Assembly (NCBI GenBank): GCA_013299115.1
Contig: JAAFKA010000041.1
Coordinates: forward strand, 1-37,436
Reading direction: 5' to 3'
Length of the DNA stretch: 37,436 nt
DNA from: Cytophagales bacterium
GTDB lineage: Bacteria; Bacteroidota; Bacteroidia; Cytophagales; Thermoflexibacteraceae
Within the stretch, counting starts at the first letter, position 1. Each line of letters opens with the position of its first letter. Positions 1 through 37,436 of the stretch are shown here, one piece after another. Under the pieces are notes generated by a model. That model searched no databases, had not been told where the DNA came from, and saw only the letters and a program-made list of their open reading frames with translations. The translations under genes and the position numbers were made by a program.

Positions 1-870
1 CATACACTTTGCTTGCACCTGTTAAACCTGTGATAGTCAAGCCTTTAGCTGTAATATTACCTGTTAAACCTGTGGGCTGGGTTAAACTGTAATTACTTGC
101 TGCTGTGCCTGAAATGGTATAACCTGTAATAGTAATAGGTTTGTTTGTGCCAACTGCTGCGGTTGCAAAATTGCGGACTGGTGTACCTCCCAGTGTAACA
201 TTTGCTAAGTCGGCAGTTTCTACGCCAACTAAATTGGCTGTGCCTGTGGTGGTGGCAGTTGTCAAGGCATCATACACTTTGCTTGCACCTGTTAAACCTG
301 TGATAGTCAAGCCTTTAGCTGTAATATTACCTGTTAAACCTGTGGGTTGAGTCAAGGTATAATTTCCTGCTGCTGTGCCTGAAATGGTGTAACCTGAAAT
401 GGTAATAGCAATTCCTGTACCTACATTGGCAGTTGCAAAATTGCGAACTATTGTACCTCCTAAGGTTACATTTGCTAAGTCGGCAGTTTCAACACCAACT
501 AAAGTTGCTGTGCCTGTGGTGGTGGCTGTTGTCAAAGCATCATACACTTTGCTTGCACCTGTTAAACCTGTGATAGTCAAGCCTTTGGCTGTAATATTAC
601 CTGTTAAGCCTGTGGGTTGAGTCAAGGTATAATTTGTTGCTGCTGTGCCTGAAATGGTATAACCTGTAATAGTAATAGGTTTGTTTGTGCCAACTGCTGC
701 GGTTGCAAAATTGCGAACTATTGTACCTCCCAGCGTAACATTTGCTAAGTCGGCAGTTTCTACGCCACTCAAAGCTGCTGTGCCTGTGGTGGTGGCAGTA
801 GTCAAGGCATCATACACTTTGCTTGCACCTGTTAAACCTGTGATAGTCAAAGGTTTGGCTGTTACAGAAC
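1..870 (-). repeat. 270-bp tandem coding repeats (90-residue YDG-like modules)
   Basis: The same DNA phrase, CATACACTTTGCTTGCACCT on the plus strand, recurs at 1, 271, 541 and 811, exactly 270 bp apart. The units between are nearly identical at the nucleotide level, with only scattered substitutions. This suggests recent amplification or homogenisation, and the array continues beyond the window. Confidence 0.95.
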
Positions 871-3313
871 TGCTTGGCATAGCTACATTTACATTACTTG
901 CCCCTGAACTTGACAAAACAATATTACCCGAATAAGAACCTACGGGTGCTGTTGATTTTAGGCGAATGAAAACTTGGGTACTTGCAATAGTTCCCGCAGC
1001 ACCTACGGTTACAGTATTTGTAAAAGTAGAATTATTCAAAGAAACTTCAAAGTTGGTGCTGGGCGGTGTTACCAAAATTCCTGCGGTCATATTTGCACCC
1101 GATACGTTGAAACTTGTGGAAGAGGAGGCTGTGCCATAAACAGTGCTGACTGCCGAAGGGGTGCCTGTGGTGGAAATGGTAGGGGTAGCAACAGGATTAT
1201 TAAATTGCATTATTCTATGTCCGCCTACATTGGCTACCAAAATTCTGTTGTTTACCCAATCAAATGTAACTCCTCTTGGCGATGAGAAACCATTTTGAGT
1301 TGTAGTAGAGCCTGTATTAGAAGTATAATTTGATTGCCCTAATACTGCATCTGCATTTGCCCCGTTAGTTTTTGAATTAGCATTGTTAAAACGCAATACT
1401 CTGTTATTGGTAAGGTCGCAAACATATAAATTGCCATTAAAATCTGAACTCAAACCCACGGGACCCTGCATTCTATTTTGGGTAGTGGCAGAAGTGTTTA
1501 TGCCGTAGGCTGTTTGCCCTAAAACGACATCGGAAGTGGTAACATTAGAAACAGAAAGTGCATTGTTAAATTTAACAACGCGGTGATTAGATTGTTCGGC
1601 TACCCACAAACTTGTTCCTATGATAGCAATACCAACAGGAGTAAATAAATCTGATGCTGTACTGCCTGTTGTTCCACTGCCAAAACTTACATCATAGCTT
1701 GCTCCAGAAGTGGCTTTAAGGGCAGCTTTGTTATATCGCCTGACATAATTACCTGTAGATTCGGCAACAAACAAATTGCCTTCATTATCCATTTTGATTT
1801 CAGACGGAGAACTTAGTCCAGTAAATGAACCTGTTGCAGTAGCCCCACTTGATGCACTATTGGCATTGTTGAACCATAAAACCCTACCATTTGTAAAATC
1901 TCCGACCCAAAGTCTGCCCACATTATCTACAAAAATCGCAGCAGGTTGGCTCATTTGGTTTAAGGCTGTGCCAGATGTATTGGCAGTAAAAGTGGATTGC
2001 CCAAATACTGCTTCGGCTATTGGATTGCTGCTATTGATTGGGTATGCAAAACGCAAAACTCTATTATTGCTTCTATCAGCTACATACATTTTCCCATTTG
2101 CATAATCAATGGCAATGTTTCTAACACTATTAAATTTCTGTGAGGTAGTGCCTGATGTTGCTGTAGTAAAATCTGGTTGTCCTATGACTACATCTGCATT
2201 CATTCCGTCTGTATAATTAATGGTTTTGGCTGCACCTGTGGTAAAATTGCTGGCAGTGCTATAACCTGTGCCTCCTCCATTGGTAGCATAAGGTCTGTAA
2301 TAAACCGTAGAGGCTGCGGGTAAATTTTGCACCACAATAGCAAATACGCCTGTGCTGATGTTGCCCGAAGCCACTACTTTGTTGTCTGCAAGGGTTGGGG
2401 TTGTGTTGGAGGTACTCCACACAATGCCCGTTTCTGCAATTCCTGTACCTGCGGTTACATTGCCACCCAAAACAGCCAAATAAGAGTCGACTTGGGTGTG
2501 AGTAGGTGTGGTAACAGTAGGAACAGGAGGAGCTAATCTAATGCTAAACGCAATGTGAATATAGCAACAATGCCCTGTGGCTGTTCGGCTCATTGCCACA
2601 CTTGCAGCCCCAGCTTTGGTGCTTATGCCATAATGACCAAAACCCGAAGGAACAGCAAAAGCTGTAAAATTAGTAAGGGTTTGCCCTATTCCCGCAGTTG
2701 GAATAGGTGTAGCCAATGAATGAAAACTGTCATAGAAATCAAACACCAAATCATTTGCTTGGCTGGTTACATTTAAAGTGCTGGTTGTGCCAATAGCAGG
2801 TGCAGGTGCCGACACTATACCAGATGTTGGTGTAATCTGATTTACATTTTGATAGACCGAAGCAGATACAATTTTGGTTGTATTACTGCCATTGGCATTG
2901 TTTGCTACCACGTTTGCAACTGTTGGCGTGGCACTTGTGCCTAATGCCAAAACAAAAACAGCATCATTAGCCACATTAGCATCATTGACTTCGCTGATTT
3001 TTGTCATTGAAGTTACGCCAAAAGTAGCCGAAGCAGGGGTAATGGAAGCTGCATCGGAAAAAGTTACGACCAGCAACCTATTAGTTCCCGCAGGGGCAGA
3101 GAAACTTGTGAGGGTAGTTGTGCCTGATGCAGAGGTGGCAGTGCCTAAGGCAGCAACCTGTGCGGCGGCAAGCATTGGGAGTAACACCATTGCCCAAACC
3201 ATTGGCAGGGTGCGAAAAAGCACCACTGCCAAGGTTGAAAATAACCATTGGCAAGGCAAATAAGCCACTGCCAAGGTTTGGGGCAGAAATTTTTGTTTAA
3301 TGTAGCTGTTCAT
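1..3313 (-). CDS. Large secreted NHL-propeller and YDG-repeat surface protein (N-terminal part; continues off the left edge)
   Basis: An unbroken frame runs from ATG at 3313 to the window edge, 1104 codons with no stop; I checked every codon. Residues 1-51 form an unusually long hydrophobic leader ending in LPMLAAAQ, probably a Sec signal peptide. Residues 55-255 are a Thr/Ser/Ala-rich beta domain. About 260-360 resembles a fibronectin III-like domain (TVYYRPYATN). About 370-705 holds six NHL-type blades with motifs such as LYVCDLTNNRVLRF, giving a beta-propeller. About 708-815 is an Ig-like domain. From about 815 on, a 90-residue module (KVYDALTTAT ... ITGYTISGTA) repeats three times and a fourth begins, resembling the YDG/MBG modules of filamentous adhesins. 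It is probably exported and cell-surface or extracellular; a type IX sorting domain may lie off-window. ATG37 is an alternative start. Ligand and role are unknown. Confidence 0.85.
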   Translation of the reverse strand, partial: MNSYIKQKFLPQTLAVAYLPCQWLFSTLAVVLFRTLPMVWAMVLLPMLAAAQVAALGTATSASGTTTLTSFSAPAGTNRLLVVTFSDAASITPASATFGVTSMTKISEVNDANVANDAVFVLALGTSATPTVANVVANNANGSNTTKIVSASVYQNVNQITPTSGIVSAPAPAIGTTSTLNVTSQANDLVFDFYDSFHSLATPIPTAGIGQTLTNFTAFAVPSGFGHYGISTKAGAASVAMSRTATGHCCYIHIAFSIRLAPPVPTVTTPTHTQVDSYLAVLGGNVTAGTGIAETGIVWSTSNTTPTLADNKVVASGNISTGVFAIVVQNLPAASTVYYRPYATNGGGTGYSTASNFTTGAAKTINYTDGMNADVVIGQPDFTTATSGTTSQKFNSVRNIAIDYANGKMYVADRSNNRVLRFAYPINSSNPIAEAVFGQSTFTANTSGTALNQMSQPAAIFVDNVGRLWVGDFTNGRVLWFNNANSASSGATATGSFTGLSSPSEIKMDNEGNLFVAESTGNYVRRYNKAALKATSGASYDVSFGSGTTGSTASDLFTPVGIAIIGTSLWVAEQSNHRVVKFNNALSVSNVTTSDVVLGQTAYGINTSATTQNRMQGPVGLSSDFNGNLYVCDLTNNRVLRFNNANSKTNGANADAVLGQSNYTSNTGSTTTQNGFSSPRGVTFDWVNNRILVANVGGHRIMQFNNPVATPTISTTGTPSAVSTVYGTASSSTSFNVSGANMTAGILVTPPSTNFEVSLNNSTFTNTVTVGAAGTIASTQVFIRLKSTAPVGSYSGNIVLSSSGASNVNVAMPSSSVTAKPLTITGLTGASKVYDALTTATTTGTAALSGVETADLANVTLGGTIVRNFATAAVGTNKPITITGYTISGTAATNYTLTQPTGLTGNITAKGLTITGLTGASKVYDALTTATTTGTATLVGVETADLANVTLGGTIVRNFATANVGTGIAITISGYTISGTAAGNYTLTQPTGLTGNITAKGLTITGLTGASKVYDALTTATTTGTANLVGVETADLANVTLGGTPVRNFATAAVGTNKPITITGYTISGTAASNYSLTQPTGLTGNITAKGLTITGLTGASKVY
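3197..3236. repeat. Palindromic element, copy 1, inside the signal-peptide coding region
   Basis: Inverted repeat with arms AACC-a-TTGGCA-g-GGTGC and GCACC-ac-TGCCAA-GGTT around a GAAAAA loop. It lies wholly inside the start region of the surface protein gene and encodes part of its hydrophobic leader. The same core recurs at 31462-31489. Confidence 0.8.
3243..3278. repeat. Palindromic element, copy 2, inside the signal-peptide coding region
   Basis: Inverted repeat AACC-a-TTGGCA-a-GGC, loop AAATAA, GCC-ac-TGCCAA-GGTT. Outer arms are identical to copy 1, which starts 46 bp away. The two copies encode the related peptides TLAVAYLPCQW and TLAVVLFRTLPMVW. Confidence 0.8.
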
Positions 3314-3468
3314 TTTGGTAAAATTTTGGTGTGTAAAAATTGGACAAATAAAATTGCTAAGTTTATACGTGATTTAGTTACAAAGATAGGAAAATATAGG
3401 GCAAAAATAAATAAAGTGGGGAATATTTTGAATTTTTGAACTTTTTGTTGATTACCAATTAGCCATAA

Positions 3469-3507
3469 AAAAGCAATAACATTTCTTGAAAAAATGTTAT
3501 TGCTTTT
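3469..3507 (-). terminator. Hairpin terminator of the Spy-like gene
   Basis: A perfect 16-bp stem (AAAAGCAATAACATTT and its complement) with a 7-base loop is followed on the minus strand by a T-run. It lies about 170 bp past the stop of the minus-strand gene at 3679. Confidence 0.75.
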
Positions 3508-3530
3508 AGATAGGGTGCGAAAATAAACTA

Positions 3531-3560
3531 TTGGCAGGATGCAAAAAGCACGAGGTTGCC
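3531..3560. repeat. Degenerate copy of the TTGGCA/GGTGC palindrome
   Basis: TTGGCAGGATGC-AAAAA-GCAC followed by GAGGTTGCC preserves the order of the element found at 3197-3236, but the arms no longer pair fully. GGGTGCGAAAA just upstream (3514-3524) looks like another fragment. Confidence 0.45.
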
Positions 3561-3678
3561 TAAACCAATGGTAGGGTTAGTTGTTTTTTGAGTGATTGAT
3601 TATTTACCATTTTTGAGTTTTGATAAAGAATATTTTATCAAATTATATTTTTTTTGTAAATAAAGCAAGAAATAAAGA

Positions 3679-4059
3679 CTAATCTAAATCGTCGTCATCT
3701 TCGTCATTTTCTTTGTCTTTATCCTTACTTTTTCCTTTGCCTTTGCCTCTGCCTTTCCCTTTGTTATTTTTTTTCCATTCTTTCAATTTAGCTTGCTGTT
3801 CAGGAGTCAAAATAGTTTTCACTTTAGCTCTAAATTCCTCCTTTGCTGCTTTGATGGCTGCTTTATCTTTTGGTGAAACAGCTCTGGCTGCATCTATTTT
3901 AGTTTTCCTTGCAGCAAAAGCTGCTTTAATTTGGGTTTCTTGGTCAACAGACAAGTTGAGGGCTGCTTTCCACTGTTCTATTTTACTGTTGGTGTCTTGT
4001 GCCATGCCCTGCAAAACAAAGGCGAATAAAATTGCAACAACTAAAAATAACTTTTTCAT
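3679..4059 (-). CDS. Small secreted Spy/CpxP-like helical protein with Lys/Gly tail
   Basis: A 126-residue protein beginning with a clear signal peptide (MKKLFLVVAILFAFVLQGMAQ). The mature part is a charged helical region in which LSVDQETQIKAAF (36-48) and LTPEQQAKLKEW (84-95) resemble the two LTxxQ-like motifs of Spy/CpxP periplasmic chaperones. The last 30 residues change to Lys/Gly-rich sequence followed by an Asp/Glu-rich end (DEDDDDLD), typical of low-complexity tails in Bacteroidota envelope proteins. A periplasmic or envelope-stress role is inferred from this similarity only. The gene stands alone, divergent from phaC. A possible -7 box on its strand lies at 4335-4342, which would imply a long leader of about 270 bases. 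Confidence 0.75.
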   Translation of the reverse strand: MKKLFLVVAILFAFVLQGMAQDTNSKIEQWKAALNLSVDQETQIKAAFAARKTKIDAARAVSPKDKAAIKAAKEEFRAKVKTILTPEQQAKLKEWKKNNKGKGRGKGKGKSKDKDKENDEDDDDLD

Positions 4060-4250
4060 AAGATTTATTTGTTTAAAATTTAAAGAATCACTGCCAAAAC
4101 CTTTGTACTTGTCATCCGATACTTTTGCTTTGGTGGTGCTAATTTGATATAAAAAAATAAAAATAGTTTAAAAGAAATTAAAAAAAATTTGATAATATAT
4201 TTAGAAAAGCTACCTCGTTATTTTTCAACTTCTTAAAAAAACCACAAGTT

Positions 4251-4281
4251 TTTGACTTCTTGCCATTTTTATTTACTTTTG
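4251..4281 (+). promoter_or_regulatory. Bacteroidota-type promoter for phaC
   Basis: TTTG at 4251-4254, a 19-base spacer, and TACTTTTG at 4274-4281 match the -33/-7 pattern of Bacteroidota sigma factors exactly. Transcription should begin near 4288, giving a leader of about 118 bases. Confidence 0.7.
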
Positions 4282-4284
4282 TGT

Positions 4285-4319
4285 TTAGACAATGAGGCTA
4301 AGTTAACATTATTGTCTAA
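4285..4319. promoter_or_regulatory. Inverted repeat at the phaC transcription start, possible operator
   Basis: Perfect 9-base arms TTAGACAAT (4285-4293) and ATTGTCTAA (4311-4319), 17 bases apart, begin 3 bases after the -7 box. The position suits a repressor site or a leader hairpin. No regulator gene is adjacent. Confidence 0.45.
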
Positions 4320-4405
4320 TTTTGAAAGATTTTACAAAGGTAACTAACAACTGATTATAACATTTTATAATAAATCTTACTACCAATAAACCAACTCACA
4401 ACACC

Positions 4406-5449
4406 ATGATAGAAGTATTAAAGGAATTTAGCAAAACTACCGAACAGCTTATCAAGGGCTACGAAGTATTGCAGACCGTAGAGCAAATAGACGTGGCAAC
4501 TGCCACCAAACAATTAGTTTGGCAGGAGGACAAAGTACGGCTTTTTCATTACCAAAATGATAACGTAACTTGCCCTGTCCCCATTATTATCAGCTATGCC
4601 CTTGTGAACAGGTTTGATATGATGGATTTGCAACCTGACCGCAGCCTGATACGCAAGTTGCTTAGTTTAGGCATGGATATTTACGTGATAGATTGGGGCT
4701 ACCCCACCAGAGCAGACCGTTATGTAACCCTGAATGACTACATCAACGGCTACATAGACGACTGCGTGGATTTTGTTCGCCAGCACCACAAAATAGCCAA
4801 AGTAAACCTTTTGGGCGTATGTCAAGGTGGCACTTTTTCTCTAATTTATTCGGCATTGCACCCCAACAAAGTGCAAAATTTGGTAACTTTGGTTACGCCT
4901 GTAGATTTTAGTGTAGAAGATGGTTTACTTTTCAAATGGTCAAAGCATTTAGATATAGACAAAATAGTGGACAGCAATGGCGGTTTGGTGCCTGGCGATT
5001 TTCTCAATTTTGCCTTTGATATGCTCAAACCTACGGCAAAGATGAAAAAAATGCAGTCTATCCCCGATTTGTTTGACGACAAAGCAAAATTAATGAACTT
5101 CCTCCGCATGGAGCAGTGGGTAGCCGACAGCCCTGCACAAGCAGGTGAGTGTTTTCGCCAATTTATCAAGGAATTGTACCAACAAAACAAGTTGCTCAAA
5201 GGCGAATTGGTATTGGGAGGCAAAAAAGTAAACCTCAAAAATATAACTATGCCTATCCTTACCATTTATGCAGCCGAAGACCACTTAGTTCCGCCATCGG
5301 CTACCAAACCTCTCAATGATGCCGTTGGTTCTACGGACAAAACTCTTTATGAGTTCCCTGGCGGACATATTGGCGTGTTTGTAGGGGCAAGGTCGCAAAA
5401 AGAATTAGGTCCTACGATTTCGAAGTGGTATATGGAAAGAAGTAAGTAA
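4406..5449 (+). CDS. phaC: Class III-type polyhydroxyalkanoate synthase subunit PhaC
   Basis: A 347-residue alpha/beta hydrolase that polymerises 3-hydroxyacyl-CoA into storage polyester at granule surfaces. The lipase-like box is GVCQGG (137-142) with Cys139 as nucleophile. Asp292 (AAEDHLVPP) and His321 (PGGHIGVFVG) complete the triad, each about ten residues before the known Allochromatium PhaC residues Cys149, Asp302 and His331. Length and the DWGYPTRAD segment fit the short class III/IV catalytic subunit rather than the roughly 590-residue class I enzyme. Such subunits normally need PhaE or PhaR; neither gene, nor phaA/phaB, is in the window. It has its own promoter at 4251-4281. Confidence 0.9.
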   Translation: MIEVLKEFSKTTEQLIKGYEVLQTVEQIDVATATKQLVWQEDKVRLFHYQNDNVTCPVPIIISYALVNRFDMMDLQPDRSLIRKLLSLGMDIYVIDWGYPTRADRYVTLNDYINGYIDDCVDFVRQHHKIAKVNLLGVCQGGTFSLIYSALHPNKVQNLVTLVTPVDFSVEDGLLFKWSKHLDIDKIVDSNGGLVPGDFLNFAFDMLKPTAKMKKMQSIPDLFDDKAKLMNFLRMEQWVADSPAQAGECFRQFIKELYQQNKLLKGELVLGGKKVNLKNITMPILTIYAAEDHLVPPSATKPLNDAVGSTDKTLYEFPGGHIGVFVGARSQKELGPTISKWYMERSK

Positions 5450-5642
5450 TTTTGAATGTTGAATGTTGAACATTTTTTGAGAATGAAAATGACTTTGGCA
5501 GTGGCTGGTAGCAACTCAGCTTTTTGCCCTGCCAACAGCTGTTTTCAAAAATTTATTAGTTGTTATTGCCCTCTCAAAAACTCTTTTTCATAAACTAAGA
5601 TGATAATAACCAAACAATATTTGTAAGCACAAGCAACAAGAC

Positions 5643-6470
5643 ATGAATTTTTTTCAAAAAGTAATAAAAAAAATAAGGGCAGTCCAATCTCGTCGTTCTA
5701 ATCTCCGTTATGAGTTAGCAGCCAAAGGTATGCTACTCTCAGATAACGAAAGAAAAATTGCGGGATTGCACAATATCAATAAAGGCAAAAGATGTTTTAT
5801 TATTGGCAACGGACCCAGTCTGAATTTATTAGATTTGTCTTTGCTCAAAAACGAATACACTTTTGGGGTCAATGCTATTTATACCAACTACGAAAAGATG
5901 GGATTTTATCCTACTTATTATGTCGTAGAAGATTTTTTGGTAGCAGAAGACAGAGCATCAGAGATTAATGATTACAACAAAAGTGACGTAAAGTTTTTTG
6001 GCAATTATCTCCGTTACTGTCTCAAACCAGACGACACAACAGTATTGCTCAACGTGATTTTGGATTACAGTGACTATTCTAATTTTCCACACTTTTCTGA
6101 AAATTTGCTCCAGCGTCTTTGGGTGGGAGGCACAGTTTCTTATCTCTGTATGCAAATTGCATTTTACATGGGCTTTTCAGAAATCTATTTAATTGGTTTT
6201 GACCATACGTATCATATCCCAAAAGATGCCACGATGGGAGCAAATCATGTCATTACTTCCGAATCAAATGATGTTAATCATTTTAATGCTGCGTATTTCG
6301 GTAAGGGCAAACGATGGCACGACCCTATGCTCTATCGCATGGAAAAAGCTTATCGCAAAGCCCGAATGACTTACGAAAGCCACAATAGACTCTTGCTCAA
6401 CGCCACATCAGGCGGAAAATTAGAAATTTTTGAAAGAGTAGATTACAATACTTTATTTAAAAATAAATGA
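5643..6470 (+). CDS. DUF115-like (MptE/glycosyltransferase-fold) protein
   Basis: A 275-residue cytosolic protein. After a basic N-terminus, residues 49-60 carry [13 protein letters not shown], the GNGPSL nucleotide-binding signature shared by DUF115/MptE-like proteins and GT42 sialyltransferase-like folds. It is followed by FGVNAIY and later by [14 protein letters not shown], also characteristic of DUF115. In surface polysaccharide contexts such proteins are treated as sugar transferases, while MptE itself is a pterin diphosphokinase; the substrate cannot be told here. The stop codon overlaps the start of nuoB by 4 bp (ATGA at 6467-6470), so the two are probably co-translated despite having no known functional link. 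I see no clear promoter just upstream. Confidence 0.7.
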
Positions 6471-6967
6471 AAACAGGGGCATCAAGTATTATCATCAGCA
6501 ATTTAGATGACTTGTTAGACTGGGCAAGATTGGCTTCGATGTGGCCTATGGGTTTTGGGTTGGCGTGCTGTGCCATAGAAATGATGTCGACCTACGCATC
6601 TCATTATGACCTCGATAGATTAGGCATTTTCCCACGAAATTCGCCTCGTCAATCAGATGTCATGATAATTTCAGGCACAGTTACATTCAAAATGGCAGAC
6701 CGTATTTACAGGCTTTACGAACAAATGCCTGAACCTCGCTATGTAATTTCGATGGGTAGCTGTGCCAACTGTGGAGGTCCTTACTGGGAACATGGCTATC
6801 ATGTAGTCAAGGGCGTAGATACAATTATTCCTGTAGATGTGTATGTGCAGGGTTGCCCACCACGCCCAGAGGCTCTGATTGCTGGATTTTTGAAGTTGCA
6901 ACAAAAAATAATGGACAAACAAACTCAATCTACCCCTACGTTGTTGCAAAAAGTGTTGCGAGGATAA
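6467..6967 (+). CDS. nuoB: NADH-quinone oxidoreductase subunit B (stand-alone copy)
   Basis: A 166-residue NuoB/PSST subunit of complex I, which carries the terminal [4Fe-4S] cluster N2 next to the quinone site at the cytoplasmic face of the membrane. The ligands are present: Cys34-Cys35 ([10 protein letters not shown]), Cys99 (GSCANCGG) and Cys130 (VQGCPPRPE). Conserved segments around the cluster ([23 protein letters not shown]) are intact, so it should be functional. Neither nuoA nor nuoC/D flanks it; the upstream neighbour is the DUF115-like gene with a 4-bp overlap. It may be a paralogue or a dispersed member of a split nuo set. Confidence 0.92.
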
Positions 6968-6985
6968 ATTATTTATTTACCTAAT

Positions 6986-8749
6986 TCAATACCCTATTGC
7001 CCTGTTATCCCCTCTGGTGTAGTCTGCTCCGCCTTCCAACGTGCCGTTGGGCAAGACCAACACGCAATCCATTCTACCCAGCGTGGGGGCGTAGGAAATG
7101 GTGTGTCCGTAGGCAGCCAACTGTTTTTGCAACTGTTCGGAAAAACTCTTTTCCTCTAAAATTACTTCATCGGGCAACCATTGGTGGTGAAATTTCTTGG
7201 CATCTACGGCTTCTTGCATCGTCATTTGGTGTTCTATCACATTCAAAATAGTTTGATAAACCGAAGTGATAATGGTAGAGCCGCCAGGTGTGCCTACAAC
7301 CATAAACAATTTGTTGTTTTCGTCTGCCAAAATCGTGGGAGTCATCGAACTTAGCATACGTTTATTGGGTGCAATAGCATTTGCCTCGCCGCCCACCAAG
7401 CCAAATTGATTGGGTACACCTACTTTAATGCTAAAATCATCCATTTCGTTATTCAGGAAAAAACCAGCCCCTTCTACCATTACTTTGCAGCCGTAATTTC
7501 CGTTTAGTGTGGTTGTTATAGCTACGGCATTGCGGTCTTTGTCCACCACAGAAAGGTGAGTAGTTTCAAAACTTTCAATCTGCTCTACCTTGCCCTCTCG
7601 TATTTGCTGAGAAGGAGTTTTTTGGGTCAAATTGATGTTTGCCATTCTGCTTTTGATGTAATTTTTATTTAGCAACATCGTTTGTGGCACTTTATAGAAG
7701 TCGGGGTCACCCATATACACAGACCTGTCGGCATAGACTCGTCTTTCCATTTCCACCATCACGTGCATCGTTTTAGCGGTATTGTGTCCCCATTTGCGGA
7801 GAGGATAGTTTTCGGTAGCTCTGAAAAGTTGCAACAAAATGATACCTCCACTCGAAGGCGGCGGCATGGTGATTACTTTGTATTTTTTGTAATTGCCAAT
7901 TAAAGGTGTACGCCAAATGGCTTGGTAATTGTCTAAATCTTGTTGGCTAAGAATACCTTTGCCGCGTTGTATCTCTTTGAGAATCAGGGCTGCTGTTTCG
8001 CCTTCATAAAAACCAGCCCTACCTTTTTCTTGAATCAGGCGTAGAGTTTTGGCAAGGTCTTTATGCACCACCCAATCTCCTTCTTTCCAACCTTCGGCTT
8101 TTACCAAATGTTGGGGAATACTTTTGGGATTGTTTGCAATAATTTCCTCGCTGTATTGGTTGAGATATTTTGCCTCATGTTGCGTGAGGGCAAAACCTTT
8201 GGCAGCCAACTCTACGGCAGGAGCAAGCAAAGTAGCCCATGCCAATTTGCCTTGTTTTTTGTGCAAAGCCACCATGCCCTCCACCGAAGCAGGCACACCC
8301 ACCGCCAAATGTCCCGCCAAACTTAGGTGATTTTGGGCGTTGCCTTTGTCGTCTAAATACATATCACGCGAGGCTTTTTGCGGTGCTTTTTCCCTGAAAT
8401 CTAAGGCTGTTGATTCGCCATTTGCTTGTCTGCAAACAGCAAAACCTCCACCACCTATGTTGCCAGCACGCGGATAAACCACAGCCAAAGCAAAAAAAGT
8501 GGCAATGGCTGCATCAGTGGCGTTGCCTCCTTGTTTGAGAATCTCCACGCCTACGGCAGTTGCCAAGGGGTGGGCAGACGAAACCATACCTTGTGAGGCT
8601 ACGATTCCTACCTTGCGAGGCGTAGCAGAATTTGTAGTTTGCATAGCAACAGAACGAGGGGCAGGTTGGCAAGTTACTAACCAACTTCCCAACAATAATA
8701 GGGTTGCAAAAGTAACAGAATGGTTTGCAAATAGGTTGGTGTGTTTCAT
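6986..8749 (-). CDS. ggt: Gamma-glutamyltransferase (glutathione hydrolase), probable lipoprotein
   Basis: A 587-residue Ntn-hydrolase that cleaves or transfers the gamma-glutamyl group of glutathione and related peptides in the envelope. The proenzyme should self-cleave before Thr396 in ETTHLSVVDKDRNAV, aligning with the E. coli nucleophile Thr391. PPPSSGG (297-302 region) and GTPGGS (486-491 region) line the substrate pocket. The N-terminus is hydrophobic and ends in LVTC27, a near-lipobox (Thr at -1 is unusual), so membrane anchoring is plausible. It converges with nuoB. A possible 39-residue ORF lies 39 bp upstream and may share its transcript. Family length is about 560-590, so the gene is complete. 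Confidence 0.93.
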   Translation of the reverse strand: MKHTNLFANHSVTFATLLLLGSWLVTCQPAPRSVAMQTTNSATPRKVGIVASQGMVSSAHPLATAVGVEILKQGGNATDAAIATFFALAVVYPRAGNIGGGGFAVCRQANGESTALDFREKAPQKASRDMYLDDKGNAQNHLSLAGHLAVGVPASVEGMVALHKKQGKLAWATLLAPAVELAAKGFALTQHEAKYLNQYSEEIIANNPKSIPQHLVKAEGWKEGDWVVHKDLAKTLRLIQEKGRAGFYEGETAALILKEIQRGKGILSQQDLDNYQAIWRTPLIGNYKKYKVITMPPPSSGGIILLQLFRATENYPLRKWGHNTAKTMHVMVEMERRVYADRSVYMGDPDFYKVPQTMLLNKNYIKSRMANINLTQKTPSQQIREGKVEQIESFETTHLSVVDKDRNAVAITTTLNGNYGCKVMVEGAGFFLNNEMDDFSIKVGVPNQFGLVGGEANAIAPNKRMLSSMTPTILADENNKLFMVVGTPGGSTIITSVYQTILNVIEHQMTMQEAVDAKKFHHQWLPDEVILEEKSFSEQLQKQLAAYGHTISYAPTLGRMDCVLVLPNGTLEGGADYTRGDNRAIGY

Positions 8750-8788
8750 AAAAGTTTTTTAGTGTGCGGTATTTTGCAGTCAATTATA

Positions 8789-8908
8789 CTAAAAATGCGA
8801 ATATTGGGTTAAAAATTCAAGATTTTCAATAGGCATACCGCAAGGGTTTTTATGTTGGTTGTAATGTTCACGCAATAGTAGGTTTTGCTTTTCTGCTAAT
8901 GCCTGCAT
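8789..8908 (-). CDS. Possible 39-residue small protein or leader ORF upstream of ggt
   Basis: ATG at 8908 opens a 39-codon frame ending in TAG. The peptide is hydrophilic: it starts MQALAEKQNLLLREHYNQH and ends EFLTQYSHF. A good -7 box (TATCTTTG on the minus strand, 8926-8933) lies 17 bases before the ATG, and an A/G-rich AAAGGAAA directly precedes it. The ORF ends 39 bp before ggt, so it may be the first gene of that transcript or a leader peptide. No family is recognised. Confidence 0.45.
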   Translation of the reverse strand: MQALAEKQNLLLREHYNQHKNPCGMPIENLEFLTQYSHF

Positions 8909-8925
8909 TTTCCTTTGTTTTTTTG

Positions 8926-8933
8926 CAAAGATA
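8926..8933 (-). promoter_or_regulatory. -7 box for the small ORF/ggt transcript
   Basis: TATCTTTG on the minus strand matches TAnnTTTG. At the expected -33 position only a 3-of-4 match (ATTG, near 8950-8953) is present. It lies back to back with the pheS promoter. Confidence 0.45.
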
Positions 8934-8984
8934 TACTAAAATAACCCTGCAATGATAGTCTTTTTTTAGTATATACACAAAGGA

Positions 8985-9015
8985 TTTGATTTTTTCATTT
9001 TTCCAATTACTTTTG
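8985..9015 (+). promoter_or_regulatory. Bacteroidota-type promoter for pheS
   Basis: TTTG at 8985-8988, a 19-base spacer, and TACTTTTG at 9008-9015. Transcription should start near 9022, about 20 bases before the ATG. Confidence 0.7.
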
Positions 9016-9041
9016 TTTTTCTTAGACCTCTACTGTACGTT

Positions 9042-10073
9042 ATGCAAACACAAATAGACGAAATATTGGCTGCTATCAACAGCTACGAAGCCCAAAATAA
9101 AGAGCAACTCGAAGGTTTTAAAACTGCCTACACAGGCAAGAAGGGAGTTTTAACCGAATTGTTCGACCAAATGAAAACCTTGCCCGCCGACCAACGCAAG
9201 GATTTTGGGCAAAGAGTAAACCAACTCAAAGAAGCTGCTCAGCTTAAACTCAAAACTTTGACTGAGCAGATAGAAAATGCTCAATTAGCCAATGTAAGCA
9301 AGCCTCACGACTTGACCTTGCCCACTATCCCTGCCACGTATGGGGCTATTCACCCCTTGACACACACACGCGAAAGGATAGTCCAAATTTTTGAAAGAAT
9401 GGGCTTTAACCTCTCCGATGGACCCGAAGTAGAAGACGATTGGCACAACTTTACTGCCCTAAATTTTCCGCCCAACCACCCCGCCAGAGATATGCAGGAC
9501 ACTTTTTTTATTACCAAAGGAACTGCCAACGACATAGCTTTGCGTACCCATACCTCCTCTGTACAGGTGCGTGTGATGGAAAGCCAAAGACCGCCGATGC
9601 GGACTATTTCTATTGGTAGGGTCTATCGCAATGAAGCTATTTCGGCTCGTGCGCATTGCATTTTTCACCAAGTAGAGGGATTTTATATAGACAAAAACGT
9701 AGGTTTTAAGGATTTGAAAGACACTTTGTATCATTTTGCTAAGGAAATGTTTGGCAAAGAAACCAAAATCAGACTAAGACCTTCTTACTTTCCGTTTACA
9801 GAACCCAGTGCGGAGTTAGATATTTCTTGCTTTATCTGTGGAGGCAAAGGTTGCAATGTCTGCAAATATTCGGGTTGGGTAGAAATTGGCGGTTGCGGTA
9901 TGATAGACCCTAATGTAATGAAAAGTAGCAACATAGACCCTGACCAATACACAGGTTTTGCCTTCGGCATGGGCATAGAACGGATAACGATGCTCCGCTA
10001 CCAAATCAAAGATTTGCGTCTGTTTACCGAAAATGATGTAAGGTTTTTAAAACAATTTGATGGAACTTTGTAA
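9042..10073 (+). CDS. pheS: Phenylalanine-tRNA ligase alpha subunit
   Basis: A 343-residue class II aminoacyl-tRNA synthetase subunit that activates Phe and forms an alpha2beta2 enzyme with PheT (not in the window). Residues 1-90 form the N-terminal coiled-coil arm. The catalytic core shows motif 2 (GRVYRNEAISARAHCIFHQ, 192-210, then EGFYID) and motif 3 (FGMGIERITMLRY, 308-320). A Cys4 insert, Cys263-x2-Cys266 and Cys271-x2-Cys274, looks like a small zinc site seen in many bacterial PheS proteins. The length is normal. It has its own promoter at 8985-9015 and ends 8 bp before the convergent DUF2339 gene. Confidence 0.97.
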   Translation: MQTQIDEILAAINSYEAQNKEQLEGFKTAYTGKKGVLTELFDQMKTLPADQRKDFGQRVNQLKEAAQLKLKTLTEQIENAQLANVSKPHDLTLPTIPATYGAIHPLTHTRERIVQIFERMGFNLSDGPEVEDDWHNFTALNFPPNHPARDMQDTFFITKGTANDIALRTHTSSVQVRVMESQRPPMRTISIGRVYRNEAISARAHCIFHQVEGFYIDKNVGFKDLKDTLYHFAKEMFGKETKIRLRPSYFPFTEPSAELDISCFICGGKGCNVCKYSGWVEIGGCGMIDPNVMKSSNIDPDQYTGFAFGMGIERITMLRYQIKDLRLFTENDVRFLKQFDGTL

Positions 10074-10081
10074 GTAGTTTT

Positions 10082-13000
10082 TTACTTCTCCTTAAACCGC
10101 ATAAACAAGAAAGAGCCTCCTAACATCAATACGCCTATGCCCATAAAAACCATTACTTTTTGAGGGGCAGCGGCATTGGCAAGGTCTTGGGTGTAGAGTT
10201 TAAAGAGGGCAAGGGCAAAAAACGCAACCGACAACTTGATAAGTTGCTTGTAACCTTTGCTTGCTCCGTTGAAAAGCAAGATAATGGCGTGCAACGTAAA
10301 GGCTATGGTGAGCCAAATTGTATCTGCTCTACCGAGCAACAGTGCCAACACACTTGCATAGACCACAGCCGTAGCCAAATGGACACCAAACAAGTCTGCC
10401 CACCAAATTGCGTTAGCTTGTTGGGTGTTCATGGGGTAGAGGGTATCTTTTTTGTAAGCAATGACGTAGTAAAACGGCAACATCAGCACTGCCAAAGCCA
10501 CCGCAACAGGTTGATTGGGCATGGTTTCCAATCTTGCCAACCAGATGGCGAGGGAATAGAGGGTAAACAAACCAAAAACTCCCATAAAATTGCCGACTCT
10601 GTACGCAAATTTGTAGTTGCCTTGCAAGGGCAATAAGTTGCTTCTGAACAAAACTAAACAAGCAAAATAGGTTGCAACCAAACAAAAAGCTGCAATAAAG
10701 TTGCGTGAAAATTGCAAAGTTCCCAAAAATAAAACCAGACCCAAATAATAGAAAGCATACGCATTGATAACCTGATACTCAAAAATTGGCATTTCGTCTT
10801 TGCCCACTTTTTTGGGTGGCACTTGCAAACCTTTTTTGTAAAGCACTATACCAAATAGCAAAACCACGCCCAACAAAGCTGCTGCCAATGTAACTTGTTG
10901 CTGCACAGGGTTTGGATTTTGGAAAGACTGCCCAAAAGCTGCCTGCACTAAGCAAAAAGTGGCAAAACCAATAAGCAAATGTAGTTCTATTTTGTCTAAG
11001 TTTTTGTTGTTGATTTCTGCCACCACAAAGTTCAGGGCTACTGCCAACCACGCCACTAAGGGCATATAGTCGGGATAGTATCGAAAAGTAACAGCTACCA
11101 TGAGCAAAGACACCCAAAAACCACTCAAATCGTAGTCTAACCAAGCTTTTTCGGGACTTCGTTCTTGAGTTTTGTCCTCGTCTTTGCGTTTATAAAATTT
11201 GCTATACAACAAAATTCCCAACAAAATTGCCATGCCATAGCCCATTGCCCCTACGCTTACCTTGAAAAAATAGGCTGCACTGTAAGGCAGAATGAGTTGT
11301 TTGCTTTGCGGAAAAAACACCAACACAGCCAAAGCCAACGGCACTAATAAATTCCACTCCCAAGCCACCGATTTTTTCTTTGTGATTTCAGCAACCACAA
11401 AGGCAACTAAAACCGAAGTCCAGATGGCAAAAGGCAAATATTGTCCGTTGAACCTATACACCGAAGACAAGAAGAAAATGGGCAATGCCAAATAAAACAA
11501 CTCCCTGAAAACCAACGAAGTAGCTAAAGCTGTTTGCGTTTCCTTTTCATCTGTCTTGTAATTTGGATTGTAGTTTGACCCTTCTTGTTTTTCACGAGTT
11601 TTTTTGGTTTTGGGGTTGCTATTACTCTCAGCCCACGAACTTGCCCAAGAAAAATGGGACAACAAAGGCAATATTTTTTGGAAAAATAGTTGCAACAACC
11701 AAAGGCTAAGGGCAAATTCTATGATTGCCACTTTTGCGGGCAAAGTTTGGAAACGGAAGGCAAAATCATTGACATTGAGGGCAGACAACAAAAATGCCCA
11801 AATCAAAACCGCCAAATGCAAAAAACCTATGAACATAGTGATTTTCAGTCGGTTGCAATACGCCCAAGCTATGTAAGCATAGACCAAAACAAAGGCAAAA
11901 TTAAACGACCACTGTTGCGAATAAAACCTTGCCCCTATCCAAAAAGCACAAACAAACCAAATAGACAAACTTTCGAGGCTTATCAAGGTCAAGGTATTTT
12001 CGTATCGTGTGCGTTGGTCTTTGTAACGATTGAGCAAAATAAAAGTAAGTAGCAACACAAAACCAAAGGAAAGTAAGTTAATATAGCCGTCTGTCCAGAG
12101 TACAACCAACCAATTTTGCGGAATGGTCATAAAAGTAGAAACCAATTTGCCCATGCCGAGCAAGAGCAAAAAATAACCTTCTTTGCGAACATCTACTAAG
12201 GCAAAAATAAATCCGCACAAGACCAAAGCCAGCCCTTCTATACTCCAAAACAACCCTGCAATGTTTTGATTGAACAGTTGCGGTACGGCAAAACCTGCAA
12301 AAGCCCCTGCAATAATCATAAACAGGAACTGCAATTTTGGGGTTAGTTTTTGCCTGAATACAAAGAAACCAGCCGTAAACAAGGCAGCATTGAGCAGATA
12401 AATCAAGCCCAAAGTTCGCAACAGCATATTTTGCCCGCCTTCATAAATGTTGTAAAGATTGGCAACCAACAAGGCAGCATTGCCCGCCAAGTTGAAAATG
12501 TCGTTGGTATCTAAATTTTCTTTGAAACCAAAATTGGCTAAGGAAACCTTGTTTTTGTCTTTGTTTTCGAACAAAGCAAAGAAAAAGAACAAGTAGGCAA
12601 AAGCCATGACAATGACAGTTAAAGTGCCAGAGGGTAAAAATTGCCTAAAATTAGTCAAAATCACCGCCTCAAACAGCACACCCGACACCAAAAACGCCAA
12701 TGTACCTGCGGTTTTCCACTTAATTTGCAAGGCTATCAAGACCGTAACCAAACAAAGTATCCACAAATAAATGAAGTAAAAAACCGAAATAATGTTGCTA
12801 TTGAGGTAAAAAGGGGCAAAAGCACCTCCAAACAAAGTAACAATTAGCACAATTCGGAGTTGATAGCGGAAGGCTAAGGCACAAGCCAAAGCCGTATTGA
12901 GTATCATCAAAAAAGTGTCGACCCAATAGTTGTTGAAAAACGGAAAGGTAATAGAATAAGACAAGAAATAGACCACCAAAAAGTTTAGCGAAATGCCCAA

Positions 13001-13948
13001 CCCTTGCAAGGAAGCCCCAAAATCGTGGTATTTTTGCTGCCGTTTTTGCAAATAAATCCCTGCCCAAATCAGCCCTGCACTGGTGGCTAAGGTGCCTAAG
13101 ATTTTCATTGTTTCGAAGGCTGCATCGCTGATAAACTGCATGAGGTAGCCAAAACCAAACAAAATAGCCAACAACCCGCCAATGGTCATAAAAAACACAG
13201 GCAATTTGTCTTGGGCTTTGTAGTGTTGGTAAACGTCTGCCAAATAAGACCAAAATTGTGCTAAGGGGGCAAAAAAAGTACCCACTAAGGTAGTTTCCAA
13301 AAATCCTTTGACATCTGCCCAAAAAGCAGCTTGACTTTCTTGGCGTTGCCTTCTTTCATATTCCTTCTGGCGTTGGAAATTTTCTCTTTCTTGTTTGTAA
13401 GCCTGTTCTTGTTTGTATTTTTCGTTTTGTTGCTGTCTTTCTTGTTTGGCTTGCTCCTCTTTTGCTTTTTTCACCTTTTCCTCGTGTTCTCTAAAAGCCT
13501 TTTCTTGTTCGGCTCGCAACCTTTCTTGTTCTTGCTGTTCTCTGCGTTTTTGTTCTGCCATTTTTTCGGCTTGCTCTATTTCTTCGGGAGTAGCCAATGG
13601 ATTGGCAACCAAAACCTCTTTTTCAGGCAAATTAACAGGCAGGTTGATAGGCAAAATTTCAGGCGAAATTTCGGGCAGGGCAATATTTTTTTGCTCTCTG
13701 CCTTGTGCTTGAGCAAACAATAGTTGCTGTTTTTGTTGCAAAAAGTTGAGTTGTCTTTCGGCTATTTCTATTCGCCCTGTCAAGTTGTGGGTCTGCACCT
13801 CAAACTTTTGTTTCATATCCAAAAGTTGCAGTTTCAGCTGCCTGACGCCGATTTGTTCCTCATTAAACTCCAAAGTTTTGCCACAGTGGTAGCAAATTGT
13901 AGCCTCCACAGCATTTTGGTATTGGCAATATGGGCAGGATAGTTTCAT
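10082..13948 (-). CDS. Giant DUF2339 polytopic membrane protein with N-terminal zinc ribbon
   Basis: About 1288 residues from ATG at 13948. That start is preferred because a Cys4 zinc ribbon (Cys5-x2-Cys8 ... Cys19-x2-Cys22, MKLSCPYCQYQNAVE) follows at once; the 15 codons upstream, back to a GTG at 13993, lie in a palindromic repeat. Residues about 35-205 are a coiled coil very rich in Gln, Glu, Lys and Arg. The rest is a long chain of hydrophobic segments, probably more than 25 membrane helices, with an interruption rich in Lys/Asn (KTKKTREKQEG). This order (zinc ribbon or coiled coil, then many helices) fits DUF2339, whose function is unknown. The Uma2 gene lies 93 bp upstream on the same strand. 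Confidence 0.85.
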   Translation of the reverse strand: MKLSCPYCQYQNAVEATICYHCGKTLEFNEEQIGVRQLKLQLLDMKQKFEVQTHNLTGRIEIAERQLNFLQQKQQLLFAQAQGREQKNIALPEISPEILPINLPVNLPEKEVLVANPLATPEEIEQAEKMAEQKRREQQEQERLRAEQEKAFREHEEKVKKAKEEQAKQERQQQNEKYKQEQAYKQERENFQRQKEYERRQRQESQAAFWADVKGFLETTLVGTFFAPLAQFWSYLADVYQHYKAQDKLPVFFMTIGGLLAILFGFGYLMQFISDAAFETMKILGTLATSAGLIWAGIYLQKRQQKYHDFGASLQGLGISLNFLVVYFLSYSITFPFFNNYWVDTFLMILNTALACALAFRYQLRIVLIVTLFGGAFAPFYLNSNIISVFYFIYLWILCLVTVLIALQIKWKTAGTLAFLVSGVLFEAVILTNFRQFLPSGTLTVIVMAFAYLFFFFALFENKDKNKVSLANFGFKENLDTNDIFNLAGNAALLVANLYNIYEGGQNMLLRTLGLIYLLNAALFTAGFFVFRQKLTPKLQFLFMIIAGAFAGFAVPQLFNQNIAGLFWSIEGLALVLCGFIFALVDVRKEGYFLLLLGMGKLVSTFMTIPQNWLVVLWTDGYINLLSFGFVLLLTFILLNRYKDQRTRYENTLTLISLESLSIWFVCAFWIGARFYSQQWSFNFAFVLVYAYIAWAYCNRLKITMFIGFLHLAVLIWAFLLSALNVNDFAFRFQTLPAKVAIIEFALSLWLLQLFFQKILPLLSHFSWASSWAESNSNPKTKKTREKQEGSNYNPNYKTDEKETQTALATSLVFRELFYLALPIFFLSSVYRFNGQYLPFAIWTSVLVAFVVAEITKKKSVAWEWNLLVPLALAVLVFFPQSKQLILPYSAAYFFKVSVGAMGYGMAILLGILLYSKFYKRKDEDKTQERSPEKAWLDYDLSGFWVSLLMVAVTFRYYPDYMPLVAWLAVALNFVVAEINNKNLDKIELHLLIGFATFCLVQAAFGQSFQNPNPVQQQVTLAAALLGVVLLFGIVLYKKGLQVPPKKVGKDEMPIFEYQVINAYAFYYLGLVLFLGTLQFSRNFIAAFCLVATYFACLVLFRSNLLPLQGNYKFAYRVGNFMGVFGLFTLYSLAIWLARLETMPNQPVAVALAVLMLPFYYVIAYKKDTLYPMNTQQANAIWWADLFGVHLATAVVYASVLALLLGRADTIWLTIAFTLHAIILLFNGASKGYKQLIKLSVAFFALALFKLYTQDLANAAAPQKVMVFMGIGVLMLGGSFLFMRFKEK

Positions 13949-13970
13949 AAAAAAAATGATAAAATTTATT

Positions 13971-14036
13971 GTAGTGTGGACTTTAGTCCACACAGAACTT
14001 TTTTAGTTATAAGAAACGGACTAAAGTCTGTTCTAC
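13971..14036. repeat. Inverted pair of GGACTTTAGTCC-type palindromes
   Basis: Arms GTAGTGTGGACTTTAGTCC (13971-13989) and, on the minus strand, GTAGAACAGACTTTAGTCC (14018-14036) match at 15 of 19 positions. The first arm is part of the self-palindrome GTGTGGACTTTAGTCCACAC (13974-13993). It lies between the Uma2 and DUF2339 genes and shares the CTTTAG centre with the ACGCTTTAGCGT family elsewhere. Confidence 0.75.
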
Positions 14037-14041
14037 AGCTA

Positions 14042-14662
14042 CTACACTTCCTCCTCGTCCTCAATGTCTACCTCTGGTTTTGGCGGCACTATGGTTACAC
14101 CTTCATAAACTTCCTCGATAGAAAATTCAATTTGCAAGGTGTCTATCACTATCATTGGTTTAGTTTCATAATAGGCTTCGTAAGTCCAAAAATCTCCTCT
14201 TTTGGTAAAAACCTCTACGCATTTTTGCTCTTGGTGTACCAATACATAACACTTAAAACTCGGCAACAATTTGTAATATTCAAATTTGGCGGTTCTGTCG
14301 TATTCGGCTGTACTTTTAGAAAGTACCTCCACTATCAACGAAGGATTGACCAGTACACTATTACTTTTCTTGTACGGCTGCACCTCACCACAGACCACAC
14401 TCACATCAGGATAAAAACCTCTATGGGCTTCTGCTACATAAACCTTGACATCACTGGTAAAACTATTACAAATCGAACTTTTAATTCGGAGTTGAATAGT
14501 CATTTGCATATTGCGAGTAAGCAAACTATGGTCGAAGGTACTTCCTGCCATAGCCACTATTTTGCCATCATAAAACTCACTTTTGTGTTCGTTTTGGGCT
14601 TCTATTCTCAAATATTCGTCAAAAGAATAGGTTTGCGGGGTAATATTAGGCAATGCAGACAT
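14042..14662 (-). CDS. Uma2-family (DUF820) PD-(D/E)XK nuclease-like protein
   Basis: A 206-residue protein. The family pattern is clear: an N-terminal helical part (YSFDEYLRIEAQNEHKSEFYDGKIVAMAG), then the nuclease-like core with Asp in GFYPDVSVVCG, Glu in PSLIVEVLSKSTAEYDR, and the helix KFEYYKLLPSFKCYVLV. Uma2 proteins are multi-copy and of unproven function in bacteria, often said to be restriction-type nucleases. The C-terminus (EVDIEDEEEV) is acidic. It is flanked on both sides by palindromic repeats (14701-14782 upstream, 13971-14036 downstream). The gene begins at ATG 14662. Confidence 0.85.
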   Translation of the reverse strand: MSALPNITPQTYSFDEYLRIEAQNEHKSEFYDGKIVAMAGSTFDHSLLTRNMQMTIQLRIKSSICNSFTSDVKVYVAEAHRGFYPDVSVVCGEVQPYKKSNSVLVNPSLIVEVLSKSTAEYDRTAKFEYYKLLPSFKCYVLVHQEQKCVEVFTKRGDFWTYEAYYETKPMIVIDTLQIEFSIEEVYEGVTIVPPKPEVDIEDEEEV

Positions 14663-14700
14663 AGGAATTTTGAATTTTTAGTTTTTTTGTAATGTTTCGT

Positions 14701-14782
14701 GAATGTAGCATACGCTTTAGCATGTGAAATTTGCAACGCAAATGCAAGAAAAAAATCACACGCTAAAGCGTATGTTACATTC
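14701..14782. repeat. Large inverted repeat of two ACGCTTTAGCGT-type elements
   Basis: The 27-base arms at 14701-14727 and 14756-14782 are complementary at 25 of 27 positions, containing CATACGCTTTAGC and GCTAAAGCGTATG. A smaller hairpin, ATTTGC-aac-GCAAAT (14729-14743), sits in the loop. It separates the divergent Uma2 and esterase genes. Confidence 0.8.
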
Positions 14783-14880
14783 TACGCAACTTATGTTATT
14801 TACACAAATCTATTAAATTTTTTTGAATTTTTAGTAGATTTGGCAATAACTTATTTGACAAAATAAATGCTTACGCTGCT

Positions 14881-15702
14881 ATGAAAAAACTAACCATGCT
14901 GTTTGCTTTTCTTTTTTACGTCTTTTCACTTTTTTTGTTTTTATTTTCTCTTGACAGCAAAGGGCAAACTATGCAACGCAGTCCACAAAAATTGGTTGTT
15001 TCCTCTACTTTTTTGCCTGTGGCAGATACTTGTTGGGTCTTTTTGCCGAAAAATTATGTAGCTACACAAACTTTTCCCTTAGTCTATTTATTGCACGGTT
15101 GGTCGGGCAATTACAAACAGTGGAACAACATCACCAGCCTTCAAACCTTTGCAGACCAATACCAATGCCTCATTGTCTGCCCCGATGGATTATATGATTC
15201 TTGGTATTTGGATAGTCCGCAACAGCAATTTGCCCAGTTTTTTTTCAAAGATTTGCACCCTACCCTACTGAAAAAATATGCAATCAAACAGCAAAATATT
15301 TTCATCAGTGGCGTAAGCATGGGAGGTTATGGGGCTTTTTCTCTGTTTCTCCAACAGCCTGAAATCTTTGCAGGCGTGGCAGCCACCAGTGCCTTGTTTG
15401 ACCTCACTTTGTTTGAAAACAGTTTTGGTTTGCCCAAAATCTTGCAAAAAATTCCCAAAACGGTACAAAAGGAGTTGAGTATTCATCAACAAATTCAAAA
15501 AAAGGCAATCAGGCAACCTATTTATTTTGATTGTGGAACAGAAGATGCTTTTTTTGCGGACAATTTGCAATTTGACAGTCTTTGCAAAACACTGAATTTG
15601 TCGGCTACTTTTGTGAAGGCAGCAGGCAATCACAACAAAAAATATTGGCAACAAATGATTAAAGGGCATTTTGAGTTTTTTAAACAAAATAGCAAAAAAT
15701 AA
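14881..15702 (+). CDS. Secreted esterase of the putative-esterase (PF00756, esterase D-like) family
   Basis: A 273-residue alpha/beta hydrolase with an N-terminal hydrophobic signal segment (about residues 7-24). The oxyanion region is YLLHGWSGNYKQW (69-81), the nucleophile elbow is SGVSMGGYGAF with Ser146, and Asp222 (CGTEDAFF) and His251 (AAGNHNKKYW) complete the triad. Members hydrolyse carboxylic esters such as feruloyl or acyl esters, or S-formylglutathione. The secretion signal here favours an extracytoplasmic ester or polysaccharide-linked substrate, but the substrate is not known. It is a single gene with AT-rich sequence after the stop. Confidence 0.85.
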   Translation: MKKLTMLFAFLFYVFSLFLFLFSLDSKGQTMQRSPQKLVVSSTFLPVADTCWVFLPKNYVATQTFPLVYLLHGWSGNYKQWNNITSLQTFADQYQCLIVCPDGLYDSWYLDSPQQQFAQFFFKDLHPTLLKKYAIKQQNIFISGVSMGGYGAFSLFLQQPEIFAGVAATSALFDLTLFENSFGLPKILQKIPKTVQKELSIHQQIQKKAIRQPIYFDCGTEDAFFADNLQFDSLCKTLNLSATFVKAAGNHNKKYWQQMIKGHFEFFKQNSKK

Positions 15703-15788
15703 TTCTTAATTTTAAATTCTTAATTTTTAGTTATGAATTAGCTAAATGACAAATTAGGTAGGTTTTTATGTAAAGTCATATTTTTTTG

Positions 15789-15796
15789 TACCTTTG
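15789..15796 (+). promoter_or_regulatory. -7 box for the FkbM methyltransferase gene
   Basis: TACCTTTG matches TAnnTTTG. No TTTG is present at the expected upstream distance. Transcription from here gives a leader of about 105 bases that includes the element at 15851-15892. Confidence 0.4.
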
Positions 15797-15850
15797 CGTT
15801 TGTTTTTGGGAATAGACTTGTTTAGTTGGAGAAACTATACCGTCTTTTGC

Positions 15851-15892
15851 ACACAGATAACGCAGATTTTACGGATTAAAAACACTGATTTT
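15851..15892. repeat. Possible dispersed repeat fragment in the FkbM leader
   Basis: The sequence starting ACACAGATAACGCAGATTTT and ending AACACTGATTTT has the look of short dispersed repeats that I recall from Bacteroidota intergenic regions. Only one copy is in the window, so this rests on recollection, not on repetition seen here. Confidence 0.3.
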
Positions 15893-15907
15893 TTATTTTT
15901 TTATCTT

Positions 15908-16693
15908 ATGAAAAATATTATCAAATCTACTTTGCAAACTTTGGGTTTGGGCAAATTGGCAACCGAACTGCACTACCAATTCACAGCTTTTGTACCCAAT
16001 ACCACACACCCTCGACGACTGGAAAGGAGGTTTCACGAACAGTTTTTTGGCAAGGGAGATTTGTGTTTTGATGTAGGGGCAAATGTGGGACATAAGGTAG
16101 AAATGTTTTTGGAAATAGGGGCAAAAGTAGTAGCCGTAGAGCCACAAACGGCTTGTATGAACCAACTCAAACAAAAATTTGCTAACAATTCTCACGTCCA
16201 TTTAATTCACAAAGGACTTTCTGACCAAGAAGGTAGCATACAAATAGCTATTTGCGAGGAAGACAACAGGCTTTCAACTTTCAATGTGAGTTATACACAA
16301 GATAGTATTTTTGCCAAGCAAGGCATAGAATGGAAACAACACGAGGAGGTACAACTGACTACGTTAGAACACCTTATCAAACAATATGGTTTGCCAAAAT
16401 ACTGCAAAATAGATGTAGAAGGTTACGAATATCAGGTATTGTCGGGCTTAAAAACTCCTATTCCTGTCGTTTCTTTTGAGTTTAGCGCAGAGTTGGTGGC
16501 TGATGTAGAGCAATGTGGAAAAAAACTTTTGGAAGTTGCCCCTTACGAATTTAACATTAGTTATGGCGAGGCGGTGCAGTTGGCTCACCCTACTTGGCTT
16601 ACCTTAGACCAAACTTTGGCTACCCTCAAAAAACAGAAAAAACAAGCCAACTATCACGTCTGGGGTGATATTTTTGCGAGGTTGAAAAAGTAA
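15908..16693 (+). CDS. FkbM-family SAM-dependent methyltransferase
   Basis: 261 residues from ATG at 15908; the frame extends upstream to a TTG, but that extension lies in promoter and repeat sequence, so the ATG is preferred. SAM motif I is FDVGANVGHK (54-63), followed by an acidic loop (AVEPQ, 76-80). The FkbM signature CKIDVEGYEYQVLSGL is present downstream. FkbM enzymes O-methylate sugars, lipids or natural products; in Bacteroidota they usually act on surface glycans or glycolipids, but no glycan cluster is nearby. It ends in a strong terminator at 16700-16730. Confidence 0.9.
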   Translation: MKNIIKSTLQTLGLGKLATELHYQFTAFVPNTTHPRRLERRFHEQFFGKGDLCFDVGANVGHKVEMFLEIGAKVVAVEPQTACMNQLKQKFANNSHVHLIHKGLSDQEGSIQIAICEEDNRLSTFNVSYTQDSIFAKQGIEWKQHEEVQLTTLEHLIKQYGLPKYCKIDVEGYEYQVLSGLKTPIPVVSFEFSAELVADVEQCGKKLLEVAPYEFNISYGEAVQLAHPTWLTLDQTLATLKKQKKQANYHVWGDIFARLKK

Positions 16694-16699
16694 ATTGGA

Positions 16700-16730
16700 A
16701 AATAGACTGTCCGAAAAAGGCAGTCTATTT
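16700..16730. terminator. Terminator between the FkbM and amidohydrolase genes
   Basis: Stem AAATAGACTG/CAGTCTATTT plus CC/GG, with one unpaired T and a GAAAAA loop, 6 bases after the methyltransferase stop. It probably serves both convergent genes. Confidence 0.75.
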
Positions 16731-16758
16731 CTCCGTTTACTTTTCATAAACTCTATTA

Positions 16759-18084
16759 TCATTCCCTTTCCAGAGATTTTTCGCTGCGATACTTGTCCAT
16801 ATATTTGGTATTTAGCCTTTTTTGTTTGTTGTCCAAGCTAATCATACGTCCCTGCACAAAAGCCTGCGTAACCTGATTAGTGCGAATATCCAAAATATCA
16901 CCTGAAGAAATGACTATGTTTGCATCTTTGCCCACTTCCAAAGAACCAGTTTTGCTTTCTATTCCCAAAATTTTGGCAGCATTCAGCGTAAGGGCAGCCA
17001 CGCCAATTTCTTTGTCTAAACCAAAACCGCAAGCCATGCCCATAGCAAAGGGCAAGTTGCGTGAGTTGCGAACAGACCCATCATCAGAAGTGTAAGCCAT
17101 ACTAAACAGCACTCCTGCGGCGTGCAGTTGGGCTGCTGCCTTAAAATGCGTGTCTATGTCGTCGTCCATACGGAGAGGCACATTGAAAGACTCGTGCAAA
17201 ATAACGGCTACGTTGTTTGCCTTCAAAAAATCTGTAATTAAGGGTGTTTCGTAGCCACCCACAACAACTACGTGCATCACGTTGTATTTTTTTGCCATTT
17301 GTACGGCAGCAATGATGTCTTTTGCAAAATTGACCCGAATAAATAGTTTTTTGCTCCCATCAAACAAGCCTTTCATTGCTGCTAATTTCAGATTGGCAGG
17401 GGCAGGATTTTTGAGTTGGGCATAGTTGACTGCATCTTGCAAAAACTTTTCTATTTTGTCTGTTTCCTCTTTGTATTTTTCCACTTTTTGCATACCTGCA
17501 TCGGCTTCCCAGCGTCCTCCTCCGTTGAAAGAGGAAGGGAAATTCATATACACGCCGTTGTCGGTTTGGTAGGCTGCATCTTCCCAGTTCCACGCATCTA
17601 ACTGCACCACAGATGAGGTACCGCAGATAGTACCACCATGAGGAGCTACTTGGGCAAGCAAAATGCCGTTGGCTCGTGTAACAGGGATAAATTCAGAATC
17701 GGTGTTGTAGGCTATCAAACTGCGGACATGAGGCACAAAATCCCCGACTTCGCTGTGGTCTAAGGTGGCTCGTACCGACTCTACTTCGTTTAAGCCCAAG
17801 GCAGTGTTCAGCAAAATTAAGGAGGGGTAAATATGCTTGCCCTCCGCCTTAATAAGTTCTATGTTGGTGGCTTTGGTGGCATCTGTTACCGCAGCACCAA
17901 TGTAATCTATCTTGCCGTTGCTGATTCGTATTTCGCCATTGGCTATGACAGTGCCGTTGCCTATGTGCAACGTGCCGCCTTGTATGACAATAGGCAGTTT
18001 TTGGGCAGGAGCAGCCGAAGGAGTTTGGGCATAGCTTGTCAAACAAACAAAGCAAGCAAGCACCAAATTGATGTATTTTTTCAT
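16759..18084 (-). CDS. Secreted amidohydrolase-family protein lacking the HxH metal motif
   Basis: A 441-residue protein with a signal peptide (MKKYINLVLACFVCLTSYAQ). Its sequence follows the imidazolonepropionase/dihydroorotase-like amidohydrolase layout: a beta-sandwich start (IVIQGGTLHIGNGTVIANGE), the barrel, and the typical end (TLNAAKILGIESKTGSLEVGKDANIVI). Where active members have PGFIDxHxH, this one reads YPSLILLNTALGLNEVES (86-103), so the first two metal-binding His residues are missing. It could be a pseudo-enzyme or use another site. Other His residues occur in the barrel (VILHESFN, AAQLHAAG). The same altered motif occurs, as I recall, in other Bacteroidota proteins, so it is probably a subfamily trait and not damage. 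Confidence 0.8.
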   Translation of the reverse strand: MKKYINLVLACFVCLTSYAQTPSAAPAQKLPIVIQGGTLHIGNGTVIANGEIRISNGKIDYIGAAVTDATKATNIELIKAEGKHIYPSLILLNTALGLNEVESVRATLDHSEVGDFVPHVRSLIAYNTDSEFIPVTRANGILLAQVAPHGGTICGTSSVVQLDAWNWEDAAYQTDNGVYMNFPSSFNGGGRWEADAGMQKVEKYKEETDKIEKFLQDAVNYAQLKNPAPANLKLAAMKGLFDGSKKLFIRVNFAKDIIAAVQMAKKYNVMHVVVVGGYETPLITDFLKANNVAVILHESFNVPLRMDDDIDTHFKAAAQLHAAGVLFSMAYTSDDGSVRNSRNLPFAMGMACGFGLDKEIGVAALTLNAAKILGIESKTGSLEVGKDANIVISSGDILDIRTNQVTQAFVQGRMISLDNKQKRLNTKYMDKYRSEKSLERE

Positions 18085-18109
18085 AAGTTTTTTTGGTTAG
18101 TTTAATTTC

Positions 18110-18137
18110 GAATGTAGCCTACGCTTTAGCGTGTGCC
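18110..18137. repeat. ACGCTTTAGCGT palindromic element, single copy
   Basis: GAATGTAGCCTACGCTTTAG continuing to CGTGTGCC lies between the amidohydrolase start and the end of the DUF4276-like gene. Its right half (CTACGCTTTAGCGTGTGCCT) is identical and in the same orientation as the first arm at 20028-20047. Confidence 0.8.
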
Positions 18138-18168
18138 TATTTTTAGCCAAGTCTAAGTTGGGCGTAGT

Positions 18169-18909
18169 TCACTTTTTTACAAAACTTGCAAACTCCTCAA
18201 AAGATGCACATTTATTACTATTTCTAAGCATTTCAAAATCTTCTTTTTGTAGAGATACCATAATTGCTTCAATGTTTCCTTTACTTTTTTTATACGTTTC
18301 GTTAGCCAATTCATAAATCTGCTCCATTATTTTTGCAGGGTGGAAAAAGGTTGTTTCTGGATTTATGGTTTCAAGATTAAATCCCAAATGCTCGTTTATA
18401 TAATCGACAGTTAGCAAAGGATTTATTTTCTCAAAGCAATGATGAAAACCTAAAATCCAACTTTCTGCTTCCATAATGGCAAAAGTAAAATCAATTTGAT
18501 TGGGCTTTTCTGCTTTTTTGGCAATTTGTTTTTTTGTGGTTTGTTTAAATTCTTCATTCAAATCAAAATCTATTTTGCCCACTTCTTTTGCTGTTTCACG
18601 ATAAGATTTAGAATACATATCACGCAACCCTATAATACGACTAAATCCCACATTCCAAAGATATTTTTCTCTGTTTAAAATTCTTGTTATCACAGCATTG
18701 TCGTTTCCAACATTGATAACTTGAAAGTAGTTTTCAGCATTTACAGCCTCTTCTTTGTTTGGAAAAGGGTATTCAGATGTATTAAAATTACTATCAGTAA
18801 AAAGTGTATAGCACTCAATTCCAATATTTTGATAATCAAATTTTTTTAAGATATACTCACGCACAAAAACAAGTTCTGTTTGTCCTTCTACAAATATTGC
18901 CGTTTTCAT
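18169..18909 (-). CDS. TOPRIM/DUF4276-like protein, partner of the AAA ATPase
   Basis: A 246-residue protein beginning MKTAIFVEGQTELVFVREYI, where Glu8 and Glu12 match the first motif of TOPRIM-like DUF4276 proteins. Asp97 (SRIIGLRDMYS) stands where the second acidic motif is expected, and FAIMEAESWILGF (143-155) matches the conserved Glu-rich helix of DUF4276. The C-terminal part is helical. The start codon overlaps the ATPase stop by 4 bp (18906-18909), a strong sign of coupling. ATPase plus TOPRIM-like pairs occur in OLD, PARIS, AbiL and RloAB-type systems, where the TOPRIM-like protein is the likely nuclease effector. Assignment to any one of these is inference. Confidence 0.75.
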   Translation of the reverse strand: MKTAIFVEGQTELVFVREYILKKFDYQNIGIECYTLFTDSNFNTSEYPFPNKEEAVNAENYFQVINVGNDNAVITRILNREKYLWNVGFSRIIGLRDMYSKSYRETAKEVGKIDFDLNEEFKQTTKKQIAKKAEKPNQIDFTFAIMEAESWILGFHHCFEKINPLLTVDYINEHLGFNLETINPETTFFHPAKIMEQIYELANETYKKSKGNIEAIMVSLQKEDFEMLRNSNKCASFEEFASFVKK

Positions 18910-19991
18910 TTTGTTTCGTTTTGAGTTTGTAAGAGAAAATCAGAAGAAAATAGGTCAAAATTGGAAAGTCCTGTCATACGAAACTTTTTAAATAAGTTTG
19001 GACTATTTTGTTGGTTCAAGCAAGTAATTACTTTGCCATTTCGCTGCAAAATATTCCAATACTTGATGTCAATCGTATCCATGAGAAAACTATCATTAGA
19101 AGTTACAACTAATTGAATATCCGTATTTTCACATTTTTCAAAAATCAATGAACCTAATTTCCTTGCCCTGTCATAATCCAAACCTTCACAAAAATCGTCA
19201 ATCGTAATCATTGCAGGTTTTTTACGACTAATCAAATATTCTACATAAACCAAAATAGCCAAAGTACGAAACATACCTTGCGAAAGTTTATAATGGGGTA
19301 AGGCTTTATTAAGTTGTTTTTCTTTCACATACAAAATTGAATATTCAATTTTGTCTTGAGCATTGATTTCTATAACATCATAGCCTAATGAATTAAAATC
19401 AGTAATAATTTTTGTAATACTTTCTTTTTTTAAGGCTCTAAAGAGATTAGGAATATCTTCTACTGCTGTAAGTAAATCATATTCTTGTTCATTCAATTTT
19501 GAATACGGACTAATATTTCCAAATTTGAAACCATAACATTGTTCTGCCCAATTACTTATATCTTCTAAATACGGATATTTTCGAACATCACGATTGACGT
19601 GTAAAGTAAGTTTGTTGTTAGGTGGATAAATGGTATCATTTTTTTGCGTAACAAAGTTCTTTAAAACAACATCTCCCTGTTTATGATGACGAAATAACAC
19701 TTGCCCACCATCAATACTAATTTTCTCAGCAGTTACTATACCTCCATCTTGATATTTTGTGGCAAACTCAAAAGTGATTTTTTGGTTTTGATGATTAAGA
19801 AAATCAATAGTCCATTTGCTTCCCCAATTAAGATTTTTCTTTTGGGTAATCATTTTTATCAACAAGTCTATGGTCAGTAATGTTCTTGATTTACCTGTAG
19901 CATTTTTGGCAACTATCAAATTTAGGTTACTAAGTTTTAAATTTGATAATTCCCAATAGGGGTCAAGATATGTTAAATTTGTAAGTTTCAT
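18906..19991 (-). CDS. ABC-type AAA ATPase of a putative two-gene defence pair
   Basis: A 361-residue ATPase of the SMC/ABC-like AAA_15/AAA_21 type. Walker A is VAKNATGKSRTLL (27-39, Lys34). The ABC signature is KLSQGMFRTL (235-244). Walker B and D-loop are MITIDDFCEGLDYDRA (261-276), and the H-loop position reads VTSNDSFLMD (297-306) instead of the more usual TTH. The insert between Walker A and signature (about 45-230) is short for this class. It overlaps the DUF4276-like gene by 4 bp, giving an ATPase-then-effector operon. By analogy with PARIS, OLD and AbiL, the ATPase may sense an invader and control the partner. A chromosomal housekeeping role cannot be excluded. Confidence 0.8.
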   Translation of the reverse strand: MKLTNLTYLDPYWELSNLKLSNLNLIVAKNATGKSRTLLTIDLLIKMITQKKNLNWGSKWTIDFLNHQNQKITFEFATKYQDGGIVTAEKISIDGGQVLFRHHKQGDVVLKNFVTQKNDTIYPPNNKLTLHVNRDVRKYPYLEDISNWAEQCYGFKFGNISPYSKLNEQEYDLLTAVEDIPNLFRALKKESITKIITDFNSLGYDVIEINAQDKIEYSILYVKEKQLNKALPHYKLSQGMFRTLAILVYVEYLISRKKPAMITIDDFCEGLDYDRARKLGSLIFEKCENTDIQLVVTSNDSFLMDTIDIKYWNILQRNGKVITCLNQQNSPNLFKKFRMTGLSNFDLFSSDFLLQTQNETK

Positions 19992-20024
19992 ATTTTTATT
20001 CTTTTGAGTAGTTAGATTACATCC

Positions 20025-20078
20025 AACCTACGCTTTAGCGTGTGCCTGATAAAAATGCCACACGCTAAAGCGTAGGTT
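20025..20078. repeat. Perfect inverted repeat of ACGCTTTAGCGT elements
   Basis: The 20-base arms AACCTACGCTTTAGCGTGTG (20025-20044) and its exact complement (20059-20078) flank a 14-base loop. It lies between the hslV stop and the ATPase start, where it can also act as the hslV terminator. Confidence 0.85.
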
Positions 20079-20086
20079 ACATTCAT

Positions 20087-20629
20087 TTACTTAGCCTTTT
20101 CAATCGTAAAATTATGATTGGTATAGATACAAATATCGGCTGCAATGGTGAGGGCTTCTCTTACCATTTCTTCGGCAGAGAGGTGTGGTGCGTGTTTTTT
20201 CAGTGCCAATCCTGCTGCCAACGCATACATACTGCCTGACCCAATGGCTGCTACTTGCGAGTCTGGCTCCAAAACATCACCTGTACCTGAAATAATTAGC
20301 AATTCATCTTTGCTACCAACCAAGAGCATAGCCTCCAATTTGCGGAGATAACGGTCTGTTCGCCATTCCTTTGCCAACTCTATGGCTGCACGTCTTACGT
20401 TGCCGCGAAAACCATTGAGTTTACCCTCAAAATTGTCTAACAGCGTAAAAGCATCGGCAGTAGAGCCTGCAAAACCAACGATGACTTTGCCTTCCTGAAA
20501 GGTGCGAACTTTTTTTACTTTGGTTTTGGCTATGGTGTTGCCCATCGTTGCTTGTCCGTCTGCCCCTATCACCAATTCGCCATTGTGCATAATACCAACT
20601 ACGGTGGTAGCTTTAATAATTTCGTTCAT
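20087..20629 (-). CDS. hslV: HslV, proteolytic subunit of the HslUV (ClpYQ) protease
   Basis: A 180-residue threonine peptidase forming a double hexamer in the cytosol, gated by the ATPase HslU (absent here). The catalytic Thr follows a short propeptide, MNEIIKA-TTVVGI, with Thr8 as the likely new N-terminus. GADGQATMGNT (22-32), the basic segment KTKVKKVRTF and GFAGSTADAFTLL match the family. AAIGSGSMYALAAGLAL forms the later core strand and helix. The length is normal. It has a well-formed promoter at 20652-20682 and ends just before the inverted repeat at 20025-20078. Confidence 0.95.
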   Translation of the reverse strand: MNEIIKATTVVGIMHNGELVIGADGQATMGNTIAKTKVKKVRTFQEGKVIVGFAGSTADAFTLLDNFEGKLNGFRGNVRRAAIELAKEWRTDRYLRKLEAMLLVGSKDELLIISGTGDVLEPDSQVAAIGSGSMYALAAGLALKKHAPHLSAEEMVREALTIAADICIYTNHNFTIEKAK

Positions 20630-20651
20630 GTTTTTTGGTTTTCTTATGTTC

Positions 20652-20682
20652 CAAAAGTAGAAAAAATATGAAAGAAAACAAA
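20652..20682 (-). promoter_or_regulatory. Bacteroidota-type promoter for hslV
   Basis: On the minus strand, TTTG (20679-20682), a 19-base spacer and TACTTTTG (20652-20659). The -7 box ends 22 bases before the hslV ATG. Confidence 0.7.
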
Positions 20683-20714
20683 TGAAAAAGCAAGCAAAAA
20701 ATGATATTTTTGTT

Positions 20715-20722
20715 TAACTTTG
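20715..20722 (+). promoter_or_regulatory. -7 box for the Rpn-like gene
   Basis: TAACTTTG matches TAnnTTTG, 19 bases before the ATG. No clear -33 TTTG is present. Confidence 0.4.
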
Positions 20723-20741
20723 CAAAAAAGTAAAAACAGCT

Positions 20742-21563
20742 ATGCTATTTGCAGACATCAAAAACGACATTGCTTTTCGCAAAATATTTGGCAATGAAAA
20801 CAAAACAGAAATTTTGATTTCATTTCTCAATTCTGTTCTAAAATTGGAAGGCAATAAAAAAATTACGTGGGTTGCAATTCTCAATCCTTACCAATTACCT
20901 ATTGTGTTAGGTGCTAAATCTACTATTTTAGACGTGAAGGCAAAAGACAAAACGGGCAAAGAATATATTGTAGAAATGCAGGTAACAGAGAGAATTGGAT
21001 TTGCCAAAAGAGTGATGTATTACAGTGCGAAAAGCTATGCAGCCCAACTCGATGCGGGCAATAATTACTACAAACTAAAACCAACAATTTTTATTGGCAT
21101 ACTAAACTTTGCGTTTTTAGAAACCAAAGACTATTTGTCAAGGCATTTAATCTTAGACGTAGAAACCAAAGAACACAAGTTGAAAGACTTGGAATTTAAC
21201 TTTATAGAGTTGCCTAAGTTTGACAAAACAGAAGAAGAATTGCAAAATTTAGTCGAGAAATGGGTCTATTTTATCAAAAATGCAGAAAGTTTAACTGTTA
21301 TTCCTCCAAATTTAGATGATGAAGGGTTAGCAACGGCTTACAAAGAAGCAAATCGTCATGGTTGGACAAAAGAGGACTTGGAAGCCTACCAATATGCACA
21401 ACTGCGTGAAATGGACGACGTAGCAAGAGAAATGCTTGTGGAGGAGAAAAAAGCAAAGAAAATTGCTACCAATGCCATACAAAAAGGTCTTGACAATAAA
21501 ACTATTGCTGAACTAACAGAACTTTCTATTGAGCAAATAGAGCAACTACGCAATACAACATAA
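20742..21563 (+). CDS. Rpn-family PD-(D/E)XK nuclease / putative transposase (PDDEXK_2)
   Basis: A 273-residue protein of the recombination-promoting nuclease family. It opens with the family signature KNDIAFRKIFGNENKTEILISFLN. The nuclease core has Asp in LDVKAKDKTGKEYIVEMQV (about 64-82), with Glu and Gln in place of the E-x-K element, as is common in this family. The C-terminal quarter is helical and ends in an AELTELSIEQIEQL segment that resembles a small helix-turn-helix tail. Such genes are multi-copy in Bacteroidota and are annotated as transposases, although no inverted ends or target duplications are visible here. Downstream is a strong hairpin shared with the convergent brkB-like gene. 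Confidence 0.85.
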   Translation: MLFADIKNDIAFRKIFGNENKTEILISFLNSVLKLEGNKKITWVAILNPYQLPIVLGAKSTILDVKAKDKTGKEYIVEMQVTERIGFAKRVMYYSAKSYAAQLDAGNNYYKLKPTIFIGILNFAFLETKDYLSRHLILDVETKEHKLKDLEFNFIELPKFDKTEEELQNLVEKWVYFIKNAESLTVIPPNLDDEGLATAYKEANRHGWTKEDLEAYQYAQLREMDDVAREMLVEEKKAKKIATNAIQKGLDNKTIAELTELSIEQIEQLRNTT

Positions 21564-21570
21564 TAAAATC

Positions 21571-21615
21571 AATATGAAATTAAATAATTGATAATCAATT
21601 ATTTAACTTCATATT
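21571..21615. terminator. Bidirectional terminator between the Rpn-like and BrkB-family genes
   Basis: The 20-base arms at 21571-21590 and 21596-21615 pair at 19 of 20 positions around a 5-base loop. The hairpin is almost pure A/T and lies between two convergent stops. Confidence 0.75.
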
Positions 21616-21626
21616 TACTATCTTTC

Positions 21627-22580
21627 CTAATGCCGAATATACGGATTAATTGTTACCTTAAAACTCTGCTTTTTTTGCTGAATAGAATTGCCTTTGTTGC
21701 GAATATAAATCTTGATAAACTCTGCCCCCACAAAGAGAATAATGGTCGAATAGTAAATCCAAGTCAATAAAATTGCCAATGAACCCGCAGCCCCATAGAC
21801 TGAACTCACATTGCTTTTGGAAAGGTAAAAGGAGATGCCCCACCTGCCTAAGATAAACAAACCTGTGGTTAGGGCTGCCCCTGCCCACAAATCTCGCCAA
21901 CGAAACTGCACATCAGACAAGATTTTGAAAATCAGGGCAAAAAGTATCATCATAAAAAAGAAAGAAATAAGTGAGTGCGAAAGTCGCAACAACAGCGAAG
22001 GAGGGACTGCAAAAATTTCTACAAAGTGAGCATACACAAAATCTGTAACCGTATTGAAAACCATAAGGGCTATGAGCAACACCCCAATAGCCAACAAAAG
22101 CAAAAAAGCTGCTATTCGTTGGCGGAGAACTATCAAAATTCCCTGCTCTTGCAAGTAATAAACCTGCCAAATATTGTTGAGTGAGGTGTGCAAAGTTACA
22201 AAAACAGTGGTTGCTCCTAAGAGTGCTGTAATACTGCTGATGACAGTCCCCAACGTGGTGCCAGTAGCCAGCGAAGCATTTTTAAGCAAGTTTTGAATAA
22301 CCTCTGCTGCATTGTCGCCTACTATATTGCGAATTTGCCCATAAATTTCGCCACTTACAGCTTGTTTTTCTAAGAAAATATCGGCAATGGCAATGATTAT
22401 CACCAGCGTAGGGGCTAAGGAAAAAGCCGTATAGTAGGCAATCGTTGCACTCATATTCCAACAATCGTCATCTGTAAAAGCATCTACTAACTCCCTGATA
22501 AACAGTGTAATACGTTGCCACCAACTAACAGGTAGATACGCTACATGAGATTTCACTATGCGGTGTTGTGGTGTTTGCAT
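21627..22580 (-). CDS. YihY/BrkB-family inner-membrane protein
   Basis: A 317-residue polytopic protein. The family core is visible: WNMSATIAYYTAFSLAPTLVIIIAIADIF (about 41-70), an amphipathic stretch with LGTVISSITALLGATTVFVTLHTSLNNIW, then four further hydrophobic segments ending LLTWIYYSTIILFVGAEF. Six membrane helices are likely. BrkB/YihY proteins are widespread; early claims of RNase BN activity were withdrawn, and a transport or envelope role is presumed. The C-terminal tail is basic. It may be transcribed separately from the exonuclease gene upstream. Confidence 0.88.
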   Translation of the reverse strand: MQTPQHRIVKSHVAYLPVSWWQRITLFIRELVDAFTDDDCWNMSATIAYYTAFSLAPTLVIIIAIADIFLEKQAVSGEIYGQIRNIVGDNAAEVIQNLLKNASLATGTTLGTVISSITALLGATTVFVTLHTSLNNIWQVYYLQEQGILIVLRQRIAAFLLLLAIGVLLIALMVFNTVTDFVYAHFVEIFAVPPSLLLRLSHSLISFFFMMILFALIFKILSDVQFRWRDLWAGAALTTGLFILGRWGISFYLSKSNVSSVYGAAGSLAILLTWIYYSTIILFVGAEFIKIYIRNKGNSIQQKKQSFKVTINPYIRH

Positions 22581-22656
22581 TGGAGAAAATAAGTATGAGA
22601 TACGAAATACTAGATAAAATTATGAAAATTAAGTGGTTTGTTATCAGGTATTTACA

Positions 22657-23202
22657 TTAAAATTGTCTTATTTTCAAGTTTAACACCTTACAAAGTTCTT
22701 GAATATTTTGCGAATTAGTATCTTTTGAGGCTTGCAAGACCAATTTTGCACAGGCTGTTGTATCACTCAACGCCTCGTGGTGTTGCAAAGCTATGTTAAA
22801 ATTATCGGACAATGCTTTTAAGTTATAAGCAGGTAATTTTTTCCAAGTGCGGCGTGCCATCTGCACACTGCAAAAATAGCTAAAAGGCGGTGCTGCCAAG
22901 TCAAAATGTTGCAACAAAGCCCCTAATACGCCTATATCAAAGCTGGCATTGTGTGCCACTACCACCTGATGGGCTATCAAGTCCTTGATTTCATACCAAA
23001 TTTGGCTGAAAGTAGGGGCAGTCTGCACGTGGTCTGCCGTAATGCCATGCACCCACGAAAAAGAAAAATAAAAAGGCACAGGCTTAATAAGCCAAACTTT
23101 GCGGTCTGCTATCAAACCATTTTCTACCACCACCACGCCCAAAGCACAGGCACTTGTGCGTGCATAATTGGCTGTTTCGAAATCTAAGGCAACGAAATTC
23201 AT
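22657..23202 (-). CDS. DnaQ-like 3'-5' exonuclease (DEDDh)
   Basis: A 181-residue single-domain exonuclease resembling the DNA polymerase III epsilon proofreading domain. The metal ligands are Asp7 and Glu9 (VALDFETAN), Asp89 (AHNASFDIGVL), and His142/Asp147 (HHEALSDTTAC), giving a complete DEDDh set. There is no polymerase-binding tail, so it could be a stand-alone exonuclease acting in repair or RNA turnover rather than the replicative proofreader. The start lies 2 bp after the ArsR-type regulator stop, so the two are an operon. Confidence 0.9.
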   Translation of the reverse strand: MNFVALDFETANYARTSACALGVVVVENGLIADRKVWLIKPVPFYFSFSWVHGITADHVQTAPTFSQIWYEIKDLIAHQVVVAHNASFDIGVLGALLQHFDLAAPPFSYFCSVQMARRTWKKLPAYNLKALSDNFNIALQHHEALSDTTACAKLVLQASKDTNSQNIQELCKVLNLKIRQF

Positions 23203-23204
23203 AG

Positions 23205-23588
23205 TTATCTTTTATATCCCTTCATTGCCACTTTGTTAGCAGCCAATTCTCTATTAGAGTGCAAGGTGTTGTAAGTGTCTATATCTTTCTGTAAATCGAG
23301 GTCTTTGCTCAAGTATTTAAACATTGTGTCCACAAACTCCTCTACTTCTTCCTTGATACTATAAAAAGTCCACTGGTCGACCTTGCGATAATTGACCAAA
23401 TCGGAATTTTTTAGGTAAATCAAATGTCTTGAGATTTTGGTTTGCGTAAATTCCAATATCAATTCCAAATCTGATATGCAAATTTCTTTCTTTTTTAGTA
23501 TCAAATGCAAAATACGAATACGAGCCTCATCGCCAAATGCTTTGAAAATTTGTGTGCCTAAGGTAAGATTAAAACTTTTTAATTTCAT
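23205..23588 (-). CDS. ArsR/SmtB-family winged-helix regulator
   Basis: A 127-residue repressor-like protein. The winged-helix core runs FKAFGDEARIRILHLILKKKEICISDLELILEFTQTKISRHLIYLKNSDLV (about 15-65), with the recognition helix at TQTKISRHLIYL. The metal-binding ELCVCDL motif of ArsR is replaced by EICISDL, with one Cys only, so arsenic or zinc sensing by the classical site is unlikely. The C-terminal 40 residues are helical and probably dimerise. It is the first gene of an operon with the exonuclease. Three tandem palindromic elements lie upstream (23613-23690), where its promoter is expected. Confidence 0.88.
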   Translation of the reverse strand: MKLKSFNLTLGTQIFKAFGDEARIRILHLILKKKEICISDLELILEFTQTKISRHLIYLKNSDLVNYRKVDQWTFYSIKEEVEEFVDTMFKYLSKDLDLQKDIDTYNTLHSNRELAANKVAMKGYKR

Positions 23589-23612
23589 TCTGGTTAGTAG
23601 ATTAGTTTTCTA

Positions 23613-23690
23613 TCACACGCTAAAGCGTATGTTACATTTTCACACGCTAAAGCGTATGTTACATTTTCATACGCTAAAGCGTATGTTACA
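23613..23690. repeat. Three tandem 27-bp ACGCTAAAGCGT palindromic elements
   Basis: Copies start at 23613, 23640 and 23667 with a strict 27-base period (TCACACGCTAAAGCGTATGT, then TACATTT). The third has CATACG instead of CACACG. The elements lie head to tail, upstream of the ArsR gene and of the divergent rhodanese gene. Confidence 0.9.
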
Positions 23691-23747
23691 ACAAGTGGCA
23701 ACTTACATAATTTTTTCAAAACACTTAAAAAGTAAGTAGTATTTTTT

Positions 23748-23755
23748 TAAATTTG
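23748..23755 (+). promoter_or_regulatory. Possible -7 box for the rhodanese-thioredoxin gene
   Basis: TAAATTTG matches TAnnTTTG 58 bases before the ATG. No -33 box is evident at the normal spacing. Confidence 0.35.
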
Positions 23756-23813
23756 AAGGTAAAATAGTGTTTCTTTGTAAACTTATCAGTTACAGCTAAA
23801 TAAAATAAACACA

Positions 23814-24569
23814 ATGAAAAAAATATATTTTGCTTTATTGGTGGCTCAACTCTGCGGGGCGTGGGCTTGCCAATCGGGTGCTAACCAGGGCAATACAGCC
23901 GAAAAATTGGAATTATCACCTGCGGAGTTTGAGGAAAAAATTGCAACCTTACCTAACGAGCAGTTGGTAGATGTGCGGACAGCCCAAGAGGTGGCAGAGG
24001 GCAAAATCAAGGAGGCAATGCACATAGACTACAACGGGGCATCCTTCCAACAAACAGCTTTGCAACAATTAGACAAGGCAAAACCTGTTTTGGTTTATTG
24101 CTATTCAGGAGGGCGAAGTGGCGAAGCTGCCAACTTTTTGAGAGCCAATGGCTACCAAGTCTATGAATTGGAGGGAGGCATACAGAAATGGAAACAAGCC
24201 GACAAGCCTTTGGAAACTGCACCAATGACAACTACTGCCACTGCTGATGCTGCACTTGCCGAAGGTGTGATTAGTTTAGCGGAGTTTAACCGCAAAGTGG
24301 CGGGCAACAAACCTGTTTTGGTAGATTTTAGTGCGGTGTGGTGTGCCCCTTGCAAACGTATGAAACCCACGATAGACCAAATAGCCCAAGAAATGGCTGA
24401 CAAAGTAGAGGTAATTATGGTAGATGTGGACAAAAGTGAGGAGGTGGCTGCTGCCTACAAAATAGAGGCTATGCCTACCTTGCTGCTGTTCAAAAAATCA
24501 AAAGTAGTCTGGGAGAAAGTAGGCGAAACACAAGGCGAAGAAATTAAAGGGGCAATTAATGCTTTGTAA
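23814..24569 (+). CDS. Rhodanese-thioredoxin fusion, probable envelope lipoprotein
   Basis: A 251-residue protein. A short signal ends in GAWAC19, a relaxed lipobox, so the mature protein is probably lipid-anchored at the periplasmic side. Residues about 33-130 are a rhodanese domain with active-site loop CYSGGR (Cys96). Residues about 150-251 are a thioredoxin domain with WCAPC (Cys177/Cys180) and the cis-Pro segment AMPTLLLF. The linker is Thr/Ala-rich. The fusion suggests transfer of sulfane sulfur or repair of persulfides and disulfides in the envelope, with the thioredoxin domain reducing the rhodanese Cys; this is inference. It is not clearly co-transcribed with its neighbours. Confidence 0.88.
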   Translation: MKKIYFALLVAQLCGAWACQSGANQGNTAEKLELSPAEFEEKIATLPNEQLVDVRTAQEVAEGKIKEAMHIDYNGASFQQTALQQLDKAKPVLVYCYSGGRSGEAANFLRANGYQVYELEGGIQKWKQADKPLETAPMTTTATADAALAEGVISLAEFNRKVAGNKPVLVDFSAVWCAPCKRMKPTIDQIAQEMADKVEVIMVDVDKSEEVAAAYKIEAMPTLLLFKKSKVVWEKVGETQGEEIKGAINAL

Positions 24570-24634
24570 GTAGCTGTAAGGTTGTCCAACCTATTAAGTT
24601 GCTAACTAAAAATTCACTAATTCACCAAAAAATT

Positions 24635-24769
24635 ATGGAAATCTATCAAGTTGTAGGTTACTTAGACAAAGGTATATCAAAGTCTTGGCATTTTAGGGCA
24701 GAAAACTTTGAAGATGCAAAGAAAATCTACCGTTTCATCGAGGCTTTTCAACCACCAAAAGAAAATTAG
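24635..24769 (+). CDS. Small hypothetical protein, 44 residues
   Basis: ATG at 24635 opens a 44-codon frame ending in TAG. The peptide (MEIYQVVGYLDKGISKSWHF ... AKKIYRFIEAFQPPKEN) has balanced composition and a plausible beta-beta-alpha pattern rather than low-complexity sequence, which favours a real gene. It lies 65 bp after the rhodanese-thioredoxin gene and 103 bp before the PD-(D/E)XK gene. No family is recognised, and no ribosome site is evident. Confidence 0.45.
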   Translation: MEIYQVVGYLDKGISKSWHFRAENFEDAKKIYRFIEAFQPPKEN

Positions 24770-24788
24770 TAAATTTTGAATTAGTAAG

Positions 24789-24864
24789 TTAGTAAATTTT
24801 CAATAAAAAATTTGTAACTTTACAACTATCAGAGTTACTAATTTAGTAGCTGAAAATTTACTAA
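24789..24864. repeat. Inverted repeat upstream of the PD-(D/E)XK gene
   Basis: Perfect 14-base arms TTAGTAAATTTTCA (24789-24802) and TGAAAATTTACTAA (24851-24864) flank a 48-base spacer holding a near -7 box (TAACTTTA, 24815-24822). Related TTAGTAA words recur nearby. Confidence 0.5.
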
Positions 24865-24872
24865 TTACAGAT

Positions 24873-25496
24873 ATGGCTTTCAGTGATTTTAAAACTATTT
24901 TTGATGTAGAGGCAAGCTACAAAACAAAATTGGAAAAAGACAAAATATTTGTGAAAATACCACCTCTGCCACTGCCCGATTGGTTTATGAAGGATTTAGA
25001 TTATTCTTTAAAAACTAAAAAACCAAATCCCAGCGAAATTGCTATTTGCGAAAACTTAATTTCGCCTATCATACGTTATGTAGCGCAACGACATGAGCAT
25101 ATCAATTTTTGGAGTAGAGAATTTGATTTAGAAGCCGACTCAAAACTTTGTGGTACACCAGATTATTTATTCTCTTATACTGAAAATCAACGTACAGTAT
25201 CTAAAACCATGCCTTTGATTTGCGTTTCAGAAGCAAAAGTAGATAACTTTGCCCAGGCATGGGGGCAAACCTTAGCTGAAATGGTGGCTTGCCAAATTCT
25301 TCACCCCACAATGGTCATCTATGGTTTTGCAAGCAATGGTGAAATGTGGCAATTTGCAAAATTAGTAGATAATGTATTTTTGCAAGATGCTAATAGCTAT
25401 AACATCACAACCCAAACAGAACAAATTGCAGGCTTATTAAACTATGTTCTTACGGAGGCAGTGGGCGAAGCAGAAAAATATTTAGGCAAAAGATAA
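24873..25496 (+). CDS. PD-(D/E)XK nuclease-like protein of unknown role
   Basis: A 207-residue protein. The nuclease-fold signature is visible: LCGTPDYLFSY supplies Asp (about residue 96), PLICVSEAKVDNFAQAWGQTLAEM supplies Glu-x-Lys and the following Gln helix (about 114-137). This D...ExK...Q order is typical of host-encoded restriction-like folds and of DUF-type proteins repeated in Bacteroidota and Cyanobacteria genomes. The first 90 residues are helical and form no domain I recognise. No methylase or ATPase partner lies beside it, so a role in restriction is not supported. It converges with pyrE. Confidence 0.7.
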   Translation: MAFSDFKTIFDVEASYKTKLEKDKIFVKIPPLPLPDWFMKDLDYSLKTKKPNPSEIAICENLISPIIRYVAQRHEHINFWSREFDLEADSKLCGTPDYLFSYTENQRTVSKTMPLICVSEAKVDNFAQAWGQTLAEMVACQILHPTMVIYGFASNGEMWQFAKLVDNVFLQDANSYNITTQTEQIAGLLNYVLTEAVGEAEKYLGKR

Positions 25497-25507
25497 CAGC
25501 ATTGCAA

Positions 25508-26143
25508 TTATTTTTTCCACGTATCAGGACTTTTTCGCCACTCTTGCAATGATGCCATTTCGTCTTCTGCTACATAATCTTTGGCTACTGCCTCTACCAA
25601 CAAATTTTGGTAGTTGCAAAGAGAAACTAATTGAATACCAGCTTGTTGCATAGCTGTTTGTGCCACTTCAAAACCGTAATTGAAAATGGAAACCATACCA
25701 ATCACCTCCATTCCTGCTGCCTGCACTGCTTGGGCTGCTTTGATGCTACTTCCCCCCGTCGAAATCAAATCTTCTATGACCAAAACTTTTTTTCCTTGCT
25801 CCACTTTGCCCTCTATCAAATTTGCCATGCCATGCTCTTTCGGTTTGGGGCGAATGTAAATAAAAGGTAATTGCAAGGCATCTGCTAACAACATTCCATG
25901 TGGCACACCTGCGGTGGCTACACCTGCTATGATTTCCGTTTGCGGATATTGCATTTGCACCACCTGCACAAACTGTTCTTTGATAAAAGTTCGAATAGGG
26001 GGATAAGACAAAACCAATCTGTTGTCGCAATAAATGGGTGAAAACCAGCCCGATGCCCACGTAAAAGGCTTGTTGGGGCTTAGTTTTACAGCTCCAATAT
26101 CGAGGAGCATGGCTGCAAGTTGTTGTGCTACGGCGTTAGTCAT
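25508..26143 (-). CDS. pyrE: Orotate phosphoribosyltransferase
   Basis: 211 residues from ATG at 26143; the frame extends 26 codons upstream to a TTG, but family alignment favours MTNAVAQQLAAMLLDIGAVKL as the N-terminus. It makes orotidine 5'-phosphate from orotate and PRPP in UMP synthesis, as a cytosolic dimer. The PRPP loop is KVLVIEDLISTGGSS (about 119-133). The catalytic loop region is YIRPKPKEHGMANLIEG, and GVATAGVPHGMLLADAL holds the substrate site. The length matches the family. It stands alone, divergent from topA, with no other pyrimidine genes nearby. A possible -7 box (CAAAAATA on the plus strand) lies at 26169-26176. Confidence 0.95.
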   Translation of the reverse strand: MTNAVAQQLAAMLLDIGAVKLSPNKPFTWASGWFSPIYCDNRLVLSYPPIRTFIKEQFVQVVQMQYPQTEIIAGVATAGVPHGMLLADALQLPFIYIRPKPKEHGMANLIEGKVEQGKKVLVIEDLISTGGSSIKAAQAVQAAGMEVIGMVSIFNYGFEVAQTAMQQAGIQLVSLCNYQNLLVEAVAKDYVAEDEMASLQEWRKSPDTWKK

Positions 26144-26237
26144 AAAGTTGTTGGCGATAAAACTTGTGCAAAAATAGAGTTTTTTGTGAAAACATAAAAC
26201 CATTGTGTATTTTAACTGCAAAGTACGCTAAGAAAAA

Positions 26238-26282
26238 ACGCAAAGCACGCAAAGTTTATCCTTTTCTTTGCGTACTTTGCGT
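26238..26282. repeat. Inverted repeat between pyrE and topA
   Basis: The arms ACGCAAAGCACGCAAAG (26238-26254) and CTTTGCGTACTTTGCGT (26266-26282) pair at 16 of 17 positions around an 11-base loop. Further partial copies (GCAAAGTACGCTAAG at 26219-26233) extend the left side, so each arm is itself a short tandem repeat. Confidence 0.75.
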
Positions 26283-26414
26283 AAATTTTAGCCTACTTCG
26301 CGGTTAAAATAATTTTGCAACTTTAATTTTAATGTAGAAAACCACAAAAATACCTTGCTTATTTTTTGTTCTTGCAAAAAAAACTAATATTTGCAAAATT
26401 TTAGCCAGCTAACC

Positions 26415-28919
26415 ATGCCAAAGCATTTAGTGATTGTCGAGTCGCCTGCCAAAGCAAAAACCATTGAGGGGTATTTAGGAGCAGATTATGTAGTCAAGTC
26501 GAGTTTCGGTCATGTACGAGATTTGCAAAAAGGAAACAACGCCATCGATGTGCAGAATGGTTTTAAACCTTTTTATGAAGTTTCGGAAGACAAAAAGCAC
26601 GTCATAGCCGAGTTGAGTCGGTTGGTTAAGCAGACACAGACTGTTTGGCTGGCAACCGACGATGACCGTGAGGGCGAGGCTATTTCTTGGCACTTAAAAG
26701 AGGTGTTGGGTTTGCAAGATGCCACACTCAAACGAATTGTGTTTAGAGAAATTACCAAAACAGCTATTACCAAAGCTATTCAAAATCCGCGCGGCATTAA
26801 CTATGATTTGGTAAATGCCCAACAAGCACGCAGGGTGTTGGATAGGTTGGTAGGTTTTGAGATTTCGCCTTTGTTGTGGAAAAAAATCAAGGCGGGGTTG
26901 TCGGCGGGCAGGGTGCAGTCTGTAGCAGTGCGTATGATAGTGGAAAGAGAAAGAGAAATAGACAAATTTGTGCCTATTTCCAGCTTTAAAATAGATGCCT
27001 TGTTTGATTTGGAAAAAGGCAAACAACTCAAAGCCGAATTGCCCAAAAAAGTTGAATCGGAGCAAAACGCAACTGCCTTTTTGCAGAAGTGCATGGGGGC
27101 AACGTACAAAATAAAGAATTTAGAGAAAAAACCCGCCAAACGCAGCCCTTCGGCTCCGTTTACCACTTCTACTTTGCAACAGCAAGCAAGTATTAAGTTA
27201 GGTTTTTCGGTTTCGCAAACCATGCTGCTTGCCCAAAAACTCTATGAGGCAGGACATATTTCGTATATGCGTACCGACTCCGAAAATTTATCAGAAGATG
27301 CTATTCGGTCGGCAGCAGAAACCATAGAAAAGAATTATGGTAGCAAATTTGTGCAAACTCGCCGTTTCAAAACCAAGTCCGACTCGGCACAAGAGGCACA
27401 CGAAGCCATAAGACCTACCAATTTTGGCGTGCAGGTGGCAGGAAACGAAAGAAACGAACAACGCCTTTACGATTTGATATGGAAAAGAGCAATAGCCTCG
27501 CAAATGGCTGATGCTCAACTCGAAAAAACCATTGCAACCATTACCATCTCCACCACTCCCGAAGAATTGGTTGCGACTGGCGAAGTCATTTTGTTCGAAG
27601 GATTTTTGAAAGTTTATTTGGAGTCGACAGAGGAGGAGGAAGATGGCGAACAAAAAGGTATGTTGCCACCGCTAACCATAGGGCAAATTTTGGATTTGAA
27701 CTACCTGAAAGCTACTGAACAGTTTTCTAAGCCCAATGCTCGTTACACCGAAGCAAGTTTGGTAAAAAGATTGGAGGAGTTGGGCATTGGCAGACCTTCT
27801 ACTTATGCACCCACAATTTCGACCATTCAGCAGCGGGGCTACATAGTGAAAGAGGACAGAGAGGGCAAGGAAAGGAAATTTCAAGAATTGGTGTTGAAAA
27901 AAGACAAAATTACGGTCAATACCTTGACCGAAGTGTATGGCAGAGAAAAATCTAAGTTGTTCCCTACCGATTTGGCAAGGGTGGTAAATGACTTTTTGGT
28001 AAAAAACTTTGCCAATATTGTCGACTTTTCGTTTACGGCACAAGTAGAATCGCAGTTTGACAAGATAGCCGAAGGCAAGGAGCAGTGGGACAAAATGATT
28101 GCAGCTTTCTACAAAGATTTTCACCAAACGGTGGAAGCCACCCAAGAAACAGCAGACCGAAGTGAGGCAAGTGGCACACGCAAATTGGGAGTTCACCCCG
28201 AAACAGGCAAAGAAATCATAGCACGCATAGGCAGGTATGGGGCTTTGGTGCAGATAGGCAATGCAGAAGACGAGGTAAAACAGTTTGCCAGCCTAAGAGC
28301 AGGGCAAAACATAGAAACCATTACGCTGGCACAAGCCTTAGATTTGTTCAGGTTGCCGAGAGAAGTGGGAGAGTTTGAGGGCAAAAAGATGACCGCAGCC
28401 ATTGGCAAGTTTGGTCCCTATATTCGCCACAACGACGCTTTTGTGTCTATTCCCAAAGAAATAGACCCCTTAGTGATTACGGCAGCACAAGCAATAGCCT
28501 TGATAGAAGGCAAACGCCAAGCCGATGCTACCAAAATAGTGAAAGCCTTTGAGCAAAATCCTGAACTCAAAATTTTAAATGGTCGTTGGGGTCCTTACAT
28601 TGCTTACGGCAAATTGAATGTGAAAATACCCAAAAACAAGGAAGTTGCCGACCTTACGTATCAGGAGTGTATGGAATTGGTGGAGGCTGCACCCGATAGC
28701 AAAAAAGCCGTAGCTGCCAAAAAAACAAAGGCTGAAACAGAAACGAAGGCAAAAGTAACGGCTACTAAAACGACTTCCAAAACTGTAAAAGCTACCACCA
28801 CCAAAAAAGTGGCAGCAACAGAGGAAACCAGCACAACCAAACAGTCTAAAACTCCAAAAGTTGGCGGTGCGGTAAAAAAAGTGGTGGGAACTGCAAAGAC
28901 TAAAAAGTTGAAGGAGTAG
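26415..28919 (+). CDS. topA: DNA topoisomerase I (type IA)
   Basis: 834 residues from ATG at 26415, where MPKHLVIVESPAKAKTIEGY begins the TOPRIM domain; an in-frame TTG at 26391 would only add eight residues. It relaxes negative supercoils by single-strand passage. Glu9 and the TDDDREGE motif (81-88; Asp82, Asp84, Glu86) bind magnesium, and Tyr284 (GHISYMRTDSENLS) is the nucleophile, matching E. coli Tyr319. The C-terminal part carries TOPRIM-type C repeats without Cys4 zinc fingers (GKFGPYIRHND, GRWGPYIAYG) and a Lys/Thr/Ala-rich basic tail of about 75 residues, as in other Bacteroidota. A terminator follows at 28941. Confidence 0.97.
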   Translation: MPKHLVIVESPAKAKTIEGYLGADYVVKSSFGHVRDLQKGNNAIDVQNGFKPFYEVSEDKKHVIAELSRLVKQTQTVWLATDDDREGEAISWHLKEVLGLQDATLKRIVFREITKTAITKAIQNPRGINYDLVNAQQARRVLDRLVGFEISPLLWKKIKAGLSAGRVQSVAVRMIVEREREIDKFVPISSFKIDALFDLEKGKQLKAELPKKVESEQNATAFLQKCMGATYKIKNLEKKPAKRSPSAPFTTSTLQQQASIKLGFSVSQTMLLAQKLYEAGHISYMRTDSENLSEDAIRSAAETIEKNYGSKFVQTRRFKTKSDSAQEAHEAIRPTNFGVQVAGNERNEQRLYDLIWKRAIASQMADAQLEKTIATITISTTPEELVATGEVILFEGFLKVYLESTEEEEDGEQKGMLPPLTIGQILDLNYLKATEQFSKPNARYTEASLVKRLEELGIGRPSTYAPTISTIQQRGYIVKEDREGKERKFQELVLKKDKITVNTLTEVYGREKSKLFPTDLARVVNDFLVKNFANIVDFSFTAQVESQFDKIAEGKEQWDKMIAAFYKDFHQTVEATQETADRSEASGTRKLGVHPETGKEIIARIGRYGALVQIGNAEDEVKQFASLRAGQNIETITLAQALDLFRLPREVGEFEGKKMTAAIGKFGPYIRHNDAFVSIPKEIDPLVITAAQAIALIEGKRQADATKIVKAFEQNPELKILNGRWGPYIAYGKLNVKIPKNKEVADLTYQECMELVEAAPDSKKAVAAKKTKAETETKAKVTATKTTSKTVKATTTKKVAATEETSTTKQSKTPKVGGAVKKVVGTAKTKKLKE

Positions 28920-28940
28920 GGCGAATTGTTTGTTATTGTG

Positions 28941-28967
28941 TAGGGTAGGTGCTTTGCATCTACCCTA
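28941..28967. terminator. Terminator of topA, shared with the convergent gene
   Basis: Arms TAGGGTAGGTGC and GCATCTACCCTA form a 12-bp stem with one G-T pair and a TTT loop, followed by TTTTT. It overlaps the stop codon of the minus-strand gene at 28960. Confidence 0.85.
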
Positions 28968-29547
28968 TTTTTCTATCAACAGACTTGCCTTTTTTCTTTT
29001 TATATACCCGAACATACCAAAATCCCAGACGCATTAAAAGTCGAACAGTTGTTTGCAACAAAAACTTGCGGATAGAAAATGCACCTGTGAGAGTTAAAAT
29101 ATTGAAAAACAACTTGATAAGGTCTTTGGACAAAATGCCTTTGTCCCACAAAAGATAGAAATCATGTACAAAATCTGGTGTAATGCCTTGCCAAATCCAA
29201 GTGTAGAGGTCTATGAAAACATTGGAATTGAGCAGAACTAAAAAAGGAATAACCAACAAATTGCCCCAAAAAGAACTACTTTGATTGACTCCATCTAAAA
29301 AATCATAAATTTTTTTGATATGCTGTTGGTAGCAGGCTTGATAATAAACTACAAAATTTTCATCACTTTGCGCTATGCTTTGTGCATTGGGAATGAAATT
29401 TTGGAAGTCGGCATCAAGGTAAACCACAGTTCGAAACGAAAAACTTTTGCCCGTTGGTGGATACACAAAAGGAGATATGATTTCGTAAAAGCCTGTTTTG
29501 CGAATCCCCCAAAAAAATTTGTACAATTTGATAATGAGTTCGAACAT
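28960..29547 (-). CDS. Hypothetical membrane protein, second gene of a two-gene operon
   Basis: A 195-residue protein I do not recognise. It starts with an aromatic-rich helix (MFELIIKLYKFFWGIRKTGF), has a soluble segment (about 30-90), then a hydrophobic run SSFWGNLLVIPFLVLLNSNVFIDLYTWIW (about 91-120) and another near LIKLFFNILTLTGAF (about 144-158), and a basic C-terminus (VYKKKKGKSVDRK). Two membrane segments with Lys-rich ends on the cytosolic side are likely. It begins 15 bp after the stop of the 284-residue gene, so the two are probably co-transcribed and may act together. No motif gives an enzymatic role. Confidence 0.65.
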   Translation of the reverse strand: MFELIIKLYKFFWGIRKTGFYEIISPFVYPPTGKSFSFRTVVYLDADFQNFIPNAQSIAQSDENFVVYYQACYQQHIKKIYDFLDGVNQSSSFWGNLLVIPFLVLLNSNVFIDLYTWIWQGITPDFVHDFYLLWDKGILSKDLIKLFFNILTLTGAFSIRKFLLQTTVRLLMRLGFWYVRVYKKKKGKSVDRKIG

Positions 29548-29562
29548 AGCAATGCAACCTAA

Positions 29563-30417
29563 TTATTTTCTGAATAACTTACTGAAAAAACCACCTGTTC
29601 CACCTGTGGCTGCTGCATTTTTCTTGCCAAATACGCCACCAGCTAAGTTGCCCAACAAACTACCAATGGTTTGGAATAAATATTGCCACAATCTCATGGA
29701 TGTGTTCATGGCTGTATCATGAATTTTCATTATCACTTCTTGTTCAGCTACAGGCATTTCCAAAAATTTGGTTGTAACATAAGTTGTAATATCTCCCTCT
29801 ATCTGTACCACAGTTTGGAGTAGGATATATTGCGTACCAATTTCGTAGGCTTTGCGAACAATAGCCATTTGGTCAGGAGATAACTCGTAGTCTTTTAGTC
29901 TCTTAAATTGGTCTGGCGTATAGTCATTGTCCCAAATAGCATTGGGGAAGTCGTCAGTGTTGGGCTGCCCCGCCTCTGCAAGTTCTCTTTTATTTTCTTC
30001 TGCTTCTGCTCTTAACTCCCTAAACACATCGACTATCATATTGCTTTGCTCAAAAATACGCCCTGTCAAAAGTTGCCTACTTTTGGTTCTTTCTCTTTCT
30101 TCTGATTTTTCGGGCATCCCTTCCATTTTTAGCTGAAAGACATCCCAAAGGTTGTGTGCCTTGAGTGCTAACTCTTGATAAGCCTCTTTTCCTCCCGTAA
30201 ATTTTTGGAAGTTGGGAACTTCTTGGTGATTAAGAGGTTCAGGCATGTTGTTAAACATAGCCTCGTATTTTCCTATTCGTAGCCGATATTCCTCAGCTAA
30301 TTCGAAGAGCAAACGTCTGAAATTATTTTGCTTTGTACCACTCAAATTTTCGGTTACAATGGTGTTAATTTCGAGCCTTAAAAGGTCATTGGCTAATTTT
30401 TTTAAGGGTAAACCCAT
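29563..30417 (-). CDS. Hypothetical helical protein, first gene of a two-gene operon
   Basis: A 284-residue protein with no family I can name. It is almost entirely helical and charged in residues 1-210 (LAEEYRLRIGKYEAMF, FRELRAEAEENKRELAEA). Then comes an amphipathic to hydrophobic stretch, MRLWQYLFQTIGSLLGNLAGGVFG (about 241-264), and a Gly-rich end closing with GGFFSKLFRK. This end looks like a membrane-associating tail. The neighbouring membrane protein (28960-29547) may be its anchor. The gene starts at ATG 30417 and diverges from the DUF481 gene. Confidence 0.65.
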   Translation of the reverse strand: MGLPLKKLANDLLRLEINTIVTENLSGTKQNNFRRLLFELAEEYRLRIGKYEAMFNNMPEPLNHQEVPNFQKFTGGKEAYQELALKAHNLWDVFQLKMEGMPEKSEERERTKSRQLLTGRIFEQSNMIVDVFRELRAEAEENKRELAEAGQPNTDDFPNAIWDNDYTPDQFKRLKDYELSPDQMAIVRKAYEIGTQYILLQTVVQIEGDITTYVTTKFLEMPVAEQEVIMKIHDTAMNTSMRLWQYLFQTIGSLLGNLAGGVFGKKNAAATGGTGGFFSKLFRK

Positions 30418-30535
30418 TTCTTAGTTGTCAGTTAGCAGTAAATAGTCAATTATTTTTTAGTTGCTTGCAAAAGCATACTAGCTTTGCAAAGATAAACGAA
30501 AAAATCAAATGCTTGCACAAAAGCAGAAAATTTCT

Positions 30536-30543
30536 TACTTTTG
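30536..30543 (+). promoter_or_regulatory. -7 box for the DUF481 gene
   Basis: TACTTTTG matches TAnnTTTG, 21 bases before the ATG. At the -33 position a CTTG (30512-30515), 20 bases upstream, is a 3-of-4 match. Confidence 0.45.
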
Positions 30544-30564
30544 TTCTCCTAAACCTCCTCAACA

Positions 30565-31437
30565 ATGCAAATGAAAACAGGACTTACTTTTTTCCTCTCT
30601 TTGGTTTTTTTCCAAGTTTGGGGGCAGCAAGGGCAACAGGATTCGTTGCTACTCAAAAAAATTGATTCTTTGGCTACGTTGAAAGCCCAAAAAATAGTAC
30701 AGTTTAAGTTGGATTCTATTCACAAACAAAATAGCAAACCACCCAAAAAAACTCCTGTCGTTACGTTTCAGTGGGTAGGTAGCAGTCAAGTGAATACAGG
30801 CAACGTGCAGCGGACTCTGTTTAGCACCACAGGCAGATTTCAGGTAAGGGGCAAAAGCAGATTTTACAAGTTATACACCGATGCCAACTATATTTATGGC
30901 GAAAAAAGCAACGTCATTTCCGAAAATGATTTGGTTTGGAATGTCAATCATTCGTTTTGGTATGAAAAAAGATTTTATGGCATAGCCTTCGGCACGTATG
31001 AATACAGCAACTTGCGGGGGATTCGCAACCGTTATTTGGCGGGTGTGGGTGTGGGTTGCCAATTAATCAACATTCCTGCCGACAAAGCCAAAAACCGTTG
31101 GTTTGTGCCTTATGTTTCCATTACTAACTCCTTGCTCTACGAGTCTACCGACTTTTTAGTGATTAGGGACATAGAAGTTTTGCGTAATTCGACCCGTTTT
31201 TTGGCTAATTTTTCCCTATTCAAAGGCAAGTTGATTTTAAACAATACCGTCTTTTTGCAACCTTCTCTCAACGACCCCAATTTCAGGGCAAGTTGGAACA
31301 ATGTCTTGCGACTTCCCCTCAGTAGCTGGTTTAGTTTGCAATCTACCTTAGACTATTCTTACGAAAGTTTGGTATTGGCAGGCAGACAAAATTCAGATGT
31401 TAGGCTGTTGTTTGGGTTTACTTTTGGGAATATGTAA
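30565..31437 (+). CDS. DUF481-family outer-membrane beta-barrel protein
   Basis: A 290-residue protein with a signal peptide (KTGLTFFLSLVFFQVWG, cleavage near residue 19-21). A helical linker (LLKKIDSLATLKAQKIVQFKLDS) follows, then alternating beta strands: GSSQVNTGNVQRTLFSTTGRF, FYKLYTDANYIYGEKSN, RFYGIAFGTYEYSNL, ending in a strand with terminal hydrophobic residues (VRLLFGFTFGNM), as expected for a barrel inserted by BamA. DUF481 proteins are thought to be outer-membrane barrels induced by stress or salt; the function is unknown. ATG at 30571 is an alternative start. A strong hairpin follows. Confidence 0.8.
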   Translation: MQMKTGLTFFLSLVFFQVWGQQGQQDSLLLKKIDSLATLKAQKIVQFKLDSIHKQNSKPPKKTPVVTFQWVGSSQVNTGNVQRTLFSTTGRFQVRGKSRFYKLYTDANYIYGEKSNVISENDLVWNVNHSFWYEKRFYGIAFGTYEYSNLRGIRNRYLAGVGVGCQLINIPADKAKNRWFVPYVSITNSLLYESTDFLVIRDIEVLRNSTRFLANFSLFKGKLILNNTVFLQPSLNDPNFRASWNNVLRLPLSSWFSLQSTLDYSYESLVLAGRQNSDVRLLFGFTFGNM

Positions 31438-31448
31438 CTCATGTAATT

Positions 31449-31500
31449 ATTTAGATACGATTGTCAAGGTGCAAAAGCACCATTGCCAACGTATCTAAAT
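31449..31500. terminator. Hairpin terminator containing the TTGGCA/GGTGC palindrome core
   Basis: Outer arms ATTTAGATACG and CGTATCTAAAT pair perfectly, and the inner core GGTGC-AAAA-GCACC-a-TTGCCAA is nearly the same as the element at 3197-3236. It separates the convergent DUF481 and receptor genes. Confidence 0.8.
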
Positions 31501-31510
31501 TACTAACTTT

Positions 31511-33502
31511 TTACCTTTCCCAGCGTATTGGTTGGAGGTGTGAAACATCTTTGAGGTAAATGGTAAAACCTTGTCTTTGGTTTTCGTAATTTACAATGGG
31601 CTGCATTGCCAGCAAGGTATAAACATCACGATAATCAGGCATTTTTTCGTGCAGAATAGTCGTAAAAGTTTCTCCCGACAAGGCTTTGCTGCATAGAGGT
31701 CGCCATTGCTGTTGGAGGTCAGCGTTGAGCATATCTATAAAATTGCTGTGAGATTTCATCTGCACACCTTTGTCTGCAAAATAATCCATAGCAGCTTTAT
31801 TGAAAATAGAAACTACCAAATTTTCGTCAATCGACAACATCACTTCGCTGGTGTTGTTGATGAGGTCGTTGAGACTGTTTTCTTTGTCTTTGATTTCGAG
31901 TTGCACCCGTCGCATTTCCTCCTGCGTGGCTGTTAGTTCCTCCATATTTTGACGCATCTCCTCCTCTTGTGCCTTCATCAGTTCTGCAAACATCTGCGAC
32001 TCGTCTAACAATTTGCGGTTTTTGTCTGTATTCTGAACAGTTGAGATGGTAATGGCTATACTTTCAGAAAGTTTTTGGATAAACTCAATTTGGTAATCTT
32101 TTAATTCGTGAAAAGAGGCAATTTCAATTACGCCATAAATCACATTGTTTGCCTGTAAAGGCATAATTAACAAGGTGTTAGGATTTGCCTCGCCAAGTCC
32201 CGAAGTAATGGTAATGTAGTTGTTGGGTATGTCGGTGAGGTAAATCATACTTCTTTCTACAACGGCTTGCCCCAGCAAGCCTTGCCCTATGCGTACTTCT
32301 TTTTCCAAATATTTTTTCTTGTTATACGCATAGGCAGCACGCAGAGCCAAGACTTGTTTTTTGGAATTTTCAGCATCTTCTTTCAAAATAAACAAACCTC
32401 CTTGATTTGCCCCTACGTATTTTACCAAATTGGAAATAATGCTATATGAAATTTCGTCGAGGTCTTGTTGGGTGTTTCGCAAAATTTCGGCAAATTTAGC
32501 CATGCCTTCGTTTGCCCAGTTGCGTTTTTTGTCTTCCTCTGCCACTTTTTGGAGGTTATCACGCATATCGAGCAGGGCAAAACCCAATTTGTCTTCTGCC
32601 CCACGCACCTCAAAATCAGATTGGAAATTGCCCTTGCCCACATTGGAAGCAAAAGCCGAAATATTTTCCATACTGTTTACCAAATTGTTCATGTTGTTAA
32701 TTACTTCGCCCAATTCGTCTTGGGTTTGGTATTCTGTATTACGGGCAAACCTCCCATCGGCAACGTCAGCTATGGTTTGGGCTATATTTTTTAGCGGATT
32801 GATGGTATTGCTCAAAATGAAATAAGCCCCAAAAACGAGGGAAAGAAAAGCAATAAACTGAATGAGGAAAAAAACAATGCTAAAACTGCGGTGTTGCTCC
32901 CACGCATACTCATAATAGTAGGTGGTAAGGTCTTCGTTAAACATGAGCAACTTTTCCGTATTTTTTATCACATAGTCGAGGTGAGGAATGACTTGGGGAT
33001 TCAAAAACTCTATTTTTTGAGTTTTCATATTGTTTGGGTCCACATCTGGCACTGCCAAATACGCAAACGTACTATCTAATCGCACAGGGTTGGTGTCGAC
33101 AATGCTGACTACATGACTCCGAAACTCACGCCACTGCCGAACTACATCTGTCAATTTAGAGTAGATTTCGAGATTAGACTCGTCGGTTGGGGCTAATTCC
33201 AATGTATGCAAACCTTCATAAAAACCACCTTCTTTGAGCAGTTTTAGGTTTTCATCTAAGGTTTTCATCTCTCTTGTTACATTGTTGAGGTTATTTTTTT
33301 TGCCATCAGCAATGTTTCGAACAAAAAATACGACCTGTTGCAACTGCAAACTGTTTTGTTTACTTATCTGCACATAGACGTTGTTGTGGCGGTAAGCCTG
33401 CTCTGCATACCAATAAAAAGCCCAGTTGATAAGGGTAAGCAAGATAAACAAGCCAAAAAGAAGTAAAATCTTTGTTCTTAAAGTGAGATTTCGAAACAAC
33501 AT
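31511..33502 (-). CDS. Membrane receptor with HAMP, GAF, coiled-coil and PAS regions but no output domain
   Basis: 663 residues from ATG at 33502; a TTG frame extension upstream adds 13 unlikely residues. Membrane helix 1 (about 11-31) and helix 2 (about 206-230) bracket a four-helix-bundle-like periplasmic sensor. A HAMP linker (231-285) follows, then a short coil, a GAF domain (about 345-488), a long coiled coil (about 493-545, EEEMRQNMEELTATQEEMRRVQ) and a C-terminal PAS-like domain (546-655). No histidine kinase, cyclase or chemoreceptor tip is present, so it must pass its signal through another protein, or it may be a truncated paralogue. Related orphan receptors are, as I recall, common in Cytophagales. 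Ligands are unknown. Confidence 0.82.
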   Translation of the reverse strand: MLFRNLTLRTKILLLFGLFILLTLINWAFYWYAEQAYRHNNVYVQISKQNSLQLQQVVFFVRNIADGKKNNLNNVTREMKTLDENLKLLKEGGFYEGLHTLELAPTDESNLEIYSKLTDVVRQWREFRSHVVSIVDTNPVRLDSTFAYLAVPDVDPNNMKTQKIEFLNPQVIPHLDYVIKNTEKLLMFNEDLTTYYYEYAWEQHRSFSIVFFLIQFIAFLSLVFGAYFILSNTINPLKNIAQTIADVADGRFARNTEYQTQDELGEVINNMNNLVNSMENISAFASNVGKGNFQSDFEVRGAEDKLGFALLDMRDNLQKVAEEDKKRNWANEGMAKFAEILRNTQQDLDEISYSIISNLVKYVGANQGGLFILKEDAENSKKQVLALRAAYAYNKKKYLEKEVRIGQGLLGQAVVERSMIYLTDIPNNYITITSGLGEANPNTLLIMPLQANNVIYGVIEIASFHELKDYQIEFIQKLSESIAITISTVQNTDKNRKLLDESQMFAELMKAQEEEMRQNMEELTATQEEMRRVQLEIKDKENSLNDLINNTSEVMLSIDENLVVSIFNKAAMDYFADKGVQMKSHSNFIDMLNADLQQQWRPLCSKALSGETFTTILHEKMPDYRDVYTLLAMQPIVNYENQRQGFTIYLKDVSHLQPIRWER

Positions 33503-33551
33503 TTGTGTATATTTACAAGTAAGTAGTGCAGCAAAATACAAAAAAAATTAA

Positions 33552-33559
33552 TACTTTTG
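33552..33559 (+). promoter_or_regulatory. -7 box for the small-gene pair
   Basis: TACTTTTG matches TAnnTTTG, 57 bases before the first ATG. No clear -33 box at the usual spacing. Confidence 0.4.
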
Positions 33560-33616
33560 TAAAAATAGAAAAAAAATGTAAAGTTTAGGCAGTAATTAGG
33601 TAACGACACAACACAA

Positions 33617-33874
33617 ATGATAACACAAGCAGAAAAAAAACAACTACTTAACCATTTGGCAATTTACAACCGCCAAAAATTTAATCTTTCTGTGCGAATA
33701 GAAGAATGTAAAGCACAAATAGAAGAACTAACTGCCCAGCAAGAAATTTATCCTGACGATGATTTATTGCAAATGGAATTAATTGCTACACAAAAATTGT
33801 TATCTAATTTAGAAAATAATTATCAAAGTACCCTAAACAAGATTTCAGGAGTAGAATGGCTTTTGCAACCTTAA
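33617..33874 (+). CDS. Small coiled-coil protein, 85 residues
   Basis: A short, almost wholly helical protein (FNLSVRIEECKAQIEELTAQQ, then LLQMELIATQKLLSNLENNYQ) with heptad-like spacing and no signal peptide; it probably forms a coiled-coil hairpin. A TACTTTTG -7 box lies upstream at 33552. The next small gene begins at or just after its stop, giving a tight pair. No family is recognised. Codon use and composition look like real coding sequence. Confidence 0.6.
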   Translation: MITQAEKKQLLNHLAIYNRQKFNLSVRIEECKAQIEELTAQQEIYPDDDLLQMELIATQKLLSNLENNYQSTLNKISGVEWLLQP

Positions 33875-33888
33875 AACACCTAAAAAAA

Positions 33889-34083
33889 ATGAAAGATACA
33901 AGCCAAACCCACAAAAAAATTATGCCACCCGAAACGGCAGCCCACGTCAAAATCATTGCAGACAACATCAGAAAAATTGCTCACGAAGCTAACCAAGAAA
34001 TGGAGCAAATGTGCAAAGAACTCGATGCTATTAAACGCAAATTGATTATTGAACTCGCAGAAGACTATAAAAAAGAGCTATGA
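33889..34083 (+). CDS. Small helical protein, 64 residues (75 if the upstream ATG is used)
   Basis: The protein is charged and helical (AAHVKIIADNIRKIAHEANQE, then ELDAIKRKLIIELAEDYKK). Two starts are possible: ATG at 33856, overlapping the previous gene by 19 bases, or ATG at 33889, 14 bases after that gene's stop; the second is chosen because it avoids the overlap. It probably works with the preceding coiled-coil protein. No known family. An AT-only hairpin follows at 34086-34106. Confidence 0.55.
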   Translation: MKDTSQTHKKIMPPETAAHVKIIADNIRKIAHEANQEMEQMCKELDAIKRKLIIELAEDYKKEL

Positions 34084-34195
34084 ATTTTTTAATTTTGAAT
34101 TAAAAATTATAGCTATTTCGGTTATTAGAGTTATTTGTGAGGACACAAACAACGGCAGGAAATTAAATATTTAAAATTTAAAATTAAACATTATC

Positions 34196-34717
34196 ATGTC
34201 TATCAAGAAAAAAACTCCGTCTGAATCAAAAGTTACGATGACCGAAATGGTTTTCCCCAACGACACCAATCCGCTGAACAACCTCATGGGTGGGCGTATG
34301 ATGCACCTGATAGACATAGTGGCTGCCATCACTGCCCAAAAACACTCGAACCGCATAGTGGTTACGGCTTCGGTGGACAATGTATCTTTCAACAAACCTA
34401 TTAAGATGGGCAATGTGGTAACACTCAACGCCCAAATCACCCGTTCTTTCAACTCCTCGATGGAGATTTTTGTGCGGGTTTTTGCAGAGGACATTCCCAC
34501 AGGCACAACTACCGAAACCAACAGTGCTTTTTTGACCTTTGTTGCCGTTGACCAAAACGGTACGACCATTGCCGTACCGCAGGTTACACCAGAAACCGAA
34601 GAGGAAAAACAACTCTACGAAAGTGCCTTGCGAAGACGACAACTCCGCCTAATTTTGGCTAATAAAATGAACCCCGATGAGGCTACTGAACTGAAATCTT
34701 TGTTTTTTAAAGTGTAA
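34196..34717 (+). CDS. Acyl-CoA thioesterase (hotdog fold)
   Basis: A 173-residue cytosolic hotdog-fold hydrolase that releases CoA from acyl-CoAs. The family start is clear: MVFPNDTNPLNNLMGGRMMHLIDIVAAITAQKH, with the P-x-D-T-N and GG segments of YciA/BFIT-type enzymes, followed by the strand VVTASVDNVSFNKPIKMGNVV. The length fits a single hotdog domain that forms hexamers. Chain-length specificity cannot be told. It may be transcribed with the two small genes upstream, although 112 bp separate them. It converges with the DUF2147 gene. Confidence 0.9.
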   Translation: MSIKKKTPSESKVTMTEMVFPNDTNPLNNLMGGRMMHLIDIVAAITAQKHSNRIVVTASVDNVSFNKPIKMGNVVTLNAQITRSFNSSMEIFVRVFAEDIPTGTTTETNSAFLTFVAVDQNGTTIAVPQVTPETEEEKQLYESALRRRQLRLILANKMNPDEATELKSLFFKV

Positions 34718-34767
34718 AATAATCATCTTATGTTAGCCTCTTGCAAAAGTTAAGTAATTGAACCTAA

Positions 34768-34796
34768 TTATCCGACACCTCAAAGGTGTCGGATAA
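34768..34796. terminator. Strong hairpin after the thioesterase gene
   Basis: A perfect 13-bp stem, TTATCCGACACCT with its complement, closes over a CAA loop. A shorter palindrome CTGAT-a-ATCAG (34799-34809) follows. Probably a bidirectional terminator or repeat element. Confidence 0.75.
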
Positions 34797-34858
34797 GTCT
34801 GATAATCAGATATATAGAGTTTAAAATATTGTTGATTATTTAAGTCTAACCACTTATA

Positions 34859-34880
34859 AGTGCCAAAACCCGTTGGCACT
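34859..34880. terminator. Second hairpin between the thioesterase and DUF2147 genes
   Basis: A perfect 8-bp stem AGTGCCAA/TTGGCACT with an AACCCG loop overlaps the palindrome CACTTATAAGTG (34851-34862), so two alternative structures compete. It lies about 95 bases past the DUF2147 stop. Confidence 0.6.
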
Positions 34881-34975
34881 ACACCAAAACAAGCCACCAT
34901 AGGTGAGTATTTGGTTTTTCATTGCTCAATTCATTTTTTAACTGTTCGTTGTGTTGCACAAAGACATTTTCCGTA

Positions 34976-35419
34976 TTAAATTCTATCCCATAAAACAGTT
35001 TTTCCAATCCAAGAAAAGCCAATATAGCCTGTAATTTTTAGTCTTTTGTTGTCTAATTTCATCACACAGCTATACGTTTTGCCACTCTCAGGGTCATAAA
35101 TTTTGCCATTTTCCCATTTTCCTCCTTCGAAGTCAAAATCTGTTAGTATAACCAAGTTTTGCAAGTTACGACCTTGCAAAGATTTTTCAGGGTTTTTTAC
35201 ATCTTTTTTTGATGTTTTACCATCTGCCTCAAATATTCTGGCACCCCAAGTGAGTTTGCCAAAATATTTATTGCCTTGTTTGTAAATTTCTATTTTGCCA
35301 TCTTTTTCAGCGGTTTGCCAAGTGCCAATAATCTGGTCGGCTTCAGTGGTAGATTGGCTAAATGCAGCAGTGGTAAATGTAAACAAAGCTGCCAATAAAA
35401 ATAAAATATTTTTTTTCAT
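34976..35419 (-). CDS. Secreted DUF2147-family protein
   Basis: 147 residues from ATG at 35419 (MKKNILFLLAALFTFTTAAFSQ, a textbook signal peptide); the longer frame upstream runs through the promoter and is rejected. The mature domain has the DUF2147 pattern: IIGTWQTAEKDGKIEIYKQG, YFGKLTWG, NPEKSLQGRNLQNLVILTDF, WENGKIYDPESGKTYSC, and the end ITGYIGFSWIGKTVLWDRI. This is a small beta-barrel, lipocalin-like fold of unknown function, exported to the periplasm. It has its own promoter at 35464-35495. Confidence 0.9.
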   Translation of the reverse strand: MKKNILFLLAALFTFTTAAFSQSTTEADQIIGTWQTAEKDGKIEIYKQGNKYFGKLTWGARIFEADGKTSKKDVKNPEKSLQGRNLQNLVILTDFDFEGGKWENGKIYDPESGKTYSCVMKLDNKRLKITGYIGFSWIGKTVLWDRI

Positions 35420-35463
35420 TTTGTTCTTGTGTTTTAATAAAGTAGGTAATGAATTTGATGTTG

Positions 35464-35495
35464 CAAAGATAATATCAAATTTTTGTATTTTCAAA
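35464..35495 (-). promoter_or_regulatory. Bacteroidota-type promoter for the DUF2147 gene
   Basis: On the minus strand, TTTG (35492-35495), a 20-base spacer and TATCTTTG (35464-35471). It supports the start at 35419 over the longer frame. Confidence 0.65.
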
Positions 35496-35583
35496 CAAAA
35501 AGTAAAAATGTTTGAAAATTATGTAAAAAAATTCTCACACAAAAACAATATTACCTAACCATTGTTTTTAAGGTTGTATTGAG

Positions 35584-35625
35584 AACAAAACCTGTTAGGT
35601 TTTTGAAAATCTAACAGGTTTTGTT
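35584..35625. terminator. Long perfect hairpin after the membrane-protein gene
   Basis: The 15-base arms AACAAAACCTGTTAG and CTAACAGGTTTTGTT (35584-35598, 35611-35625) flank a 12-base loop, 5 bases beyond the stop of the 241-residue gene. The AACCTGTTAG motif resembles hairpin repeats I recall from many Bacteroidota genomes. Confidence 0.8.
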
Positions 35626-35630
35626 GTACG

Positions 35631-36356
35631 CTATTTACTTGCAATTAATTTCCTAAATAAACTAAAATGCAAGAAAATGATAGTGCCTGCTGCAAAGGCA
35701 GGAATCAAGCAGATAGGAAACTTTGTCATTTCTATTACACTCTGCGAGCCTGTTTCTATCGAGAGTTTTGTGGTAAGAATTGCCATAATAATGACCGAAA
35801 AAATATCTAATAAACCAAAAATATTCCAAATTACAGTTAGCAATTTTGCATAGCTTTTTTTGCTTGTAATAGCCTTTGCCACCCAAATACTTGTCAAAGC
35901 AGTTGCTATGTCACCAATACCCGCAATGTAGGCAAATTTGGTAGGAATAGCCCCATAAGCATTTAAAATGAGGAAAAAAACACCAATCAAACGAAAGAAG
36001 TGTAAAATAACAAGTTCTTGCAAGGTAAGGTGTTGCAAAATGGTTTTATAAATTTTTAGATTGGACACCACCAAAGACAAGAATAATAAAAGAGGTAGTG
36101 TGGTATATAAAATAATTTTAGGTGGTAATGTATTTTCTGAAAATACGCCTAACCAACTCATTACAGCGGTGTAGGTCAGATAAATGGTATAAAACACAAT
36201 AATTGACAGGTAAATTAGCCTAACTTTTTGAGGCTCAATAGCAGCACGAATAGCACCTTGTTTGGCAGTGGTTGCTATCATAAAAATAGGAATTGGAATA
36301 GTCAGTAAGAACGAAATTGAAACCCATTGTGGCACTGCGTTTGTTAAGAAGTCCAT
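35631..36356 (-). CDS. Multi-helix membrane protein next to a Crp/Fnr regulator
   Basis: A 241-residue protein with about seven hydrophobic segments: WVSISFLLTIPIPIFMIATT (11-30), LIYLSIIVFYTIYLTYTAVMSW, IILYTTLPLLLFLSLVVSN, a pair at ELVILHFFRLIGVFFLILNAYG and FAYIAGIGDIATALTSIWVA, LLTVIWNIFGLLDIFSVIIMAIL, and PICLIPAFAAGTIIFLHFSLF. I do not recognise a named family. The regulator gene 78 bp upstream on the same strand may control or be co-transcribed with it, a pairing I recall as common in Bacteroidota. A strong hairpin ends the unit. Confidence 0.7.
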   Translation of the reverse strand: MDFLTNAVPQWVSISFLLTIPIPIFMIATTAKQGAIRAAIEPQKVRLIYLSIIVFYTIYLTYTAVMSWLGVFSENTLPPKIILYTTLPLLLFLSLVVSNLKIYKTILQHLTLQELVILHFFRLIGVFFLILNAYGAIPTKFAYIAGIGDIATALTSIWVAKAITSKKSYAKLLTVIWNIFGLLDIFSVIIMAILTTKLSIETGSQSVIEMTKFPICLIPAFAAGTIIFLHFSLFRKLIASK

Positions 36357-36434
36357 TGTCGTAAGATTTAGAAGTTAAATAATAGACAAAGAAAGGCACT
36401 TTATAGGTCAATTTACTTGTCATTTGGCAAGAAA

Positions 36435-37019
36435 TCATTTTTGAGCAATTTCTTTTCTTATTCGGCTTAGTGAGGAGTCTGTAATGCCCAAATAAGAAGC
36501 TATAATTTTAAGAGGTACATTTTTAAAAATGTCTTTGTGTTGTTCAAGCATTTTGAGGTAACGAATTTCAGCTGTATCTTTTATCATACCTAAAATTCTT
36601 TCGTGTAATAAAGAGTAATTTGTAACTAACATTATCCGCCCAAACTCCCTAAATTCGGGGAATGAATGAAAATATACCTGAATGTCGTCATAATTCATCC
36701 TAAAAAGATTGCAAGCAGTAAGGGCTTGGATATTTTCTTTGGTTGGTTGCTGCTTAAAAAAAGATAAAAAATCATTGACAAAGCAAGGTGCTGAAAAAAT
36801 ATTGGTCGTAACTTCATTGCCATTGGTGTCGAGTGTAAAAGAACGAATAAATCCACTTTCTAAAAAATGGGTAACTTTGCTTATCTTGCCCTCTTTGAGT
36901 AAAAATTCGTTTTTAGATAACAGGATAGGCTCAAATTGTTTGGCAAAAAAATTTGCTTTCTCTGTTGGCATAGGAAATAAAGAGATGATGTATTTTTCAA
37001 ATATTTCTGTATTTATCAT
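36435..37019 (-). CDS. Crp/Fnr-family transcriptional regulator
   Basis: 194 residues from ATG at 37019 (MINTEIFEKYIISLFPMPTEK); the 35 codons upstream in frame lie in the promoter region. Residues about 20-120 form a cyclic-nucleotide-binding-like beta-roll (LLSKNEFLLKEGKISKVTHFLESGFIRSFTLD), without the Arg/Glu pattern that would predict cAMP binding. The C-terminal winged helix ends in VPLKIIASYLGITDSSLSRIRKEI (about 166-190), with the recognition helix at DSSLSRIRKEI. No Cys cluster for an Fnr-type iron-sulfur sensor is visible. The effector is unknown. It is divergent from the AAA-ATPase-like gene. Confidence 0.9.
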   Translation of the reverse strand: MINTEIFEKYIISLFPMPTEKANFFAKQFEPILLSKNEFLLKEGKISKVTHFLESGFIRSFTLDTNGNEVTTNIFSAPCFVNDFLSFFKQQPTKENIQALTACNLFRMNYDDIQVYFHSFPEFREFGRIMLVTNYSLLHERILGMIKDTAEIRYLKMLEQHKDIFKNVPLKIIASYLGITDSSLSRIRKEIAQK

Positions 37020-37133
37020 AAGTGCCTGTGATTTTAGATTAAAGAAATTGATTTTGAGAAACCGAAAGTACACTAAAAACACCAAACCACAAATGGTGGT
37101 TGTCAAAAAATTGCAAATCATCAACTTTATTCA

Positions 37134-37141
37134 TAACTTTG
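37134..37141 (+). promoter_or_regulatory. -7 box for the AAA-ATPase-like gene
   Basis: TAACTTTG matches TAnnTTTG, 33 bases before the ATG at 37175. No exact -33 box at the usual spacing. Confidence 0.4.
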
Positions 37142-37174
37142 TAAATGGAGTAAATCACAGACAGGAACAAAATT

Positions 37175-37436
37175 ATGCAAAAAACCAACATTCATTTTCC
37201 TTATGGTCTTTCTAATCTGGAATCAGTGGCTACCGAAAACTATGTTTTTGTAGATAAAACTCCTTTTATTCAAGCCTTAGAAGTAGATAGCAAAGTAAAA
37301 TTTGCGGTGTTTCTTCGCCCTCGCCGCATAGGAAAAAGCCTTTTTGTGTCTGCTTTGGAATATTACTATGATGTGTTACGCAAAGCTAAATTTGAGAAAA
37401 TTTTTGGCAATTATTATATTGGTAAAAACCCTACGC
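37175..37436 (+). CDS. AAA-ATPase-like (PF09820) protein, N-terminal part, cut by the right edge
   Basis: The first 87 codons are visible. MQKTNIHFPYGLSNLESVATENYVFVDKTPFI matches the start of the AAA-ATPase-like family (consensus NYxYVDKTxFI). FAVFLRPRRIGKSLFVSALEYYY carries its unusual P-loop RPRRxGKS; full-length members end in a PDDEXK_9 nuclease-like domain that would lie off-window. The second base triplet block YYDVLRKAKFEKIFGNYYIGKNPT continues the family pattern. These genes are highly multi-copy in Bacteroidota and of unknown function. Start at ATG 37175; the frame is open to the edge. Confidence 0.85.
   Translation, partial: MQKTNIHFPYGLSNLESVATENYVFVDKTPFIQALEVDSKVKFAVFLRPRRIGKSLFVSALEYYYDVLRKAKFEKIFGNYYIGKNPT

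Follow-up and report, generated by a model that had tools for sequence, protein, structure and literature searches.

A high-copy, REP-like palindrome that lies mostly between genes has very probably entered the Sec signal peptide of a large protein gene in a Cytophagales bacterium, where two units of it are read in frame. The repeat is presumably mobile, and the leaders that carry it are predicted from their residues to work as signal peptides. The gene lies at one end of the window, by which we mean the whole stretch of 37,436 nucleotides that was analyzed (contig JAAFKA010000041.1, called C36 below). Four features define the locus.

2..3313, minus strand: gene for a large protein with NHL repeats and YDG domains; an open reading frame (ORF) that runs off the contig end (Pfam YDG 2.1e-40, NHL 1.2e-20).
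3158..3313, minus strand: predicted signal peptide of 52 codons, the last being the Q after the cleavage site; translation MNSYIKQKFLPQ-[elements]-WAMVLLPMLAAAQ; the orthologue reads MKNYLKQKLLLLCLMALSFIVHQSYGQ without the element.
3243..3278, minus strand: palindromic unit of family B, 36-nt version, in-frame reading TLAVAYLPCQW (covariance model R1, 54.8 bits; this unit is one of the 18 used to build R1).
3197..3236, minus strand: palindromic unit of family B, 40-nt long-loop version, in-frame reading TLAVVLFRTLPMV (R1, 58.7 bits; likewise among the 18).

The unit at 3243-3278 is translated first and the unit at 3197-3236 follows in the same orientation after a 6-nt gap, so that together they take up about codons 13-39 of ORF 3313->2. 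The protein begins MNSYIKQKFLPQ[TLAVAYLPCQW]LFS[TLAVVLFRTLPMV]WAMVLLPMLAAAQVAALGTATSASG, with the elements in brackets. The 40-nt copy retains an arginine in its core (VLFRTL). Behind the element stands WAMVLLPMLAAA, a hydrophobic run of 12 residues. Both units have the same anatomy: an AACC clamp, a TTGGCAG stem, a T bulge, GG..CC, a loop, the complementary arm, a second T bulge and GGTT. Folding was applied to the leader units and one unit of a sister family. Alone, 3197-3236 folds at -24.6 kcal/mol (z -6.6) and 3243-3278 at -18.3 kcal/mol (z -4.1); the 151-nt region around them gives -54.4 (z -5.0), and the initiation region (3294-3343) is unstructured. The tandem pair of inverted repeats reported in the early codons by a preliminary description is thus confirmed as two intact copies with high model scores and stable folds.

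The same description had asked for a genome-wide count of the motif, and this establishes a repeat family. The bacterium's own genome (5.5 Mb) has 183 matches to the strict core TYGGCAGTGG-N3-16-CCCTGCCRA, and the reversed control has 0. Together with the fold z scores, this speaks against chance similarity. A known Rfam RNA is disfavored as well, since a comparison with 5 sources brought no family to its gathering score. All 183 matches are contained in 81 pieces (410 kb) assembled from the loci and the stretches around matches. With looser arms, four more units bring family B to 187, in 91 clusters. Most are 36 nt long (120 units), followed by 35 (26), 40 (16), 37 (14), 39 (9) and 34 nt (2). 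Two or more units occur in 44 of the clusters. Of the neighboring pairs, 52 are inverted (35 '+-', 17 '-+') and 44 direct (28 '++', 16 '--'), and arrays occur too. By mechanical count, 140 of the 187 lie outside ORFs of at least 100 aa. Mixed inverted and direct neighbors and arrays resemble the REP, BIME and REPIN families.

The common plan is a 4-bp clamp, a 7-bp stem, a one-base bulge, GG/CC, a variable loop and a one-base bulge on the opposite side. When 18 distinct units were aligned, every pair cell held a standard pair, and the covariation score exceeded that of all 500 shuffles; copies differ by paired changes. Pairs changed on both sides number only two, a count equaled or reached in 289 of 500 shuffles, ten of the 13 pairs are invariant, and the pattern used to choose the units leaves little of the arms free to vary. 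The evidence that selection acts on the hairpin is for these reasons modest.

R1 matches at E 0.001 were found in at least 11 of 59 genomes (own included): at least 34 in a same-genus genome, at least 15 in another genus of the family, and at least 9 and 11 in two genomes of another family, where the six loci read have different arms and loops. All counts per genome are lower bounds, since the filters were strict and at most 115 candidates were scored in each. An exact-pattern scan of an 84,980-species collection, from which records of this and near genomes may be absent, returned three stretches; Oscillospiraceae account for two and Occallatibacter savannae for the third, and we regard all three as chance matches.

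The signal peptide of the window gene is one of several that carry the repeat. Forty-seven units overlap an ORF of at least 100 aa by the mechanical count: nine belong to six leader loci and seven to six other loci; the remaining 31 were set aside by hand because their short or array ORFs were judged not to be genes. A seventh leader locus, on C12, falls outside the 47, as it has an 80-aa ORF only; it is probably a pseudogene. This gives leader loci on C1, C12, C31, C35, C36 (the window), C44 and C64, and by hand count 7 of 13 in-gene loci are leaders, or 6 of 11 when the duplicates C35/C44 and C49/C52 count once. For C1 the start was taken at the second ATG (MSKN); the first (MNRN), 14 codons upstream, is possible. 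All seven leaders have K/R near the start, a hydrophobic core and a terminal A-Q, which matches the Bacteroidetes signal peptidase I pattern, or Q-rule, of PMC5837995.

The remaining in-gene units are scattered. They lie in a pair of integrases on C49 and C52 (Phage_integrase), before the T9SS C-terminal sorting domain of a C23 protein (Por_Secre_tail), in an RHS-core protein on C24, and in two ORFs, at C12:54239 and on C18, with no Pfam or NCBIfam family. The ORFs around the C23 unit overlap, so this gene may be broken, and the C24 unit is near the gene start and so possibly outside the gene. Two more in-frame units occur in relatives: L116 encodes a LamG/PSD1 protein, and L139 an AAA protein that resembles anti-phage ProA, under that model's cut-off.

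The leaders differ in arrangement. C36 holds a tandem pair, and C1 and C12 a single unit each; in C64 one unit is accompanied by the remains of another (score 26, where 500 shuffles reached at most 22). C31, C35 and C44 hold an inverted dimer, in which the forward unit forms the hydrophobic core and the reverse 37-nt unit reads TIGRA(E/K)(K/R)ATA(E/K)V, a charged stretch. C35 and C44 represent one duplicated event and C36 and C64 share an arrangement, which leaves maybe four or five independent events. A leader profile search of 12 genomes (own included; matches up to E 10 in 11 of them) gave a best E of 0.0447 outside the own genome. As relatives gave no leader hit under E 0.04, the evidence for adoption comes from a single genome.

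In the C31 leader the forward unit has lost its right arm. Its place (L189, ~2660-2690) is taken by CTCCCCCTTTGGGGGCTGGGGGG, itself partly an inverted repeat, and a similar stretch, CCCCCTTTGGGG, stands directly ahead of the ATG of a C23 paralogue (L238). These stretches hint at another repeat feeding a signal peptide.

Does the element contribute anything to these leaders? Signal peptides tolerate insertions, and it could be a neutral passenger; we consider this an account to be taken seriously, though not the likelier one. In the window gene and C31, hydrophobic runs of 12 and 11 residues are retained behind the element, which by its sequence may therefore be a tolerated extension rather than needed, and copies in a soluble phase are tolerated in other proteins. 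C35, C44 and C12 argue against a mere passenger: apart from the element, no hydrophobic run in them exceeds 5-6 residues, so that here the element seems to supply the hydrophobic core.

The length of the loop sets the phase in which a unit is read. In the forward frame of the leader cores, the 40-nt units read T(L/S)AVVLF(C/R)TLPMV and alike, and 16 of 16 are open, with a mean Kyte-Doolittle hydropathy of +1.8. The same frame is open in 59 of 120 units of 36 nt (hydropathy +0.5) and in all 26 of 35 nt (+0.4; e.g., TSAVAASPADG), and these 35-36-nt versions sit elsewhere in other proteins. Half of the clusters that bear a 40-nt unit are leaders (5 of 10), against 2 of the 81 others (Fisher p 1e-4, from a test formulated post hoc on clusters that are not all independent). 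The 37- and 34-nt units, with hydropathies of +1.9 and +2.1 and 16 of 16 open, are as hydrophobic, and none was found forward in any leader, which counts against a pure phase rule.

The repeat probably spreads like other REP-like DNA, and copies that land in genes would survive if the frame is open and the product harmless or useful, that is, in the hydrophobic phase in leaders and in a soluble phase elsewhere. Charge, hydrophobicity and a cleavage site are all that a signal peptide requires, and the 40-nt version is therefore able to serve in leaders. Because signal peptides accept many hydrophobic stretches, an element whose open frame is hydrophobic finds a natural landing place in them. 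In the inverted dimer, the charged n-region (TIGRAEKATAEV) would come from the reverse unit and the hydrophobic core from the forward one. It is conceivable, and for now a tentative idea, that the 40-nt sub-lineage (TLAVVLF-TLPMV phase), as a single unit, a tandem or an inverted dimer with a TIGRAEKATAEV n-region, is a portable signal-peptide module that repeatedly replaced or extended native ones. If so, a selfish repeat gains a safe and useful niche within genes.

The palindromes might instead be retained for their mRNA hairpins, which would slow or regulate translation or protect the mRNA, with the hydrophobic peptide secondary. The hairpins are very stable. A hairpin is indifferent to coding phase, yet the leader copies favor the loop length with the hydrophobic frame, and we regard this explanation as improbable.

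Relatives that lack the element were compared for the window gene, C31, C12 and C35/C44. A same-genus orthologue of the window gene (L242) matches it at 82% over 219 mature residues. It has an ordinary 27-residue signal peptide without the element (MKNYLKQKLLLLCLMALSFIVHQSYGQVAALGTATSANG, against MNSYIKQKFLPQ...AAAQVAALGTATSASG in the window), and the start and n-region are alike, MKNYLKQKLL in the window protein and MNSYIKQKFL in the orthologue. The match indicates that translation of the window gene starts upstream of the element. Removing the 27 residues between LPQ and WAM leaves a window leader of 25 residues, close to the 27 of the orthologue, which points to an in-frame insertion into a pre-existing signal peptide. 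The two units would have inserted at the boundary of n-region and h-region. C31 also has an element-free orthologue (L233, 67%), the C12 locus an element-free paralogue on C23 (L238, MQTFKNLIIGFFGILFLISSVSVDAQN), and C35/C44 more distant element-free relatives (L259, 43%; L254, 36%). The proposal that an intergenic repeat invaded the gene and was adopted as signal peptide is supported by the 183 matches against 0, the element-free orthologue and the six further leader loci.

The preliminary description had also considered that the repeat masks the true start. Translation would then begin downstream, at codon 37, and the palindromes would be non-coding 5'-UTR hairpins. An in-frame ATG does lie in the right arm of the 40-nt unit and would give MVWAMVLLPMLAAAQ, which contains the most hydrophobic 12-residue stretch of the whole window leader. 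Moreover, PMC3733652 judges most N-terminal REPs of three other species non-coding and ascribes most N-terminal ones among intragenic REPs to misannotated starts. The downstream start is nevertheless disfavored and very unlikely: the orthologue keeps the start and n-region upstream of the element, no K/R would be left ahead of the h-region, the upstream ATG lies in unstructured DNA, and in C35/C44 a downstream start leaves only MVSQAQ/MVSFAQ ahead of the mature part. Least likely of all is an uncleaved membrane anchor, which the long window segment (52 residues) with more than one hydrophobic stretch might suggest; the A-Q site at the end of all seven leaders, and relatives with ordinary short leaders ahead of the same mature start, speak against it.

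Adoption of a repeat as signal peptide has partial precedents. Like REP and REPIN sequences, the units are 34-40-nt imperfect palindromes with single-base bulges, in high copy, mostly extragenic, and found as dimers and arrays; some REP units also lie within ORFs (PMC3733652). REP repeats end in a GTAG or CGTC tag according to the same paper. Unlike these, family B has the hairpin foot AAC[CT]..[AG]GTT with no GTAG/CGTC, and family A, the sister family, ends mostly in TACG..CGTA; also unlike REPs, the units are used repeatedly in leaders. Rickettsia palindromic elements (RPE) are in-frame palindromes of ~150 bp in unrelated protein genes, metabolic genes among them, as PMC10969869 describes, and RPE-4 and RPE-6 are equated with intragenic REP-type repeats of R. 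conorii in PMC3733652. The likeness is in-frame insertion into protein genes (here seven leader and six other loci, and two more in relatives); the differences are units of 34-40 nt rather than ~150 bp, the absence of the CGTC tag, and leaders in 7 of 13 in-gene loci. The closest precedent for a repeat-derived signal peptide is YAPL/RU-2, a MITE of Yersinia described by Delihas. According to PMC2229807 this mobile palindromic repeat is ~168 bp long and its translation is hydrophobic; a signal peptide is predicted for some of its in-frame fusions, and in YPO1552 the repeat contributes part of that signal peptide. The Yersinia element is larger; the present case has a REP-sized unit, seven loci in one genome, element-free relatives and a reading phase that depends on loop length. 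Searches of an open-access library turned up no title that treats REP units as signal peptides, and within that scope three aspects are new: recurrence in one genome, element-free relatives that settle the start, and the link to loop length.

It is plausible that an IS200-like TnpA or a RAYT mobilizes the palindrome. The own genome has three Y1_Tnp genes, and no RAYT gene clearly flanked by units was found among them. The candidate mobilizer is an IS200-like TnpA gene on C20 (L192:3713-4308), whose stop is followed, after 81 nt, by an almost symmetrical family-B unit. The Y1_Tnp gene on C11 matches the RAYT model below its cut-off (54.1 of 80 bits), and its nearest unit is 2.5 kb off.

Three further features of the window are related to the repeat.

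3526..3551, minus strand: degraded remnant (3' part) of a family-B unit, 40-nt version, located upstream of the window gene (local alignment).
5492..5540, plus strand: intergenic family-B-like unit with a long loop, 19 nt where the usual inner loop stands (R1, 24.8 bits).
31456..31493, minus strand: family-A sister palindrome between convergent ORFs (R1, 31.0 bits).

The unit at 5492-5540 is absent from the preliminary description. A decayed copy had been proposed there near 3531. The alignment upholds it as the 3' part of a 40-nt unit: 25 of 27 columns are identical to the AACT version, with one gap and one mismatch, and the score of 42 compares with 23 for the best of 500 shuffles. The structure model does not recognize it (5.1 bits). 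The preliminary description also placed the core in a terminator at 31449-31500. A related core is real, but it belongs to family A; a terminator scan of 31449-31500 matched no terminator pattern, and the label of a canonical terminator is not supported. Family A (TACG TTGGCAATGG..CCTTGACAA TCGTA) has the same architecture as family B, and the inner palindrome of both, GGTGC-N2-8-GCACC, occurs 102 times against 17 in the control. The unit at 31456-31493 sits inside a 52-nt palindrome specific to this copy (31449-31500; -24.9 kcal/mol, z -6.9).

Other family-A units (own-genome L001, L003, L007, L012 and others) also stand at the tip of longer palindromes, with flanks that are self-complementary yet different from copy to copy. 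For 27 units in the fetched pieces the mean perfect run in the flanks is 4.70, against 0.73 when re-paired and 1.89 in the best of 1000 shuffles. In family B the effect is weak (186 units; 1.02 against 0.58, best shuffle 0.78). Among eight close pairs, one (C3:59394) reads rc(S)-unit-S-unit'-rc(S) and one (C39:2025) does so partly, as if the target were copied inverted on insertion. The window also holds a second palindromic family of different sequence (CACACGCTAAAGCGTATGTTACATTC and its inverse) at 14700-14782, 18110-18143, 20019-20084 and 23606-23693, as singles, inverted pairs and a tandem array with a 27-nt period.

Entry of the palindrome into signal peptides would show a non-coding repeat turning into protein sequence more than once in a genome. 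Relatives with and without the insertion form a comparable set for weighing exaptation against mere tolerance. For annotation the leaders are a warning that N-terminal REPs are not always misannotated starts.
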